Assembly: GCA_017404385.1 (NCBI GenBank)
Contig: JAFRCK010000023.1
Coordinates: forward strand, 186,001 to 250,000
Direction of reading: 5' to 3'
DNA length: 64,000 bases
Origin: Bacilli bacterium
GTDB taxonomy: Bacteria; Bacillota_I; Bacilli_A; RF39; UBA660
In this document: positions 1 through 64,000 of the stretch, piece by piece
How positions within the stretch are numbered: the stretch's first letter is position 1
Layout: each line of letters opens with the position of its first letter
Position numbers and translations under genes: made by a program
The notes under the pieces: generated by a model
The model's database searches: none
Seen by the model: the letters and a program-made list of their open reading frames with translations, nothing else
What the model was told of the DNA's origin: nothing

Positions 1-1
1 T

Positions 2-595
2 AATTTTAATAAGGATGTTTTAGAAAATGAAATAAAGGATCTAAATAATCAAATTAATGATTTAAAAAGAATGAATGAAATTGACAATGTATTATCAGAT
101 AAAATTAATATAAATGCATCAATTATTAAACGAAGTCCAAATTATTGGTATGATATTATAACAATTAATAAAGGGAAGAAAGATGGCGTTAAAAAAGGAT
201 TTGGTGTAATATCTAATAATGGTTTGATTGGTGAAATTATAACTGTTAATAATCATTCTAGTGAAGTAAGATTAATATGTAATACTAGTGAAAATTATAT
301 ATCGGCAAAATTTTCATATGAAGGAAAAGATTATTATGGAATTATTAAAGAATATAATTTAATAAAAAATGAATTATATTTAGAAAATGTTATAGGTGAT
401 TTAAATAATATATCTAATATAGATATAGTCACATCTGGTTTATCAAACAATATTCCAAGCGGTATATTAATTGGTAAAATTAAAGATATAAAAAAAGATG
501 AATTCAATTTATCTAATACTTTAATTATTACACCATCTGCGGATTTTAATGATATAAATTTAGTTAGAGTAGTTGGCTTAGTAGGTGTAAGATGA
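2..595 (+). CDS. mreC: Rod shape-determining protein MreC (5' end outside window)
   Basis: MreC is the periplasmic scaffold of the elongasome; it links MreB filaments to cell wall synthases. The frame is open from base 2, so the start and the membrane anchor lie upstream of the window. The first visible residues (rich in E, K, N, with a heptad-like pattern) look like the end of the MreC coiled coil. They are followed by the beta-barrel core, with typical stretches such as KKDGVKKGFGVISNNGLIG and a C-terminal DINLVRVVGLV. The last codon overlaps the mreD start (ATGA), so the two are probably translationally coupled. Identity rests on the core pattern plus the mreD neighbour. Confidence 0.9.
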   Translation, partial: NFNKDVLENEIKDLNNQINDLKRMNEIDNVLSDKININASIIKRSPNYWYDIITINKGKKDGVKKGFGVISNNGLIGEIITVNNHSSEVRLICNTSENYISAKFSYEGKDYYGIIKEYNLIKNELYLENVIGDLNNISNIDIVTSGLSNNIPSGILIGKIKDIKKDEFNLSNTLIITPSADFNDINLVRVVGLVGVR

Positions 596-1035
596 TTACT
601 TTTTTATCAGTTTTTATCGATTTAATAATTAATAATATTATAAAAAGAAATTCACTATTCTTACCATTATTTTCATTAATGTCTATCTTATTTATTGAAA
701 AAAAAGATAAATATAAGTACTTATTAAAAGTATCTATAATTGGAATAATCTATGATATTTTCTATAGTAATTTTTATATTTTAAATGGAATTATTTTCTT
801 TTTATTAGGTTTAATCACTTATTATTTTTATAAAAAGTATAAACCAAGTATTATTATTAACACTTTATATGCATTATTTCTGATAGTTAGTTACCAATTA
901 TTATTGTTTTTAATTTATAACATTACAAAATATAGAATAATTAATATTAGTGAATTAATATTTATTATATATCATTATTTAATTATAAATATAATATATG
1001 TTTTGATTATGTCTATTATTAGAAAAAGAACTTAA
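592..1035 (+). CDS. mreD: Rod shape-determining protein MreD
   Basis: A 147-residue, very hydrophobic protein with about five membrane segments, in the size range of MreD (about 160-170 residues). MreD is the integral membrane partner of MreC in the elongasome. The sequence itself is poorly conserved, as is usual for MreD, so the call depends mainly on length, topology and the 4-base ATGA overlap with mreC. A terminator hairpin begins inside its last codons, ending the mre transcript here. Confidence 0.85.
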   Translation: MITFLSVFIDLIINNIIKRNSLFLPLFSLMSILFIEKKDKYKYLLKVSIIGIIYDIFYSNFYILNGIIFFLLGLITYYFYKKYKPSIIINTLYALFLIVSYQLLLFLIYNITKYRIINISELIFIIYHYLIINIIYVLIMSIIRKRT

Positions 1036-1053
1036 TGTTCTTTTTCTTTTTTT
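1021..1053 (+). terminator. Rho-independent terminator after mreD
   Basis: An 11-bp perfect stem (AGAAAAAGAAC / GTTCTTTTTCT) with a 5-base loop is followed by six T. The stop codon of mreD lies inside the hairpin. The stem is AT-rich, so some readthrough into the spoIVF genes is possible. Confidence 0.8.
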
Positions 1054-1081
1054 AATTCATATATATTAATAGGTGAATATA

Positions 1082-1639
1082 ATGAAACAAAAAAATGTTG
1101 TAAATAAAATAGTTAAATCTTCAATTTTAAAAACTACTATTATTATTGTTTTAGTAATATTTGGTTCCTTAATTACTAGAAAAAGTTTAAGAATTAAAAA
1201 TTTAATATTTAATAATGTATATAATAAATATATGAGTTTTGCAGCAATAAAAAAAATATATAATAAATATTTAGGTGATGTTATACCTTTTCAAGATGTT
1301 ATTAAAACTGAGACAGTTTATTCAGATAAAATTAGATATAATGATATTAGTACATTTAATAATGGTGTTAAACTTTCATTAGATAATAATTATGCGATTC
1401 CTATATTAAAGGATGGTATAGTTATATTTATTGGAAATAAAGATGAATTAAATAGAACTGTTATTATTCAAGACGAAAATGGGGTAGATACATATTATGG
1501 CAATCTATCTAAAGTAAATGTAAAACTATATGATTATGTAAAGAAAAATGATCTTTTAGGAGAAGCTGATAATAATACTTTATATCTATTATTTCAAAAA
1601 GGTGAAGAATATCTTGATTATAAAGAATTTCTTAAATAA
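1082..1639 (+). CDS. spoIVFA: SpoIVFA-like degenerate M23/LytM protein
   Basis: 185 residues: a short basic N-terminus, one membrane segment at about residues 18-36, then a C-terminal half with the fold pattern of an M23/LytM domain (GIVIFIGNKDEL..TVIIQDENGVDTYYGNLS). The zinc ligands of active M23 peptidases (HxxxD, HxH) are absent. This is the arrangement of SpoIVFA, which inhibits and anchors the SpoIVFB protease in the outer forespore membrane and is cleaved by SpoIVB. The next gene is spoIVFB, overlapping by 26 bases, and spoIVB is at 49.9 kb. I chose ATG 1082 because AGGTG at 1071-1075 fits it; the GTG at 1073 is the Shine-Dalgarno itself. Sequence similarity is weak, so context carries much of the call. 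Confidence 0.72.
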   Translation: MKQKNVVNKIVKSSILKTTIIIVLVIFGSLITRKSLRIKNLIFNNVYNKYMSFAAIKKIYNKYLGDVIPFQDVIKTETVYSDKIRYNDISTFNNGVKLSLDNNYAIPILKDGIVIFIGNKDELNRTVIIQDENGVDTYYGNLSKVNVKLYDYVKKNDLLGEADNNTLYLLFQKGEEYLDYKEFLK

Positions 1640-2375
1640 AATTCATTTTGATAAAATTACTTATATATTTATATTTTTATGTTTAATAACTGGTTTATTT
1701 AAAGAAATTATTGGTATTATGTTGCTCATTATAATTCATGAACTAGGCCATTTTATTATGGCGTATTGTTACCATATCAATGTTAGGTCTATAAATATAT
1801 ATCCTTTTGGTGGTGTTATAAAGTATGATAGTGTTATAGATAGACCATTTAAGGAAGAATTGCTAATTAATATAATGGGACCTGTTTTTCAAATTGTTTT
1901 ATATATAGTAATTTGTTTATTATATAAAAATTATTTAATTAGTGATTATTTTTTTAATATATTTAAAAACTATCATTATTCGATGCTTTTATTAAATATT
2001 ATGCCAGTTATTCCGTTAGATGGTTCTAAAATATTAAATATATTTCTTAATAAATTATTTAACTTTCAGTTATCTTATAAAATGCTTTTTTATATATCAG
2101 TTATAATTACAATAGTACTTGTTATATATTTTAATAATTATAGTTATATATTTGTTATTAGTTTTATTATAATAGAACTAATTTATTATATTAAAAATAA
2201 GAATTATATATTTAATAGATTTATATATGAAAGATATTTGTATGAAAATAGATTTAAAAAGTATAAAAAAGTAAAGTCTATTGATAAAATGTATAGAAAT
2301 AAAAAAAATCTTATAAAATATAATAAGATTTATATAACTGAAAAGGAATGTATTAAAAAAATAAAAGGAGTGTAA
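1614..2375 (+). CDS. spoIVFB: Stage IV sporulation intramembrane metalloprotease SpoIVFB (M50)
   Basis: SpoIVFB is the site-2-type protease that cleaves pro-sigma-K in the mother cell. The protein has several membrane segments, the zinc motif HELGH at about residues 42-46 inside a hydrophobic helix, the downstream INIYPFGGVIKYDS stretch seen in SpoIVFB, and the second metal site LLNIMPVIPLDG. The C-terminus is a long basic tail. A GTG at 1602 also opens the frame, but it lies inside the Shine-Dalgarno AGGTGA (1600-1605). That site is correctly spaced for TTG 1614, giving a 253-residue protein whose beginning matches the family better. Partner genes: the upstream SpoIVFA-like gene and the distant spoIVB. 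Confidence 0.9.
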   Translation: MIIKNFLNKIHFDKITYIFIFLCLITGLFKEIIGIMLLIIIHELGHFIMAYCYHINVRSINIYPFGGVIKYDSVIDRPFKEELLINIMGPVFQIVLYIVICLLYKNYLISDYFFNIFKNYHYSMLLLNIMPVIPLDGSKILNIFLNKLFNFQLSYKMLFYISVIITIVLVIYFNNYSYIFVISFIIIELIYYIKNKNYIFNRFIYERYLYENRFKKYKKVKSIDKMYRNKKNLIKYNKIYITEKECIKKIKGV

Positions 2376-2378
2376 CTC

Positions 2379-2540
2379 CTAATATGGTCTATAATATGGT
2401 CCATAATAATATGGATATGGGTAATAATAGTTAGGCCTATTGTTATTATAGAATAGTGGAGTCACTAATGCACCAGTGATTCCTCCTAGTATAAATGGAC
2501 CAAAGAAACCACTTCTATATCCAAAATTCCTATTATTCAT
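2379..2540 (-). CDS. Small Gly/Tyr/Asn-rich protein (possible spore-associated)
   Basis: A 53-residue frame. GGAG at 2549-2552 lies 8 bases before ATG 2540. It begins MNNRNFGYRSGFFGPFILGG, has a short Gly/Ala hydrophobic patch, then a tail dominated by Tyr, Pro and Asn (NYYYPYPYYYGPYYRPY). Small proteins with this composition are common among spore coat or surface proteins of Bacilli, and it sits between spoIVFB and spoIIM, but the function is not known. It runs opposite to its neighbours and ends 4 bases from the convergent spoIVFB stop. The Shine-Dalgarno, the compositional bias and the clean use of the gap support it as a real gene. Confidence 0.65.
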   Translation of the reverse strand: MNNRNFGYRSGFFGPFILGGITGALVTPLFYNNNRPNYYYPYPYYYGPYYRPY

Positions 2541-2635
2541 TAGAACAGCTCCTTTCATATTATAGTATGTATTTTTATATAAAAAGTTCTATTTATAAAC
2601 TTAATACATATATTTAAGTAAAAGGAGAATAAAAA

Positions 2636-3268
2636 ATGAAAGAACTGTACTCTAAATATATTAATGAAATTAAAAGTAAGAAAGTAATATTTATATCAGT
2701 TATTTTATTGTTAGTACTTGGTTTATTATTTGGTAGTTTATATATTACTATTATTAGTAATGAAGATAAAAAATATATAAATGATTCTGTTTATAATTAT
2801 TTTAATAGTTTTAATACTATTAGTTTTTCTGATAAATTAAAGATATTTAAAGAATCATTAATTAGTAATATAACTTATTTTTGTTTAATATGGGCATTAG
2901 GTATATCTATTATTGGATTACCTGTAGTTTATATTATGACTTTTTTTAAATCATTTATAGTTGGTTTTAGTATAGCTAGTATATTTGCTAAGTATAAATT
3001 TAGTGGACTATTGGGCATATTAGTCTATTTATTTCCAAATAAGTTAATAATACTTATTTTAGGCCTATTTTTAGCTATATATTCAGTTAATATATCACTT
3101 TCATTAGTAAATAATGCTTTTAAAAAGAAAACAGTTAATTTTGCCTCTTTTATGGGTAAATATGTATTTTTGTTATTAGTATGTATTTTAATATGTATTA
3201 TTTGTTCAATATTTGAAGCTTTTATATCACCATATTTATATAAATTAATTATTAATTTACTTAAATAA
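2636..3268 (+). CDS. spoIIM: Stage II sporulation protein M
   Basis: 210 residues with about five membrane helices and a hydrophilic loop after the first one. This is the topology and length of SpoIIM, the membrane component of the SpoIIDMP peptidoglycan-remodelling complex that drives engulfment of the forespore. Recognisable family stretches are the LIWALGISIIGLPVVYIMTFFKSFIVGFS core and the GLLGILVYLFPNKLI segment. An AAAGGAGAA Shine-Dalgarno lies 7 bases upstream. spoIID and spoIIP are not in the window. SpoIIM-like proteins also exist in non-sporulating bacteria, but here other sporulation genes are close by. Confidence 0.85.
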   Translation: MKELYSKYINEIKSKKVIFISVILLLVLGLLFGSLYITIISNEDKKYINDSVYNYFNSFNTISFSDKLKIFKESLISNITYFCLIWALGISIIGLPVVYIMTFFKSFIVGFSIASIFAKYKFSGLLGILVYLFPNKLIILILGLFLAIYSVNISLSLVNNAFKKKTVNFASFMGKYVFLLLVCILICIICSIFEAFISPYLYKLIINLLK

Positions 3269-3284
3269 GTTTTTATTGTATAAT
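3257..3284 (+). promoter_or_regulatory. Predicted sigma-A promoter of mnmA
   Basis: TTACTT (3257-3262), a 16-base spacer and a perfect TATAAT (3279-3284). It lies over the end of spoIIM and 26 bases before the mnmA start. Confidence 0.55.
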
Positions 3285-3309
3285 ATTTGCAGAAAAAAAG
3301 GTGAATATT

Positions 3310-4413
3310 ATGAAAAAAGTAATAGTTGGTATTAGTGGTGGAGTAGATTCTATAGTATCTGCATATTTATTAAAAGAACAAGGGTATGAGGTAGAAGGTC
3401 TATTTATGAGAAACTGGGATTCATCTATTAATAATGATATTAATGGTAATCCTACTTTAAATAATAATATTTGTTCTCAAGAACAAGATTATAATGACGC
3501 TGTTGAAGTATGTAAAAAATTAGGAATTAAATTACATAGAATAGATTTTATTAAAGAATATTGGGATTATGTATTTACATATTTTCTTGATGAATTAAAA
3601 AAAGGTAGAACTCCTAATCCAGATATTATGTGTAATAAATATATTAAATTTGATATGTTTAAAAAAGAAGCAGATAAATTAGGCGCTGATTACATCGCAA
3701 CTGGTCACTATGCAAAGATGAAAGATGGTAAATTATATAAAGCTAAAGATGAAAATAAAGATCAAACATATTTTTTATCACAAGTATCAAAAGAACAATT
3801 ATCTAATGTAATATTCCCACTTGGGGATATGTTAAAACCTGATGTAAGAAAATTAGCTAAAAAACTTGGTTTAATAGTCGCAGAAAAGAAAGATTCAACT
3901 GGTATATGTTTTATTGGAGAACGTAATTTTAAAGACTTTTTAACAAATTATTTACCTAATACTCCAGGTAAAGTAGTAGATATAGATACTAACGAAGTAA
4001 TAGGAGATCATGTTGGACTTATGTATTATACAATTGGTCAAAGAAGAGGATTAAATATTGGTGGTAATGAAGATAGATTATACGTGGTTGGTAAAGATCT
4101 AGATAAAAACATATTATATGTATCTTTAGGAGATGATACTAAGTATTTACAATCTACTTCATCTTTAATTGAAGAAGTAAATTTTATATCTGATGAAAGA
4201 CCTACTAAAGCTACAGCTAAATTTAGATATAGACAAAAAGAAATTCCAGTTGAAATTGAGTATGTTGATGATAAACATATAATAGTACATTATGATAATG
4301 TTAAATCGGTAACCCCAGGTCAAGCATGTGTTCTTTATTTAGGAGAAGAATGTCTAGGTGGTGGAATTATTAAAGAAGTCCGTAAGGATGATAAAAAACT
4401 ATGGTATTTATAA
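3310..4413 (+). CDS. mnmA: tRNA-specific 2-thiouridylase MnmA
   Basis: MnmA puts the 2-thio group on U34 of Lys, Glu and Gln tRNAs, using ATP and a persulfide sulfur relay. The 367-residue protein shows the PP-loop SGGVDS at residues 9-14, the catalytic Cys108 in PDIMCNKYIKF, the second catalytic Cys200 in STGICFIGER, TGHYAK at 131-136 and DQTYFLSQV. The start is ATG 3310, served by AAAAGGTGA; the GTG at 3301 overlaps that site. yvcK follows after 9 bases with its own Shine-Dalgarno, so the two likely share a transcript. Confidence 0.97.
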   Translation: MKKVIVGISGGVDSIVSAYLLKEQGYEVEGLFMRNWDSSINNDINGNPTLNNNICSQEQDYNDAVEVCKKLGIKLHRIDFIKEYWDYVFTYFLDELKKGRTPNPDIMCNKYIKFDMFKKEADKLGADYIATGHYAKMKDGKLYKAKDENKDQTYFLSQVSKEQLSNVIFPLGDMLKPDVRKLAKKLGLIVAEKKDSTGICFIGERNFKDFLTNYLPNTPGKVVDIDTNEVIGDHVGLMYYTIGQRRGLNIGGNEDRLYVVGKDLDKNILYVSLGDDTKYLQSTSSLIEEVNFISDERPTKATAKFRYRQKEIPVEIEYVDDKHIIVHYDNVKSVTPGQACVLYLGEECLGGGIIKEVRKDDKKLWYL

Positions 4414-4422
4414 GGTGATATA

Positions 4423-5361
4423 ATGAAAAAAGTAACTGTTTTTGGTGGTGGAACAGGAATGTCTACACTACTAAGAGGTTTAAAAGAATTCCCCGTTGAT
4501 TTAAGAGCGGTTGTATCAGTTTGTGATGATGGCAGATCTACTGGTAAACTTAGAAAAGAATTTAATATACCCGCAATGGGTGATATTAGAAAAGTAATGA
4601 TAAGTTTGGCAACTACTGAGCCATTAATGGAAAAAATATTAGATTATAGATTTAGTACTTGTTCAGATTTAAATGAACACGCTGTAGGGAATTTATTACT
4701 AACCGCTGGATCTCAAGTAACAGGTAATTTGTCTGATGGTATAACAGCAATAAGTAAAGTTTTAAATTTAAAAGGTAAAGTAATACCTTTTTCTGAAGAT
4801 AATGTTACATTAGCAGCTAAGATGGAAGATGGTTCTATTGTTATAGGAGAAAGTGAAATAACTAAAAGTCCTCTTAAAATAAAAAAAGTATATTATGAAA
4901 AGAAAGCTAAAGTATGTGATGCAGTTTTAGATTCAATTAAAGAATCAGATTTAATTATTTTTAGTATGGGTTCTTTATATACTAGTATTATTCCTAATTT
5001 ATTAAGTAAAGATGTCATTAATGAAATTGATAAAAGTAATGCTAAAATAATGTATGTATGTAATATGATGAGTCAACCAGGGGAGACTGATAACTTTAAA
5101 GTAAGTGAGCATATCAAAGTAATTAATAGTTATTTAGGAAAAAGAAAGATTGATATAGTAATTGCTAATTCTGGTAAAATTGATCCTGAAATAGCAGAAA
5201 AATACGCTACAGAGGAACAAAAAGATCCAATTTTAGTTGATTCTGATAATATTAAATGTGAATTAAAAACTGGTAATTATGTAACTATTGAGGATAATAT
5301 GATTAGGCACAATGTAATTAAACTTTCATTAGATATATTTTCATATTTATTAGATATATAA
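4423..5361 (+). CDS. yvcK: YvcK/GlmR family protein
   Basis: 312 residues, N-terminus KKVTVFGGGTGMSTLLRGLK, followed by VSVCDDGRSTGKLR and GDIRKVMISLA. These are the signature stretches of the YvcK (GlmR) family, related to CofD 2-phospho-lactate transferases. In Bacillus YvcK binds UDP-GlcNAc, stimulates GlmS and is needed for growth on gluconeogenic carbon sources; it also influences cell wall assembly. In Bacillus it is usually next to rapZ and whiA; neither is here, and mnmA precedes it instead. A strong terminator begins at its stop codon. Confidence 0.93.
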   Translation: MKKVTVFGGGTGMSTLLRGLKEFPVDLRAVVSVCDDGRSTGKLRKEFNIPAMGDIRKVMISLATTEPLMEKILDYRFSTCSDLNEHAVGNLLLTAGSQVTGNLSDGITAISKVLNLKGKVIPFSEDNVTLAAKMEDGSIVIGESEITKSPLKIKKVYYEKKAKVCDAVLDSIKESDLIIFSMGSLYTSIIPNLLSKDVINEIDKSNAKIMYVCNMMSQPGETDNFKVSEHIKVINSYLGKRKIDIVIANSGKIDPEIAEKYATEEQKDPILVDSDNIKCELKTGNYVTIEDNMIRHNVIKLSLDIFSYLLDI

Positions 5362-5386
5362 GATATAGTTTTCTATATCTTTTTTT
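5361..5386 (+). terminator. Terminator of mnmA-yvcK
   Basis: AGATATAG / CTATATCT, an 8-bp stem with a TTTT loop, followed by six T. It starts on the last base of the yvcK stop. Confidence 0.85.
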
Positions 5387-5437
5387 GTGTAAAGAAATAG
5401 AGTAGAGTAGTAAAATAATTTTTTTCTTTACCTTTAC

Positions 5438-5466
5438 TTGACATATAATTTAACATGATATAAAAT
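5438..5466 (+). promoter_or_regulatory. Consensus sigma-A promoter of the HTH gene
   Basis: A perfect TTGACA (5438-5443), a 17-base spacer and TAAAAT (5461-5466). Just upstream, GTAAAGAAA (5389-5397) and TTTCTTTAC (5423-5431) form a 9-bp inverted repeat. It could be an operator or a second weak terminator. Confidence 0.8.
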
Positions 5467-5493
5467 TAATATATACTAGGGAGGTATGTTTAG

Positions 5494-6258
5494 ATGATGG
5501 AAAAAATTAATGATATATTAAGTGAAGCTGGTGTATCTAAAGTAAAATTAGCAAAGTATTTAGGTGTTAGTAGACAAATGGTATATAATTACCTAGAAAT
5601 GGATACAATAAATGATTGGCCACTTGAAAAAAGAATGAAGTTATTAAATCTATTAAGTATTAAATCATCTGATGAAATAAAAGATTTAAAAATAGATAAT
5701 GATTTTATAAGACACGTTAATAATTTAATTAATGATGAGTCCTCTACCCTTGTAGAGAAGGGTAATTTGTATTTTGATGGAATCAAAGCAAATGATCAAA
5801 AAGTATTAAATGATATTATATATTTATTAAAAGATAGATTATCAGCAAATGATGAAGAATCTAGTAATATTTGTAGATATTTATATTATTTTTTAGAAAC
5901 ATTAGAAACAACACCTGAAACAAAATATTTACTAGCATATACTGCTAAGACAACTGGTTTTATTTCTGCAGATGAATATGTATTTGATGCAGATAACCAA
6001 TTTGCATTTGAAAGTATATTCTATTCAGCTTTATTAATGTATACAAATGGTAGTGCATCGAGAGATAAATTAATTGAAGTTCATAAGAAATTTGAACAAG
6101 CTATGGAAATTAAACATGAAGAAAAATTATCTAGAACTCAAGAATTATATACTACGCAAGCACAAGCATTAAAAGAATTAGGCTATACTGAATTAACAAA
6201 AGATAATGCTGATGAAGTATTAGAAAAAATGGCTGAAATTGAATCTAGAAGAATATAA
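5494..6258 (+). CDS. HTH (XRE/Cro-like) domain protein of unknown role
   Basis: 254 residues. Residues about 13-35 (GVSKVKLAKYLGVSRQMVYN) form a helix-turn-helix of the Cro/XRE type; the rest is acidic and mostly helical, with no domain I recognise. The start is ATG 5494, 9 bases after AGGGAGG; a second ATG at 5497 is possible. It is monocistronic, with its own strong promoter. Inside the gene (5742-5764) lies a compact GC-richer stretch that can form two mutually exclusive hairpins. It is built from codons that are uncommon nearby (TCC, ACC, CTT, GAG, AAG). It is likely a DNA-binding regulator; the target is unknown. Confidence 0.72.
   Translation: MMEKINDILSEAGVSKVKLAKYLGVSRQMVYNYLEMDTINDWPLEKRMKLLNLLSIKSSDEIKDLKIDNDFIRHVNNLINDESSTLVEKGNLYFDGIKANDQKVLNDIIYLLKDRLSANDEESSNICRYLYYFLETLETTPETKYLLAYTAKTTGFISADEYVFDADNQFAFESIFYSALLMYTNGSASRDKLIEVHKKFEQAMEIKHEEKLSRTQELYTTQAQALKELGYTELTKDNADEVLEKMAEIESRRI
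5742..5764. repeat. Two overlapping inverted repeats inside the HTH gene
   Basis: CTCTAC (5742-5747) pairs with GTAGAG (5752-5757). Alternatively TACCCTT (5745-5751) pairs with AAGGGTA (5758-5764). Both are perfect, and they exclude each other because they share bases. Confidence 0.7.
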
Positions 6259-6314
6259 TATTAATTTCATATAATAATTATTATGTAAACTAATAAATGT
6301 TTTAAAGAAATAAT

Positions 6315-6342
6315 AAAAGGAAAGTATTACTACTCTCCTTTT
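6315..6342. terminator. Bidirectional terminator between convergent genes
   Basis: A 12-base stem (AAAAGGAAAGTA / TACTCTCCTTTT) with one mispaired (A/C, or G-U in the other transcript) position and a 4-base loop. It has T runs on both strands. It separates the HTH gene from the minus-strand membrane protein, whose stop codon it contains. Confidence 0.75.
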
Positions 6343-6773
6343 TTATTATTTTTATTTATTGTTTCTTTTACATTATTAGCTATATCTTCTAATCCTTCAC
6401 CAACTGTTTTAATTACATCTGTAACAACTGGTTCAGCTTTATTAAATGTTTCTTTTGCTTTAGGTATAATTGTTTCTTTAGTGTATGATTTAATCTTTTT
6501 ATTATTAATAACAATTAATACTATACCAGATATTGTTAAACCATTACCAACTAGAAGTAATAATCCAGCTATCATTAATCCTAATAAATGTGCTATTGAT
6601 CCACTAAAATTTAAATTAACTAATAATTTATTAAAATCTACATATGAAACTAATACTAATAATATACTAAATAATATTAAACCTATACCAACACTTAATA
6701 GCGTAATTCCTAATTTTTTCTTCTTTTCACTTTCTAATATATTAGTATCAACTAACTCATTTTTATTCTTCAT
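6330..6773 (-). CDS. Small membrane protein of unknown function
   Basis: 147 residues with two membrane helices (about 22-45 and 63-88) joined by a short outside loop, then a basic, helical C-terminal tail containing ETFNKAEPVVTDVIKTVGEGLEDIANNVKETINK, which looks amphipathic. There is no family I recognise. It lies 13 bases downstream of the basic protein at 6787-7302 and is probably co-transcribed from the promoter at 7342-7370. Confidence 0.6.
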   Translation of the reverse strand: MKNKNELVDTNILESEKKKKLGITLLSVGIGLILFSILLVLVSYVDFNKLLVNLNFSGSIAHLLGLMIAGLLLLVGNGLTISGIVLIVINNKKIKSYTKETIIPKAKETFNKAEPVVTDVIKTVGEGLEDIANNVKETINKNNKKGE

Positions 6774-6786
6774 ACTCTACTCCTCT

Positions 6787-7302
6787 TTACCCTACTCTTC
6801 TCTTATTATTATCTTTATTCTTTTGTTTTCTTTCTTCTAATTTTAATATTAATTTTTTAATATTTTGTTTATCTTTTAATTGTTTTTCTTTTATGAATGA
6901 TCTATTAGCTTCTTCAGGTATTAGATCACTTGATATTTTCTTAATATCACCAATACTGCATATATATTCAGATACATCTGTATAATTCTCAATTACATTA
7001 ATTTTTCTTTCTGTACCATCTGGTAATTTTTCTCTTGTTTTAAACTTTTTAGCGTTTTTAAAGTTAACTATCAAGAATCTTAATCTCTTATTATCATAAG
7101 GATAAAATTCTTTTATAATATGTACATTTTCAGTATTATATCTATTAGAAGTTATTGTATATACTTTACCATAATAATCAGAACCACAAATATAGACACG
7201 ATTTTTTCTAATGTGGTAGTGATCATTATTGGCACCAGCAACAATATCAGCTCTTTTATCTAATAAATCAGAATTTCTTTTGATTCTATTTTTTCTTGCC
7301 AT
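6787..7302 (-). CDS. Basic protein of unknown function
   Basis: 171 residues, strongly basic at both ends (MARKNRIKRNSDLLDKR and KKLILKLEERKQKNKDNNKRR), with a central beta-rich part (HYHIRKNRVYICGSDYYGKV). The terminal charges suggest nucleic acid or ribosome contact, but that is inference only. A Shine-Dalgarno AAAGGAG lies 9 bases before the ATG, and a consensus promoter is 40 bases upstream. I do not recognise the family. Confidence 0.6.
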   Translation of the reverse strand: MARKNRIKRNSDLLDKRADIVAGANNDHYHIRKNRVYICGSDYYGKVYTITSNRYNTENVHIIKEFYPYDNKRLRFLIVNFKNAKKFKTREKLPDGTERKINVIENYTDVSEYICSIGDIKKISSDLIPEEANRSFIKEKQLKDKQNIKKLILKLEERKQKNKDNNKRRVG

Positions 7303-7341
7303 ATTTATGCTCCTTTCCCCCTAATATTTCTTAGGACTTTT

Positions 7342-7370
7342 ATTATATTATAAAGCATATTAAAAGTCAA
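7342..7370 (-). promoter_or_regulatory. Consensus promoter for 7302-6330 genes
   Basis: Minus strand TTGACT (7365-7370), a 17-base spacer and TATAAT (7342-7347). The -35 box abuts the stop codon of the upstream gene. The leader contains a small CCTAA/TTAGG hairpin. Confidence 0.8.
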
Positions 7371-7373
7371 ATT

Positions 7374-8573
7374 CTAATATAACTTATTTTGTCTTTTTAA
7401 ATTAAAATCAAATATTCTTGTTTTAACAATAGATTCTCTTTCAATATTTTTTTGATCTTTTTTATATAAAAGTCTACCAGCTTCTAATTCAATATATTTT
7501 GCATCATCATTTTTACATAATTCTTCCATGTTATCTTCAAATATTTGAAATATAGTATAAAATGAATCACTAACATCAATATTTTCTATATTATCAAATA
7601 TAAATAAAGTTACATCATCATAATTATTTATAAAATTAAAATAATCTATATCTATTCCATTATTTAATTCTTTATAATAATTATATATATTTTCCTGAAT
7701 ATTATATTGCTTAGAAAAATATATTAAGAATTTAATTTCTGACACTATTGAAAATCCTTTTTTATAATTATTTGAGTATTCTTTTACTTGTTCAACTATT
7801 TTTTTAGAATTATCCTTAGAACACTTTATTTGTCGATTATATTCATCCCAATTATCAATAATATCATCAGATTTTTCATTTAATTTATTAACTAGTGAAG
7901 GATGATTTAATATATAATCCGCTAAATAATTATCATATGATCTTATTTTATTAATAAGAATATTATTTATACCTATACTTAATACTTTATCTATTGATTT
8001 ATATGTATTATGTAAATTTCTTTCTATATTTGTTAACTGATTAAATATTTTATCAATCATCATTAATGCTGCATGTTCTAATACAATATCATTTTTAAAA
8101 AAATTTTTATGTACACCAAAACCAAGCCCATATCGTTCTTTACTTTTATTATCTAAACTATTAATTAATTCTGTTATCTTATTTGAAGCAGAATAATAAT
8201 AAGTTGATGCCATTGTATGGTATTTTATATAATTACCATTAAATTCAGTATATTTTTCTAATAATATAATAATAGCGTTTTTTTCTATTCTTTTATTATT
8301 CTTTTCAGTTTCATCATAATTAGATAAGTCAATAGCTAAGAATTCATCCCCTACTTTTTGTATGAAATCAATATCATTTTTACATAATTCAATTAATTCC
8401 AATATAAAATAATAATTTTCTTTTATTTCTTTAGAACATAATGAATATATGTTATGGTCTTTTGATATTAATTTAGCTAATAATTTAGGATTATTTTCTA
8501 AACTTAATATATTATTTTTATTTAATTCATTATAGTTTATACTTTTTAGATCTAAGATAATCCCCTTTTTCAT
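7374..8573 (-). CDS. Hypothetical helical protein, last gene of the polysaccharide operon
   Basis: 399 residues, mostly helical, rich in Asn, Lys, Ile and Asp, with no signal peptide or membrane segment. The first 70 residues (SLENNPKLLAKLISKDHN..FILELIELCKND) vaguely recall short helical repeats seen in large uncharacterised proteins. No catalytic motif stands out. It starts 11 bases after the PHP phosphatase gene with a GAGGGA Shine-Dalgarno, so it is probably transcribed with the polysaccharide control genes. That position does not prove a role in the pathway. Confidence 0.55.
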   Translation of the reverse strand: MKKGIILDLKSINYNELNKNNILSLENNPKLLAKLISKDHNIYSLCSKEIKENYYFILELIELCKNDIDFIQKVGDEFLAIDLSNYDETEKNNKRIEKNAIIILLEKYTEFNGNYIKYHTMASTYYYSASNKITELINSLDNKSKERYGLGFGVHKNFFKNDIVLEHAALMMIDKIFNQLTNIERNLHNTYKSIDKVLSIGINNILINKIRSYDNYLADYILNHPSLVNKLNEKSDDIIDNWDEYNRQIKCSKDNSKKIVEQVKEYSNNYKKGFSIVSEIKFLIYFSKQYNIQENIYNYYKELNNGIDIDYFNFINNYDDVTLFIFDNIENIDVSDSFYTIFQIFEDNMEELCKNDDAKYIELEAGRLLYKKDQKNIERESIVKTRIFDFNLKRQNKLY

Positions 8574-8584
8574 ATTATTCCCTC

Positions 8585-9295
8585 TTATTTTTTTATTATC
8601 TTTCTAGCATTATTAACTAGTATATCTTGTAATTCATCATCACTTATATATTTTTTCATTTTATTAATTGATTTATTTATATATGAATAATCATTCTTCT
8701 TTTTATGTATATCAGTACCTATAAATGATACTAAATGTTCTTTTAGAAGCCTTTTAATAACCTTTTTTGCTTCATTTCCATATTCACCAACTAAACTACC
8801 TATATTACATTGAAATAGTATTCCTTGGTCTTTTAATTCATATATTTTATTAAAATCACCTTGAACAGATCTATATCTTTCAGGATGTGCAAGTATTACG
8901 GTAAAACCTATATCAATAAGATTATAAAATATATCTTGATAATCTTCATATTCTCCACTCATAGGTAATTCTACAAGTATATATTCAGTATTATTTAATG
9001 AACACATTTGATTTGTTTTAATGTAATTATATATGTTTTTATCAATATATATTTCATTTCCTAAATATAAATTTATATTAATATTATTACTTTTTAATTC
9101 TTCTTTTATTTTTTTAAACTTAACTATATTATTTAATTTTGGACTAACATATTTAGTCTCTGGTATAAAATGAGGTGTAAGTATTACATCACTTACACCA
9201 TTATTATATAAATCACGTAATATATCAATTGATTCTTCAATTGATTTAGAACCATCATCAACACCATATATCATGTGATTATGTATATCTATCAT
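8585..9295 (-). CDS. Protein-tyrosine phosphatase of the PHP family (CpsB/YwqE type)
   Basis: 236 residues. The N-terminal metal motif DIHNHMIYGVDDG (residues 3-15), then LTPHFIPETKY, ELPM, ILAHPERYR and IGTDIHKK are the PHP-domain metal ligands in the usual order for CpsB/Wzb-type phosphatases. These manganese-dependent enzymes remove phosphate from the Tyr-rich tail of the co-encoded tyrosine kinase and so tune polysaccharide export. The start ATG shares one base with the kinase stop (TAATG), so translation is coupled. It is the standard partner of the upstream gene. Confidence 0.93.
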   Translation of the reverse strand: MIDIHNHMIYGVDDGSKSIEESIDILRDLYNNGVSDVILTPHFIPETKYVSPKLNNIVKFKKIKEELKSNNININLYLGNEIYIDKNIYNYIKTNQMCSLNNTEYILVELPMSGEYEDYQDIFYNLIDIGFTVILAHPERYRSVQGDFNKIYELKDQGILFQCNIGSLVGEYGNEAKKVIKRLLKEHLVSFIGTDIHKKKNDYSYINKSINKMKKYISDDELQDILVNNARKIIKK

Positions 9296-10656
9296 TAATT
9301 TTTATCTCCGTAATAGTAATAATATTTTCCGTATGTACCTTGAGTAGAATCTATTTTATTAACAATAAATCCAGATATAGGTGCTTTAGCCTTTAGTAAT
9401 ACATTTTTAGTATTAATAAACTCGTTTTTAGGTGTCATCTTATTACTTGCTACTATAACAACAGAATCTACTAAAGAAGACATAATAATTGAGTCTGGCA
9501 TACCAGAACATGGAACTCCATCAAATATAATCTTATCAAAATGATTTTTTAATTCCTTAATTAATTCTTTATTCTTTGTTGATCCTAATAATTCACTAGG
9601 ATTTGGAGGAATGGTACCTCTTGTAATAACACTAACTCCATCAACACTAGTTTTCTTAACATATTCAATAAAGTTTTCAGGTTTATCTAATAATAAATTT
9701 GAATAACCTTTAGTATTATTTACCCTAAATAATTTATGTAATCTACCTTTTCTCATGTCAGCGTCTATAATTAATACTCTTTTATTACTTTGAGCAAAAC
9801 TAATAGCTAAATTAGCACTGATAAAACTCTTACCTTCCCCTGGAACTGAACTAGTTATTAACATAGTTCTAATAGTCTTATCAATTGAAGTAAACTCTAA
9901 ATTAGTTCTAAATGTTTTAATACTTTCACTTACAACAGACTTAGGATACTTAGCTAATATAAGTTCGGTAGAAATAGGTTTCTTTTTATCACCTAATCTA
10001 CTTTTAAATACTTTAGCAAGTATAGGTAATCCAAGTTCTTCTTCTATATCATCATGATATTTAATAGTATCATCAAAGTAGAATATAACAAATAATACAC
10101 CTACTGATAAGAATAAACCAATAGCAAAACCAAGTATTAAATCTCTTTTTAAAGTATTATTAGATACTTTATCAGTTATTTCAGGTTCTTCAATTATTCT
10201 AATGTTATTCATCTCATAAGTATTAGCAACTTCTTTACTAAATACATCTGCAAGCGTTTTAGTTATTTTATAAGCATTCTTAGCACTCTTATCTTGAACA
10301 GTAATCTTAATTAAATTAACTTCATCTGGTGAAGAAACTGATATTTCATTAGATAATTCTTCTGGAGTATATTTAAGCCCTGATTCTTCGATAGTAGCTT
10401 TTAATACTTTTTTACTCTTAACTATAACAGAATAAGTACTTACTAAACTCTTATTAACATTTAAGTCATTTTGAGTCATTGTAGCACTTTCATTAGCTTT
10501 AACTAATGCAATAGTTGCATATGTACTATATTTAGGTGTTTTAATAAATAAATCATAAGCCGCAAATGCACTAACACATAATATAATAGCTATGATTACA
10601 TATAATACTTTTTCTTTAATATAGCCTAAAAATTCCTTTATATTTATTTCTTCCAT
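9295..10656 (-). CDS. Fused Wzz chain-length regulator and BY-type tyrosine kinase
   Basis: 453 residues. An N-terminal Wzz domain with two membrane helices (about 18-38 and 170-192) is fused to a P-loop tyrosine kinase: Walker A SSVPGEGKS, Walker A' LIIDADMRKGRLH and FDGVPCSGMPDS. The end is a tyrosine cluster YGKYYYYYGD, the usual autophosphorylation tail. In Firmicutes these two parts (CpsC and CpsD) are normally separate; here they form one chain, as in proteobacterial Wzc. The frame opens with a TTG at 10683, but AAGGGGAG sits 8 bases before ATG 10656, which I take as the start. A TATAAT at 10689-10694 may give a local promoter. Confidence 0.92.
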   Translation of the reverse strand: MEEINIKEFLGYIKEKVLYVIIAIILCVSAFAAYDLFIKTPKYSTYATIALVKANESATMTQNDLNVNKSLVSTYSVIVKSKKVLKATIEESGLKYTPEELSNEISVSSPDEVNLIKITVQDKSAKNAYKITKTLADVFSKEVANTYEMNNIRIIEEPEITDKVSNNTLKRDLILGFAIGLFLSVGVLFVIFYFDDTIKYHDDIEEELGLPILAKVFKSRLGDKKKPISTELILAKYPKSVVSESIKTFRTNLEFTSIDKTIRTMLITSSVPGEGKSFISANLAISFAQSNKRVLIIDADMRKGRLHKLFRVNNTKGYSNLLLDKPENFIEYVKKTSVDGVSVITRGTIPPNPSELLGSTKNKELIKELKNHFDKIIFDGVPCSGMPDSIIMSSLVDSVVIVASNKMTPKNEFINTKNVLLKAKAPISGFIVNKIDSTQGTYGKYYYYYGDKN

Positions 10657-10707
10657 GCCAAAAACTCCCCTTCTCTTAAACAATGCGAATTATATTATCA
10701 TAAAAAC

Positions 10708-10738
10708 AAAAAAAATGCAAATTTTTTTGCATTTTTTT
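10708..10738 (-). terminator. Terminator after the LCP gene
   Basis: AAAAAAATGCAAA / TTTGCATTTTTTT, a 13-bp stem around a TTTT loop, immediately after the stop of the LCP gene and before the kinase gene. Confidence 0.8.
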
Positions 10739-10739
10739 A

Positions 10740-12158
10740 TTAATTTTTCTTTAAATATTCTTTTATTTTTTCTTTTGCTATATTTACTGAGGTTTCATTT
10801 GGAATCATAACGTATAATGGAAGGTCTTCTCCCATAGAATAAGTAGGTAACATTGCCCCTTCTCCATCAAGAGAAATTGACTCAACTTTCCAACTACTTA
10901 AATTAGTTAATTCATACTTAGCAAGTTCTGTTATTGAATCATAACTAATATCTGTTTCTATAGTACCTTCAGTATTCTTTAGTATATCATTATACCTAAT
11001 CATATACTTTGGATTAGTCATTTTCTCTACTACTTTTGTTATAACTTGTTGTTGATTTTCTCCTCTATGTCTATCTCCTCTATCGTATGTCATTCTTTCT
11101 CTAGCAAATGCTAAAGCACAAGTCCCATCTAAATGTTGATTTCCTTCTTTTATTAGACATTTATTATTTGTATAACATTTAAATTCTTTTTCAGAATTAA
11201 TATCTATACCATCAATTGTATCAATTAATTTAATTACTGTTTGAAAACTAACTTTAATAACATTATTTATTTCAACATCTAATAAATCTTGCATAGTATT
11301 TTTACTCATATCTATACCATATACACCAGCATGTGTTAATTTATCTTTAATGCCTGTTGTTCCATGTAACTGTACATAATAATCTCTAGGTGTACTAACT
11401 AATAATATTTTATGTTCTTTTGGATTAACAACTACTATTATATTAACATCACTTCTAGATACATCAGATACTGTTCCTCTTGAATCTGTTCCACTTATAT
11501 ATAATACAAATGGATCTTTTGTATAATCTAATTTACTAACTTTATTATCTTTTAATAATACTCTTACTGTATATTTATATATATTTTTATAACTCTTAAC
11601 ATACTCATTTTCACTTTCTTCAAGCATATGAATATAAGCTTCATTAACAACAATAGCGTTTATTTCTCCATTATATAACGCTCCCATTAATGAACCAATA
11701 TCTTCATACGTAGAAACCTCAAAAGTCATTTTCTTTTTTAATTCATTCTTAGAATCATTTAAATTTAAATCAGTTCCCATAAAACCTAATTTTTTATCAG
11801 TTAAATCTAATATTTCTTTATAATTATTATTTAATACTAGTACATTATAATTTACAGTTTCCATTTTTAAATTAGTTACTTTCTTTAAAAAACTGATTGT
11901 AGTACCAGTAAATCTACATATTATAGTATATATAATTATTAATATAGTACTAAATATTGCAAAAGCAATCTTAGGACCTTTTCTAGTCTTCTTTCTAATT
12001 AATTTAAATATATTTAAAGCACCAAATAATATAACAACCGCTATAAATGGTATTAAATACTTATTTTCTAATATATTTAATCTAATAACGTAAATAATTA
12101 CAAAAATAGAACTAAAAGCTAATAGAGATACTAACAGCCATTTTAAGAATCCTTTCAT
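10740..12158 (-). CDS. LytR-CpsA-Psr (LCP) family wall polymer ligase
   Basis: 472 residues. Three N-terminal membrane helices are followed by an accessory region and the LCP catalytic domain: YISGTDSRGTVSDVSRSDV, VSTPRDYYV, KLTHAGVYG and FARERMTYDRGDRHRGENQQ carry the Arg/Asp residues that bind polyprenyl pyrophosphate in this family. LCP enzymes transfer undecaprenyl-linked polymers (teichoic acid or capsule) to peptidoglycan. The position next to kinase/phosphatase genes points to attachment of the polysaccharide made by the 15-24 kb genes. It has its own promoter and terminator. Confidence 0.93.
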   Translation of the reverse strand: MKGFLKWLLVSLLAFSSIFVIIYVIRLNILENKYLIPFIAVVILFGALNIFKLIRKKTRKGPKIAFAIFSTILIIIYTIICRFTGTTISFLKKVTNLKMETVNYNVLVLNNNYKEILDLTDKKLGFMGTDLNLNDSKNELKKKMTFEVSTYEDIGSLMGALYNGEINAIVVNEAYIHMLEESENEYVKSYKNIYKYTVRVLLKDNKVSKLDYTKDPFVLYISGTDSRGTVSDVSRSDVNIIVVVNPKEHKILLVSTPRDYYVQLHGTTGIKDKLTHAGVYGIDMSKNTMQDLLDVEINNVIKVSFQTVIKLIDTIDGIDINSEKEFKCYTNNKCLIKEGNQHLDGTCALAFARERMTYDRGDRHRGENQQQVITKVVEKMTNPKYMIRYNDILKNTEGTIETDISYDSITELAKYELTNLSSWKVESISLDGEGAMLPTYSMGEDLPLYVMIPNETSVNIAKEKIKEYLKKN

Positions 12159-12188
12159 AAACCCACTTCCTTTTTAAAAGTCTATATT

Positions 12189-12216
12189 ATTATACATAAA
12201 TAATAAATAAAATCAA
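12189..12216 (-). promoter_or_regulatory. Promoter of the LCP gene
   Basis: Minus strand TTGATT (12211-12216), a 16-base spacer and TATAAT (12189-12194), 30 bases before the start codon. Confidence 0.7.
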
Positions 12217-12217
12217 G

Positions 12218-12244
12218 AAAAAACAGCTATTTCTTAGCTGCTTT
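12218..12244 (-). terminator. Terminator of the VanZ-like gene
   Basis: CAGCTA / TAGCTG core plus flanking AAA/TTT pairs with one bulge, followed on the minus strand by a T run. The stop codon of the VanZ-like gene lies within it. Confidence 0.65.
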
Positions 12245-12655
12245 AAGTTTACAAATCATTATTCCAAGTGATGACCCAGCTGTATCTATAAAGATATCTA
12301 AAACTTCAGCGGATCTTCCTTCTATAAATATTTGATGTATTTCATCTGAGATAGAATATAATATACATATACCAATAGATAATAAAATTGTTCTTTTATT
12401 TACATCATCAAAACATATTATAACTAATATACCTAATACTAAATATAAGAAAAAATGTGCACTTTTTCTAACTGGTTTAATAAATTGATTTAATTTATTT
12501 TGATCTTTTATATTAAATACAGTACCTATAGTACTTTTTATAAAAGTATTACTAGTTTTTGTTGAGTCATCTGCTTTTTGATGAGAAAACATAAATATAC
12601 CAGTCATCCATATAATGACAAGTATTATTTTAATTATTCTAGTTTTCTTCTTCAT
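12227..12655 (-). CDS. VanZ-like membrane protein
   Basis: 142 residues with four hydrophobic helices. Family features seen are WMTGIFMFSHQKADDSTKTS near the start, a KSAHFFLYLVLGIL helix, SDEIHQIFIEGRSAEVLDIFID, and an ending in a Gly-containing helix. VanZ-family proteins are common in Firmicutes; a low-level teicoplanin resistance role is known for one member, but the molecular function is undefined. Its start overlaps the small membrane ORF upstream by 17 bases, so translation is likely coupled. A second VanZ-like gene lies at 62.2-62.9 kb. Confidence 0.85.
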   Translation of the reverse strand: MKKKTRIIKIILVIIWMTGIFMFSHQKADDSTKTSNTFIKSTIGTVFNIKDQNKLNQFIKPVRKSAHFFLYLVLGILVIICFDDVNKRTILLSIGICILYSISDEIHQIFIEGRSAEVLDIFIDTAGSSLGIMICKLKAAKK

Positions 12656-12749
12656 TTCTACTAGCCTTACTACTTATTCTTAAACTACAAAAAATAAAAG
12701 TAACTGTTAAAACCAAAAATATATCTATTAGTAATATTCCTATTCTCAT
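12639..12749 (-). CDS. Small single-pass membrane protein
   Basis: A 36-residue frame beginning MRIGILLIDIFLVLTVTFIF and ending in a short polar tail (CSLRISSKASRNEEEN). AGGAGAG lies 6 bases before ATG 12749, and a consensus promoter is only 24 bases upstream. One helix is predicted, with a basic then acidic cytoplasmic tail. It overlaps the VanZ-like start in another frame. Tiny one-helix proteins like this are easily missed; the clean promoter, Shine-Dalgarno and start support it. The function is unknown. Confidence 0.7.
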   Translation of the reverse strand: MRIGILLIDIFLVLTVTFIFCSLRISSKASRNEEEN

Positions 12750-12772
12750 ATATTTCTCTCCTATTATATATA

Positions 12773-12801
12773 ATATTACTACAATTATATAACTATGTCA
12801 A
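12773..12801 (-). promoter_or_regulatory. Promoter of the small membrane protein and VanZ-like gene
   Basis: Minus strand TTGACA (12796-12801, perfect), a 17-base spacer and TAATAT (12773-12778). The -35 box overlaps the last codons of the DUF1016 gene. Confidence 0.8.
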
Positions 12802-13688
12802 AGCAATTTATATTCAACTGCTTTTATTCTTTTATCACTAGAATACTTAATTATGAATTTATTATTCTCTCTTACTATGATTAAACCTATGGTCTTATTA
12901 TCATTATCTTGTTTAACATTTTCATTTATATAATTCATATATACTTCGGTTTGACCAATGTGTTCTTTCTTTAACTCAGTAACTTTTAATTCAACAACGA
13001 CATAACAATGAAAAATAACATTATATAAAAGAATATCTATATAATTAAATCTATCTCCTATCTTAATCTTATATTCGTTTCCAACATAAGTAAAACCTTT
13101 ACCTAGTTGAGATAAAAAACTATCTAAATCTTCTAATATTAGTTTCTTTAATACTTCTTCTTTAATATCACCAACAATAATATTATTCTTATTATGTAAT
13201 ATAAGTGGGCTTTTAATATCATCGCCTATTTCTAGTTGATTATTGTTCTTCAATTTAATCTTTGTTTCTTCTGGTAATCTATCATATTCTTTATTCTTAA
13301 TTATATTAGTTAATTCTCTTTTACTTATATTTCTAGTTTTACATATATTTATGTAATAGTTTACTTCATTAATATCTTCAATAGGTAATAGTATCTTATA
13401 ATGTGACCAACTCAAAACGCGCTCCAGTGGAGCACCTTTTTCAATCAGATAATAAAACTGTCTCATTTTTCTTAATGAAGTAATATCATATCCGATTCCT
13501 AATTCATTAGTTAGTTTTACTGAATATTCTTTAATAATACCTTCACCATAGTGCTTTCCTGCTAATGCTAATATCTTCCCAACATTGTATTTTGTATCTA
13601 GATCACTTTTATTCCTACTATAATCTTTTACTTTTTTATATATTTCATTACTAATTAATAATCCTTTAATTTGATCATAATAATTCAT
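12798..13688 (-). CDS. DUF1016/YhcG-type PD-(D/E)XK nuclease
   Basis: 296 residues. The N-terminal half is the DUF1016 helical domain (NVGKILALAGKHYGEGIIK, SLRKMRQFYYL, LSWSHYKILLPI). The C-terminal half is the PD-(D/E)XK-like nuclease fold: LGKGFTYVGNEYKI, YIDILLYNVIFHCYVVVELKV with the D..ExK residues, then EVYMNYINE. YhcG-type proteins occur on mobile elements and are thought to act in DNA processing or defence; the substrate is not established. Just before the conserved LSWSHYK the gene contains a GC-rich palindrome (13414-13440) read as EKGAPLERV through rare codons CTG GAG CGC. A truncated paralogue is at 27.4 kb. Confidence 0.88.
   Translation of the reverse strand: MNYYDQIKGLLISNEIYKKVKDYSRNKSDLDTKYNVGKILALAGKHYGEGIIKEYSVKLTNELGIGYDITSLRKMRQFYYLIEKGAPLERVLSWSHYKILLPIEDINEVNYYINICKTRNISKRELTNIIKNKEYDRLPEETKIKLKNNNQLEIGDDIKSPLILHNKNNIIVGDIKEEVLKKLILEDLDSFLSQLGKGFTYVGNEYKIKIGDRFNYIDILLYNVIFHCYVVVELKVTELKKEHIGQTEVYMNYINENVKQDNDNKTIGLIIVRENNKFIIKYSSDKRIKAVEYKLL
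13414..13440. repeat. GC-rich palindromic element inside the DUF1016 gene
   Basis: The plus strand reads AAAACGCG, CTCCAGTGGAG, CACCTTTT. The centre GCTCC-AGT-GGAGC is a perfect inverted repeat, and the outer AAAA/TTTT also pair. The flanks AAACG[C/T]G and CACCTTT recur around a different palindrome in the KilA-N remnant at 25281-25304. Confidence 0.75.
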
Positions 13689-13764
13689 AATATCACCTCA
13701 GAGACTTTATATCACATATAAAATCACCAATCAAATGACAATAATTAAAAAATTAATAATAAAA

Positions 13765-13794
13765 AGACATACAAAATTCTATTTTTGTATGTCT
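13765..13794 (-). terminator. Terminator after the retropepsin-like gene
   Basis: AGACATACAAAA / TTTTGTATGTCT, a 12-bp stem with a 6-base loop, 28 bases past the stop of the protease gene. The T tail on the minus strand is short (TTTTTATTATT). Confidence 0.75.
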
Positions 13795-13821
13795 AAATAT
13801 ATTTAATTATTTCTAAAACAC

Positions 13822-14286
13822 TTAAATATTTTCATTTTTGACAAAATCAATAATATTACAAGATGGAAATCTAAAACTAAATACAGTTTTATTATCTACA
13901 TTACTAATAGCAAAGTCTCCTAGTCCTATTATATCCATACCTATTAATATATCTATACCTGGTCCTAACTTACCACTAGATACCATTACATTCTCTATAT
14001 TTAATCTATTAGGTAAACTAAGACTAATAATATATTTATTAGCTTTAAATTTACCTCCAGCAGTCTCTGCATCTATTTCACCAGCTTTAGCTAAACCTAG
14101 TTCGGTAGCAAGTGAATCTGATATAACAGTCATACTACTACCTGTATCCCACAAAGCAGTATATACATCTTTTTTCTTCTTAAAATCTTTATTAAACTTA
14201 TTTGTACTATATATATTAACTGGTGTTGTTAAAACAGTTAATCTATTAAAAGCACTAACAGTAAACGCAATTGGTTTTATATTCAT
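13822..14286 (-). CDS. Retropepsin-like aspartyl protease
   Basis: 154 residues. The catalytic loop ALWDTGSSMTVIS (DTG at about 47-49) is followed by a flap-like part and the second hydrophobic-Gly motif ILIGMDIIGLGDFAIS, the standard order for single-domain retropepsin-like proteases that act as dimers. The substrate is unknown. ATG 14286 is preferred because AGGTGAT precedes it; the GTG that opens the frame at 14295 overlaps that Shine-Dalgarno. It has no signal peptide, so it is cytoplasmic. It follows the DUF2441-like gene beyond a terminator. Confidence 0.85.
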   Translation of the reverse strand: MNIKPIAFTVSAFNRLTVLTTPVNIYSTNKFNKDFKKKKDVYTALWDTGSSMTVISDSLATELGLAKAGEIDAETAGGKFKANKYIISLSLPNRLNIENVMVSSGKLGPGIDILIGMDIIGLGDFAISNVDNKTVFSFRFPSCNIIDFVKNENI

Positions 14287-14312
14287 ATCTATCACCTATA
14301 TAAATTATAACA

Positions 14313-14340
14313 AAAAAAGATACTAAAATGTATCTTTTTT
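14313..14340 (-). terminator. Terminator of the DUF2441-like gene
   Basis: AAAAAAGATAC / GTATCTTTTTT, an 11-bp stem with a 6-base loop; the minus-strand product ends in a T run. It covers the stop codon. Confidence 0.8.
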
Positions 14341-15045
14341 ACTATCATATACTTTTTCTAGTATTTTAACTTTCACTAAAAATTCATCTGAAGCAATTCC
14401 TATATCTTTTTTTCTAGGATTAAAATATCTCATTGAGGCAGTAACCATATCTTCAAACGTAAGTTTTTCGTCTGGTAACAGTTGTTCATTAGTTTGAAAA
14501 GGTTCCTCTATAGGATCAATTCTAAAAGCTTCAATATGATTATTATTTTCAAGGGTATTTATCCAATATTCTAATCCTTCATCATTACAAGCATATAAAC
14601 TATGAACTCTAGATGGTCTATCTGGAGTATTATTTCTTCTATATTCTTCCATAGCCATTTCTCTTTTAGCAATATCCGCTCTTCTAAGCATTCTAAATGA
14701 TTCTTTAGATAACTTTAATATTTCATCAGTAGGAACTTTACTTCTATCAGAGGAGTTAAAGCATTCTAATACCTCTGATAGAGTTGTTGCCTCTCCTACT
14801 GGATGAATATTATTATATTCATATACATAGTCTATTATTTGAAATAAATAAGGAAAATCTTTTCTTTTTGCTATATAACTACATCTATAAGTCATATTAT
14901 GTAATCTGTTATTAAACTTATCATTAACTAATATTTGTTTTCCAGGAACATATAATTTATCTTTAGTTCCCTCTGTATGTATATGAAATATTCCCCTCTT
15001 TCTAAATCGTGCAATATAATAACATATAAATAAAAAAATAATCAA
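14323..15045 (-). CDS. DUF2441-like protein (start uncertain)
   Basis: Up to 240 residues. The parts FHIHTEGTKDKLYVPGKQI, KREMAMEEYRRNNTPDRPSRVHSLYAC and the spaced DEGLEYWI resemble DUF2441 proteins, whose fold is thought to be related to ADP-ribosyltransferases; the activity is unproven. The frame opens with a TTG at 15045 that has no Shine-Dalgarno. AGAGGGGA lies further in but without an ATG or GTG after it, so the true N-terminus may be damaged. It directly follows the flippase terminator and has no visible promoter. A long composite inverted repeat (14722-14807) lies within it, coding for HPVGEATTLSEVLECFNSSD. Confidence 0.6.
   Translation of the reverse strand: MIIFLFICYYIARFRKRGIFHIHTEGTKDKLYVPGKQILVNDKFNNRLHNMTYRCSYIAKRKDFPYLFQIIDYVYEYNNIHPVGEATTLSEVLECFNSSDRSKVPTDEILKLSKESFRMLRRADIAKREMAMEEYRRNNTPDRPSRVHSLYACNDEGLEYWINTLENNNHIEAFRIDPIEEPFQTNEQLLPDEKLTFEDMVTASMRYFNPRKKDIGIASDEFLVKVKILEKVYDSKKDTF
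14722..14807. repeat. Long composite inverted repeat inside the DUF2441-like gene
   Basis: Outer arms TTCATCAGTAGGA (14722-14734) and TCCTACTGGATGAA (14794-14807) pair over 13 positions with one bulge. Inner arms TCTATCAGAGG (14743-14753) and CCTCTGATAGA (14772-14782) pair perfectly over 11. The reading frame stays open through all 86 bases. Confidence 0.75.
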
Positions 15046-15049
15046 ATTA

Positions 15050-15073
15050 AAAACATACTATTTAGTATGTTTT
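15050..15073 (-). terminator. Terminator of the polysaccharide export operon
   Basis: AAAACATACTA / TAGTATGTTTT, an 11-bp stem that contains the stop codon of the flippase gene. It marks the end of the contiguous Wzx/Wzy gene run. Confidence 0.75.
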
Positions 15074-16578
15074 AATCTATTAGTTATTTTTTTGATTAGA
15101 TTTTTTTCATATTGATTCATAGAAAATAAATAAGCTATAACAAAATATAATAAAGTGTATATAGAACCATATATTAATAAGTATTTATATCCATTTAATA
15201 TCAATATTTTATTTAAAAATAATATAATTATTATAGGTATTATATATGGAATCGTCATTTTAATTATTTGTTGCCAAAATTTTAAAACATTGATTTTAAT
15301 AACTTTATAATAATATATATTCATTATAATAACATTAACCATAATCAAGCTAATAGCTGTTCCAATAGCAGAACCTATCGGACCATATTTTTTTGCTAAA
15401 AAAATGCTTAATATTATATTAAATATAGACATTACTGCCATTGAAATAGTTCTGAATTTAAATTTGTTTTTTGCTTGAATAATACTTAATCCTAGATTTT
15501 GAATTAATGGAATACATAATGGTAGTATTAATATTAATGCAACATAATATGATTCTTCAAATTCTGGTCCAACCCAAGCATTTATAAATTCTTTTCCAAA
15601 TAATACTAAACCACTTGCCATTAAAAATGTGACCAAGTATTGAATTCTTCCTACTTTTATAAACTCGTTTGTTAACTCTTCGTCAGTAGCATTTTTTGCT
15701 ACCATTTTGGACATTTTTGGTAGCATTACTCCACTAATTGCAGTTGATAAATTAATAAATAATACATTTAATGTACTAGCAGCTGAATAAATTGAAACTG
15801 CAACTGTTCCAACCACTGAACCTAAGACAAATTGATCAACACTCCAGTTTACCTTATCTACGACAACACCTAAGAAAATCCATATTGAATATGAAAATAT
15901 TACTTTGAATAGTTTTTTATCAAATCCTTGATATTTTGTATTAATATTTAATTTTTTTCTACAATAAAAAAAATTGGATAATAATACTAATATATTAACT
16001 GCTGTAATAATAATGGTCATTGTAATTGATCTATAACCAAATAATAATAGAGGAATCATTAGTAATGGCTTTAATAGTGTGTTGAGAATAGCCATAATTT
16101 TTTGGAATATAAACTTTTCATATGCACTTATAATTGATGAATAAATACTAAATTGAAATGTAATGAATAAATTAAATGATAGTATTAACATCATGATCTT
16201 GGCTTTTTCTATTTCAGAGGATGTCATTGTACTACTAAATAAATTACTTACATTAAAATAAAGTATTATTCCAATTAAAGCCGCTATTATTCCAATAATG
16301 CTAAATATTCTTTTAAACATTCCGTGTAGTTTTTTCTCTTCATCATATTTTCCTTCTGCACGGTATTTAGCAGTATGTACTATAATGGCATTTCCAAATC
16401 CTAAGTCTAAAACAGTAAGATAGCCAATAATAGATGATATTAGTGAATATAATCCATACTCACTTTGCCCTAATTTAGATATTAAAAAAGGGGTAAATAA
16501 TAATTGTACTAATGTACTGACAATTATTGAAATATATGATAATATTGCTCCAAATTTTCTTTGCCTACTTTCTTCCAT
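15058..16578 (-). CDS. Wzx-type polysaccharide flippase
   Basis: 506 residues with about 12-14 membrane helices, in the polysaccharide transporter (PST/MOP) family that flips undecaprenyl-linked repeat units across the membrane. The N-terminus RQRKFGAILSYISIIVSTLVQLLFTPFLISKLG and the following SEYGLYSLISSIIGYLTVLDLGFGNAI are typical. The start ATG 16578 is 8 bases after GGAGTGA; in-frame ATGs further up lie inside the previous gene. It overlaps the pyruvyl transferase gene by 14 bases. It works with the polymerase at 17.6-18.9 kb. Confidence 0.9.
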   Translation of the reverse strand: MEESRQRKFGAILSYISIIVSTLVQLLFTPFLISKLGQSEYGLYSLISSIIGYLTVLDLGFGNAIIVHTAKYRAEGKYDEEKKLHGMFKRIFSIIGIIAALIGIILYFNVSNLFSSTMTSSEIEKAKIMMLILSFNLFITFQFSIYSSIISAYEKFIFQKIMAILNTLLKPLLMIPLLLFGYRSITMTIIITAVNILVLLSNFFYCRKKLNINTKYQGFDKKLFKVIFSYSIWIFLGVVVDKVNWSVDQFVLGSVVGTVAVSIYSAASTLNVLFINLSTAISGVMLPKMSKMVAKNATDEELTNEFIKVGRIQYLVTFLMASGLVLFGKEFINAWVGPEFEESYYVALILILPLCIPLIQNLGLSIIQAKNKFKFRTISMAVMSIFNIILSIFLAKKYGPIGSAIGTAISLIMVNVIIMNIYYYKVIKINVLKFWQQIIKMTIPYIIPIIIILFLNKILILNGYKYLLIYGSIYTLLYFVIAYLFSMNQYEKNLIKKITNRLKHTK

Positions 16579-17659
16579 AATTTTCATCACTCCATAAATC
16601 ATTATATATTTTAAATACTTTTTTTAAATAATCATTACTTTTATTTCTTTCATTTTCTAGTATTTTATAAGCTTCACTATAATTATGATTTAAATTTTTG
16701 TTTGTAATAGATTTTCCATTATAATTTCTATTCTTTAATTTAAATATTTTTATTAAATTTGATAGTCTAGAAGACATATTCTCATAACCTTCCTGTCTCC
16801 TATCAAATATAACAAATGGTTTATTAAATAATAATGCAAATACTGAAGAATGAAAAGAATCAGTGCAGATTAAAAAAGCATTTTTCTCTAACCACAAAAA
16901 TTCGGATGGATCAGAAGTATAATATTTATCATTTTTGTCTAGAATATTTATTATTTTACATCCATTTTTATTTGCAAAACTATATATAGACTCATATCGA
17001 TTATCATCTAATGAACCTAAAAAATAGCATAATACATACTTGATATCTTTAATTCCTTTTGGTTTTTTACATATTTTACTCCAAAATTCTATGCCAAATA
17101 ACATAGTGGGATCAATTAAAACATCTATATTTAAGTTTTTATTTATTTTTTTTAATTCTTCTTTTGCATTTTCTTCTCTTACCGATATACCTATTAAATT
17201 ATTTTTTTTAAGTACTTTTAAAAATAGTTCTTTTTGTTTACCACTTATATTTGAAATTCCTATACTTGCTGAATATGTAAGAGAAGGTTTTTTATTATCA
17301 ATTATTTTAAATCCTAAATAATTAAGGTCTGTATCAGGATTCCATATCTGATCAGAGCCAATTGTATATAAATCATAATAATTATCCAAAATACTTACTT
17401 TATTTTTACTTATTGAAAATTCCGATATATATTTTTTACTGAATTTTCTAATATTATTTTCTCTTATAATACTTTTTTTATCTATTCCTAGAATATATTT
17501 AATAATTCTTTTTAACTTATCTTTAAAAGCATAATGATTATGCCAAATTGTATTAACCTCATAATTAAATTTTTTCAAATATTCTTGAAGAGCATAATTT
17601 TGTAATCTATTACCATAATTTTTATAACCTGTTAAGGTTATAATTCCTATTTTTTTCAT
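16565..17659 (-). CDS. Polysaccharide pyruvyl transferase family protein
   Basis: 364 residues. The N-terminal KKIGIITLTGYKNYGNRLQNY, GSDQIWNPD, SYSASIGIS-type stretch, ISVREENAKEEL, LIDPTMLF and CTDSFHSSVFALLFNKPFV are the hallmarks of the family. Members add pyruvate ketals from phosphoenolpyruvate to sugar residues, giving the polymer a negative charge; some act on other substrates. ATG 17659 follows a GGGGGGA Shine-Dalgarno by 6 bases and overlaps the polymerase gene by 38 bases, so translation is probably coupled. Confidence 0.9.
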   Translation of the reverse strand: MKKIGIITLTGYKNYGNRLQNYALQEYLKKFNYEVNTIWHNHYAFKDKLKRIIKYILGIDKKSIIRENNIRKFSKKYISEFSISKNKVSILDNYYDLYTIGSDQIWNPDTDLNYLGFKIIDNKKPSLTYSASIGISNISGKQKELFLKVLKKNNLIGISVREENAKEELKKINKNLNIDVLIDPTMLFGIEFWSKICKKPKGIKDIKYVLCYFLGSLDDNRYESIYSFANKNGCKIINILDKNDKYYTSDPSEFLWLEKNAFLICTDSFHSSVFALLFNKPFVIFDRRQEGYENMSSRLSNLIKIFKLKNRNYNGKSITNKNLNHNYSEAYKILENERNKSNDYLKKVFKIYNDLWSDENYGRK

Positions 17660-18917
17660 TATTATCCCCCCTATCATTACATAATATAATACTATTTAAA
17701 TAAAAAATTGTAGATATTAAAAATGATTTATCAACGTATGTAAATATTTGAGTATAGAATGCCAATATAATAATTATTATTAGATTATAAATTTTATTAT
17801 AAAAGTTCATTCGGCTTTTGCAGTAAGAACTGAAAACTATATTATAAATAATCGTAATTAATATGACATAAACAATACCACCTGAATATAATCTAATATT
17901 GTAATCATTTAAGCCTAGATGTCTATTTATTTCATTTCCATTATGTGAAATTGAACCTATACCATTTCCTATAACTATATTATCCGTTTTATTTATTATT
18001 CTCTTTATTAAAACTATTCTTTCTTCAGAACTATTATTTAAATTACTGATATTCACATTATTAATTGTTCTATTGATATATGGATTTATTAATTTATTAT
18101 AGACAATTTCATGTACATCATCACTTACTAAATAAATAAAAGAAAATATTATAAAAATAACAACCAATATGATAATCTTATTAAAATTTCTACTTTTCTT
18201 TTTTAGTCTTTCATTTTCAAAAAAAAGAGGAAATAAAAACAATAATAATAAAAAGAAGTACATTCTACTATCGTTATATATTGATATATAGCAACTTGAT
18301 ATAATTATATATGTTAACATTATTTTTGAGATTTTCTTAAATCGTATATTATTGATCATAATATAATTAATGAAAATACAAATAATGTTAAATAACATTA
18401 ATCGACCTGTACCGTTAGTACCTATGAAACCACAAATTTGATCTAAATAAAATGTATTATTACTCCAATTGTGTACTAAGAATCCTGGATTATATATTTG
18501 AATAATTGTTATAATTGAATTAATAAAATAGTATAAATTGAAAGCAATAAACATCCATTTTAATAATTTATTATTTATAAAATAATCATTATTCTTTTTT
18601 ATAATTAAATAGAAAATAGCACTCATAAAAGGAATAAATGTATAATTAATCATAGATTCCCAAAAATATGTGTGATTATTTGTTAAAATTATATTTATAA
18701 AAATATATAATATAAAAATAAATACATATAAAAATATTTTAAAGTTAGCTTTAGATATTTTTTTATTTATTAATATAAGAAATATAAGTGCAAATACTCC
18801 AAATACTAAAAAATAACTTGGATTCGTATTATTATACCAATTTAAAAATAAAATTGAGAAAAAAACCAAAAATAGTGTTAATCCGCTTATGAATTCAAAT
18901 ACTTTTATATTTTTCAT
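17622..18917 (-). CDS. Wzy-like polysaccharide polymerase
   Basis: 431 residues with about 11-12 hydrophobic helices and one long outside loop (residues about 260-330, containing NNSSEERIVLIKRIINK and IGNGIGSISHNGNEINRHLG). That loop and the preceding Gly-rich segment match the O-antigen/EPS polymerase pattern. Sequence conservation in this group is very low, so the call uses topology and its place between glycosyltransferases and the flippase. AGGAG precedes the ATG by 8 bases. Its end overlaps the pyruvyl transferase gene. Confidence 0.8.
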   Translation of the reverse strand: MKNIKVFEFISGLTLFLVFFSILFLNWYNNTNPSYFLVFGVFALIFLILINKKISKANFKIFLYVFIFILYIFINIILTNNHTYFWESMINYTFIPFMSAIFYLIIKKNNDYFINNKLLKWMFIAFNLYYFINSIITIIQIYNPGFLVHNWSNNTFYLDQICGFIGTNGTGRLMLFNIICIFINYIMINNIRFKKISKIMLTYIIISSCYISIYNDSRMYFFLLLLFLFPLFFENERLKKKSRNFNKIIILVVIFIIFSFIYLVSDDVHEIVYNKLINPYINRTINNVNISNLNNSSEERIVLIKRIINKTDNIVIGNGIGSISHNGNEINRHLGLNDYNIRLYSGGIVYVILITIIYNIVFSSYCKSRMNFYNKIYNLIIIIILAFYTQIFTYVDKSFLISTIFYLNSIILCNDRGDNNEKNRNYNLNRL

Positions 18918-18936
18918 AAATACACTCCTTTCTTTT

Positions 18937-20121
18937 TTATTTTGACATTATGTAGTAATTAAATAACTCACAATATTTTTCATTAGAATAGTTAATTGCT
19001 GTTTTATATGCATTTTCCCCTATTTTTTTTCTTATCTTTTTATTAGAATAAAGATATAACATTTTTTCTTCTAAATTTTTTACTAATGCTGTTTTATCAA
19101 CAATTAAACCATTTAAATTATCTTTTATTATTTCTGGAATTGCTCCCGAATTTGATGCAATAATAGGTACTTTATTAATCATACCTTCAACTAATATCAT
19201 ACCAAAAGCTTCATTTACAATGCTTGGAACTATTTGTAAATCAGCAATTTTATACAATATAGGCATATCTTCATATTTAACCTTTCCTAATAATATAATG
19301 GATTTATTTTTATTACATTCATTAAGAAACTCAGATTTAAATTTTTCTAAATCCTTACCATCAAAATCACCTGCGATTAATAAATTTGCTTTTGGAAGAT
19401 TTATATTATTATATGCCTTAATCATTTCCAACACCCCTTTTTCCCTCATCAATCTTCCTGAATATAAAATAACAAACTTAGAATTAATTTTATATTTATA
19501 TAAAAATTGTCTAATCGCTTCTTTATTCATAGACTTCAAAAATATTTTAAAATCTACACCATTTGGTAAAATCTTAACAGTAGCTTTTGCATCAACTTCT
19601 AATACTCTTTCTTTTAAATATTTACTTACAACCCACAATTCGTCAACATTACTTAAAATATCTTTAGATTCACTTATATTTTTATTAATTTTATCATTAT
19701 GAAGATGAAGGATTATTTTAGATTTGAGATTATTGTGAAATATCTTTGAACCTTTCATACCATTTTCGAGTATAATTAAATCATAATAAGAAACTTCCTT
19801 TCTTAATTTAATATCCTTTACTATCAAAGAGTAGTAAATTGTGGGAAAAACTTTAGATTTAAAAATCCTTCTAAGAAAAGCAAAAATAAATTTTCTTATT
19901 AAATATTTTTTCTTTTTATAATTAATATACCTAAATTTTGTTTGTTTGTATTTAACTAATTCGTTATTATTAATATTTTTATCAAATATTGAATAAACTG
20001 TAACATCATTAATCTGATTAATTTCATTATAATCGAGATATTGATTTAATAAAGTTTCTACAGCACCACCTTTTATATTAGGTACAGGAAGATACTCAGG
20101 AGATATTATTAAAACTTTCAT
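18937..20121 (-). CDS. Family 4 glycosyltransferase
   Basis: 394 residues in a GT-B fold. The N-terminus LIISPEYLPVPNIKGGAVETL carries the acceptor-side Gly-rich loop. ILPNGVDFKIF, YSGRLMREKGVLEMIKAY, PSIVNEAFGMILVEGM and PIIASNSGAIPEII form the nucleotide-sugar site, including the E(x7)E motif. It adds a sugar to the lipid-linked repeat unit on the cytoplasmic side of the membrane; donor and linkage cannot be read from the sequence. It lies 9 bases downstream of the GT2 gene. Confidence 0.92.
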   Translation of the reverse strand: MKVLIISPEYLPVPNIKGGAVETLLNQYLDYNEINQINDVTVYSIFDKNINNNELVKYKQTKFRYINYKKKKYLIRKFIFAFLRRIFKSKVFPTIYYSLIVKDIKLRKEVSYYDLIILENGMKGSKIFHNNLKSKIILHLHNDKINKNISESKDILSNVDELWVVSKYLKERVLEVDAKATVKILPNGVDFKIFLKSMNKEAIRQFLYKYKINSKFVILYSGRLMREKGVLEMIKAYNNINLPKANLLIAGDFDGKDLEKFKSEFLNECNKNKSIILLGKVKYEDMPILYKIADLQIVPSIVNEAFGMILVEGMINKVPIIASNSGAIPEIIKDNLNGLIVDKTALVKNLEEKMLYLYSNKKIRKKIGENAYKTAINYSNEKYCELFNYYIMSK

Positions 20122-20130
20122 ATATCACCA

Positions 20131-21081
20131 CTATCTTTTCATCTTTCTTAATTTTGCCATTGTATATATAGGATTTAAATAACAAATTATAAATAATTTC
20201 ACTTTATATTTTAAACCTATAGTTTTTGATTTAAAAATTATCTTCTTATAACTTTTGACCTTCAAAAAATAAGTATTTCTAAATATTTTCCCTTCTTCAG
20301 TTCTTTTTAAATAAATATAATTTTCATAGTATTTATTTACAAATAAATATATATAATAATCCTTATATTTAATATCTACACTCTTTATAACATATTCTAA
20401 TGCCTTAAGCATAGTCATTCTTTTTTTATTATATTTTTTTGTATGAACTGCAGATGTATTATTTATGTTATATACATATAAAGGTTCATCTATTATGGAA
20501 TAGTTTTTTATATATATTGAATTATCTAAAAATAATAATAAATTTTCATAGAAATGTATATCTGTTCTATATTCTTTTTTGATACAATCTTTTTTTATTA
20601 ATTTATTCCATGGAAATCCTCCATAATTTGTTGCTTCATTTGAAATTACTTCTTTAAAACTTAAGTTGTATTTATTTAGATGTATATGATTAACTTCATT
20701 TGAAGCCTCGATGTAATTATCATAACCACAAATTACAATATCACTATTATTTTTAAGAGCAACATTAACCATTTTTTTAATCATATCAACTTTTAATATG
20801 TCATCAGAATCTGTAAATTGTATATATTCACCAGATGCTACTTTTAAAGCGACATTCCTAGCAAATGATACACCTTTATTCTCTTGATTAATATATTTGA
20901 TTCTACTATCTCTTTTTGAATATTCATTAATAATTCTGCTTGAATCATCCTTTGAACCATCATCGACTACAATTATTTCTAAATTATTATATTCTTGATT
21001 ACATACTGATTCCAAACATTTACCAATGTATTTTTCTGCATTATAAACTGGTATTATAATGGTAACTAATGGTTTTTTCAT
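20131..21081 (-). CDS. Family 2 glycosyltransferase
   Basis: 316 residues. PLVTIIIPVYNAEKYIGKCL, EIIVVDDGSKDDS, NKGVSFARNVAL and QFTDSDDIL (the DxD metal site) are the canonical GT-A/GT2 motifs. The C-terminal half is variable, with GGFPWNKLIKKD. It is one of three sugar-adding enzymes of this locus. It is cytoplasmic, with a basic C-terminus that may contact the membrane. The AAGGAGAT Shine-Dalgarno lies in the 6-base gap after the HAD-like gene. Confidence 0.92.
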   Translation of the reverse strand: MKKPLVTIIIPVYNAEKYIGKCLESVCNQEYNNLEIIVVDDGSKDDSSRIINEYSKRDSRIKYINQENKGVSFARNVALKVASGEYIQFTDSDDILKVDMIKKMVNVALKNNSDIVICGYDNYIEASNEVNHIHLNKYNLSFKEVISNEATNYGGFPWNKLIKKDCIKKEYRTDIHFYENLLLFLDNSIYIKNYSIIDEPLYVYNINNTSAVHTKKYNKKRMTMLKALEYVIKSVDIKYKDYYIYLFVNKYYENYIYLKRTEEGKIFRNTYFLKVKSYKKIIFKSKTIGLKYKVKLFIICYLNPIYTMAKLRKMKR

Positions 21082-21087
21082 ATTAAA

Positions 21088-22248
21088 TCATCTCCTTTCC
21101 AAATACCTTTTTCTTAGAAACATATTTATTCTATAATATGGCAAAGGTACTTTTAATAATTTTTTCATAAAAGCAACTTTCCATTTGCTTTCCATATAAT
21201 CTTTCTTTAATTGATTGAGGTGAAAAATATAATAAAAAATAGATTTAGGATCTGCAAAAGGAACTATTATGTCATCGCTGAAAATCAATTTTCCAAAATA
21301 TCTAATATCTTTAAAGTTAGGTTTAAGAAATCTCTTAAAAATTTCTTGCAATTCTATTTTTGTATTTTTCATCTTATTTTCTTTTATATATTTGATTGCA
21401 TTTTCCTGTATTAAATTTAAAATAAAATCTTCCTTTACATCTTTATATTCATATTTATAAAAATCTATATTGTTTTTACCAATATATCTTTTTACCGAGC
21501 CATGATGAGCTAGCGTCATAAATTCTAATACCTCTGTAAAACTAAAAATTTTTTGAGCCCAATTTTCATTATTATTATAAGAAAACATATAACCTTTTAT
21601 CATTTTATTTTTTATAGATGGATTAACGCCTAAATAATAACCATATATGGTTTTGCCTAAAAACAATGTATTAAGTGCGTTTTGCATAGTCCCATTCCAA
21701 CCTATATCAACAATTGCAATTCTATCCTCTAATTTAAATAAATCAATATATTCTTTGAAACTATTTAATTCATTTCTCGAATTTTTCTTTACAATTTCAA
21801 TATACGAATTAATAAAACTAAATATATTTTTATGAATATTATTTTTTTGAATAATTGTATTAAAATTAATATTAAATTTTTTTAAATCTTTTTCATCTAC
21901 AAGATCTTCAATTCCCATTTTTTTTATAAGACTAAATACAGTAAACTTTTTTTTAAATGAATATATTTCAAAAATATCTTCAGCTTTTTTTATGTTATTC
22001 AGACATGGTACAATTAATGCTCTTCTAGAGGCATAAAAATAAATCGTTTTATATTCATTATTATTTATTTCATCAAATGCTTTCTTTAAAATATAACCAT
22101 CCCTAGATAAAAAAAGAATTGTTTTAATCTTATTCTTGCTACATTCTTCTCTCAACCAATGCGAAAAACCATTTAAAAGTTTACCAAAATAATTATATCC
22201 AAAACTAGAAAAATATTCCTTTTCTTTATTATTAATTGATTTATTCAT
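21088..22248 (-). CDS. HAD-like hydrolase typical of polysaccharide loci
   Basis: 386 residues. ILFLSRDGYILKKAFDE resembles the first HAD motif, YFYASRRALIVP follows, and IAIVDIGWNGTMQNAL supplies a second Asp. This pattern is that of uncharacterised HAD-superfamily proteins (COG5610-like) found beside glycosyltransferases in capsule clusters. The reaction is unknown; a phosphatase or phosphotransfer step on the repeat unit is a guess. It shares one base with the preceding GT2 gene stop (TAATG), implying coupled translation. Confidence 0.72.
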   Translation of the reverse strand: MNKSINNKEKEYFSSFGYNYFGKLLNGFSHWLREECSKNKIKTILFLSRDGYILKKAFDEINNNEYKTIYFYASRRALIVPCLNNIKKAEDIFEIYSFKKKFTVFSLIKKMGIEDLVDEKDLKKFNINFNTIIQKNNIHKNIFSFINSYIEIVKKNSRNELNSFKEYIDLFKLEDRIAIVDIGWNGTMQNALNTLFLGKTIYGYYLGVNPSIKNKMIKGYMFSYNNNENWAQKIFSFTEVLEFMTLAHHGSVKRYIGKNNIDFYKYEYKDVKEDFILNLIQENAIKYIKENKMKNTKIELQEIFKRFLKPNFKDIRYFGKLIFSDDIIVPFADPKSIFYYIFHLNQLKKDYMESKWKVAFMKKLLKVPLPYYRINMFLRKRYLERR

Positions 22249-23090
22249 TACCTTTCACCAGCTTTCATTCCAAATAATCTAGCAGCCATATCAAATGGAT
22301 ATCTAAATAATAATCCAATTCTATGTTCTTGTAATATTCTTTTTAGCACATATTTTGCTAATGATGCTCCACTTCCATTTGTCCCATATTCATCTAGATA
22401 TTTATTTTGTTTAAAAAATAGTCCAGTTAATTTATATCTATTATAGATTTCTTTTAATTTAAAATTATGTGAATGATAAACAATTGAATTAGCACAGTAT
22501 TTTATCTTATAACCATTCATTATTAATTTATATGCTATGTACATATCTTCATTTGTAGGTAAATTTTTACCATCATACCCATTTAGTTTTTTGTATACTC
22601 TAGAATCAATTGCTGAACATGCATCACTAAAGAAGAAAGTCTTTAATCCCATTTTTTTAATATCTTTTTTTGATTTAATAAATGATTTATCAGGATAATT
22701 TGCTTCTCTTGTATATTTTTCTATATTATTAAACTTAGTTAATTGTCTAGAATAACTAGCAACGCATTCACCTTTTATAATAGGAGTTACTAATTCTTCT
22801 AACCAATTATCATTTCTAATTTCTATATCTTGAGTAATGAATACAATTATATCTGCTTTTGATTTCATTGCAGCGTTTTCTCTAGTTAAACTATGTGAAA
22901 ATTCACTTGGTTTAATCTTTGTATAATTTGCTTTTAATTCTTTTAATATACTTTCAGAATTATCATTTGTATCAGTAAGAACATAAGATATTTTTTTTAT
23001 TTTCACATTCTTTTGTTTTGATATACTTTTGTGTAAATTTTCAATATATTTCTCACCTTTATACAACGGGCAAATAATTTCAATATTCAT
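22248..23090 (-). CDS. Family 2 glycosyltransferase (rhamnosyltransferase-like)
   Basis: 280 residues. EIICPLYKGEKYIENLHKSI, LTDTNDNSES, SHSLTRENAAMKSKADIIVFITQDI, ASYSRQL and FSDACSAIDSRVYKKLNGYDG..PTNEDMYIAYKLIMNGY follow the layout of rhamnosyltransferase-type GT2 enzymes. It ends in LLFRYPFDMAARLFGMKAGER, also usual for that branch. It likely adds the second sugar after the initiating transferase. A terminator separates it from that upstream gene, so part of the transcription must read through or start anew. Confidence 0.9.
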   Translation of the reverse strand: MNIEIICPLYKGEKYIENLHKSISKQKNVKIKKISYVLTDTNDNSESILKELKANYTKIKPSEFSHSLTRENAAMKSKADIIVFITQDIEIRNDNWLEELVTPIIKGECVASYSRQLTKFNNIEKYTREANYPDKSFIKSKKDIKKMGLKTFFFSDACSAIDSRVYKKLNGYDGKNLPTNEDMYIAYKLIMNGYKIKYCANSIVYHSHNFKLKEIYNRYKLTGLFFKQNKYLDEYGTNGSGASLAKYVLKRILQEHRIGLLFRYPFDMAARLFGMKAGER

Positions 23091-23118
23091 ACAAATAACT
23101 CCCTCCCTTTACGTGACA

Positions 23119-23146
23119 AAAGACTATGAGGGTATGCATAGTCTTT
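23119..23146 (-). terminator. Hairpin terminator or attenuator after the initiating transferase
   Basis: AAAGACTATG / CATAGTCTTT, a 10-bp perfect stem with an 8-base loop, between the initiating sugar transferase and the rest of the locus. The trailing T run is short (TTTTG), so it may only reduce downstream expression. Confidence 0.65.
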
Positions 23147-23185
23147 GTGTTTATGTTTTTATTTATGTTAAATTGTTACCCCTAT

Positions 23186-23857
23186 TTATTTAGCATCTTT
23201 ACCTGAAAGTACAGATGTTATTGTTTTAAATATACATTTAATATCTAGTTTAATACCTCTATGTTTAACATAGTAGTATTCTAATTCTAATCTTTCTTCA
23301 TAATCAGTATTACTTCTACCATTGCAACCCCACCAACCAGTAATTCCTGGTTTAACTGCTTCATAGATTGAATGGTCTCCATTATGTGCGTCTAATTCAC
23401 CTGGAACTAGAGGTCTAGGACCAATCATAGACATATCACCTTTTAATACATTAATGAATTGAGGTACTTCATCAATAGAAAGTTTTCTTATAATCTTACC
23501 TACTTTAGTAATTCTAGGATCATTAGATAGTTTTTGATATTTATCCCATTCTTTTTTAGCTTCTTTATTATTTTTTAAATATTCATTTAATTTTTTATCA
23601 GCATTCTTAACCATTGATCTAAATTTAAATAATTTAAATATCTTTCCATTTTTACCTACTCTTTTTTGAGTATAGAATATACTAGAAAAGTCTCCAGTAC
23701 ACATATAACAAATTTTTAATATTAATGCAATTGGAATAATAAATACCATTCCTATTAATGCACATATAATATCAAATAGTCTTTTTATTACTTTATATAA
23801 AAGTAAACTTAAAGACTTTGATTCAGAGCGTTCTAAAACAACTGCTTCTCCATTCAT
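23186..23857 (-). CDS. Undecaprenyl-phosphate sugar-1-phosphate transferase (initiating enzyme)
   Basis: 223 residues of the bacterial sugar transferase family. One N-terminal membrane hairpin (KRLFDIICALIGMVFIIPIALILK) precedes the catalytic part: FYTQKRVGKNGKIFKLFKFRSM, DPRITKVGKIIRKLSIDEVPQ, NVLKGDMSMIGPRPLVPGE and VKPGITGWWGCNGRS. It transfers a sugar-1-phosphate to undecaprenyl phosphate, the first step of the polymer. GGGGG precedes ATG 23857 by 7 bases; a TTG at 23875 opens the frame but lacks a site. A consensus promoter lies 44 bases upstream. Confidence 0.94.
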   Translation of the reverse strand: MNGEAVVLERSESKSLSLLLYKVIKRLFDIICALIGMVFIIPIALILKICYMCTGDFSSIFYTQKRVGKNGKIFKLFKFRSMVKNADKKLNEYLKNNKEAKKEWDKYQKLSNDPRITKVGKIIRKLSIDEVPQFINVLKGDMSMIGPRPLVPGELDAHNGDHSIYEAVKPGITGWWGCNGRSNTDYEERLELEYYYVKHRGIKLDIKCIFKTITSVLSGKDAK

Positions 23858-23900
23858 AACTAAACCCCCAAACAAGTAAATGTTTCTAAAAGTGCTATTT

Positions 23901-23928
23901 ATTATATTGAAAAAATAAAAAATGTCAA
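23901..23928 (-). promoter_or_regulatory. Strong promoter of the polysaccharide locus
   Basis: Minus strand TTGACA (23923-23928), a 16-base T-rich spacer and TATAAT (23901-23906), both perfect hexamers. Confidence 0.85.
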
Positions 23929-24012
23929 ACTATTTTTTACATAATTCGACATTTTTTGAATATAATTAGATTTATATTAAAAATTTTGTTTATTTTTTAC
24001 ATAAAAACCAAT

Positions 24013-24249
24013 TTATAATTCTTTTTCTTTATATAATTTTGTATCTTTTATTCTAATACTATAATCTATTGCTTCTTTTAATATATTGTTTCTTTGATTT
24101 TTTGGATATTTTTTAATTTTATTTATTAATTCTTCATCCATTGGATATTTTTCTAAATAAGATTTAGAAAAAGTATCAAATTGAATATCTAGTAATTCTT
24201 CTATTAATGGTGTAACATCTATTTTACCTTGAAATGGATTATTTTTCAT
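24013..24249 (-). CDS. Small hypothetical protein
   Basis: 78 residues, charged and helical, beginning MKNNPFQGKIDVTPLIEELL, with no membrane segment or motif I recognise. AAAGGAG precedes the ATG by 7 bases. It lies 11 bases after the HIRAN/nuclease-like gene and is probably transcribed with it. There is no clue to its role. Confidence 0.55.
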   Translation of the reverse strand: MKNNPFQGKIDVTPLIEELLDIQFDTFSKSYLEKYPMDEELINKIKKYPKNQRNNILKEAIDYSIRIKDTKLYKEKEL

Positions 24250-24260
24250 ATTATTCTCCT

Positions 24261-25175
24261 TTATAATAATTTATAAAAATCAGTAATATCAATATCATCT
24301 AGATTAATAGGTTTTATAGAGCATTTTAATGCCCCTTCTTTCTTTTCTATTAGGTTTATCTTATACTTTATACCTAAATCTAGTTTAGGGGCTAAATAAC
24401 ATGCATAAAAGCTATCTACATAACCTATTTGATTATGATTTAAATCAATTACTTTGATGGCATTACTATCATACTTATTACTTATTTCTCTTTTTAATAT
24501 CAATTCATCTTTAATATTTAATTTATTAACAAATGGTATTCTTTCTTTTATATTAATACCTACTACATCTATATATTCTAATTTAGTAGGTTCACTATAT
24601 TCCCAATTCTTAATTAGATTTTTATATTTTTTCTCAATTAAATGATATATATCATTATCTATTACTTTTATTGTAAATTTAGGATATAATTCTTTAAATC
24701 TTTTTAAATTGTGAAGACTTCTATAATTCAAATGACCTTTAACTTCTATTATAGTTCCATCATCTAATATAAAATCCGGCAAATATGATGGTGAAGCAAA
24801 ACGATATTTTGCATTAGGAAACAATCTAAATGCTTCAGATTCATATTTATAATTAATTTTTAGGTAATCAAATACCCTTATAATGTTAGATTCCCATGCT
24901 GATCTAACATTTTCTTCTATATCTTCTCTTTTTTCTTTTTTAAATTTAGATGAATAATGTTCTATTTTTTCTTCATTATTTTCTTTAATAATATTATTTT
25001 TTCTTGAATAAATATAATTACAATTAGGATAATTAGAACATGTTACAATATCTCCTTTTTTTCCTACTCTTAATATCAATTTATTACCACATCTAGGACA
25101 TAATTAATCTATACTTTGTTGAATTTTTAATAATTCTAAATCTTCTGGCATATGGGTTCTAATTTTATTTATCAT
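24261..25175 (-). pseudogene. Zinc ribbon - PD-(D/E)XK - HIRAN protein split by an in-frame TAA
   Basis: The frame starts at ATG 25175 with an AAGGTGA Shine-Dalgarno and runs 23 codons. It meets TAA at 25104-25106, then continues in the same frame to 24261. Directly after the stop comes a topoisomerase-type zinc ribbon (LCPRCGNKLILRVGKKGD, then CSNYPNC). Next is a PD-(D/E)XK core (SYLPDFILDDGTIIEVKGHL) and a C-terminal HIRAN domain (LKREISNKYDSNAIKVID, IGYVDSFYACYLA). HIRAN binds single-stranded DNA ends, so a DNA repair or defence nuclease is plausible. A TTG at 25079 could restart translation but would lose the first Cys pair. It is either broken by one mutation, a sequencing error, or read through. 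Confidence 0.7.
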
Positions 25176-25220
25176 ATAATTCACCTTCTATATTAATTTT
25201 AACAAATATTATAATTGTAA

Positions 25221-25505
25221 TCAAATAAAAAGACTATGAATAGACTTAATTCTATTTATTGTTTTACCTGCTTCTTTTTTAAACGTGTCGAATTCGACAC
25301 CTTTGAAATTATTGTTATTTATTTTCTCCCAAAGACCTAAAAATGAGATTACATCTTTATTTCGCATCCAATTTTGAATTGGAATCTTAGTTTCTTCATT
25401 ATCCGCATATCTAGATAAATCGGTTAATGATATATAGTCTTCATTATTTACTCTCATGATTTTAACTTCGTTATATTCGCCATATGAAAGAAAATATCCC
25501 CTAGA
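25221..25505 (-). pseudogene. KilA-N domain remnant
   Basis: Residues EDYISLTDLSRYADNEET, IPIQNWMRNKDVISFLGLWEKI and FKGVEFDTFKKEAG are the N-terminal half of a KilA-N DNA-binding domain, common in phage and mobile-element proteins. The frame ends early with an unrelated 14-residue tail, losing the rest of the domain. Upstream, family-like residues (YGEYNEVKIM) continue beyond the first ATG (25457) to a TGA at 25506, but without a start codon or Shine-Dalgarno. So both ends look damaged. It contains a perfect 16-bp palindrome (25285-25300), encoded by GTC GAA TTC GAC. Confidence 0.72.
25281..25304. repeat. Perfect palindrome inside the KilA-N remnant
   Basis: GTGTCGAATTCGACAC (25285-25300) is a perfect 16-bp palindrome. 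With its flanks it reads AAACGTG, TCGAATTCGA, CACCTTT, sharing AAACG[C/T]G and CACCTTT with the element in the DUF1016 gene at 13415-13439. Confidence 0.8.
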
Positions 25506-25511
25506 TCATTA

Positions 25512-25539
25512 AAAAAAGAGATTATTTAACCTCTTTTTT
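25512..25539 (-). terminator. Terminator of the surface protein gene
   Basis: AAAAAAGAG / CTCTTTTTT, a 9-bp stem with a 10-base loop that contains the stop codon of the surface protein gene. Confidence 0.7.
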
Positions 25540-27306
25540 CTTCTTAATTATTAATGTACCTAATGTTCCAATTAAACCTATAAATAACATATTTATGTAT
25601 GCATTTATATCATCTCCAGTACCTGGGTTTCCTCCATTACCTTTATTAGCAGGTTTTTCTGCTATTGCGAAGTTTGAGAAACTATTAGTTTTGAATGTAA
25701 CTATTCTTGTTTTTGGATCCCATGAATCTATTTCAATAATTTCAAATTCATCACCATCATCAATATTATGAACAAATACTACATCATTTATATCTATTCC
25801 TTCATCTAATTTTAATGAAATAGTAGCTTCACTATCTAATCTATGAATTTGGTTAGACCATACTGAATCTGCTGTTCCTCTATATAATACTTGCATTAAG
25901 TTAATATCAAAATATGTTAATATTTTATTACCATTAGCAGCATTCTCAAAATCTTTTATTTTATCTTCATCTAAATCTACATTATCTACTGTTAATTGTA
26001 CAGTACCGGAATCAATTTCATTACTATCAATTTCTACAGTACCTTCAGTTACTTCTGTAGCATTAGCAATAACTTCGTCTTCTACTGCTTCTACTGTAGC
26101 TTGGAAATATCCAGCTTCACCATGATGAACTGTTACTGTAAATTCTGATACTCCATCATCTGTAGTAGTAAAATTAGAACCTCCATTAACACTAGTAACT
26201 TGATATCCATATTCAGGAACTACTCTCATAGTTACTGTTGCTTCTCCTGGTAGTGTTAAACCTCCATCATCATAATCTACATCTGCTTTAGCACCATATT
26301 GTAAGAATCCATCAGCAGATCTAAATGTCATATAATCTCCATCTCTAGTTAAATGACCTTCTATATCATTTTCTGTTACTGTATAAGTAGTATCTCCTAC
26401 ATAATATTCTGCTTTAACTAATTCTAATTTAGCATGTCCTATATAGTCATGTCCACCTGCTTGAGCTGGATCTGCTGTCCAAAGGAAAGTTGCTAGATAT
26501 CTTGTTCCATTATTTTCACCATGTTTTACAACGATATCGTAATTATCTGCCTTTGGTACATTAGTTATGCTAAAGGATACCATTTGTGTACCATTATTAT
26601 GTTCTAACCATGAAGTTCTATCATCAAAATTTATATAATTACTTACTGGATAACTAGTATTATTAATAACTACTGTATCATAAAATCTATTAATCCATAA
26701 TGTTTCAAATGTCATTACTACAGTAGTTGCTCCTGGTTCTAAATCATAATCTATTGTATTACCTGCTTCATGATCCCACATAGAACCATTAATTCTTAAT
26801 TCTATTTGATCATCATATGATCTTTCTTGTCCATTAATTGTATATGTACCTTGACCAGCTTGAACATTAATTGTTGCTGTAGTATTTCCTTGTGGTTGTT
26901 GTCCTGCTGGTTCAAATACGCAATCCAAATTAATTGGTGTATTACCTGGTTGTACATTTAATACATAATGTGTTGCATTCATATTTGTACCATCAATCCA
27001 AATATCACCAGAATAATTTGCTTCTGGAAAAATATCTACACTTACATCACCATTTGCATATACATTATTATTTTGTGTATACATACCAGTACCGGATAAT
27101 GTAAATGTACCATGTTCATATGTACCAATTACTTGGTTAACATTATCTCCCCCTTGCACATCTGATGGATTATAAATTGAAATAATACCATATCCACTTG
27201 GATCTGCAGGGACAGCTGCTTTAATTACATTAAATGGAATAAAGTAACTAAATACAATTGCTATTACTGCTACTAAGCTTAAAAGTTTTTTACTTATTCT
27301 TTTCAT
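25522..27306 (-). CDS. Large secreted surface protein with NPGTGD-type cell wall anchor
   Basis: 594 residues. The N-terminus has a signal peptide (basic MKRISKKLL, a hydrophobic stretch to about residue 30, then KAAVPAD). The C-terminus carries NPGTGD, a membrane helix and a basic IIKKKKEVK tail. This is an LPxTG-like sorting signal of the NPxTG form. Between them is a Thr/Asn/Asp-rich, beta-rich region with no enzyme motif seen, including repeated tight-turn phrases such as TVTMRVVPEYGYQVTSVNG. It is likely covalently attached to the wall by a sortase (none in this window). Its GC content is higher than that of its neighbours. It has its own promoter and terminator. Confidence 0.8.
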   Translation of the reverse strand: MKRISKKLLSLVAVIAIVFSYFIPFNVIKAAVPADPSGYGIISIYNPSDVQGGDNVNQVIGTYEHGTFTLSGTGMYTQNNNVYANGDVSVDIFPEANYSGDIWIDGTNMNATHYVLNVQPGNTPINLDCVFEPAGQQPQGNTTATINVQAGQGTYTINGQERSYDDQIELRINGSMWDHEAGNTIDYDLEPGATTVVMTFETLWINRFYDTVVINNTSYPVSNYINFDDRTSWLEHNNGTQMVSFSITNVPKADNYDIVVKHGENNGTRYLATFLWTADPAQAGGHDYIGHAKLELVKAEYYVGDTTYTVTENDIEGHLTRDGDYMTFRSADGFLQYGAKADVDYDDGGLTLPGEATVTMRVVPEYGYQVTSVNGGSNFTTTDDGVSEFTVTVHHGEAGYFQATVEAVEDEVIANATEVTEGTVEIDSNEIDSGTVQLTVDNVDLDEDKIKDFENAANGNKILTYFDINLMQVLYRGTADSVWSNQIHRLDSEATISLKLDEGIDINDVVFVHNIDDGDEFEIIEIDSWDPKTRIVTFKTNSFSNFAIAEKPANKGNGGNPGTGDDINAYINMLFIGLIGTLGTLIIKKKKEVK

Positions 27307-27330
27307 ATCTATCCTCCTACTATTATTTAT

Positions 27331-27359
27331 ATATTATCATATAACTTATAAAATCGCAA
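27331..27359 (-). promoter_or_regulatory. Promoter of the surface protein gene
   Basis: Minus strand TTGCGA (27354-27359), a 17-base spacer and TAATAT (27331-27336). Confidence 0.55.
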
Positions 27360-27432
27360 TAATAAAAAATATTTATTAATAATAGAAGATTTTATAAATA
27401 TATGGAGAATATAATTATTGGAGGAACTTTTT

Positions 27433-27825
27433 ATGATAAGTATATTAGATAATTATAAGAATACAAATAATATTATTAATGATGCTTCATTTATTATTGA
27501 TGAATCTAAGAATAAAGCATATAGAGCTATTAATACTGCTTTAGTAGAAAGGAACTGGTTATTAGGATATAGAATTAGTCATGAGATATTAAAGGGAAGA
27601 TCAAGGGCTAAATATGGAGATAAAGTTATTAGTAATTTATCAAAAGTCTTGACTGAGAAATATGGGAATGGTTTTAATAGTAGTGAATTACATAAGTTTT
27701 ATAAATTTTATAATTTATATCCTGAAATTGTGGCCCCATCAGGGCCACAATTAGACACTTTGTTGACATGGTCACATTATAAGATATTAATAACTATTGA
27801 AGATAAAGTAGTTAGGGATTGGTAG
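27433..27825 (+). pseudogene. Truncated DUF1016 (YhcG N-terminal) gene
   Basis: 130 residues matching only the DUF1016 helical domain: KAYRAINTALVERNWLLGYRI, KYGDKVISNLSKVL, NSSELHKFYKFYNLYP and LLTWSHYKILITIED. It then stops at VVRDW; the rest of the domain and the PD-(D/E)XK nuclease domain are missing, so it is probably a remnant. GGAGG precedes ATG 27433 by 8 bases. The N-terminal half is intact and could still be made. An 11-bp GC-rich inverted repeat (27726-27752) sits just before LLTWSHYK, the same place as the palindrome in the full-length gene at 12.8-13.7 kb. Confidence 0.75.
27726..27752. repeat. GC-rich inverted repeat inside the DUF1016 fragment
   Basis: AATTGTGGCCC (27726-27736) and GGGCCACAATT (27742-27752) pair perfectly around CATCA. 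No T run follows, so it is not a normal terminator. The codons used (GTG GCC CCA TCA GGG CCA) are unusual for this genome. Confidence 0.8.
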
Positions 27826-27830
27826 AAAAA

Positions 27831-27855
27831 AAGAAATATTATTACAATATTTCTT
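27831..27855. terminator. Terminator shared by convergent genes
   Basis: AAGAAATATT / AATATTTCTT, a 10-bp stem with a 5-base loop, between the DUF1016 fragment and the end of the minus-strand glycosyltransferase. Confidence 0.7.
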
Positions 27856-28816
27856 CCCATTTATCTATTTCTAGATCATATTTAAAATCTTTTAAATTAT
27901 CTTTTAATATATTCTTAAAATCTAACATTTCTTCTATTGTTTTAGAGTAATTGTTATTATTTAAATCAACAAGTATACCATTTACTCCATCTTCTACTTG
28001 TTCATATGCACTTTCAAAGTTAGTTACTACTACTGGTACATCTAATACTTTAGCTTCAGTAATACTATTACACCAACTTTCATCATCACTTAATTGAACT
28101 AAATAGTCACTATTTTTAACATATGGATATGGATTATCTTTATAACCTACAAATACTACATTATCATAATCTTTAAATAAATCTTTATATTCTTGTTCTT
28201 TTTTTCTACCTCTACCAACAACATTTAATATATAAGGTATTTGTTCTTTTTCTAATTCTTTAACTAATAATAATAGTCTTTCAAATCCTTTTCCTGAACT
28301 AATACGGGATACTACACATAGTTTTAATAAATGATCTGGAAGATCAGGATCATATTCACTAGATAATTCAATAATATTATCATTAATAAAATTATGTATT
28401 ACAATACCTTCTTTTTCTATATTTAAATGATTTTTAACTGCTTCACTAACACATATAAATTTATCTGTATCTTTAATAAAGTCTTTATTATCTAATAAAC
28501 AGTCAGGTAATATTCTTGGCATACTATGAATCCAACTATAATATTTATCTGCTTTTATTATATTTTTATATTTATAATAATCAAAATATAAGTAACACCA
28601 TATACATATATCACATGTAATATTCATATCATCTTCTATTTTATTTACTTTTGCATATTTAGATATTAAATTAACTACATTAGGATCTACTATGGTATCA
28701 TCAAAATAATATACTTCAAATTCATATTTATCATGTAAATTTTTAACTAAATTTTCTATACATTTCTCAATTCCACCACTCATAATAGTTTTATTAAATA
28801 AAACAATTTTCTTCAT
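27842..28816 (-). CDS. Family 4 glycosyltransferase
   Basis: 324 residues, GT-B fold. KKIVLFNKTIMSGGIEKCIENL supplies the N-terminal Gly loop. VSRISSGKGFERLLLLVKEL, VVGRGRKKEQEY, SDDESWCNSITEAKVLDVPVV and VEDGVNGILVDL form the donor site with the E-rich motif. The acceptor and pathway are unknown; it lies outside the main polysaccharide operon, with its own promoter, back to back with another glycosyltransferase. It may act on glycolipids or wall glycopolymers. Confidence 0.88.
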   Translation of the reverse strand: MKKIVLFNKTIMSGGIEKCIENLVKNLHDKYEFEVYYFDDTIVDPNVVNLISKYAKVNKIEDDMNITCDICIWCYLYFDYYKYKNIIKADKYYSWIHSMPRILPDCLLDNKDFIKDTDKFICVSEAVKNHLNIEKEGIVIHNFINDNIIELSSEYDPDLPDHLLKLCVVSRISSGKGFERLLLLVKELEKEQIPYILNVVGRGRKKEQEYKDLFKDYDNVVFVGYKDNPYPYVKNSDYLVQLSDDESWCNSITEAKVLDVPVVVTNFESAYEQVEDGVNGILVDLNNNNYSKTIEEMLDFKNILKDNLKDFKYDLEIDKWEEIL

Positions 28817-28838
28817 AGTATTTTCACCTCTTAAACCA

Positions 28839-28866
28839 ATTATACTACAAAAAACAAACTAGTCAA
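28839..28866 (-). promoter_or_regulatory. Promoter of the minus-strand GT4 gene
   Basis: Minus strand TTGACT (28861-28866), a 16-base spacer and TATAAT (28839-28844). Confidence 0.75.
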
Positions 28867-28931
28867 ACATAAAGAATTCCTTTATAGAATAAGGGTAAAA
28901 AATACATTAAAAAAATTTTTCATTTTAGGTA

Positions 28932-28960
28932 TTGCTTTTTTAAAAATTTTAATATAAAAT
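28932..28960 (+). promoter_or_regulatory. Predicted promoter of the GT2 gene
   Basis: TTGCTT (28932-28937), a 17-base spacer and TAAAAT (28955-28960), 22 bases before the start codon. Confidence 0.5.
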
Positions 28961-28982
28961 ACCATTTGAAATGAGGGAGAGA

Positions 28983-29639
28983 ATGAAAGTTAGTGTTATT
29001 ATACCAGCTTATAATGAAGAAAAATATATTGCTAAAGTAATAACTATGGTTAAAAAAAGTAAAATAGCTGATGAAATAATAGTTATTGATAATAATTCTA
29101 GTGATAATACTTCGTTAATTGCTAATGAAAATGGTGCTAAAACTTTCTTTTGTAAAAGACAAGGAAAAGGATATGCAATGGAAAAAGGGATTAAGGTTGC
29201 TAGTGGGGATATATATCTATTCTTAGATGGAGATATATGTAACTATAAAGTTGGTTTTATAAGATCATTAATTAAACCTATAATTAATAATGAAGCTGAT
29301 TTTGTTAAAGGAACTTTTACTAGAACAGGTGGTCGTGTAACAGAATTAGTAGCAAGACCATTACTTGAATTAACTTTCCCTAAACTAAGTAAGTTTTCAC
29401 AACCATTAAGTGGAATAATTGCTGGTAAAAGTGAGGTATTTAAAAATTTAGTATTAGACAAAAATTATGGTGTTGATGTAGGAATACTAATTGATGTTCA
29501 TAGAGCAAAATATAGAATAACAGAAGTAAATATTGGAAAAATCAAAAATTATTCTCAAGATTGGCATAGTTTAATTGGGATGTCTAAACAAGTAACAAAA
29601 TCTATATTATCTAGAGCAAATATAAAGATAAAGGAATAA
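28983..29639 (+). CDS. GT2/GT81-type glycosyltransferase (glucosyl-phosphoglycerate synthase-like)
   Basis: 218 residues. KVSVIIPAYNEEKYIAKVI, IIVIDNNSSDNT, GKGYAMEKGI, FLDGDI (the DxD site) and GVDVGILIDVHRAKYRITEVNIGKI..SQDWHSLIGMSKQV are seen. The latter part resembles glucosyl-3-phosphoglycerate synthases and related dolichol/polyprenyl-phosphate sugar synthases. Donor and acceptor are not certain. ATG 28983 sits 6 bases after GAGG; an upstream ATG at 28971 lacks a site. A strong terminator ends the unit. Confidence 0.8.
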   Translation: MKVSVIIPAYNEEKYIAKVITMVKKSKIADEIIVIDNNSSDNTSLIANENGAKTFFCKRQGKGYAMEKGIKVASGDIYLFLDGDICNYKVGFIRSLIKPIINNEADFVKGTFTRTGGRVTELVARPLLELTFPKLSKFSQPLSGIIAGKSEVFKNLVLDKNYGVDVGILIDVHRAKYRITEVNIGKIKNYSQDWHSLIGMSKQVTKSILSRANIKIKE

Positions 29640-29653
29640 TCCTTTATCTTTTT
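29624..29653. terminator. Bidirectional terminator
   Basis: AAAGATAAAGGA / TCCTTTATCTTT, a 12-bp stem with a 4-base loop and a T run, between the convergent GT2 gene and the 1063-residue protein gene. Confidence 0.85.
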
Positions 29654-32600
29654 GTTTTATTTATTTCTAATACTAATTCTTTAACATTATTATCTAATTC
29701 TAATTTATTATTTTTACTTAATTGTTTTAAAGCCATTTTAAGTAACCTAAACAAAACTTTTTTATCTATATTAGTATTATATAGAATATCTTTAATAATT
29801 ATTTTGTCTTGTTGATCATAAATAATAGTAAAACAAGAATGAGTTAATATTTTTATATTTGTACCATTATAAATATTATTTAGTTCTTTAAAGAAAGAAT
29901 CTGAATCCATATCTAAATTACTTAATATAGAATAATCTTTTCTGATATCTTGTTCTTCCCTTTTTATTTTAAAAATTTCTAACTCTTTTATATTATTTTC
30001 TATTATTCTAAAGTCATCATAATATATTGGTAAAGTCTTTTTAACAGCTTTTTTTTCTTTTCTATTTAATACAAGGTATTGTAATTTAGAATCTCTTATA
30101 TATAAATAATTATCTCCATCTATAGGGTTTTTGTATGGTAATGGTTCTTCAATCTCCATATCTTTCATTAAATTAGCGGATAAAGAACCTGAGATACTGC
30201 TATATCCCTCTCCTATTGTTATTTTCTTTAGACATAAATCTTCATATTGTTCTTTTGTTATTTTTCCTTTTTTAAATAAATCTAAATATACTTCATTATC
30301 TAATAAATATAATTCTTTTGAAGCATCTAAATATACTTCTAGTAATTCATCTCCAAAATTTGTTCTTATTTTTCTATCAAAAAATCCTTTTTTATAACCA
30401 TTTTTTGACATTACTTCAATTGGTACTTCAATATTATCAAAACATAAGACATCTTTATTTCTCCAAACCCATGATTCACTAACTAGATCTCCATCTTCAT
30501 CATATACAACAAATAATCTTCCATTTTTATTAGTCATACTATGTATCATACAAGATTCGCCTAATAAACCTAGTCTTTGACAACAAGAAGTTATATCACC
30601 TACATATAACGGTAATTCACTATCTAATCTTACTATTTCATATTTATAATTATTATAAGTGCCTGTTATTCTTGGTATACTACTATAAATTCTTTGTTTA
30701 CCAATATCATATATTTCTTGTAGTTTTTCAAATTGTTCTTGAGTATACCCATATTTTGATAAATTATCGGCAAGAAACTCATTACCAATTTCAATATTTT
30801 CTAAAATATTATTTCTAACATAATTTAAACACATATCTAAAGTTAATTTTCTATTATTATAGAATTTCTTAATTTCATCAAATTTTCTTTGTATAAATGA
30901 AATATAATATCTTAAAATATTATCTTTAATAATATCTCTAATATTATATAAGAATAATTCTTTAAATTCTTTATTATAAGACATTTTAAAGTTATAAAAT
31001 AAATCATTACATATAGATGGTGTTAATACATTACTTAGTTCACATTCTTCCATTAAATCTCTTAATAAAGCAGTTGATTTAGGATATTCTTGCATATTAA
31101 TCATTAATGTATAAGATCCATCTTTATTTTCTTTATATAAATCATATATAAAATTATCATGTTTTATTTCAAAACCTTCTTTAATTAATGTTTTTTTAAT
31201 TTTAACTATTCTAAAATCATCTAATGCTTCACCAAAATCATAAATAAAATTAGAATCTTTTTTATAGATATGTTTGGGTATTGATAATAATAATTCTTGA
31301 ATTTGTCTATATCCAATATCATCACCATCAAATACACCAAATAAATACGCTAATTTAATTAATATTTCTTTATTCCCCTCTTCACTAAAAGAAATTGATT
31401 TTAATAAACTTTTCCATTTATTCTTATTAAGAATAAATTTATCAGTTTCATTTGAATCAAAGAATTTAATAACTTCATAATCAGGTATATATTTTCTACC
31501 TGTTTTTATGTACCAATAACATAATTTTTCTAATTCCCCTTCTTTTAATGCTTTACTTATTGTATCTGGATTATTTAATATAAGTCTAAAAGAATCTTCT
31601 TTTAATATATCAAAAAATTCTTTAACTTTTATATCCTCTTTTTTTATAATAGATGTAATAAAGTCTTTTTCTTTAATTAATTTAAGATATCTTCTATTAC
31701 TAGATATATATTTAAAAGATAATCCATCATAAAAAGCCTTTTTAAGTTCATTTGGAGCATCTTCTTCTAAGAATAGTTCATTATATTCTTTTTTAAATAA
31801 TAATGCATTAAATGACCTAGAATTAGCTATAAAACCATATTTAATATTATTATTCTTTAATTCTTTATATATAATACTTCTTATTTGTTTATCAACCAAA
31901 TTTTTATTTAAACTAAAATCAATATCCTTAGTTCCTAACAACTGTAATAAATCCGCAAAAGAAGTAATTAATTCAATTAATGATTCATTACCAAATTTAT
32001 TAGAATATATTTCAAAAAAATTATACTTATTATCTTTATAATAAATATCTATTTTATCAAATAATACATTATGCATATTTTTATCTTTAATATAAGTTAT
32101 ATAATTTAAATTATTTTTTATAACTCCTAGATCTAATTCCCCTAAATAAAACCTTATTTTTAATTCTTTAGGAACATCTTCATCTATATATAAATCATTA
32201 TATTTCTTTTTAAAATAATTAGGAAATTCTTGATAATCTAAATATATTCCATTTTCTTTTTCTCTTTTTAAATAAATGATATAATCACATACTAAGTCTA
32301 AAAATTCATCATAATTTAAAATTCTATTACTTAATTTATTTTGATTATTATATAAGAAATAACAAAATTTATAAAAGAAATTATGTACTGTAAAACCAAC
32401 ATTAATTTCTTTTGATAAATAACCTGTATCTTTTTCAAATCTAAGAAGATTATCTATTCCTATTTTATCAATTAATAATTCATCTCTTGGAGTAATATAA
32501 ATATGATTAAGAGATACATTCTTTAAATCCTCAAATTTTAAAAATTCACTCTTAATTAAAAAATTCATAGACTTAAAAGAATCAGGTGCAGTTCTTTGAA

Positions 32601-32835
32601 CCTTATGATTTACTATTTTTTCATCATATTTATAATGATTAATAAATATAACTCTAACAGAAGCATAAAAAGAACTTAGAAAATCTAAGTTTTTATTATA
32701 ACTTTTATATAATTTAATAAACTCATCAATATAATTATCTTTATCTAATCTACTAATTACATCATTATGTTTATTAATTATATAATTATAGTTATTATTA
32801 CCAAAAATATTTAATAATTTTTCTTGATAACTCAT
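29644..32835 (-). CDS. Very large protein of unknown function with internal repeats
   Basis: 1063 residues, the longest in the window. The first two thirds are helical and contain a repeated unit, seen at about residues 208-250 (FKKKYNDLYIDEDVPKELK) and 345-390 (FKKEYNELFLEEDAPNELKK). Near residues 740-830 is a conserved-looking part: LYVGDITSCCQRLG, GESCMIHSMTNKNGRLFVVYDEDGD and ESWVWRN..CFDNIEV. This resembles a GNAT-like domain I have seen in phage and conjugative-element proteins, but I cannot name it with confidence. There is no signal peptide, so it is probably cytoplasmic. It lies alone between terminators; the role is unknown. Confidence 0.6.
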   Translation of the reverse strand: MSYQEKLLNIFGNNNYNYIINKHNDVISRLDKDNYIDEFIKLYKSYNKNLDFLSSFYASVRVIFINHYKYDEKIVNHKVQRTAPDSFKSMNFLIKSEFLKFEDLKNVSLNHIYITPRDELLIDKIGIDNLLRFEKDTGYLSKEINVGFTVHNFFYKFCYFLYNNQNKLSNRILNYDEFLDLVCDYIIYLKREKENGIYLDYQEFPNYFKKKYNDLYIDEDVPKELKIRFYLGELDLGVIKNNLNYITYIKDKNMHNVLFDKIDIYYKDNKYNFFEIYSNKFGNESLIELITSFADLLQLLGTKDIDFSLNKNLVDKQIRSIIYKELKNNNIKYGFIANSRSFNALLFKKEYNELFLEEDAPNELKKAFYDGLSFKYISSNRRYLKLIKEKDFITSIIKKEDIKVKEFFDILKEDSFRLILNNPDTISKALKEGELEKLCYWYIKTGRKYIPDYEVIKFFDSNETDKFILNKNKWKSLLKSISFSEEGNKEILIKLAYLFGVFDGDDIGYRQIQELLLSIPKHIYKKDSNFIYDFGEALDDFRIVKIKKTLIKEGFEIKHDNFIYDLYKENKDGSYTLMINMQEYPKSTALLRDLMEECELSNVLTPSICNDLFYNFKMSYNKEFKELFLYNIRDIIKDNILRYYISFIQRKFDEIKKFYNNRKLTLDMCLNYVRNNILENIEIGNEFLADNLSKYGYTQEQFEKLQEIYDIGKQRIYSSIPRITGTYNNYKYEIVRLDSELPLYVGDITSCCQRLGLLGESCMIHSMTNKNGRLFVVYDEDGDLVSESWVWRNKDVLCFDNIEVPIEVMSKNGYKKGFFDRKIRTNFGDELLEVYLDASKELYLLDNEVYLDLFKKGKITKEQYEDLCLKKITIGEGYSSISGSLSANLMKDMEIEEPLPYKNPIDGDNYLYIRDSKLQYLVLNRKEKKAVKKTLPIYYDDFRIIENNIKELEIFKIKREEQDIRKDYSILSNLDMDSDSFFKELNNIYNGTNIKILTHSCFTIIYDQQDKIIIKDILYNTNIDKKVLFRLLKMALKQLSKNNKLELDNNVKELVLEINKTKR

Positions 32836-32900
32836 ATTAATCCTCTCGCGCTAAAATATTATATAAAAATATATTAAATTAGTAAATAAAAAAGCGAATA

Positions 32901-34520
32901 TTAATTCACTTTTTCTTTAAATAATTTTTCTAATTCTTTTACTTTTCCTTTAGCTGATTTCATTGTACTTGACGACGCTATAAAATAAACTTTTATCTTT
33001 GGTTCTGTTCCTGATGGTCTAACTATAAAATATGTATCTTTATCCATAATAAACTTAACCGCATTAGTTTTTAAATTATTTCTTTTATTCTTATAATCTA
33101 TTCTTTCTTCATAATCAAATAAATCTTCATTTCTTAATTTATCCATTATTTTATTCATTTTATCTATACCATTAAGTCCTTCATAAACAAGTGATATAGT
33201 TTTATGATAATAAAATCCATATTTTTGATACATTTTAGTTATATATTCATATAAAGTTGTATTAATACTTTTTAAATAAGATAAAATCTCTATCATAAAT
33301 ATTATAGAAGAATAAGCATTTTTATCATTTATATCAATATCAAACATATATCCAAGTGATTCTTCAAAACCAAATAAATAGTTCTTTTTATCTTCATTTC
33401 TAGCTGAAGCTATATTTTTACAACCAGTTAAACATTCTTTTATATTAACTTTATAATCTTTAGCAATTTTATCAGTTAATTCAGAACTAACAATACTTCT
33501 AACAACATAATTATCCTTTTTTATCTTTTTATTTTCTAATAAATAATATAAAAATAAACAACCTATAATATTACCATTTAACAATTCATAACCACTTGTT
33601 GTTTTAATCATTACACCTATTCTATCAGAGTCCGGATCACTAGCAAGTATTACATCAGAATTATTCTTTTTAGCGTATTCTTTGGCTAAATCATAATTAC
33701 TTTCTATTTCAGGATTAGGTTCTTTAGCATAAGGAAAATTTCCATCTTCAGTAAACTGTTCTTTAACATAATTTACATTTATTTTATATTTAGTAAATAT
33801 TTTTGGAAATAATCTTATACCTGTACCATGTAAAGGAGTATATGTAATTCTTACATCTTTAGAATATTCTTTAATAATATCACTATTTATAATAACCTTT
33901 TCATTTTCTTTAATAAATGCATTTCTTATATCACTTGTTAATAATATATAATTCTTGTTACCGAGTAAGTCTTTTTTTATTGAAGATAGATCTGTTATTT
34001 GATTTATTTCATCTAATATCTCTTTATCTTCTGGTGTTACTATTTGACCACCAGTAGAATTATATACTTTGTATCCATTATAAATAGATGCATTATGAGA
34101 GGATGTTATAACTATACCAGCAGAACATTTTAAATATGTTACTGCGAATGATAATTCTGGAGTTGCTGCTATTTCAGGATATATATATGTTTTAATATTA
34201 TTATAATTTAGAATAAGTGCTGTTTCTTTAGCAAATTCTTTAGAATGATTTCTTGTATCATATGCAATAACTACAGTAGGTTTTTTATATTTTTTATTAA
34301 GATAATTAGCTAAACCTTGTGTAACTTTAGAAATAGTATATTTATTAATTCTATTTGTACCAAGACCCATTAAACCTCTAATACCTGCAGTACCAAATTC
34401 TAAATCTAATGAAAAAGCTTCCTTAATATCTTTATTATTCATATTTAATAATTCTTTTTTATCTTTAGAATCTATAAAATTACCTTCTAGCCATTCTTTA
34501 TACTTATCTATGTAGTTCAT
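32901..34520 (-). CDS. pgcA: Alpha-D-phosphohexomutase (phosphoglucomutase/phosphomannomutase)
   Basis: 539 residues, the length of Bacillus PgcA-type enzymes. LEFGTAGIRGLMGLGTNRIN begins domain 1. The phosphoserine loop is VITSSHNASIYNGYKVY, the metal loop DPDSDRIGV, the sugar loop GFEESLGY and the phosphate loop VRPSGTEPKIKVY. The usual TASHNP is TSSHNA here, but Ser-His is kept. It interconverts glucose-6- and glucose-1-phosphate (or the mannose forms), feeding nucleotide sugars for the polysaccharide and wall. It overlaps the HAD phosphatase gene by 4 bases (ATGA). Confidence 0.93.
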   Translation of the reverse strand: MNYIDKYKEWLEGNFIDSKDKKELLNMNNKDIKEAFSLDLEFGTAGIRGLMGLGTNRINKYTISKVTQGLANYLNKKYKKPTVVIAYDTRNHSKEFAKETALILNYNNIKTYIYPEIAATPELSFAVTYLKCSAGIVITSSHNASIYNGYKVYNSTGGQIVTPEDKEILDEINQITDLSSIKKDLLGNKNYILLTSDIRNAFIKENEKVIINSDIIKEYSKDVRITYTPLHGTGIRLFPKIFTKYKINVNYVKEQFTEDGNFPYAKEPNPEIESNYDLAKEYAKKNNSDVILASDPDSDRIGVMIKTTSGYELLNGNIIGCLFLYYLLENKKIKKDNYVVRSIVSSELTDKIAKDYKVNIKECLTGCKNIASARNEDKKNYLFGFEESLGYMFDIDINDKNAYSSIIFMIEILSYLKSINTTLYEYITKMYQKYGFYYHKTISLVYEGLNGIDKMNKIMDKLRNEDLFDYEERIDYKNKRNNLKTNAVKFIMDKDTYFIVRPSGTEPKIKVYFIASSSTMKSAKGKVKELEKLFKEKVN

Positions 34521-35143
34521 ATTTCCTCCAAAACATTATATTCAATTAATACCTTTTTTATATCATCTATATCATCTTTATTAACATTTCTACCTTTTAT
34601 ACCAAATTTATTTGCAGTAGCCATATTAGCTTCTAAGTCATCTATAAATAAACATTCTTCAGAGACTAATTTATATGTATCTAATAAATATTTGTAAATT
34701 CCATCATATGGTTTTACCATATTTATCTTATATGATAATACAAATCCATCAAAGTAAGTAAAAATTTCATGATTTTTAAAAGCATCTACTACTGGTTTAG
34801 AAGTATTTGATAATACATATAATTTATAGCCTTTTTCTTTTAATTCTTTAACTATATTAACCATTTCTGGATTAATAGTTATAGCTTTATAATAATTATT
34901 AATTAATTCTTCAACTAAATTACTATATTTATTATTATTTCTATCATTTATTAGTTTTATTATTTGCTCATAAGTCAAAAAACCAGAATCTAAATAACTA
35001 TATTGTAACCATTCTGGTGAATTTAAAACGTTATTAACTAAAAACTCTTGTTCTTCAGGTACTGATGTAATATTATTAATTACATTTCTAGCTCTAAAAG
35101 TACCTAAAACATTTCCAAAATCAAATATTATATTCTTTATCAT
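34517..35143 (-). CDS. HAD-family sugar-phosphatase-like hydrolase
   Basis: 208 residues. Motif I reads IIFDFGNVLG, the DxG variant found in YihX-type glucose-1-phosphate phosphatases. Motif II is LYVLSNTSKP, and motifs III-IV lie in KINMVKPYDGIYKYLLD and CLFIDDLEANM. The coupling with a phosphohexomutase gene fits a role on glucose-1-phosphate, but HAD specificity cannot be read from sequence. The start is ATG 35143, after GAGGGAT; the longer frame (from 35179) runs into the xerD gene without a site. Confidence 0.82.
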   Translation of the reverse strand: MIKNIIFDFGNVLGTFRARNVINNITSVPEEQEFLVNNVLNSPEWLQYSYLDSGFLTYEQIIKLINDRNNNKYSNLVEELINNYYKAITINPEMVNIVKELKEKGYKLYVLSNTSKPVVDAFKNHEIFTYFDGFVLSYKINMVKPYDGIYKYLLDTYKLVSEECLFIDDLEANMATANKFGIKGRNVNKDDIDDIKKVLIEYNVLEEI

Positions 35144-35144
35144 A

Positions 35145-36029
35145 TTAATCCCTCTTACTCCTAGGATGAGATTCATCATAGTTTTGTTTTACATAATTGT
35201 TAGAAACATGAGTATATATTTGAGTAGTTTCAATATTTTCATGACCTAACATAGTTTGAATACTCCTTAGATCTGCACCATGATTTAATAAATGCGTTGC
35301 AAAGCTATGTCTTATTGTATGAGGTGATAACTCCTTTTGGATGCCCTTTTCAAGAGCAATTAGTTTTAATATTTTAAAAAAACCTTGTCTTGATAATTTA
35401 CTACCACGAGAGTTGATAAATACTAAGTCAGTAACTTTATTTCGTAGCAACGTATTTCTATATAAGTTTATATATTCATATAAATATTTAGTCGCAATAT
35501 CATCCATTGGTATAACTCTTTCTTTAGACCCTTTTCCAAAAACTCTTACTAAGTTCATATTAAAATCAATATTACTAATTCTTAAATCTAATAATTCAGA
35601 TACTCTAAGTCCAGAAGAATACATTAATTCAAGCATAGCTTTATTTCTATATGAATATGCATCTTTTAATTCTATATCAAGTAATTTATCTATATCTTCT
35701 TCTGATAATACTCTTGGCATCTTTTTAGGTGTCTTAAGCCCTGTTATATCATTAGTTGGATTAGTATTAATCATATTATTTCTCTCTAAAAATTTAAAAT
35801 AGTTTTTAATAGAAACAATATGTCTATTAATACTTTTAGCCCCTATTTTCTTATTTAAATAAGTAATATAATCAATCACATCGTTCTTAGTTACTTTTTT
35901 ATAAGATTTATTAGTAAATTTATAGAAATCTAATAAATCTCTTTTATAACCGTCAACAGTATTATTACTTAATTGTCTTTCTAGTGATAAATAGTTAATA
36001 TAATCATTAATTTCATTTATTTTTTCCAT
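35145..36029 (-). CDS. xerD: Tyrosine recombinase XerD-like
   Basis: 294 residues, standard Xer length. The N-terminal SAM-like domain is INDYINYLSLERQLSNNTVDGYKRDLLDF. The catalytic set is R in YSSGLRVSELLDLR, K in FGKGSKERVIPMD, HxxR in LSPHTIRHSFATHLLNHGAD, H in TMLGHENIETTQ and the nucleophile Tyr in TQIYTHV. Xer recombinases resolve chromosome dimers at dif sites; single-recombinase systems (XerS) are usually longer, so XerD is the better call. It has its own promoter, back to back with the 36.1 kb gene. Confidence 0.93.
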   Translation of the reverse strand: MEKINEINDYINYLSLERQLSNNTVDGYKRDLLDFYKFTNKSYKKVTKNDVIDYITYLNKKIGAKSINRHIVSIKNYFKFLERNNMINTNPTNDITGLKTPKKMPRVLSEEDIDKLLDIELKDAYSYRNKAMLELMYSSGLRVSELLDLRISNIDFNMNLVRVFGKGSKERVIPMDDIATKYLYEYINLYRNTLLRNKVTDLVFINSRGSKLSRQGFFKILKLIALEKGIQKELSPHTIRHSFATHLLNHGADLRSIQTMLGHENIETTQIYTHVSNNYVKQNYDESHPRSKRD

Positions 36030-36046
36030 ATTACACCTACTATTTA

Positions 36047-36075
36047 ATTATACAATTATTTCTATAATTTGACAA
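36047..36075 (-). promoter_or_regulatory. Promoter of xerD (shares its -35 region with the opposite promoter)
   Basis: Minus strand TTGTCA (36070-36075), a 17-base spacer and TATAAT (36047-36052). Confidence 0.75.
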
Positions 36076-36097
36076 TAATAATAAAATGAACTATAAT
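36069..36097 (+). promoter_or_regulatory. Perfect consensus promoter of the 36.1 kb gene
   Basis: TTGACA (36069-36074), a 17-base spacer and TATAAT (36092-36097). The -35 box overlaps that of the xerD promoter by five bases on the other strand. Confidence 0.88.
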
Positions 36098-36126
36098 AAC
36101 TCAAACAAAAAAAGAGGGGTGATTTT

Positions 36127-36519
36127 ATGCCTATAGATAACATATCTCTTATTAATACAAAGGGATCTATTGATGAAATATATGTATTTGATATACCTTC
36201 ACCAGAAGATGAAGATGCGAATACTACTTATTTATTATTAATGTATAAAGACGGCACAAGATCAATTGAAAGATTAACAAATTATCAAAGTTTATTTGAT
36301 TTACTAACTAAATATGATACAGATGCAGTTAAACAAAGAAGTAGAAAATATGATACTTTTATTGAAACAATAAGTACTTACTTAGATAAAGTTAATAAAA
36401 AAGAACAAGATACTTCACTTAATGAAGAAGATATTAATATGATTAACAATCAATTTAGAACTGAATTAGATAAAAAAGGAAATACTGATTTATTAAAGAA
36501 ATTAAAAATAGGAAGATAA
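36127..36519 (+). CDS. Small acidic protein of unknown function
   Basis: 130 residues, acidic and mainly helical after a beta-rich start (IDEIYVFDIPSPEDEDANTTYLLL, YKDGTRSIERL). There is no membrane segment. GAGGGGTGA precedes the ATG by 6 bases. Its perfect consensus promoter and strong terminator suggest a highly transcribed single-gene unit. The family is not recognised. Confidence 0.65.
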   Translation: MPIDNISLINTKGSIDEIYVFDIPSPEDEDANTTYLLLMYKDGTRSIERLTNYQSLFDLLTKYDTDAVKQRSRKYDTFIETISTYLDKVNKKEQDTSLNEEDINMINNQFRTELDKKGNTDLLKKLKIGR

Positions 36520-36532
36520 CTTCCTATTTTTT
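36506..36532. terminator. Terminator between convergent genes
   Basis: AAATAGGAAG / CTTCCTATTT, a 10-bp stem with an ATAA loop and a T run. It covers the stop of the 36.1 kb gene and abuts the next minus-strand stop. Confidence 0.85.
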
Positions 36533-38150
36533 AATTTAATATTAATTCTCTTTTTCTTATAATACCTGTTTCTGTTTTTTCTTCTATATCCCCTAGTTCT
36601 CTTTTTAATCTTTTACTTATTATTTCATATTTACCATGAATAGAAGACTCTAGAATTAACTTAGATAAATGAGTTTTTTCTAATGTGTTCTCATTAAAAT
36701 CATATTTATACCAATAAGATGATGAAGTTCCTAAAGTATCAGAATCTGTTATTGCTATATATACTATATAATCATTAGTATTTCTTTTTCTTGCAGTATA
36801 TAGATTTATTCTTTTAAATATAGGACTATATTTAAAAGAATTATCTGGTGTTTTTAATAAATTCTTTGAATTTAATTCTTGAAACATTAATTCAATAGTT
36901 CTTTTTAGTATTTCTGTTTGTTCTGAGAAACCTTCATTAGTAAAACTAGTTGTATATCCATTATTTGCATCAGTCCATATTGGAAATAAAGTCATAAATT
37001 TATGATTAATATAAGTATTATTAACATATTTATTATAATTTTTAGGTTCTATTACAAATTTATCTTCTATAAAGTGTCTTGCCATTTCTTTTAATAATCT
37101 AAAATATGTAGTATGAAATGACTCTATATCTTTATCAGTACATTTTTTATTAATAATTTTGTCATAAAACAATACAATCGAATTACAAAAAGCTCTAGTT
37201 TTATTAAGTAAAAGATTAGGATTAGCGTAATATACTTCATTTTGATTGTAATCATCTTTATTAAACATAGATTCTACTCTTTCACACCATTCATTAATCT
37301 TATTTTTACTAATAAATTGTTTTGTATCATATTTTTTGCCTGCTATTTGTGATATTCTTCTACCAACTTTATTACATACTCTATCTATAATAAAGTTCCA
37401 GTTATTCTTTGGATCAGAAAATGATTCAAATTCTCTTTTAGATTCATCATCTGGCATAATACTTTGATAAAAACTAGTATTTTCCGCTAAAAAGTCTACA
37501 TATACATTCTTTTCTTTTTTTATTAAATCATCTACGTAATCTGATCTATATTCTTCTTTACCTTTTTTATCTGGTTTTTGTATATTAGTAATATAACCAA
37601 TTTTTTCATCTAGTTTTCTTATTTCTTCTTTAGTTAAAACTATATGATCTATTTCTAACCCTTTATATATTTGTTCTCCATCAATCATATATGGAACATC
37701 TATACCAAAGTGTTTAGTAGACATACCTCTTTTTATATAAGGATAATCAGATGCTGGTGTTACAAATATGTTATTACCATCTACATTTATACATAAAGTA
37801 AAATGATGAAGATGATTTTTCATACCCTTAATCTTCATATATTCTACTGTTTCTACTAAAAATGATTTAATATCTAATACATCAAGTACATCTTTAATAA
37901 ATTCTGCACCTGTTTTACATACCATTTTATTCCATTCTTCAGAATTTAATCTACCTTGATATATCTTATCTAACTTTCTAGGAGATAATTTACTAACACT
38001 TAGTTTTTCATCTACAGTAAGAAAGAATTCAGTATGTTTTTGTAAATATTTACCTGATTCTATATATACATATCTAACTTTTTCAAGTGTAGACCATTCT
38101 GGTTTAATATTCATAACAATATGTTTTTTTAATTCTTTTAAATTTATCAT
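36531..38150 (-). CDS. Hypothetical protein (540 residues)
   Basis: 539 residues. The N-terminal third (STLEKVRYVYIESGKYLQKHTEFFL, then a Cys in NKMVCKTGAEFIKDVL and HHFTLCINVDGNNIFVTPASDYP) recalls the Cys-His-Asp order of transglutaminase-like folds, but I would not name a function. The C-terminal part is helical, ending in a beta-rich LYTARKRNTNDYIVYIAITD. The start is ATG 38150 with AGGTGAT; the frame extends upstream without a site. It follows a predicted metalloprotease gene on the same strand, 55 bases away. Confidence 0.6.
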   Translation of the reverse strand: MINLKELKKHIVMNIKPEWSTLEKVRYVYIESGKYLQKHTEFFLTVDEKLSVSKLSPRKLDKIYQGRLNSEEWNKMVCKTGAEFIKDVLDVLDIKSFLVETVEYMKIKGMKNHLHHFTLCINVDGNNIFVTPASDYPYIKRGMSTKHFGIDVPYMIDGEQIYKGLEIDHIVLTKEEIRKLDEKIGYITNIQKPDKKGKEEYRSDYVDDLIKKEKNVYVDFLAENTSFYQSIMPDDESKREFESFSDPKNNWNFIIDRVCNKVGRRISQIAGKKYDTKQFISKNKINEWCERVESMFNKDDYNQNEVYYANPNLLLNKTRAFCNSIVLFYDKIINKKCTDKDIESFHTTYFRLLKEMARHFIEDKFVIEPKNYNKYVNNTYINHKFMTLFPIWTDANNGYTTSFTNEGFSEQTEILKRTIELMFQELNSKNLLKTPDNSFKYSPIFKRINLYTARKRNTNDYIVYIAITDSDTLGTSSSYWYKYDFNENTLEKTHLSKLILESSIHGKYEIISKRLKRELGDIEEKTETGIIRKRELILN

Positions 38151-38198
38151 ATTATCACCTGCCAAAATAATATAACATAAATTAGATATTTAAACAAT

Positions 38199-38224
38199 AA
38201 AAAAACTATATATATAGGTTTTTT
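38199..38224 (-). terminator. Terminator of the metalloprotease gene
   Basis: A stem of AAAAAAC-TATA against TATA-G-GTTTTTT, with a one-base bulge and a T run on the minus strand. Confidence 0.55.
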
Positions 38225-39327
38225 ATTTTACCTTTTTCGTCATATACCGACTTTAAAAAATCATCTATTTTATAATCTAATTCTTCATTATTTAATAGAT
38301 TATTATAATACTCTATTACTTTATTAAAATCTGGATTTAAAAACTTATCTTCAATACTAGTATCATCACCTAGTACTTTATTAAATTTAAGTATATCTTC
38401 TTTTGTTAATCTATCTTTAATACTAAAATATAACATTGTTGAAGCTATATAATTATCTTCTGTTATTTTAGCAGTTAAATATTTATGTAATAAATCATTA
38501 ACTTTGTCATATCCATCCTCATCTTTTTTAATTGTACTAAATTCCATCATAGAATTATATATCTTTTTTGTAGATTTAATAAATCTATTTAATGATGAAT
38601 TATAATCCATTTTATTAGGTAATAAAGGTATTTTATATTCATCTAATATAGTTAAATAATTTTCATAATTAACAGTACCATATTTATCATATATAACATA
38701 TGAAATATATTCTTCTAAATCATGATTTGCAAGTTCATAATTACTAATAAATCTTTCAGATAAATCTATCATATTATTATTTACATTTAATCTATTTATT
38801 AAATATTCTCTTGCGTACATTTCAAAATAAATTGATACAAATTCAGATAATTCATTTCTTAGAATATCTTTTTGATCTAATGGATTTTCTTTATCTATTC
38901 TTTTAGTATTTGTAGAATGCATAAACTCATGAATTAAAGTACTTACTGCATAAAAATCAGGGCGTTTATACATAACTATTCTTGGAGATTTACCATTTTT
39001 ATAACTTCTATCGTAATATGCCCTATGTTCTTTAAATAAATCATATATTTCACTTTTTTTAATTATTATATTCTTTTCATCAACAAAAGAATTATATTTA
39101 TCTACTAGATTTGGATCTATATCATTAATTATTACTCTAGTACAATTTAATAAAACTCTATTAGGTATATCTACTCTTTGAACACCTTTACTAGATGGTT
39201 CTACATCTATAGTTCCCATTAAATATTTTGTAGATAATAAACATCTATTAATACCTTTATCTGCAATATCTCTAAAATCTTTAAAAATAATCTCTAAATA
39301 TTTATTAACTCTTTCTTCTTTTTTCAT
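38206..39327 (-). CDS. Putative zinc metalloprotease (HExxH) of unknown family
   Basis: 373 residues. The zinc motif STLIHEFMHSTNTKRI (HEFMH at 133-137) is followed about 22 residues later by NELSEFVSIYFEMYARE. Its Glu is a candidate third ligand, as in gluzincins. There is no signal peptide or membrane segment, so it would act in the cytoplasm or be released otherwise. The remaining parts are helical. The family is unfamiliar; similar proteins may be specific to this lineage. It has its own promoter at 39354-39381. Confidence 0.65.
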   Translation of the reverse strand: MKKEERVNKYLEIIFKDFRDIADKGINRCLLSTKYLMGTIDVEPSSKGVQRVDIPNRVLLNCTRVIINDIDPNLVDKYNSFVDEKNIIIKKSEIYDLFKEHRAYYDRSYKNGKSPRIVMYKRPDFYAVSTLIHEFMHSTNTKRIDKENPLDQKDILRNELSEFVSIYFEMYAREYLINRLNVNNNMIDLSERFISNYELANHDLEEYISYVIYDKYGTVNYENYLTILDEYKIPLLPNKMDYNSSLNRFIKSTKKIYNSMMEFSTIKKDEDGYDKVNDLLHKYLTAKITEDNYIASTMLYFSIKDRLTKEDILKFNKVLGDDTSIEDKFLNPDFNKVIEYYNNLLNNEELDYKIDDFLKSVYDEKGKIKNLYI

Positions 39328-39353
39328 AAATACCCCTCAAAAACTAATAAACT

Positions 39354-39381
39354 ATTATATTCATTATAAATAATAAGTCAA
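39354..39381 (-). promoter_or_regulatory. Promoter of the metalloprotease gene
   Basis: Minus strand TTGACT (39376-39381), a 16-base spacer and TATAAT (39354-39359). Confidence 0.75.
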
Positions 39382-39385
39382 TTAA

Positions 39386-39394
39386 TGTTATAAT
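39386..39394 (+). promoter_or_regulatory. Extended -10 promoter of rarA
   Basis: TGT-TATAAT fits the extended -10 form TGnTATAAT. No good -35 box is seen. It faces away from the metalloprotease promoter. Confidence 0.5.
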
Positions 39395-39411
39395 ATTTGT
39401 AGGTGATTATT

Positions 39412-40635
39412 ATGCAAGAACCATTAGCGTTAAAACTTAGACCTAAAAATATAGAAGATATTATAGGGCAAGAACACTTAGTCGGTGAAAATGGGCCTAT
39501 TAGAAATTTCATCAATAACCAAAAAGTATTTTCTATGATATTATATGGACAACCTGGTATAGGTAAGACAAGTATAGCATCAGTAATAGCAAAGCAAGTA
39601 AATATGAAATATAGAATACTAAACGCAACTGTTAATGATAAAAAAGATTTAATGGTAGTTATAGAAGAAGCTAAAATGTATGATGGTCTTATTTTAATTA
39701 TGGATGAAATACATAGATTAAATAAAGATAAACAAGATATATTGCTTCCAGTATTAGAAAGTGGATTAATAACATTAATTGGACTAACTACATCCAATCC
39801 GTATCATAAAATAAATCCTGCGATAAGAAGTAGATGCCAAATATTTGAATTAAAACCACTAACTACTGATGATATTATAAAAGGTTTAAATAAAGCTATT
39901 AAAAGCCCTTATTTAGAAGGAATAAAGATAAAAAAAGAAGAAATATCACATATAGCTAAATTAAGTTCTAATGACCTAAGAAATGCCTATAATCTTTTAG
40001 AAATATGTTATTACTCTACTAATGATAGAAAAATAACAAAAGAAGTAATAGAAAAAATAAATAATAAACCAGTTTTCTTCTCTGATAAAGATGAAACTGG
40101 ACACTATGATCTATTATCTGCTTTTCAAAAATCAATAAGAGGTTCTGATGTAAATGCAGCGCTTCATTATCTAGGAAGATTAATAATGCAAGAAGATTTA
40201 GATAGTATTTATAGAAGAATGACAGTTATTGCATATGAAGATATAGGTCTTGCTTCCCCACTAATGGGAGTTAAAGTAGAAGCTGCTATTAACGCATGTG
40301 AAAGAGTTGGTCTTCCAGAAGCTAGGATAATACTTGCAAAAACAATTACAGAAATGGCTTTATCCCCTAAATCAAATAGTGCTTATATGGCTTATGAAAA
40401 AGCATTTAGCGATATAGAAAAAGGAGAAATATATCCAATACCAGATACTATAAGAATTGATTCTAAAATATATAAATATCCTCATGATTATAAAGGAAGT
40501 TATGTTAAACAACAATATTTACCAGATAATTTAAAAAATAAAAAATACTTTGAAGCAAAACTAACTAGTAAATATGAAAAAGATTTAAATGATGTATATG
40601 AAAAAATACAAAAAATAAACAAGACTAATGATTAA
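39412..40635 (+). CDS. rarA: Replication-associated recombination protein RarA (MgsA)
   Basis: 407 residues. The clamp-loader-like AAA+ core has EPLALKLRPKNIEDIIGQEHLVG, Walker A LYGQPGIGKTS, Walker B ILIMDEIHR, sensor 1 GLTTSNP, and a C-terminal tetramerisation part with YEDIGLASPLMGVKVEAA and LAKTITEMALSPKSNSAYMA. RarA acts at stalled replication forks. ATG 39412 follows AGGTGA by 5 bases. The GTG at 39403 that opens the frame overlaps that site. Confidence 0.95.
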   Translation: MQEPLALKLRPKNIEDIIGQEHLVGENGPIRNFINNQKVFSMILYGQPGIGKTSIASVIAKQVNMKYRILNATVNDKKDLMVVIEEAKMYDGLILIMDEIHRLNKDKQDILLPVLESGLITLIGLTTSNPYHKINPAIRSRCQIFELKPLTTDDIIKGLNKAIKSPYLEGIKIKKEEISHIAKLSSNDLRNAYNLLEICYYSTNDRKITKEVIEKINNKPVFFSDKDETGHYDLLSAFQKSIRGSDVNAALHYLGRLIMQEDLDSIYRRMTVIAYEDIGLASPLMGVKVEAAINACERVGLPEARIILAKTITEMALSPKSNSAYMAYEKAFSDIEKGEIYPIPDTIRIDSKIYKYPHDYKGSYVKQQYLPDNLKNKKYFEAKLTSKYEKDLNDVYEKIQKINKTND

Positions 40636-40653
40636 TGATTAGTCTTGTTTTTT
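40618..40653 (+). terminator. Terminator of rarA
   Basis: AACAAGACTAAT / ATTAGTCTTGTT, a 12-bp stem with an 8-base loop and a run of T. It overlaps the end of the opposite broken gene. Confidence 0.85.
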
Positions 40654-40953
40654 AGGTTTAAGTCTATAAGTAGCTGCATTAGTTATTTGTACTGATGTAA
40701 CTTCTTTTTCATTTGTTTCTAAATTATAACTAGTTATAAGTCCATCTTGTCCTACTTAAGCAGCAGCAAAATCTTTTGCAAAACTTAAATCTCCTTCAAT
40801 AGTATAACTATTAACAGTTGGAATATTTAATTTAACCTTTTTAGTTCTAATAGAAGTAGTTCTATCGTCAAATGTATTAATTTCATCACCAGCATCTTCA
40901 TTAAGTGATAAAATAATAGCTCTATTATCTTTTATTATTACTTCGTAATTCAT
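40639..40953 (-). pseudogene. Small protein gene interrupted by an in-frame TAA
   Basis: ATG 40953 follows GGAGGT by 6 bases and opens a beta-rich protein (MNYEVIIKDNRAIILSLNED, KKVKLNIPTVNSYTIEGDLS, FAKDFAAA). A TAA occurs at 40756-40758, 65 codons in. The same frame then continues for 38 sensible codons (VGQDGLITSYNLETNEKEVT, NAATYRLKPKKQD) to TAA 40639-40641, right at the shared terminator. The full length would be about 103 residues. The 65-residue product could still be made. I do not recognise the family. Possible causes are a point mutation, an assembly error or stop readthrough; the second such case is at 25104. Confidence 0.6.
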
Positions 40954-40998
40954 ATTAACCTCCACAAGTGTATATTTTATTATAATATAATAAAAAAT

Positions 40999-41022
40999 GC
41001 AATGTTATTTTATAAACATTGC
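40999..41022 (-). terminator. Terminator of the ruvA-queA operon
   Basis: GCAATGTT / AACATTGC, an 8-bp stem with an 8-base loop, then on the minus strand ATTTTTT. It follows the queA stop. Confidence 0.8.
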
Positions 41023-42027
41023 GTCTCCAAAGCTAAAAAATCTATATTTTTCATTAACCGCTTCTTCATAAGCTTTCATAATATATTCTTTTGATGCAAA
41101 AGCAGACACTAACATTATTAATGTAGATTTTGGTAAATGAAAATTAGTTATAAGTCCATCTATAGCTTTAAATTTAAACCCTGGGTATATAAATATATCT
41201 GTCCATCCACTTATTTCTTTAAATTCAGGATTATCTCTAAGTATTGTTTCTAATGTTCTTGTAGTAGTTGTACCTACTGAAATTATCCTTCTACCCTCTT
41301 TTTTAGCTTTATTTAGTGCATCAGCAGTTTCTTTATTCATAGTATAAAACTCACTATGCATTTTATGTTTAGTAACATCTTCTACTGAAACAGGTCTAAA
41401 AGTACCTAATCCAACATGAAGAGTTATTTCTTCTATAAGAATACCTTTTTCTTTAATCTTATCAAGTAATTCTTTTGTAAAATGAAGACCAGCTGTAGGA
41501 GCAGCTGCACTACCTACTTCTTTAGCATATACAGTTTGATATCTATCTTTATCTTTTAGTTTTTCATGTATATAGGGAGGAAGAGGCATCTCCCCTAATC
41601 TTTCTAATATTTCAAGGAATATTCCATTATATATAAATTCAAACTCTCTTATTCCTTCTTCACCAATTCCAACACACTTAGCACTTAATTCATCACTAAA
41701 TTTAACTACAGTACCAATCTTAATTCTTTTTGCTGGCTTACTAAGACATTCCCATCTATTATTACCTAGATCTTTAAGCATAAGTACTTCTATAACAGCA
41801 TTAGTATCTTCTTTAGTACCAATTATTCTAGCTGGTAATACTTTTGTATTATTAATAACTAGTACATCACCTTTATTTAAATAATTTATTATATGATCAA
41901 ATCTTTCGTGCTTTATCTCACCAGTTGATTTATCTAATACTAATAATCTAGAATGATCTCTTTCTTTAATTGGTACCTGCGCAATTAATTCTCCAGGCAA
42001 GTTATAATCAAAATCATCTGTTCTCAT
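41005..42027 (-). CDS. queA: S-adenosylmethionine:tRNA ribosyltransferase-isomerase QueA
   Basis: 340 residues. The N-terminus [18 protein letters not shown], then [53 protein letters not shown] and [19 protein letters not shown] are diagnostic of QueA. It builds epoxyqueuosine on the tRNA wobble base, using SAM as ribosyl donor. In many Firmicutes ruvA-ruvB-queA-tgt are contiguous; here an unknown gene separates ruvB from queA, and tgt is not in the window. Confidence 0.97.
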
Positions 42028-42041
42028 ATTTACACTTCTTT

Positions 42042-43061
42042 CTATAAGTTTTTCTTTTTATCTAACATTTTTTCACTTGATATGATAAAATCTAAATCTT
42101 CCATTTCACATTCATTTATCATTCTATAATAGACTAGAAACTTTATATTATTCATTCCTAAATCATCTAAATGTTCTTTATATCTTTTATATATATCTGA
42201 TAAATATGAAACAAATTTTAATTCCTCTTGAATACCTTTATTCTTACTTCTCATATCATTTACTAAATAAATAAAATTCAATTTTTTATCATCATCAAAA
42301 TGGTTAATAGAATAAAGATATCCTAGAGAATCATAAAACTTATAATACATATCATCCGCTTTTCTATTACTATTTTCCATTAAAGAAATGTACATATTAT
42401 TTTGAAACTTATAAAAATCATGAATCTTTTCAATAGTAATAATTCCTTTATCTAAATTTATATCTTCTTCTAATTCATCTGTTTCTTTAAAAGTCGAAAT
42501 AATATCTGGAATACTATATCCTTTATCAATCATGGTAATAATATCAATTATATTACTTTTATTATATATTTCATCATCTGATAGTACTAATTTTTTAATA
42601 ATTGGAGAAGTTAATATAATTAATTTCTTTTTTACATCTTTATTTGATGATATTATACCTTCACTCATAATATCATCAAATGCCTCCACTACATTTTTTA
42701 TATATTCACTATCTTGAAGTGCTAATCTAGAATCTATATCAAATAAATATGTTAATATTAATTCATAAAAAACAATATTTATTCTATTTTTTTTATTATT
42801 TTTAAATTCTTTATTATAATCTGTTATTAAACTGATATATTTACTTTGAACAGTATCACTCTTCCATGAATTCTCTTTAGTTTTTATAATAATATCTGAT
42901 ATATATCCATCTAAATAATTTAATTCATCAATAGAATCAGTTGAAATACTATTGCATACATTCCTAGCATATTTAATCTTTTTATTAATATCATGAAATG
43001 TTTCTCTAATTTTCAAATCATATTTACCTGTTTTTTTTGTAAAAGCAACTACTTCTCCCAT
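42042..43061 (-). CDS. Hypothetical helical protein inserted between ruvB and queA
   Basis: 339 residues, almost entirely helical and highly charged, with no membrane segments or catalytic motif recognised. It begins [29 protein letters not shown] precedes the ATG. A terminator lies just upstream, after ruvB, so it is probably expressed at a lower level or from its own weak promoter. It interrupts the conserved ruvB-queA order and is probably lineage-specific. Confidence 0.6.
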
Positions 43062-43086
43062 AAAATCACCAAAATAATTATAACAT

Positions 43087-43117
43087 AAAAAAGGAAGTTT
43101 TTAAAACAAACTTCCTT
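43087..43117 (-). terminator. Terminator after ruvB
   Basis: AAGGAAGTTT / AAACTTCCTT, a 10-bp stem with a 7-base loop and a T run on the minus strand. It includes the ruvB stop codon. Confidence 0.8.
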
Positions 43118-44102
43118 GATGAGATATACCTAAATGTTCATATGCTTTTTCGGTAACAATTCGTCCTCTATTTGTACGCTTTAAATACCCATTTTGAAGT
43201 AAATAAGGTTCATATACATCTTCAATAGTTGCTTTTTCTTCACCAATGGAAGAAGCTAAAGCGTCAATCCCAACTGGACCACCATTAAATTTATATATTA
43301 TTGCCTCAAGTAATTTATGGTCAGTTTCATCTAGTCCATCATCATCAACTTTTAATTTATCAAGACTAGATTTAGTAATATCTATATCTATATAACCATT
43401 ACCATTAACTAACGCAAAGTCTCTTACTCTTTTAAGTAATCTATTAGCAATTCTTGGAGTACCTCTACTTCTTTTAGCTAGTTCTATTGAAGCCATTTCA
43501 TCTATTTCTATATCAAAAACTTTAGCCGTTCTTTTAACAATTGTAGTTAAATCTTCAATAGTATAATAATCCAAATGAGATATAATACCAAATCTATCTC
43601 TTAAAGGAGAAGATAAATCACCTGCACGTGTTGTAGCACCAACTAATGTGAATGGAGGTAAGTCTATCTTAATACTTCTACTAGATCCTTCTCCTCCAAT
43701 TATTATATCTAAAGTATAGTCTTCCATAGCAGGGTACAATATTTCTTCGATAAATCTTGGCATTCTATGTATTTCATCAATAAACAATACATCCCCTGGT
43801 TCAAGAGAAGAAAGTATAGCAGCTAAATCACCAGATTTTTCAATGGTAGGCCCTGATGCTGTTTTAATATTAACTCCTAATTCATTTGCTATTATAAAAG
43901 CAAGTGTTGTTTTACCTAACCCAGGAGGACCATATAATAAAACATGATCTAACGATTCTTCTCTCATTTTAGCAGCTTCAATAAATACTTTTAAGTTTTC
44001 TTTTACATCTTTTTGACCTATATATTCTTTAAGATACTGAGGTCTTAATTTTTCTTCATATTCTTCTTCAGTAACTGCATCTCTTATTATATCTTCATCC
44101 AT
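43101..44102 (-). CDS. ruvB: Holliday junction branch migration ATPase RuvB
   Basis: 333 residues. [19 protein letters not shown], Walker [15 protein letters not shown] (58-65 core), Walker [17 protein letters not shown], sensor 1 [20 protein letters not shown] and the winged-helix end [27 protein letters not shown] are standard RuvB. With RuvA it drives branch migration of Holliday junctions. It is separated from ruvA by tdk and a small membrane protein gene, with short gaps or overlaps throughout, so one operon. Confidence 0.97.
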
Positions 44103-44104
44103 TT

Positions 44105-44473
44105 TTATTCCCCCTTATCGTTATTATTTAAATCTTCATATTTATAATTTGTTATTTTCATATTATCTTTTTTAGTAATATTATTATAACTACCTTTTAT
44201 ATTATAAGATTCTTTATATATTTTAGTATCCTTTTTTATAAAAAAATGATCTATAAAGAATATTAAAAAGGGAACAAAAGGTATTGCAAATGATACAAAG
44301 AACCAATAAAGAGGTATTATATCTTTACTATATAGATAACCTGTAACAACACAAGCAACAAAACCAACCCATAGTGCTATAGTCATTATTATTTTTTCTT
44401 TTTTAGTTGCATCAGCTTCACCATGTAAATTAAACATCTTTTTATTTTGATATTCAAATAAAGGTTTTTTCAT
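44105..44473 (-). CDS. Small membrane protein of unknown function
   Basis: 122 residues with two membrane helices (about 28-48 and 53-73), a short cytoplasmic start and a charged C-terminal tail. GGGGGTG lies before the ATG, which overlaps the tdk stop (ATGA). ruvB follows after 2 bases. The family is not recognised. The tight fit implies it is co-expressed with tdk and ruvAB. Confidence 0.65.
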
Positions 44474-45090
44474 ATTAACACCCCCATATCTTTCTTAATA
44501 GAATTTAAATCTATTTTTTTAACTTTTTTTAGGTAACACTTACCACATAATGGTACATATTCAACTTCTTCTTTAGATCCATCTATTAAAATTTCATCAC
44601 CAGTTAAAGTATATTCTCCATTAACTTTTCTACCAACAAATCTTGCTATTTCAGTACATTCACATAAAGTAAAAAGTGGTTCAAGTTCATCAGCAACTTC
44701 CATCAATCTTTCACTACCTTTAAATAGTTCATTTTTAAAATTAACTCTAAGACCATAACATAATACAGGTATATTACAAGCTTTTGTTATTAAATTTAAT
44801 TCATCTATTTGTACTTTACTTAAAAACTGTGCTTCATCAACGAATATACATTTAATATTATCTAATTTTCCTTTCAATATTTCTAAAATAGATTCATCAT
44901 AAGATATTAAATAATCTACATTTCTTTCTAATCCAATTCTAGAAGAAATCTTATTATCAGCTTTCGTATCTATTTTTGGTTTTAAAATAAGAACTTTAGC
45001 ATTATTTTCTTCATAATTATATGCTGTTCTAATTAAATCGATTGTTTTGCCAGAATTCATTGTCGCATATTTAAAATGTAATTTTGCCAT
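44470..45090 (-). CDS. tdk: Thymidine kinase (type II)
   Basis: 206 residues. The P-loop is LHFKYATMNSGKTIDLI, Walker B-like CIFVDEAQFLSK, the substrate lasso GLRVNFKNELFKGSERLME, and zinc Cys residues lie in LFTLCECTEIARF and PLCGKCYLKK. It phosphorylates thymidine in the salvage pathway. It sits inside the ruvA-ruvB operon, which is unusual; cdd, another salvage gene, is at 61.4 kb. AGGTGAT precedes the ATG. Confidence 0.95.
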   Translation of the reverse strand: MAKLHFKYATMNSGKTIDLIRTAYNYEENNAKVLILKPKIDTKADNKISSRIGLERNVDYLISYDESILEILKGKLDNIKCIFVDEAQFLSKVQIDELNLITKACNIPVLCYGLRVNFKNELFKGSERLMEVADELEPLFTLCECTEIARFVGRKVNGEYTLTGDEILIDGSKEEVEYVPLCGKCYLKKVKKIDLNSIKKDMGVLI

Positions 45091-45098
45091 AATATCAC

Positions 45099-45650
45099 CT
45101 ACTTTAATAATAATTTTAATGCTTCTTTTATTTTCTCTTCTATAGATAAATCTCCATTAATTTTAGGAATAATTTTACTTATATCACTATTTTTATATCC
45201 TAAAGCAAGTAATGCATCAGTCAATTCATCATCTATAACAACATTCATTTCTTTTTTACTTACTAATTTACCTTTTAAATCAAGAATAATTTGTCTAGCA
45301 ACTTTATCTCCAATTTTAGGGAATTTTTTTAAATATAATATATTTTCCCTTTCAATGGCATCTATAAGTCCATCAAGTGAACCAGATGAAAACATAGGAA
45401 GTGCCATTTTAGGACCCAAACCTTTAACATTAATTAATTTTAAAAACATTTCTTTTTCATCAATAGTTTTAAAACCATATAACGAATCTTCATCTTCTCT
45501 AATATGTTCATATGTATAAATTTTACATTCTTCATTTTCCTTAAATGAATAAGGATTTGCAACATATATTTTATACCCAATGCCATTATTATCAATTACG
45601 ATACTCCCAGGGAAAATACTATCTATTGTTCCTTTTATATATTCAAACAT
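45099..45650 (-). CDS. ruvA: Holliday junction DNA helicase subunit RuvA
   Basis: 183 residues, a little shorter than usual (about 200). The N-terminal OB domain is FEYIKGTIDSIFPGSIVIDNNGIGYKI with YTYEHIREDE..YGF. The helix-hairpin-helix parts are FLKLINVKGLGPKMALPMFSSG and FPKIGDKVARQIILDLKGKL. The C-terminal domain III is DALLALGYKNSDISKII. It binds four-way junctions and loads RuvB. Two ATGs are adjacent; 45650 is better spaced from GAGG than 45653. Confidence 0.95.
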   Translation of the reverse strand: MFEYIKGTIDSIFPGSIVIDNNGIGYKIYVANPYSFKENEECKIYTYEHIREDEDSLYGFKTIDEKEMFLKLINVKGLGPKMALPMFSSGSLDGLIDAIERENILYLKKFPKIGDKVARQIILDLKGKLVSKKEMNVVIDDELTDALLALGYKNSDISKIIPKINGDLSIEEKIKEALKLLLK

Positions 45651-45678
45651 CATATCACCTCAATTATTTTACAAATTA

Positions 45679-45687
45679 ATTATAACA
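45679..45687 (-). promoter_or_regulatory. Extended -10 promoter of the ruvA operon
   Basis: Minus strand TGT-TATAAT, the TGnTATAAT form, 29 bases before the start. There is no clear -35 box. Confidence 0.5.
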
Positions 45688-45721
45688 CATAAAACATTTG
45701 TTTGTATACTATAAATTTAAA

Positions 45722-45745
45722 AAACTATAACATTTGTTATAGTTT
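45722..45745 (-). terminator. Terminator of the rplU-obg operon
   Basis: AAACTATAAC / GTTATAGTTT, a 10-bp stem with a 4-base loop. On the minus strand the stem's right arm runs into a T tract. It begins at the obg stop. Confidence 0.8.
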
Positions 45746-47015
45746 ATTCTGTATATTCAAATTCGTAATCAAGAATTCTAACATAGTCTCCTTCTTGAAT
45801 ACCCATCTTTTGAAGTTCTTCATCAACACCCATTCTTCTAAGTTTATTTGAAAACCTTCTCATACCTTCATCCGAAAATTTAGTCATTTTAAATAATTTT
45901 TCGATTTTTTCACTATGAATAACATAAACACCATTATCATCTACTTCAATTGTAAATGGTTGTTCTTCTTTAAACTTATATAAAATATGACTTTCTATTT
46001 CATCATCTTCATACAAATCAACTTCTTCAATCAAATCTAATTCATCGGCAAGATAAGTAAGCATTTCATCTATTCCTTGACCAGTTAAACCACTAATTTC
46101 AAGTATTTCTTCTTTTACTTTCTTTTTAAATTCTTTTAAATTCTCAATAGATTCAGGCATATCCATTTTATTAGCAATTATAATCTCTTTTTTATTAGCT
46201 AATTTTTCACTATATTCTTTTAATTCACTTCTTATTGTTAAATAATCTTCATATGGATCTCTGCCTTCAATACCAGACATATCCACAATATGAGCAATAA
46301 TTCTAGTTCTTTCAATATGTCTTAAAAATTTATCACCTAATCCAGCACCTTTAGCAGCACCCTCTATTAACCCTGGAAGATCCGCTACTACAAAAGATCT
46401 ATTATCTTTAGTTTTAACTACACCTAAATTAGGAGTTAATGTAGTAAAGTGATATGAAGCTATTTTAGGCTTTGCCGAACTTATTTTCGATAGTAATGTA
46501 GATTTACCTACTGAAGGTAATCCAACTAGACCTATATCTGCTAAAGACTTAAGTTCTATTTTTAAAGTTTTTTCTTCCCCTGGTTCACCATTTTCAGAAA
46601 AATTAGGAGCAGTATTATTATGTGTTTTAAAGGCTGTATTACCTCTTCCACCTCTACCACCAGCTGCTATTACTACTTCATCATTTTTCTTAGTTAAATC
46701 AGCTATTATAAGGTTAGTATCAAGATCTTTAACAACAGTTCCAAGAGGTACTTTAATAATAACATCTTCTGCATTTTTACCATTCATGTTACTACCTTTA
46801 CCATTTTCACCTTTATGTCCTTTAATCTCTTTTTGATATTTTAAATCTAGTAAAGTTCTAAGTCCTTCATCTACTTTAAATATTATACTAGCACCTTTAC
46901 CACCATTACCGCCATTAGGGCCACCCATTGGTACATATTTTTCTCTTCTAAAACTAGTACAACCATCTCCGCCTTTACCAGCAATTACTTTAATAACTAC
47001 TTCATCAACGAACAT
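45744..47015 (-). CDS. obg: Obg family GTPase (CgtA)
   Basis: 423 residues in the usual three parts. The Gly-rich Obg fold is FVDEVVIKVIAGKGGDGCTSFRREKYVPMGGPNGGNGGKG. The GTPase domain has GLPSVGKSTLLSKIS, FVVADLPGLIEGA, NKMD and SGL. The C-terminal OCT domain ends WGxxG-like in EELQKMGIQEGDYVRILDYEFEY. Obg takes part in 50S ribosome assembly and, in sporulating bacilli, is needed for sporulation onset. ATG 47015 follows GGGGGGTGAT; upstream in-frame residues overlap trmB and lack a site. Confidence 0.97.
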   Translation of the reverse strand: MFVDEVVIKVIAGKGGDGCTSFRREKYVPMGGPNGGNGGKGASIIFKVDEGLRTLLDLKYQKEIKGHKGENGKGSNMNGKNAEDVIIKVPLGTVVKDLDTNLIIADLTKKNDEVVIAAGGRGGRGNTAFKTHNNTAPNFSENGEPGEEKTLKIELKSLADIGLVGLPSVGKSTLLSKISSAKPKIASYHFTTLTPNLGVVKTKDNRSFVVADLPGLIEGAAKGAGLGDKFLRHIERTRIIAHIVDMSGIEGRDPYEDYLTIRSELKEYSEKLANKKEIIIANKMDMPESIENLKEFKKKVKEEILEISGLTGQGIDEMLTYLADELDLIEEVDLYEDDEIESHILYKFKEEQPFTIEVDDNGVYVIHSEKIEKLFKMTKFSDEGMRRFSNKLRRMGVDEELQKMGIQEGDYVRILDYEFEYTE

Positions 47016-47028
47016 AATATCACCCCCC

Positions 47029-47667
47029 TTAATTCTTATAAACTGCATCTAAATAATATATTTGTCTATGTTCTTTAATATATTGTTTCTCAAAATCAGT
47101 AACAATATTCTCAATCTTTCTTTCATCATTATGTAAATCCATACTAACTCTATTAAATGAATACCAGTACTGACTTAAACTTTCTAATGCCGAAGAAAAT
47201 AATATCTTATTATCTGTTTTTAAAATTATATGCTTATCTTTCTTAAATACTCTATCATATAGTCTTAAATAACTTTCATGAGTAAATCTTTTTCTTTCAT
47301 CTTGTTTCTTAGGCCATGGTTCAGAAAAAGTAAGATAAATAGTATTTATCTCTTTAAAGAATATTTCACCTAGATCTCTTGCATCAGCATGTATAAATCT
47401 TAAATTAGTTAACTGATTGCTAATTAAACTTTGAGCTGCATATCCAATTTGATTCATATCTAGTTCTAAACCAATAAAGTTTAGATTAGGATGAGCTAAA
47501 GCCATCTTAATAATAAAACTACCTCTACCAGAACCTAGTTCTAACATTATAGGTCTATCATTATTAAAAACATCTTTCCATTTACCTTTAAATAATTCTG
47601 GATTCTTAATAACATATTTACTATCTTCTATAGCATAACCTGCATTTTTTACTCTATTATATTTCAT
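47029..47667 (-). CDS. trmB: tRNA (guanine-N7)-methyltransferase TrmB
   Basis: 212 residues. LELGSGRGSFIIKMA is the SAM loop, FIGLELDMNQ the acidic strand end, FIHADARDL follows, and IYLTFSEPWPKKQDERKRFTHESYL is the family signature. It methylates G46 of tRNAs. In Firmicutes trmB is not usually in the obg operon; here it lies between rpmA and obg, 13 bases from obg, behind a partial terminator. AAGGAG precedes the start. Confidence 0.96.
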   Translation of the reverse strand: MKYNRVKNAGYAIEDSKYVIKNPELFKGKWKDVFNNDRPIMLELGSGRGSFIIKMALAHPNLNFIGLELDMNQIGYAAQSLISNQLTNLRFIHADARDLGEIFFKEINTIYLTFSEPWPKKQDERKRFTHESYLRLYDRVFKKDKHIILKTDNKILFSSALESLSQYWYSFNRVSMDLHNDERKIENIVTDFEKQYIKEHRQIYYLDAVYKN

Positions 47668-47690
47668 AAAAACTCCTTTTTATATAGAAA

Positions 47691-47714
47691 AAATATCATC
47701 ATAAGATGATATTT
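47691..47714 (-). terminator. Terminator or attenuator between rpmA and trmB
   Basis: AAATATCATC / GATGATATTT, a 10-bp stem with a 4-base loop and six T on the minus strand, 3 bases past the rpmA stop. It would reduce obg and trmB expression relative to the ribosomal proteins. Confidence 0.8.
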
Positions 47715-47716
47715 AA

Positions 47717-48001
47717 TTATTCTGCATAAACACTAGCTTGTTTCTTATCTTTACCTTTTCTTTCAAATCTAACTATACCATCTATTTTAGCAAATAATGT
47801 ATGATCAGTACCGATACCAACATTATTACCTGGATATACTTTAGTTCCTCTTTGACGATAAAGAATTGAACCAGCTGTAACAAATTCACCATCTGATGCT
47901 TTAGCACCTAATCTTCTACCAGCAGAATCTCTTCCATTATGTGTAGAACCTTGTGCTTTAACGTGCGCAAATTTTTGTATATTTAACTCTATTCTAAACA
48001 T
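47717..48001 (-). CDS. rpmA: Ribosomal protein bL27 with cleavable N-terminal extension
   Basis: 94 residues. [40 protein letters not shown] and [20 protein letters not shown] are bL27. The protein starts [16 protein letters not shown], an extension of the type removed by the Prp protease in Firmicutes (usual site LQFF/A; here IQKF/A). Cleavage frees the N-terminus that reaches the ribosomal peptidyl transferase centre. The prp gene is the immediate upstream neighbour. Confidence 0.96.
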
Positions 48002-48006
48002 GAGAC

Positions 48007-48303
48007 TTACCTCCTTATTATTTTTATATAATCTTTATAATCGTTTTCTAATTGTTCTAAAAGAAGTATCATATTCTTAATTAATTTATTAACAATTTCA
48101 TCTTCTTTTAAAATTCTAATAATTATCTTATTATCTAAATCACTATAATCTATTGCATCACTATCTATTTCTATAATAGCATTAATTGTTGTTATAACAA
48201 TAGAACTAACTGATGCACATACTATATCTTTTCCAGATTCTTCATAACCAGAATGTCCAGATACGGTAATTAATTTATCTTTACTTAAATCAACTTTAAT
48301 CAT
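48007..48303 (-). CDS. prp: Ribosomal-processing cysteine protease Prp
   Basis: 98 residues. The catalytic His17 in [20 protein letters not shown] and Cys29 are 12 residues apart, as in known Prp (YsxB). The enzyme removes the N-terminal extension of bL27. It lies between rplU and rpmA, the universal order in Firmicutes. An overlapping Shine-Dalgarno (AGAGGT) precedes the start, 9 bases after rplU. Confidence 0.93.
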
Positions 48304-48312
48304 AATAACCTC

Positions 48313-48609
48313 TTACTTAATAGAAGTAATTTTAACTTTAGTATATGGTTGTCTATGACCTTGTGTTTTATGAAAATTGTTCTTTTGTCTATATTTAAAT
48401 ACAACAATTTTCTTTTGTTTACCTTGTTTAACAATTTCACCAGTTACTTTAGCTCCTGATACATATGGAGTACCAACTTTACCATCAAGCATTAATACTT
48501 TATCAAAAGTAACTTTATCTTTTTCAGCACCTTCTAATTTTTCAACAAAAATTTCAGCACCTTCAGTAACTGTATATTGTTTACCACCAGTTTCAATAAT
48601 TGCTTTCAT
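48313..48609 (-). CDS. rplU: Ribosomal protein bL21
   Basis: 98 residues. The start [17 protein letters not shown], then [29 protein letters not shown] and the C-terminal [19 protein letters not shown] are diagnostic. It is the first gene of the rplU-prp-rpmA-trmB-obg operon, preceded by a structured leader (48610-48709) and a consensus promoter. AAGGAGGT lies 6 bases before the ATG. Confidence 0.97.
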
Positions 48610-48709
48610 ACTTTACCTCCTTTTTTATAAATTAAGACTCGCCATTAAGGTACTATTACTAGTTTTAAAACCTAATCAGTGCGGTTGTAATACGTGAGGC
48701 ATTACAAAC
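48610..48709 (-). ncRNA. L21 leader RNA (cis-regulatory)
   Basis: About 100 bases between the rplU promoter and start. The RNA contains TTGTAAT / ATTACAA (7 bp, closing GCCTCACGT) and then TTAGGT...ACCTTAA flanking a CCGC...GGCG pair region, with GTCTTAA following. This layout fits the L21 leader family of low-GC Gram-positives, thought to give autogenous control by L21. The family assignment is from memory; a covariance-model search would settle it. Confidence 0.72.
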
Positions 48710-48715
48710 ATATTA

Positions 48716-48744
48716 ATTCTAGCATTTTGGTATCACTTTGTCAA
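48716..48744 (-). promoter_or_regulatory. Promoter of the rplU operon
   Basis: Minus strand TTGACA (48739-48744), a 17-base spacer and TAGAAT (48716-48721). Confidence 0.82.
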
Positions 48745-48773
48745 CTGTTTTTGTTTAAAACAAAAAGAAAAAA

Positions 48774-48788
48774 GACTATACCCTAGTC
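48774..48788 (-). terminator. Short terminator after the zinc-ribbon protein gene
   Basis: GACTA / TAGTC closing a 5-base loop, then on the minus strand TTTTTTC. The stem is short, so it is of moderate strength. Confidence 0.6.
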
Positions 48789-48790
48789 AT

Positions 48791-49345
48791 TTATTCATTA
48801 TCAGTTATTGTATATTTATTTATATAACCATTATCATCATAATCAATCATTACATCATATTCATAAAATTGATAGTTTCCAATTTCTTTTAAACTATCTC
48901 TAATCTCAACTATACCTTCTGTTTTATTAGTATTCTTATCGTTATATATTACATATATTTGATGATCTTTATATTTTTTATTGCTAGTTATTATTTGATT
49001 TAAGTCTTGTTTGACAGTTACTCCATTACGTCTACCAACTGCATGTTCTAATGTAAAATTAAAAGTACTCTTTGATACACCATTATCGCTAAAGCCTTTA
49101 ACAATAAAGAAAATAACAACACCTGTAATAGCAAGGAATATAACTAGAAATATAGGAAGCATTATTTTAGCAATTTTACTATTAGTCTTTAGTTGCTCAT
49201 TAATAGTCTTCTTTATTTCTTGATCCATATCTCTTTCTACTATGATATCCGCATCACAGTATTTACATGTAGCTTTATCTAAGTTAGAATCTACTTTAAC
49301 ATTTGCTCCACAATTCGGGCATTTACACGCTATAAATTTAGTCAT
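48791..49345 (-). CDS. Zinc-ribbon membrane protein
   Basis: 184 residues. The N-terminal zinc ribbon (ACKCPNCGANVKVDSN, ATCKYCDADI) has four Cys. One membrane helix is at about residues 62-84, then an extracytoplasmic beta-rich domain (GVTVKQDLNQIITSNKKYKD). The ribbon is of the type found in many Firmicutes membrane proteins; the role is unknown. It is 12 bases after another membrane protein gene, which is likely in the same operon. Confidence 0.72.
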   Translation of the reverse strand: MTKFIACKCPNCGANVKVDSNLDKATCKYCDADIIVERDMDQEIKKTINEQLKTNSKIAKIMLPIFLVIFLAITGVVIFFIVKGFSDNGVSKSTFNFTLEHAVGRRNGVTVKQDLNQIITSNKKYKDHQIYVIYNDKNTNKTEGIVEIRDSLKEIGNYQFYEYDVMIDYDDNGYINKYTITDNE

Positions 49346-49357
49346 TTTTTATCACCT

Positions 49358-49813
49358 CTACCAATCTATTTCTTCTTTACTACTATTTTTATATCCAATG
49401 ATTGTAAATTCTTCCCCATCATGATCATTTTCAAAAATATAATTAATATCATAATTATCTAATGTTTTTTTAGAAAAATATGATAAAGATTCATTACCAA
49501 TTTCTTTACACTTATTCATAGTTATGTTTTTTTCTACTTCGGCTGTTATAAATATTTTATTACCTTTTAGTTCAATAAATAAGTCATCTAATTCTTCAAT
49601 TTCTTTAAATTTTTCTAATTCTTTTACTAAATTTTCATCAACAGTTTTAACTTTAATAATTTTCTCTTCAACATCATTATCCTTTTTATTTATTCTTGTT
49701 TTTTTGTGATCATCAAATAAACATTTAATTCCTAATATAACTCCAACTAACATTAATACTGTTACTATAGCTACTATAATACTAATTAAAACAGCTTTCT
49801 TTTTATAATTCAT
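49358..49813 (-). CDS. Membrane-anchored hypothetical protein
   Basis: 151 residues. One N-terminal membrane helix (about 7-32) is followed by a charged extracytoplasmic part (KKDNDVEEKIIKVKTVDENL and ELEKFKEIEELDDLFIELKG). GGAGGT lies 5 bases before ATG 49813; the frame opens further upstream without a site. It is probably paired with the zinc-ribbon membrane protein that follows. The family is not recognised. Confidence 0.62.
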   Translation of the reverse strand: MNYKKKAVLISIIVAIVTVLMLVGVILGIKCLFDDHKKTRINKKDNDVEEKIIKVKTVDENLVKELEKFKEIEELDDLFIELKGNKIFITAEVEKNITMNKCKEIGNESLSYFSKKTLDNYDINYIFENDHDGEEFTIIGYKNSSKEEIDW

Positions 49814-49863
49814 AATTACCTCCAAAACTATAAAAATTATAGTATAAAATAAATAAATAGTCA

Positions 49864-49890
49864 AAATAAAAAGAGAGTTTATCTCTCTTT
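49864..49890 (-). terminator. Terminator of spoIVB
   Basis: AAAGAGAG / CTCTCTTT, an 8-bp stem with a 5-base loop and a T-rich tail on the minus strand. The stem begins at the spoIVB stop. Confidence 0.8.
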
Positions 49891-50854
49891 ATTCGTCAAG
49901 CATTTTTGTTATAAAAATACCATATCCTTTTTTACAATCATCTACTATAACATGAGTTACTGCTCCTACAAGCTTATTATTTTGAACTATTGGTGAACCA
50001 CTCATTCCTTGAATAATACCACCAGTAGAATTTAATAATTCCTCATCAGTTATAGTAAATAAAATGTTTTTTAAATCGTCTTTTTTATCAATTTTTTCTA
50101 TATTGATACTATATTCTTTAACATTATCCTGATCTATTACTGTAAATATACTGGCACTACCAAGTACTATTTCATCAGGATTTGCTACTTCTATTAAGTT
50201 ATTATTTAATTCTTTTTCATAATAACCATATATACCTTTTAAAGTATTATCAGTAATAGTACCATATTTTTCATTTATATTAGTTGTTGCTTCTTTCTCA
50301 CCTGGGGATCCATTTGATGATTTACTAATTCCAGTTATTATAGATTCATAAATAGAACCACTATCTATATTTAAAATAGTATTAGTAACGCTATCTTGTA
50401 TTTGATGACCTAATGCTATAAATCTTTTATTAGCGGGATCTACCATAGTTAAAGTCCCTATTCCATTAACTTTATCTTTAACATATAAACCTGTTTTATA
50501 ATCATCATTTTCTTTATATAATTTTAAACTAGTATTATATATTTTTTTATTTCTAGAATAAGTAATATCTATCAATTCCTTATCTGAATCATTATTTATT
50601 TCTTTAGTAAAATCATCAATAGATTTTACATCATTATTATTTACTTTAACAATATAATCTCCTGCTTCTATTCCAGAATCTCTAGCAATATATTCATCAT
50701 CTACTTTATAAAGACCAACAACTAGTACTCCTTTAGTTTTAACTTCTATACCTATATTTTGACCACCTAATATAACTTTATCTGAATAAGCCAAAACAGT
50801 TACTGGTAGTAATAAAGATATAAATAAACTTAAAAACAGTCTTTTAAATCTCAT
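49889..50854 (-). CDS. spoIVB: SpoIVB peptidase (S55)
   Basis: 321 residues. The N-terminal signal anchor (LFLSLFISLLLPVTVLAYS) precedes a PDZ domain (about 40-110, DSGIEAGDYIVKVNNNDV). The S55 serine protease domain has ALGHQI (His150) and IQGMSGSPIVQNNKLVGAVTHV (Ser in GMSGSP, about 285-287). SpoIVB is secreted by the forespore into the intermembrane space and cleaves SpoIVFA, releasing SpoIVFB to activate sigma-K. The target proteins are encoded at 1.1-2.4 kb. It is shorter than Bacillus SpoIVB (about 426). I see no convincing sigma-G promoter. Confidence 0.93.
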   Translation of the reverse strand: MRFKRLFLSLFISLLLPVTVLAYSDKVILGGQNIGIEVKTKGVLVVGLYKVDDEYIARDSGIEAGDYIVKVNNNDVKSIDDFTKEINNDSDKELIDITYSRNKKIYNTSLKLYKENDDYKTGLYVKDKVNGIGTLTMVDPANKRFIALGHQIQDSVTNTILNIDSGSIYESIITGISKSSNGSPGEKEATTNINEKYGTITDNTLKGIYGYYEKELNNNLIEVANPDEIVLGSASIFTVIDQDNVKEYSINIEKIDKKDDLKNILFTITDEELLNSTGGIIQGMSGSPIVQNNKLVGAVTHVIVDDCKKGYGIFITKMLDE

Positions 50855-50914
50855 AAAAACTCCTTATAATCTATAGATTACATTATTAGTTTTTACAAAT
50901 TTAGACAAAATAAT

Positions 50915-50939
50915 CAAAAAAATACCATTTTATGGTATT
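50915..50939 (-). terminator. Terminator of nagZ
   Basis: AATACCAT / ATGGTATT, an 8-bp stem with a 3-base loop and a T tract on the minus strand, starting at the nagZ stop. Confidence 0.82.
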
Positions 50940-52147
50940 TATTCATATATTTTATTTACAATTGATTTATGTTCATCACTACCTAACGTAGTTTTATCAA
51001 GATATTTATAATCTTTTAAATAAGTATATTTATATATCAATATTTTTTTAACAGATTCATTTATTCTATCTTCTGAAATGTTGTTTTTAATATATTCTAT
51101 TGTTTTAGCAGTACCATTTGGCATAAGTAATAAATCAGCTCCTGCGGATACTGCCTTTGTAACAATTTCTTCATCAGTATAATTCTCAGTTAATGCACCC
51201 ATATTTAAAGCATCTGTTATAATTAGACCTTTATAATTTAAATCATTTTTTAATATATCAGTTATAATCTTTTTAGATAACGAAGCCGGTGTATCATCTC
51301 CAGTAATATTTGGTAAAGCTATATGACCAACCATAATCATTTTAGCCCCATTTTCTATTGCATTTTGAAATGGTATTAACTCTAATGATTTAATATCTTC
51401 ATATGTTTTATTGACTACAGGTAAAGAATAATGTGAATCAGCTAAAGTATCACCATGACCAGGAAAATGTTTAAAACAGCCCATTATTCCGTTTTCTTCG
51501 AGTGCTTGGTTAAATGCAATTGCCATATTAGAAACAGTTTTAGGATCATTACCAAAAGCTCTATCACCAATAACTGTATTATCTGGGTTTGTCCATATAT
51601 CAGCATCAGGTGCATATGTAACATTTATACCAAGCGTTCTAAGTTCTTCAGCAAGTACTTTAGCAACTTCTTTAGCTTTAGATATATCTCCTGTTTTACC
51701 TACGTCATACATAGGAGGTATATCAGTTACTTCCACATCAGTAAGTGCCTTTAATCTTTGTACAAGACCACCCTCTTCATCAGTAGATATAATCATAGGA
51801 ATTTTACTATTTTCATTTAAAGTATCAATAAACTTTTTAGTTTCATCAAAAGTAGAATAATTATCAAGCATTAATATAAATCCCCCTGGGGAATAAGTTT
51901 TAATAACATTAAGCAAATCATCATCTACAGTTGGTGATAAATAGTAAATAACAAGCATTTGCGCTATTTTTTCATCTAAAGACATTGTTGACATCTGTTT
52001 ATCAACTTTATCTTCTATAGTTTCGACAACTGGAGTAGTATTCTTATTATTTTTCTTGGTATTATTACTTGGACTAGTTTTAGAACCACAACCTACTAAA
52101 AAAACAACTAATAATATAGTTAATAATAATCTTCTAAATTTCTTCAT
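50939..52147 (-). CDS. nagZ: Beta-N-acetylhexosaminidase lipoprotein (GH3, NagZ-like)
   Basis: 402 residues. The lipoprotein signal has Cys20 in the lipobox FLVGCGSK. The GH3 core has STDEEGGLVQRL, ADIWTNPDNTVIGDRAFG, the conserved KHFPGHGDTLADSHYSLPVV (His-Asp general acid pair of the NagZ branch) and LIITDALNMGAL with the nucleophile Asp. It cuts GlcNAc from peptidoglycan fragments outside the cell, a recycling step. The position directly upstream of spoIVB (past a terminator) may be chance. Confidence 0.93.
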   Translation of the reverse strand: MKKFRRLLLTILLVVFLVGCGSKTSPSNNTKKNNKNTTPVVETIEDKVDKQMSTMSLDEKIAQMLVIYYLSPTVDDDLLNVIKTYSPGGFILMLDNYSTFDETKKFIDTLNENSKIPMIISTDEEGGLVQRLKALTDVEVTDIPPMYDVGKTGDISKAKEVAKVLAEELRTLGINVTYAPDADIWTNPDNTVIGDRAFGNDPKTVSNMAIAFNQALEENGIMGCFKHFPGHGDTLADSHYSLPVVNKTYEDIKSLELIPFQNAIENGAKMIMVGHIALPNITGDDTPASLSKKIITDILKNDLNYKGLIITDALNMGALTENYTDEEIVTKAVSAGADLLLMPNGTAKTIEYIKNNISEDRINESVKKILIYKYTYLKDYKYLDKTTLGSDEHKSIVNKIYE

Positions 52148-52149
52148 AA

Positions 52150-52383
52150 TTATTCTTTAATTTCCATTTCTTTAAAATCTTCTAATTCATTATTTTCATT
52201 TAAAATCTTATTAACTGCTTTAGTAGCATTATCTAATTTAGTAGAACATTCTTTTGCTATTTTCATAGCTTCAGTATATTTATTAATAGCATCATCTAAA
52301 TCTACATTTCCTTCTTCTAATTCTTTAACAATGTTTTCTAATTCAGTTAATTTTTCTTCAAATTTCTTTTCTTCTTTAGCCAT
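52150..52383 (-). CDS. xseB: Exodeoxyribonuclease VII small subunit XseB
   Basis: 77 residues. FEEKLTELENIVKELEEGNVDLDDAINKYTEAMKIAKECSTKLDNA is the XseB helical hairpin. It binds XseA to make the exonuclease VII complex that degrades single-stranded DNA. One base separates it from the preceding unknown gene; nagZ follows after 2 bases, probably on the same transcript. Confidence 0.93.
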   Translation of the reverse strand: MAKEEKKFEEKLTELENIVKELEEGNVDLDDAINKYTEAMKIAKECSTKLDNATKAVNKILNENNELEDFKEMEIKE

Positions 52384-52384
52384 T

Positions 52385-52789
52385 TTAATCCTCCTTAACT
52401 AGCTTTTTAACCTTTATTTTTTTATATTTTTTATCATATACTTTTTTATAATCTATATAATCTTTTAATTCAGAAACCTTATGTTCACATATTTCCATCT
52501 TTCTATCAATAAATATAGTTTTGTTTACTTTATATAATCTAAAATATTCTTCATATAAATTATGTATTAGATCATATATTTCTTCTTCAGAAAGATTATC
52601 TATCTCATCATAATTAATTATTTCTCTTCTAGATTCAAAAAACTTTTTAGAATCATCATTTTTAAACTCTTCTAATCCTTTATAATCACTATTTGCTTTC
52701 ATTTCAGATATAACATAATTAGGTAAATTACCTATAAAAACCAAATCTTTAATATCTACAAATAAACTTTCACCAGCAACAAATCTCAT
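52385..52789 (-). CDS. Hypothetical protein between xseA and xseB
   Basis: 134 residues, charged and helical (YDEIDNLSEEEIYDLIHNLYEEYFRLYK), ending in a basic KKYKKIKVKKLVKED. ATG 52789 is 4 bases after AGGTGAT, which overlaps the xseA stop. No motif is recognised. It splits the usual xseA-xseB pair but stays in the operon. It could be a lineage-specific addition to exonuclease VII or unrelated. Confidence 0.62.
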   Translation of the reverse strand: MRFVAGESLFVDIKDLVFIGNLPNYVISEMKANSDYKGLEEFKNDDSKKFFESRREIINYDEIDNLSEEEIYDLIHNLYEEYFRLYKVNKTIFIDRKMEICEHKVSELKDYIDYKKVYDKKYKKIKVKKLVKED

Positions 52790-52794
52790 TTTTA

Positions 52795-54057
52795 TCACCT
52801 AGTTTCTATAACCGTAGCACCTATCTCGCCATTCTTTAAAGATACACTTATTGTATCTCCCTTTTTAACCTTTTTAATATCAGTAATAACTTTATTATCA
52901 ATTTTAGTTATAGAATAACCTCTTTTTAATGTATTAAGTGGATTTAATACTTCTAATTTTTCAATTAGATGATTATATTTATTATTCTTGTTTTCAAATA
53001 TCTTTTCTGGATTACTTAAAACATAACTTGTTTTAATATTATCTAATCTAATTTTTTTATTTTCAATATAATTTGTAATATAATTATTTAATTTATCAAT
53101 AGTATTAGATAGTTTTTGTTCTTTTATTTCATATATACTCATTGGATTTTTTAATATATAACTAGTTTTAATTTTATCTAATATTGTTTTATTATGATTG
53201 ATTATATTATTAACATTTTTAGAAGCTCTAAGTTCTAATTGTTTAATTAATTTAATTAGTTCATTTTTATCTGGTACAGCAATTTCAGCTGCTCCTGTGG
53301 GTGTAGCAGCACGTACATCTGCAACAAAGTCTGCAATAGTAAAATCAATTTCATGTCCTACAGCACTTATAACTGGTGTTTTACAATTAAATATAGCTCT
53401 AGCAACTATTTCTTCATTAAATGCCCATAGATCTTCTATAGAACCTCCACCTCTACCTACAATCAAAGTATCTAGATTATAAGTATCAGCAATTTTAATT
53501 TTATTTACTATATCTTCTTTAGCACCATTTCCTTGTACAAGAGATGGAAATAGAATTACTTCACATAAAGGATATCTTCTATTTATAGTAGATATAATAT
53601 CCCTAATAGCAGCACCAGTAGGAGCAGTTACAACACCAACTCTATTTGGTACCTTTGGTATTTCTTTCTTATGAGATTCATCAAATAAACCTTCTTTTTT
53701 TAAATCTTGTTTTAATTTTTCATATAATGCATATAAATTACCAACACCATCTTCCATCATTTCAGAAACATAAATTTGATAATTACCCGTTTGTTCAAAT
53801 ACACTTATTCTACCTTTAACAAGTACCTTTGTTCCATCAATAGGTTCAAAAGCAACATTCTTTGTTGAAGAAGCAAACATAATAGCACTAATTCTACTTT
53901 CCTCATCTTTGATAGTAAAATAAAAATGACCTCTAGAATGTTTTTTAAAGTTTGATATTTCTCCCTTTATATATACTTCCTGTAGATTGACGTCATTATC
54001 TATTTTATACTTTATATAACGAGTTAATGCACCAACTGATATATAATTATTATTCAT
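52795..54057 (-). CDS. xseA: Exodeoxyribonuclease VII large subunit XseA
   Basis: 420 residues. The N-terminal OB domain is ISVGALTRYIKYKIDNDVNLQEVYIKGEISNF..GHFYFTIKDE. The catalytic part has RVGVVTAPTGAAIRDIISTINRRYP, LIVGRGGGSIEDLWAFNEE, AVGHEIDFTIADFVADVRAATPTGAAE. Then comes a long coiled coil and a C-terminal LKRGYSITKIDNKVI. ATG 54057 follows GGAG by 9 bases and overlaps nusB by 8; the frame opens at 54072 inside nusB without a site. Confidence 0.95.
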   Translation of the reverse strand: MNNNYISVGALTRYIKYKIDNDVNLQEVYIKGEISNFKKHSRGHFYFTIKDEESRISAIMFASSTKNVAFEPIDGTKVLVKGRISVFEQTGNYQIYVSEMMEDGVGNLYALYEKLKQDLKKEGLFDESHKKEIPKVPNRVGVVTAPTGAAIRDIISTINRRYPLCEVILFPSLVQGNGAKEDIVNKIKIADTYNLDTLIVGRGGGSIEDLWAFNEEIVARAIFNCKTPVISAVGHEIDFTIADFVADVRAATPTGAAEIAVPDKNELIKLIKQLELRASKNVNNIINHNKTILDKIKTSYILKNPMSIYEIKEQKLSNTIDKLNNYITNYIENKKIRLDNIKTSYVLSNPEKIFENKNNKYNHLIEKLEVLNPLNTLKRGYSITKIDNKVITDIKKVKKGDTISVSLKNGEIGATVIETR

Positions 54058-54454
54058 CTTTATTATCTCCATGATATATTTTATCTAATACTGCATTAAT
54101 CATATTTTTAACCTTTTCATCAGAATATTCCTTAGATAGTTCTACGGCTTCATTAATCGCAACAACTTCTGGTGTATCTGTATATACAAGTTCATAAATA
54201 CCCATTCTAAGTATTGCCTGATCTATCTTACCAAGTCTATCAATAGTCCATTCTTTTAAATTCTTATTAGCTATTTTATCAATATCATTTCTATTTTCTA
54301 AAACACCATTAACAATTTCATTAACAAATTCATTATCAATTTCCATGTTCTCTTTTATAACATCTTCTACTTTATATTCAATCTTAGAAGATTCATATAA
54401 AAATATTTGATATAAAATAGTCATAATTATTTTTCTAAGTTCAGTTCTGTTCAT
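54050..54454 (-). CDS. nusB: Transcription antitermination factor NusB
   Basis: 134 residues, all helical. The start RTELRKIIMTILYQIFLYE and later ERLGKIDQAILRMGIYEL-like (here DRLGKIDQAILRMGIYELVY), DTPEVVAINEAVELSKEYSDEK and NAVLDKI are NusB signatures. It works with NusE on boxA RNA for rRNA antitermination. The order nusB-xseA-xseB is conserved in Firmicutes (usually with folD between). Confidence 0.95.
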   Translation of the reverse strand: MNRTELRKIIMTILYQIFLYESSKIEYKVEDVIKENMEIDNEFVNEIVNGVLENRNDIDKIANKNLKEWTIDRLGKIDQAILRMGIYELVYTDTPEVVAINEAVELSKEYSDEKVKNMINAVLDKIYHGDNKDE

Positions 54455-54490
54455 AACAAATCACCTAAAACAATTATAACAAATAAAATA

Positions 54491-54512
54491 AAAAAATACT
54501 ACATAGTAGTAT
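54491..54512 (-). terminator. Terminator of the mutS unit
   Basis: ATACTAC / GTAGTAT, a 7-bp stem with a 3-base loop and six T on the minus strand, at the stop of the membrane protein gene. Confidence 0.8.
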
Positions 54513-55035
54513 CTTTTTTATTTCCTTTTATTATTAAAATAATATCAATAGCTATAAATATAAATAAACCAACAATAAATACATATGTAGCAATTAATTT
54601 ATAATTAACAATAGATTCATTAGTTTTTAAATTAACATTTGTATAATAGCCAAGTATAAATTCATTATCTGGATTTTCCTTTATATAAGAGTCTTTAACA
54701 TCCTCTGTATAATTATTATCTTTCATTTTCATTAAATTAACATTATGTGTTAATACAGTATTTGGATATAAAACAATTAATATAGATTTATCATTATACT
54801 TTACTACATAGGTTTTATATTTTTCTTTTGATTCAACCATAAATCTTGTTTCTTCTGCTTTACTTAAGTCAAAAGTAACATAAGTATTATTCTTATATTT
54901 ATTATATGAATCAATATTATTAATTATTTTTCTATTTTTTATGTCATCATAGTCATTATTAATAAATAAAGATAATATAAGTAATACTATAATAATTGCT
55001 ATAAAAATAATATCCCCTAATTTTTTCTTATTCAT
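54499..55035 (-). CDS. Two-helix membrane protein downstream of mutS
   Basis: 178 residues. An N-terminal membrane helix (about 9-26) and a C-terminal one (about 147-170) enclose an extracytoplasmic domain (TYVTFDLSKAEETRFMVESK, TYVVKYNDKSILIVLY, EFILGYYTNVNLKTNES). GAGGGA precedes the ATG. It follows mutS by one base, so it is co-transcribed, but nothing suggests a repair role. The family is not recognised. Confidence 0.65.
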   Translation of the reverse strand: MNKKKLGDIIFIAIIIVLLILSLFINNDYDDIKNRKIINNIDSYNKYKNNTYVTFDLSKAEETRFMVESKEKYKTYVVKYNDKSILIVLYPNTVLTHNVNLMKMKDNNYTEDVKDSYIKENPDNEFILGYYTNVNLKTNESIVNYKLIATYVFIVGLFIFIAIDIILIIKGNKKDTTM

Positions 55036-55036
55036 A

Positions 55037-57580
55037 TTAATCCCTCTTATTTGCTTCTTTCTTTAATTCAAATAATGTATTTAAGGCATCTATTGGTGTC
55101 ATATTTAATACATCTAAATTCTTTATTTTTTCTTCTATAATTGATTTCTTTTCTTCTTCTAAAGGTAAAGCCAACTCTACAACTCTTTCTTTTCTTTTGC
55201 TATTAGAACTATTTTCATAAGTTTCTAATATTTCGTTAGCTCTTTTTAATAATTCATCAGGTAATTTAGCTAGTTTAGCAACATGAAGTCCATAACTTTT
55301 ATCAATACTACCATCTTTTATTTTGTGTAAAAATGTAATATTACCATTATCCTCAATTGCAGATACATGTACATTTTTTAGATTAGGTAATGTATTAGAT
55401 AAATCAGTTAGTTCATGATAATGAGTTGAGAAGAATGTTTTTGCTCCTACATGGTTATGAATGTATTCTATTATAGCAGCCGCTAAAGACATACCATCAT
55501 ATGTTGCTGTTCCTCTACCTAATTCATCAAATAAAATTAGACTATTAGGAGTAGCATTCATAATAGCATTATTTGCTTCTTTCATTTCTACCATAAATGT
55601 AGAAGATCCAGAAACTAAATCATCACTTGCTCCTATTCTTGTAAATATCTTATCAAATATAGGTAAATTAGCATAACTAGCAGGTACATAACTTCCTATT
55701 TGAGCCATTATTGATATTATAGCCATTTGTCTTTCATATGTAGATTTACCTGCCATATTTGGACCAGTAATTAACATTACAGTAGTGTTTTTATCAAACT
55801 TAATATCATTAGGAGAAAATTCTTCTGTCATTACTTTTTCTATAACAGGGTGTCTACTATCTTTTATATCAATAATATGTTCATCATTAAATATAGGTCT
55901 AACATAATTATTTTCTTCTGCGACTACTGTTAAAGCAGCTAGTACATCTAATTCACTTAATTCTTTAGATAAATCTTGTAATGCTGATATATATTCTTTT
56001 ACTTTATTTCTTATATCTATAAATAATTCATATTCAAGTTCTATAATCTTTTCTTCTGCACCAAGTATTAAAGATTCTTTTTCTTTTAATAAAGGTGTAA
56101 TATATCTTTCACCAGTAGATAATGTTTGTTTTCTTTCATAACCATATTCTTCTTTAATATCTTTGATCGAACCTTTACTTACTTCAATATAATAACCAAA
56201 TACTTTGTTAAAACCTACCTTTAAATTTTTAATGCCAGTTCTTTCTCTTTCCTCTTGTTCTAATTTAGAAACAAAGTCTTTATTATCTTTTCTAGCTATT
56301 TTTATTTCATCTAGCTCTTTATTATATCCTTCCTTTATTAAATAACCTTCTTTTAACGATATAGGTGGTTCTTCATATATAGAATCATTAAGTAATTTAT
56401 ATAAATCAGTAAATGTATTTATCTCTTTAAAACCTAGTTTCTTTAATATATCATTAATACTAGGTAATACCTGAAGTGATGTCTTTAATTGAATCATATC
56501 TCTTGCATTTGCTGAACTAAAACCTACTTTACCAACAAGTCTTTCTAAGTCATAAATATTATCTAAATATTCTCTTAATTCGTCTTTAAGAATAAATTCA
56601 TTCATTAGTTTTTCTATTTTATCTTGTCTTTCTATAATAGTCTCTTTATTAACTAATGGATTAAGTATATAACTTTTTAATTTTCTAGCACCAAATGCAG
56701 TCTTAGTTTTATCAAGTAACCAAAGAAGAGAATATTTTTTTTCTTTAGTTCTAATATTTTCAACTAATTCTAAATTTCTTTTAGTATTAATATCCATTCT
56801 TAAAAATGAATTTTCATTTACAATATTTACTTTTTGTAAATGAGATAAACTCCTCTTTTGAGTAGATTCTAAATAGGATAATAAATGTTTAATAGCTTCA
56901 ATTATTCTTTCATCATCGATATCTTTATATATTTTACTATAATCACTATTTAAATCAGTATTATTGTAAACAGATATAGTTAAATTATAATGTCTTCTTA
57001 CTTCATCAAGTATAATTCTATTAAAATCACTTTTAATAACAACTTCTTTTATATTTCTCTCTATAATTTCATTTATTAGAGTATTATCATCATGTTCTAT
57101 TATAAATGCATTAAATTCTCCAGTAGTAATATCTGAATAACTAACTACATAAGCATATTTAATATCTAATACATTACCTATATAATTATTAGATTTTTCA
57201 TCAAGCATATCAGAATTCATTTGAGTACCCGATGAAACAACTTGTATTATATCTCTTTTGACTAATGTCTTTGTAGTTTTAGGATCTTCAACTTGTTCAC
57301 AAATAGCTACTTTATATCCCTTTTCTAATAATTTATTTATGTATATTTCAGCAGCATGATAAGGAACTCCACACATAGGAACTCTTTCTTCTAAACCACA
57401 TGATTTACCAGTTAGAGTAAGTTCTAAATCCCTTGAAACGTTAATTGCATCTTCAAAAAACATTTCATAAAAATCACCTACTCTAAAAAATATTACCGTA
57501 TCTAAATTTTCATTTTTGACATCAATATATTGTTTCATCATAGGAGAAACTTTTGTTATATCTACATCTTGCATTTTCAT
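55037..57580 (-). CDS. mutS: DNA mismatch repair protein MutS
   Basis: 847 residues. The mismatch-binding start KVSPMMKQYIDVKNENLD..FFRVGDFYEMFFEDA has the Phe-x-Glu probe. The core and clamp follow, then the ATPase with Walker A LITGPNMAGKSTYERQ, GASDDLVSGSSTFMVEM, LILFDELGRGTATYDG and FFSTHYHELT. The C-terminal helix-turn-helix is LPDELLKRANEIL, then an extension. It starts repair by recognising mismatches; mutL is not in the window. ATG 57580 follows AGGTGA by 5 bases. The GTG at 57589 that opens the frame is part of that site. Confidence 0.97.
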   Translation of the reverse strand: MKMQDVDITKVSPMMKQYIDVKNENLDTVIFFRVGDFYEMFFEDAINVSRDLELTLTGKSCGLEERVPMCGVPYHAAEIYINKLLEKGYKVAICEQVEDPKTTKTLVKRDIIQVVSSGTQMNSDMLDEKSNNYIGNVLDIKYAYVVSYSDITTGEFNAFIIEHDDNTLINEIIERNIKEVVIKSDFNRIILDEVRRHYNLTISVYNNTDLNSDYSKIYKDIDDERIIEAIKHLLSYLESTQKRSLSHLQKVNIVNENSFLRMDINTKRNLELVENIRTKEKKYSLLWLLDKTKTAFGARKLKSYILNPLVNKETIIERQDKIEKLMNEFILKDELREYLDNIYDLERLVGKVGFSSANARDMIQLKTSLQVLPSINDILKKLGFKEINTFTDLYKLLNDSIYEEPPISLKEGYLIKEGYNKELDEIKIARKDNKDFVSKLEQEERERTGIKNLKVGFNKVFGYYIEVSKGSIKDIKEEYGYERKQTLSTGERYITPLLKEKESLILGAEEKIIELEYELFIDIRNKVKEYISALQDLSKELSELDVLAALTVVAEENNYVRPIFNDEHIIDIKDSRHPVIEKVMTEEFSPNDIKFDKNTTVMLITGPNMAGKSTYERQMAIISIMAQIGSYVPASYANLPIFDKIFTRIGASDDLVSGSSTFMVEMKEANNAIMNATPNSLILFDELGRGTATYDGMSLAAAIIEYIHNHVGAKTFFSTHYHELTDLSNTLPNLKNVHVSAIEDNGNITFLHKIKDGSIDKSYGLHVAKLAKLPDELLKRANEILETYENSSNSKRKERVVELALPLEEEKKSIIEEKIKNLDVLNMTPIDALNTLFELKKEANKRD

Positions 57581-57597
57581 ATACTTCACCTATATGA

Positions 57598-57606
57598 ATT
57601 ATAACA
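57598..57606 (-). promoter_or_regulatory. Extended -10 promoter of mutS
   Basis: Minus strand TGT-TATAAT, 18 bases before the start. There is no clear -35 box. Confidence 0.5.
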
Positions 57607-57637
57607 TATTTTTTATATTATTTACATATATTTTACT

Positions 57638-58483
57638 ATGAAAAAAGTAATAATAATTATTGTATTATTATTAGAATTATTTTTATTATTTAATTCTAAA
57701 ATTGTAATAATTGAATTTAGAAAAACATTAAATATATGTTTGTATTCATTAATGCCTACTATGTTTTTCTCTATATTATTCTCAAATATACTATTATTAA
57801 ATAATTTTGAAAATATATTACCTAACTTTAAAAATAAAAAAAATATATCAATAATAATACTATCTATGTTATCGGGTTATCCAAATAATATTAAACTACT
57901 AAAAGAAGATAATAATGAATATATGAATTATTGTACTAATTATGTTAATCCGCTTTTTTTAATAGGAACAGTTGGAACTCTTTATTTAAAAAATATGTCT
58001 ATAACTATAATAATATTATTTTCACATTATATATCTAATATAATTATGTATATAATTCTAAAAAACAAAATAAAAATTATCGCCTCTAACAGTTCTATAT
58101 CATCAAAAAGTTTTTACACTAAGTCGGTAACAACTACTATAACTACTTTAGCAGTTATATTTACAAATTTATTACTAATATCAATAATTATTTCATTATT
58201 AAAATATACTTTACCTTTTGATAATGGTTTAAATAGTTTTATATTTGGATTAATAGAATTTTCTAAAGGGACTTATGAAATATCTATTTGTAATCTAAAT
58301 ATTTATTTAAAAGGATTAATAATACTAATAATAATTACATTTGGAAGTATATCAATTCATTTACAAAGTATAACAATTAATCCAAAAATAAAATACATTA
58401 AGTTTCTATTATATAGATTACTTAATGTATTAATTTCTATTTTTATTTATTGCTTTATATTATCAATTTATAAATTCAAGTAA
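57638..58483 (+). CDS. ylbJ: Sporulation membrane protein YlbJ/SpoVV
   Basis: 281 residues with about seven to eight membrane helices. Marks of the family are SLMPTMFFSILFSNILL, the central LSMLSGYPNNIKLLKED, CTNYVNPLFLIGTVG and the late TFGSISIHLQSITINP. YlbJ (SpoVV) is the outer forespore membrane transporter that brings dipicolinic acid into the spore. At about two thirds of the Bacillus length it is short. The ATG has no Shine-Dalgarno, so translation may be leaderless or weak. Its end overlaps the prepilin peptidase gene, transcribed the other way. Confidence 0.8.
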   Translation: MKKVIIIIVLLLELFLLFNSKIVIIEFRKTLNICLYSLMPTMFFSILFSNILLLNNFENILPNFKNKKNISIIILSMLSGYPNNIKLLKEDNNEYMNYCTNYVNPLFLIGTVGTLYLKNMSITIIILFSHYISNIIMYIILKNKIKIIASNSSISSKSFYTKSVTTTITTLAVIFTNLLLISIIISLLKYTLPFDNGLNSFIFGLIEFSKGTYEISICNLNIYLKGLIILIIITFGSISIHLQSITINPKIKYIKFLLYRLLNVLISIFIYCFILSIYKFK

Positions 58484-59269
58484 AGAATCAAACGATACAT
58501 TACATAGGAACAAAATAATAGTTGCGATAGCTAAATAAGGTCCAAATGGTAATAATGCATCATTTTTTCTGTATGAATTAATAATTGAAAATGGTAACGC
58601 AATAAATGATCCAAGGAAAACTATTACTATAGATAATTTATAACCTACAATAGCAGAAACAAATGCCATCATCTTGACATCTCCTCCACCTAAAGCATCT
58701 TTTCTAAATATTAATTCTCCTAGTTTTTTTATAATATACATTATAAGAAACATTATAAGAGCATAAATAGACATTATAACAAGCGCATAACCAACATCCA
58801 TAAATGATTTATGGACTTCATTTTTAACTTCTAGTATAATTTTTAAACTAACCGTAAATAACGTTGAAACTAATAATAATTTATTTGGAATTAACATATA
58901 TCTTATGTCTGTTACCATTATAATTAATAAAGAAGAAATAAATGATAAAGCAAACAAAATTGTTAAATTAGCATTGTAAAAATCTTTAAACACTATATAT
59001 GTAATTACAAAAAGAACTCCAGTTATAAATTCAAACATTGGATAAATAGCGGGTATTCTTTGATGGCATTCATTACATTTACCATGTTGAAATATATATG
59101 ATAATAATGGAATCTTTTCATTATATTTTAGTATATGACCACAAGATTCACATTTTGAAGGTGTAAATAATTTTTGTTTTAATGGCAATCTTGTACCTAT
59201 CTTACAATAGAATGATCCTAAAACCAAACCAAGTACAAACATTAATAATATGTTTATAATCATACTCAT
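58463..59269 (-). CDS. Type IV prepilin-like peptidase/methyltransferase (A24)
   Basis: 268 residues, about eight membrane helices. Start: GLVLGSFYCKIGTRLP. Four Cys of the cytoplasmic zinc loop are C40, C43, C65 and C68 (CESCGHILKYN, GKCNECHQRIP). The two catalytic Asp lie in VTDIRYMLIPN and GGGDVKMMAF. It cuts and methylates type IV pilin or competence pseudopilin leaders. No pilin or comG gene is in the window. The gene overlaps the ylbJ 3' end by 21 bases on the opposite strand. Confidence 0.93.
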   Translation of the reverse strand: MSMIINILLMFVLGLVLGSFYCKIGTRLPLKQKLFTPSKCESCGHILKYNEKIPLLSYIFQHGKCNECHQRIPAIYPMFEFITGVLFVITYIVFKDFYNANLTILFALSFISSLLIIMVTDIRYMLIPNKLLLVSTLFTVSLKIILEVKNEVHKSFMDVGYALVIMSIYALIMFLIMYIIKKLGELIFRKDALGGGDVKMMAFVSAIVGYKLSIVIVFLGSFIALPFSIINSYRKNDALLPFGPYLAIATIILFLCNVSFDSLLEFIN

Positions 59270-59348
59270 TCCTCTATTCTAAAAAAATTATATCATATAT
59301 TTAAACATTTTAAATAATAAACATATAATATTTATAGGAGGTTTACAT

Positions 59349-59624
59349 ATGTATCAAGGTTATAACCCATATATAAACTATGGAATCAAAACAAGTAGAT
59401 TTTCTTTTTCAAATGTATTAAATACAGCTCAAAAAACATTAAACATTGTTAATCAAGCGTTACCTATCGTAAAAGAAGTAAGGCCTATCATTAAAAATGC
59501 AAGAACTTTATTTGCTGTTGCTAAAGGTATTAATAGTATTAATAATTCAAACAAAACAGATGAAATTAAAAAACAAAATAGTGTTAAAGAACAATATAAT
59601 GAAGGATTAAATTTTTTTGTATAA
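59349..59624 (+). CDS. YqfQ/VrrA-like small protein
   Basis: 91 residues. NVLNTAQKTLNIVNQALPIVKEVRPIIKNARTLFAVAKGIN resembles the conserved core of YqfQ (VrrA) proteins of sporulating Bacilli, where a TQK..PMIQQYGP..KNLP..W pattern is usual. The N-terminus is Tyr/Asn-rich (YQGYNPYINYG), as in coat proteins. AGGAGG precedes the ATG by 7 bases. The resemblance is partial, and I hold it as a possible spore-associated protein. Confidence 0.55.
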   Translation: MYQGYNPYINYGIKTSRFSFSNVLNTAQKTLNIVNQALPIVKEVRPIIKNARTLFAVAKGINSINNSNKTDEIKKQNSVKEQYNEGLNFFV

Positions 59625-59654
59625 AAAATAAGGTTCGATTAAACCTTATTTTTT
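59623..59654. terminator. Bidirectional terminator
   Basis: AAAAATAAGGTT / AACCTTATTTTT with a 6-base loop; U runs on both strands. It separates the YqfQ-like gene from the recO end. Confidence 0.85.
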
Positions 59655-60390
59655 ATATATAACTAAATCTTATATTTTTTAAAAAGTCTTTTGTTTTAAG
59701 ATATAATCCAGTATATCTATCATAATATTCATTTATGAAATTATTAATCTCTTCTTTTACTGAACTACTAATATCTAATTTAGTTATTTTATCTATATCA
59801 ACATAATATAACATTCTAATTATATTAATTGTTTTATTACTGACTATTCTTTCATTAGTGTGATGATCTTTACAAATAAAACCACCTTTTTCAGTAGATA
59901 AAGTTAATATTTTAGAATTACCACATATAGAGCATGAATCAAAATTAGGACTGATACCTAAATATGATAAGTATTTTAATTCACATATATTAGTCAAAAT
60001 TCCTTCATCTAATCCTTCTTCAATTTTTAATAATGTTGATACTAATATATTATAAATATCTTTATTATTATTCTCTTTTAGTACTTGTGAAGTTAAATCT
60101 AATAAATATGAAGCAAAACTTATTTTTAATAAATTTGTTTTTATATTGTTTAAGGGATTTATTATATCAGCACATATTAAAGTACTTAATTTCCCTTCTT
60201 TATAATTTATTTGAAATTCAGCATAAGTCATTTTAGTAGTAACACTTCTAAGTTTACTTTTAATTCCCTTAGCACCCTTAGCTATTACTCCAATAACGCC
60301 ATATTCTTTAGTAATAATATCTAATAATTTACTACTCTCTTTATATGGTCTTTCACTTATTATTATTCCATTTACTTTTGTTATCTCCAA
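59653..60390 (-). CDS. recO: DNA repair protein RecO
   Basis: 245 residues. The OB-fold start ITKVNGIIISERPYKESSKLLDIITKEYGVIGVIAKGAKG is typical. The helical middle follows, then a zinc site FDSCSICGNS and later GGFICKDHH. RecO anneals single strands and loads RecA with RecR. The frame opens at a TTG at 60399, but AGGA fits TTG 60390 better (10 bases); both are TTG, and the gene overlaps yqzL by 38 bases, so expression may depend on yqzL translation. Confidence 0.92.
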   Translation of the reverse strand: MEITKVNGIIISERPYKESSKLLDIITKEYGVIGVIAKGAKGIKSKLRSVTTKMTYAEFQINYKEGKLSTLICADIINPLNNIKTNLLKISFASYLLDLTSQVLKENNNKDIYNILVSTLLKIEEGLDEGILTNICELKYLSYLGISPNFDSCSICGNSKILTLSTEKGGFICKDHHTNERIVSNKTINIIRMLYYVDIDKITKLDISSSVKEEINNFINEYYDRYTGLYLKTKDFLKNIRFSYI

Positions 60391-60487
60391 TGTTATCAAT
60401 TCCTTTTTGAACCATATCTCTATATTTTAAATAGTACTTAATATTACCAGTAGTACTAAATAAATTCCATATATCTTTTCTATTCAT
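60353..60487 (-). CDS. yqzL: YqzL family small protein
   Basis: 44 residues: MNRKDIWNLFSTTGNIKYYL then KYRDMVQKGI and a polar tail. The W-x-L-F-x-x-T-G-N-I-x-x-Y-L pattern is that of YqzL, a small protein encoded between era and recO in Bacillus, the same place as here. The function is unknown. AGGTGAT precedes ATG 60487 by 2-8 bases depending on pairing, and lies in a stable hairpin (60488-60517). The frame runs past the recO start, overlapping it by 38 bases. Confidence 0.85.
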   Translation of the reverse strand: MNRKDIWNLFSTTGNIKYYLKYRDMVQKGIDNIGDNKSKWNNNK

Positions 60488-60517
60488 AATATCACCTATT
60501 AATATATTGGTGATATT
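60488..60517 (-). promoter_or_regulatory. Hairpin hiding the yqzL ribosome binding site
   Basis: On the minus strand AATATCACC pairs with GGTGATATT (9 bp, 12-base loop). The GGTGAT arm is the Shine-Dalgarno and abuts the yqzL ATG. The same sequence on the plus strand looks like a terminator (GGTGATATTTTTT). Confidence 0.65.
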
Positions 60518-60525
60518 TTTTATTT

Positions 60526-61416
60526 TTATTCAAAATTATTATTATCAAAACCAAATTCAGTTAAATATTTATCTCTATCTCTCCAATTATTTACTGTTTT
60601 AACAAATAATTCTAGATAAACATTTTTTCCAACTAAATTTTCAATATCTTTTCTTGCATCAGTACCTATTTCTTTAATCATGTCACCATTATGACCAACT
60701 AAGATCTTTTTTATTCCATCTCTTTCAACAATAATACATGCATTTATTACAACAGAATTATTCTTTTCTTCAAAATTCTCTATAACTACTGTTACTGCAT
60801 GGGGAACTTCTTCTCTAGTTTTTCTAAGTACTTTTTCTCTTATTAATTCTGAAACTAAAAATCTTACACTTTTATCTGTATAATAATCTTCACTATAAAT
60901 TCTTTCGCCTTCATTTAGATAATCTTTTATTGTTTTAATTAGTTCTTCTATATTCTTTTCCTTTATTGCGCTTATTGGAATAATTTCTTTAAAATCATAT
61001 TTATCTTTATATTCCAAAATCATATTATATAATTCATCTTTTTTTATTTTATCAATTTTATTAAGTATTAAAAAAGTATTTATATTTTCTTCCTTTATTT
61101 TTTCTAATATAAATTCATCACCTTTACCAAAAGGTTTAGAAGCATCAATCATAAATAATATTAAGTCTACACCTAAAATTGATGAATATGATTCACTATT
61201 TAGATACTTACCTAGTTTATTTTTAGGTTTATGAATCCCGGGAGTATCAACAAATACAATTTGTGAATCAGAATCATTATATATACCTTGGATATTATTT
61301 CTAGTAGTTTGAGGTTTATCAGATGTAATAGCTATTTTTTCTTTTATAATTGAGTTTATTAATGTTGATTTACCAGCATTAGGTCTACCTACTATAGATA
61401 CTACTCCTACTTTCAT
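60526..61416 (-). CDS. era: GTPase Era
   Basis: 296 residues. The G1 loop GRPNAGKS (10-17), SDKPQTTRNNIQGIY, DTPGIHKPKNKLGKYL, LNKID and ISA make the GTPase. The KH domain has EVPHAVTVVIENF, IVERDGIKKILVGHNGDMIKEIGTDARKDIE and LELFVKTVNNWRDRD. Era binds the 3' end of 16S rRNA and helps 30S assembly. It overlaps the cdd stop by 4 bases (ATGA). It is in the conserved ybeY-cdd-era-yqzL-recO order. Confidence 0.97.
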   Translation of the reverse strand: MKVGVVSIVGRPNAGKSTLINSIIKEKIAITSDKPQTTRNNIQGIYNDSDSQIVFVDTPGIHKPKNKLGKYLNSESYSSILGVDLILFMIDASKPFGKGDEFILEKIKEENINTFLILNKIDKIKKDELYNMILEYKDKYDFKEIIPISAIKEKNIEELIKTIKDYLNEGERIYSEDYYTDKSVRFLVSELIREKVLRKTREEVPHAVTVVIENFEEKNNSVVINACIIVERDGIKKILVGHNGDMIKEIGTDARKDIENLVGKNVYLELFVKTVNNWRDRDKYLTEFGFDNNNFE

Positions 61417-61799
61417 TTTAAATCCTCTTCTGAAAATGAAATAGGAACTAATTCTTTAACAGTATAAACCTTTTCTTCACCAATATTATTCATTAATATA
61501 ATTTTTGAATCTTTATCAAAAAATTCTATAATAACTTGATTACATATACCGCAACATGTACTTATTTTATTAGAATCAACCATAACATATAATCTATCAA
61601 AATCACCTTTTTTATAACCTTCAGCGATAGCAGAAGTTATAGCAACTCTTTCCGCACATATGGCAGCACCATAAGATGCATTTTCAACGTTAGTACCTAC
61701 AAATTCCTTACCATCTTTCATTACTGCGATAGCAGATACTCTAAAATTTGAATAGGGACTATAAGAATTTTTTAATTCATTTAATAATTTTTCCTTCAT
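61413..61799 (-). CDS. cdd: Cytidine deaminase
   Basis: 128 residues. The zinc-binding Cys48 and catalytic Glu50 are in AAICAERVAI. The other zinc ligands Cys83 and Cys86 are in STCCGICNQV (the usual Pro before Cys is Cys here). SPYSNFRVSA binds the substrate. It converts cytidine and deoxycytidine to uridines. ATG 61799 has an AGAGGT site; further upstream in-frame residues overlap ybeY. Confidence 0.95.
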   Translation of the reverse strand: MKEKLLNELKNSYSPYSNFRVSAIAVMKDGKEFVGTNVENASYGAAICAERVAITSAIAEGYKKGDFDRLYVMVDSNKISTCCGICNQVIIEFFDKDSKIILMNNIGEEKVYTVKELVPISFSEEDLK

Positions 61800-61800
61800 A

Positions 61801-62238
61801 TTAACCTCTCTTAACTCCATATTTATCTAATATTTTTTCTTGTAATGGAAACATAATTTCTTCATCTTCTTTTTTCATATGATCATAACCTAATAAATGC
61901 AAAAAACCATGTGTAACAAGAAAGAACAATTCTCTCTTAACTGAATGATTATATTCTTTTGCTTGTTCATATACTTTATCAATGGAAATATAAATATCTC
62001 CTAACAATCTTTCTTTTATTTCATAGTTTTCATCTTCTTCTAAAGCAAAAGAAATAACATCTGTTGGTCTATCTATTCCTCTATATTCTTTATTAATCTT
62101 ATGAATTTCTTTATTATCAACAATAATTACTGAAAAAGAAGCATTTATCTTCATATAATCAAGTAAATATTTTCCATAATCATCTAATTCTTCAATTTCT
62201 ATTAATTTTTCATTTGTTAAATTATTAACCTCTATCAT
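61801..62238 (-). CDS. ybeY: Endoribonuclease YbeY
   Basis: 145 residues. The metal motif HGFLHLLGYDH (110-120) and INKEYRGIDRPTDVISFAL are decisive. It matures the 16S rRNA 3' end and works with Era, encoded two genes on. ATG 62238 is 6 bases after GGGGGAT, overlapping the VanZ-like stop by 4 bases. The usual upstream neighbour phoH is missing; a VanZ-like gene is in its place. Confidence 0.95.
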   Translation of the reverse strand: MIEVNNLTNEKLIEIEELDDYGKYLLDYMKINASFSVIIVDNKEIHKINKEYRGIDRPTDVISFALEEDENYEIKERLLGDIYISIDKVYEQAKEYNHSVKRELFFLVTHGFLHLLGYDHMKKEDEEIMFPLQEKILDKYGVKRG

Positions 62239-62852
62239 TTTAAAATCCCCCATAAAGAAAAGTTACTATATATTAAAATAAGTACTAGTATTAAAACAAC
62301 TATAAGTATATTTTTAAACATATTACTAGAAAAGAATGGTGGTAAATGTCTTTCTAACGAATCAATTGCAATATATATAAGATATCCTAAAATACCACCT
62401 ACTAAATTTAGTATAATGTCATCTACATCAAATGTTCTTCCCATATTTAATTGAGTTAATTCTATTACTAATGATGTAATAAGTGATATAACAAACATAG
62501 CCCATGGTTTTCTTGTTTTCATCACTCTAGAAACAAAATAACCAAATGGAATAAATAGTATAATATTACCTAGTACATTATGTATAAAGAAACTTGAACC
62601 AAATTCATACCTGAATATTTCACGAAAAGGAACAAAATTATTAGTTCCATAATTAACATCCTGAAATGTTACTACATAAAATAGTAATAATGAATATAAA
62701 AGAAATATAAACATAAACATTTCTCTATAAAATACAAATTGTTCTTTATGTACAATTAAGTATACTAATCTCATTGTTACTAAAACTACAGTAAATATTA
62801 ATATCATAGGATAGTTTTCATTGAATGCTCTCTCTATTGTTTGTTGTACCAT
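62235..62852 (-). CDS. VanZ-like membrane protein
   Basis: 205 residues with five to six membrane helices. NNFVPFREIFRYEFGSSF, NVLGNIILFIPFGYF, the IELTQLNMGRTFDVDDIILN motif and GGILGYLIY are the VanZ signature. The function is not defined. The start is ATG 62852, with GGGTGAAG; it overlaps the yqfD end by 35 bases, implying coupling. It occupies the place that phoH takes in Bacillus between yqfD and ybeY. Confidence 0.88.
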   Translation of the reverse strand: MVQQTIERAFNENYPMILIFTVVLVTMRLVYLIVHKEQFVFYREMFMFIFLLYSLLLFYVVTFQDVNYGTNNFVPFREIFRYEFGSSFFIHNVLGNIILFIPFGYFVSRVMKTRKPWAMFVISLITSLVIELTQLNMGRTFDVDDIILNLVGGILGYLIYIAIDSLERHLPPFFSSNMFKNILIVVLILVLILIYSNFSLWGILK

Positions 62853-63993
62853 ACTCTTCACCCGTTTCTATTACCTTTTTTTCTCCAATTTCTTCATATA
62901 CTGAAAAAAATTCATCTACTATTATTTTACTACCATTATCATAAAAATTCAAAGTATTTTGACTAATTATATATTCTCCCTTTTTTAATTTTTGATTTAT
63001 TATATTAGTTGCCTCTTTAATCGCAACAGATTTTGCATCTTTTAAACTATATTTTCTATTTATTATTATTTTTTCTTTTATCTCTTCAAAACCAATTTCA
63101 AAAATATTTAAATTATCTTTATTACTAAAAATCTTTTTTCTATCAAAAGAACCATATTTAAATAATTCATAATAATTATTCCCAAGTTTTATAAATGGAA
63201 TCTTTCTAGTATTGTTTGTATATTTTATTTCACTATAGTTTAATGGATACTCTATTCTGACCTTATACCATGTTTCTCCATATATTTTACCTTGTGCGCT
63301 AACTCTATCTTTTATTTCTTCATTTAAAACAAGATCTGATGTTATTAAAACATCTCCTTTTTTTACATATTGTTCTCTTTGTACTTTTGATTCACCTTGC
63401 TCAACTATTATATTTTTAACAATAGAATTTTTTGTTGATACTATAGAATATATTTCATTATCTACTATCTTATTTTCAACTTTTCTTTCAACTATATTTA
63501 CAATTACTTTAGTACCTATATTATTAATTTCTATCCATTCTATATTATTCTTAAACTTATTTTTTATATTTCTTTTAATCTTATCTATTTGTTTATAATT
63601 TTTTTTAAAACAATAAATATCTATTCCATATTCTTTTAATTCATTTCTTATTTTTTTACTTAATAAATTATTATTAGTAATAATTTCTATATCAAATATT
63701 ATATTTGATAATAATATTAATAATAATAAACCAATAATACAAGATAATAAAAATACTTTATACTCTATTACTTTTTCCTTTAAAAGAACATTACCTTTTT
63801 TATTTATTATTTTAGTTTTATATATTCCTCTTATTTTATTTAACTTTTTATAATCATCCTTTTTTATTAAAATGATAATTGATTTATATGAAATATACTT
63901 TATTTTAATAATATTAATATTATTCTTATTACATTTAAGTAAAAATCTGTTTATATTTAATCCATCTATTTTTAAATATAAATAACTATTCAT
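62818..63993 (-). CDS. yqfD: Sporulation protein YqfD (start close to window edge)
   Basis: 391 residues. Early residues (KIDGLNINRFLLKCNKNNINIIKIKY) and the single membrane helix at about residues 79-98 are followed by a POTRA-like part and the YqfD core: GTKVIVNIVERKVENK, IVSTKNSIVKNIIVEQGESKVQREQYVKKGDVLITSD and SAQGKIYGETWYKV. YqfD is a mother-cell sporulation membrane protein, conserved beside phoH and ybeY, of unknown exact function. The ATG is 7 bases from the edge, so its Shine-Dalgarno cannot be checked and the gene might begin further upstream. Confidence 0.88.
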   Translation of the reverse strand: MNSYLYLKIDGLNINRFLLKCNKNNINIIKIKYISYKSIIILIKKDDYKKLNKIRGIYKTKIINKKGNVLLKEKVIEYKVFLLSCIIGLLLLILLSNIIFDIEIITNNNLLSKKIRNELKEYGIDIYCFKKNYKQIDKIKRNIKNKFKNNIEWIEINNIGTKVIVNIVERKVENKIVDNEIYSIVSTKNSIVKNIIVEQGESKVQREQYVKKGDVLITSDLVLNEEIKDRVSAQGKIYGETWYKVRIEYPLNYSEIKYTNNTRKIPFIKLGNNYYELFKYGSFDRKKIFSNKDNLNIFEIGFEEIKEKIIINRKYSLKDAKSVAIKEATNIINQKLKKGEYIISQNTLNFYDNGSKIIVDEFFSVYEEIGEKKVIETGEEYGTTNNRESIQ

Positions 63994-64000
63994 TAAAATA

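Follow-up and report, generated by a model that had tools for sequence, protein, structure and literature searches.

In-frame palindromes in DUF1016/YhcG nuclease genes covary with their own products and are most probably recognised by them

Sites for DNA-binding proteins within coding sequences are known from the intragenic operators lac O2 and gal OI, where the repressor site is sometimes accompanied by a promoter-proximal one, and one parS site of B. subtilis lies inside spo0J. Palindromes linked to or residing in coding genes are also represented by REP sequences with their RAYT transposases and by the Rickettsia palindromic elements, and homing endonucleases are site-specific nucleases whose target is interrupted by their gene. 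In ParB and Noc, a few residues set the specificity for parS or NBS, respectively, and the palindrome is read by two monomers, each contacting its half-site via the recognition helix and the helix following it (Jalal 2020, PMC7383237). For the YhcG/DUF1016 family (COG4804), listed by PADLOC as candidate defence family PDC-S02 and comprising DUF1016_N and YhcG_C in its full-length members, the nuclease domain was recognised by Kosinski et al. (2005; PMC1189080), who gave the N-terminal domain no assignment.

Most DUF1016 genes analysed here carry a palindrome at a fixed place in the reading frame, with bases predicted by a handful of residues of the encoded protein. The N-terminal domain weakly resembles that of ParB/Noc, whereas partition functions are replaced by a PDDEXK nuclease domain, a CTPase domain is not seen and the site diversifies gene by gene, usually in the gene's own frame, in contrast to the conserved parS. 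Unlike lac O2 and gal OI, the predicted site resides within the very gene that encodes its binding protein, with which it co-evolves in different phyla, and unlike REP and Rickettsia elements it is not dispersed and is associated with a PDDEXK nuclease. Reminiscent of homing endonucleases, the E. coli site falls at a point of insertion; however, it stays intact inside the nuclease gene.

Palindromes in the window and across the family

The window, i.e., the whole 64-kb stretch of DNA that was analysed, holds two DUF1016 genes with the following features.

12798..13688, minus strand: 296-aa full-length DUF1016/YhcG gene; N-terminal DNA-binding-like domain plus PDDEXK nuclease domain
13418..13436, no strand: palindrome of the full-length gene, CGCGCTCCAGTGGAGCACC on the plus strand (from the sequence)
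13440..13484, minus strand: codons of helix 69-83, predicted HTH1 recognition helix (model and covariation)
13296..13322, minus strand: codons of helix 123-131, predicted HTH2 recognition helix (model and covariation)
27418-27825, plus strand: DUF1016_N-only ORF, 135 aa, frame opened by TTG at 27418, ATG at 27433
27676..27711, plus strand: codons of the predicted HTH1 recognition helix, NSSELHKFYKFY (alignment and code)
27726..27752, no strand: palindrome of 27 bp that the encoded DUF1016 protein is predicted to recognise
27769..27783, plus strand: codons for WSHYK

The perfect GC-rich inverted repeat AATTGTGGCCC-CATCA-GGGCCACAATT, noticed in a preliminary description, occupies exactly 27726-27752 and is the only one in the window with arms of at least 11 nt, a loop of at most 8 nt and at least 5 G/C per arm; comparable repeats were absent from 20 simulated first-order Markov windows. 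It does precede the codons for LLTWSHYK, albeit not directly as had been stated, with two codons (Asp, Thr) intervening. Likewise, the claim that it sits at the same place as the palindrome of the full-length gene is correct for the linker but not for the column: its centre at 27739, a first codon base, lies 30 nt ahead of the WSHY Trp codon, while in the full-length gene GCTCCA-C-TGGAGC before LSWSHYK is centred 18 nt upstream of this codon, as in most of the family. The absence of a T run had been taken to exclude an ordinary terminator, and this candidate is indeed ruled out, the site also lying mid-frame.

The gene at 12798-13688 matches both DUF1016_N and YhcG_C above cut-off. The short ORF at 27433-27825, in contrast, matches DUF1016_N only, lacks the nuclease domain and, ending before HTH2 and the nuclease domain, is probably a decaying copy. 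Short DUF1016_N-only ORFs, which could be decayed genes or a separate form, were also found in several other genomes (L130, L254, L289 and L290). A third DUF1016 gene elsewhere in the genome of the window has the palindrome AAATTGGCCAGT-ATC-ACTGGCCAATTT. Allowing up to 3 mismatches, each of the three sites is single-copy in this 1.3-Mb genome, which rules out a dispersed (REP-like) repeat and suggests that the target of the protein is its own gene. When 386 genomes of the family were searched for the palindrome at 27726-27752, only one other match, with 2 mismatches, was obtained.

DUF1016 genes were sampled from relatives, other phyla, archaea, viral contigs and plasmids, with E. coli collected separately and plasmid-protein rows left out of the alignment step. 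With complementarity in 7 or more of 8 pairs as criterion and the centre placed precisely 18 nt ahead of the WSHY Trp codon, an odd-centred palindrome was present at this modal linker position in 68% of 196 distinct genes. The same criterion was met by a mean of 0.16% at all other positions, by 2.3% once codons had been shuffled synonymously and by 0.12% in flanking DNA (1.28 Mb); similarly, a linker score of at least 8 was reached by 72% of the genes vs 1.7% of codon shuffles. In many of the remaining genes, extra residues precede WSHY and the palindrome is found at -24, -30, -36, -39 or -48, nearly always centred on the first codon base, the short ORF of the window being a -30 case; in some further genes it is more distant, within a longer linker. 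The full site of about 27 bp reads AA(A/T)(A/T)-N8-A-N-T-N8-AATT, with a ±1 pair that is often non-complementary. Altogether, 64 distinct half-sites were found in 64 clusters, and the palindrome is kept in genes where the encoded peptide changes.

In the subfamily with LPWKHN (L041, L053, L043, L057), even-centred palindromes such as TTGTGCAACTGGTTGCACAA and GCACCTAGGTGC lie at -16.5. In a small Bacilli clade (L026, L027, L031, L037), neither the linker nor the surroundings of the gene contain a clear palindrome of the DUF1016 type. Two genes with good palindromes (L221, L219) are located in or beside type I restriction-modification genes, and some small genomes among the relatives have many DUF1016 paralogues, for example, 14 matches in G034.

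Covariation between protein residues and palindrome bases

Among protein columns, mutual information with the bases of the palindrome highlights residues 90, 93, 94, 115, 118, 143 and 144 (numbering of L003; base positions given below are those of the right half-site). These seven columns lie outside the stretch encoded by the palindrome, each pairs with its own half-site position and the covariation reaches z values of up to 11, equal to the best protein-protein pairs. Overall, Arg and Lys go with guanine, and contingency tables give the following code.

Residue 90: R with +7 C
Residue 93: K/R mostly with +8 C, D/E with +8 G, aromatic residues with +8 A
Residue 94: K/R with +5 G
Residue 118: K/R with +4 G
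Residue 143: K/R with +3 G, V/I/L mostly with T, T/S/A with C
Residue 144: R with +2 G

For 54 divergent representatives (<60% identity), Fisher tests gave p values down to 6e-13; Arg or Lys at residue 143, for instance, was accompanied by +3 G in 15/15 cases, as compared to 0/34 without such a residue. Displaced palindromes encode other residues, yet most associations hold among them as well (8/8 vs 0/14 for residue 143 and 9/9 vs 0/12 for residue 118, Fisher tests), except that the one for residue 90 was not significant in these genes. Most associations also hold in 93 sister pairs, residue 118 being the weakest (p = 0.05). With the rules fixed, 61 genes fetched later served as held-out set, restricted for counting to those that show a clear palindrome and resemble the first set to a limited degree only. 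Here, R90 predicted +7 C in 25/25 cases (3/15 without the residue), and corresponding values were 17/18 vs 2/23 for residue 94, 16/19 vs 0/25 for residue 118 and 20/22 vs 0/19 for residue 143. In the short ORF of the window, His93 (codon at 27691), Lys94 (27694) and Lys118 (27781) all fit the palindrome bases +8 A, +5 G and +4 G, respectively, while Ser90 is a less usual partner of +7 C and the ORF has no HTH2.

In the AlphaFold model (mean pLDDT 93), residues 90/93/94 and 143/144 are placed at the N-termini of two recognition-helix-like helices, and the residues encoded by the palindrome are part of the linker between them. At a lenient cut-off, Pfam HTH_ParB (PF17762) is found in 64 of 98 N-domains (best 8e-6), and the ten best matches of a structure search with the N-domain are all ParB/Noc, including a Noc-DNA complex, although individually weak (E about 0.8 or worse). 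A sequence search of solved structures returned no match, and among the best Pfam matches of the N-domain there is no family with the N-terminal CTPase fold. The ParB/Noc trait of a palindromic cognate site read by recognition-helix residues is supported by covariation only. The nuclease domain resembles EndoMS/NucS, with the active site E, D, (D/E)xK conserved as E203, D244, D/E259 and K261 in the aligned palindrome-bearing genes, apart from one exception each at 203 and 244.

Copies outside the reading frame and the E. coli yhcG locus

Extra copies retaining the AATT ends are found in non-coding DNA just upstream of about seven genes, including L171 (exact), L212, L055, L202 and L209, whereas most genes have the internal site only and no promoter-proximal copy. 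A family-wide second operator upstream was rejected in the absence of a general excess (12.6% upstream vs 12.2% in the downstream control), leaving a handful of clear cases. Palindromes of the DUF1016 type with AATT ends were also observed 30-155 bp after the stop codons of L166, L168, L186, L106 and L209, several of them (among them those of L166, L168 and L106) unlike the gene's own half-site. In L025, the internal site is missing and a site-like palindrome, AAAAGTGTCCACAATGTGGACACAATT, 71 bp upstream of the start does not fit the residues of the gene. Two scans of viral contigs for sites gave 5 and 0 matches, one of the five in a recognisable DUF1016 ORF and the others compatible with chance or fossil sites. 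DUF1016-type palindromes without a DUF1016 ORF in the stretch were noted in the viral contigs L301 (near 3435) and L297 (near 8300).

The E. coli K-12 gene yhcG (7828-8955 in L225) contains three tandem palindromes differing in their +7/+8 letters. In the allele with K90/R93, the first palindrome has +7 G and +8 C, and in the allele with R90/W93 +7 C and +8 A; the letters for R90, R93 and W93 are those predicted by the code. The sites that the two proteins are predicted to prefer are:

AATTCGCCAGACAGTGTCTGGCGAATT for K-12 YhcG (K90/R93)
AATTGTGCAGACACTGTCTGCACAATT for the allele R90/W93

One of the K-12 palindromes corresponds to the predicted specificity of the other E. coli allele, resembling a record of past specificities. 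Strains without yhcG have a single palindrome between gltD and nanQ, matching the first of the internal palindromes of common alleles at all 27 bp. In K-12, the yhcG island is bounded by related palindromes on its two sides, and it is at these that homology to the empty site ends and begins again; a BL21-type truncation, an IS1 junction and an O157-type deletion are likewise at or beside palindromes. The palindrome on the gltD side is missing in other E. coli alleles.

Probable recognition by the own product and possible uses of the site

The preliminary description had suggested looking for a peak of inverted repeats before WSHY in a large alignment, with lack of an excess as the refuting outcome, and had proposed a functional, variable role of the palindrome. 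The peak was present, so that the idea was not refuted, and the proposal is supported by the diversity of half-sites and the letters predicted by residues. Among the roles it suggested, binding, namely by the own product, is supported by the code including the held-out genes, mRNA folding is disfavoured, and cleavage or recombination has suggestive E. coli junctions in its favour. A hairpin in the mRNA for translation control, processing or protein binding would be in line with perfect stems in transcribed sequence and with the loop-like ±1 pair. However, the mismatches over 64 distinct palindromes (15 A-C vs 7 G-T) do not favour G-U over A-C as would be expected of a stem, an intergenic copy exists in strains without the gene and an Arg/Lys-to-guanine code on HTH-like helices speaks for DNA, so that this explanation appears very improbable. 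No better is the case for a cruciform recognised by shape only, its sequence being irrelevant to a resolvase-like nuclease: the palindromes are greatly diverse in sequence and the nuclease had earlier been predicted to be related to Holliday junction resolvases (PMC1189080), but protein residues predict the bases, in held-out genes too. Virtually no room is left for mere coincidence, i.e., a conserved peptide QTxSxQL with palindromic codons and covariation arising from protein contacts. While CAGACA-N-TGTCTG does encode a common peptide and the residues encoded by the palindrome covary with its bases through coding, the signal is lost on codon shuffling, palindromes outlast peptide change, displaced ones follow the code and non-coding copies are found.

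Far more serious is the possibility that the nuclease uses the palindrome for cleavage, homing or recombination and thereby inserts, loses or exchanges its own gene, an explanation sharing self-recognition and differing in function. The conserved active site, the one palindrome in the empty E. coli site, the two bounding the K-12 island and the rearrangement junctions at or beside palindromes argue for it. Nevertheless, intact sites persist within the gene, where a cutting enzyme would attack itself, the events are few and from one locus, palindromes are inherently prone to rearrangement and the gltD-side palindrome is not present in all alleles. We regard it as a genuine but minority option. 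Slightly more tentative still is its extension to a self-addressed nuclease family, each gene having an in-frame cleavage or homing site, with specificity residues and site evolving as a unit and internal and border palindromes marking where the element inserts, is lost or keeps out DNA with the same gene; cleavage itself is inferred here.

Because the code holds and its residues are on the helices of a ParB/Noc-like domain, each DUF1016/YhcG gene most probably holds, in frame, the palindromic DNA site recognised by its own protein, to which we assign a probability of roughly 0.85 in the absence of any binding or expression experiment. At odds with this are the clade without sites (L026/L027/L031/L037), the misfit of the palindrome upstream of L025, the mismatch between flanking palindromes and own half-site in L166, L168 and L106 and the weak E-values of the structural similarity to ParB. 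According to this self-recognition, the site would encode the linker between the two DNA-reading regions of its own protein and be bound by a dimer, one subunit per half-site. Residues 90, 93 and 94 of HTH1 would read ±5 to ±9, and residues 115, 118, 143 and 144 might contact ±2 to ±4. Bound to its own gene at a cis-acting operator or anchor, the nuclease could limit its own transcription. Such a self-operator or anchor is inferred as the most likely use, at about even odds, because upstream copies lie near start codons and because linkage of site and specificity suits a gene moving between hosts. In L171, L212 and L055, the internal site is accompanied by a promoter-proximal one, as is sometimes the case with lac O2 and gal OI. 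The lack of a promoter-proximal copy in most genes is unusual for an operator; self-directed cutting or homing is the main functional rival, and both may occur together.

In the titles, abstracts and terms of the DUF1016 literature searched, with most subscription journals outside this scope, neither an internal palindrome nor a recognition code is described. We are not aware of any other family whose genes mostly contain the co-evolving site of their own product in frame; the components (ParB-like HTH, PDDEXK nuclease, palindromic site) are of known kinds. With site and specificity residues within about 165 bp, both would travel together through transfer and recombination. Protein and DNA co-evolve within this one stretch, and the DNA that the product prefers restricts the sequence encoding it. 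For a nuclease family that is widespread but has no known function, a DNA-recognition code can now be read and a target predicted for every member, and this exact substrate makes binding and cutting testable at once, with the E. coli locus offering filled, truncated and empty states among laboratory strains.
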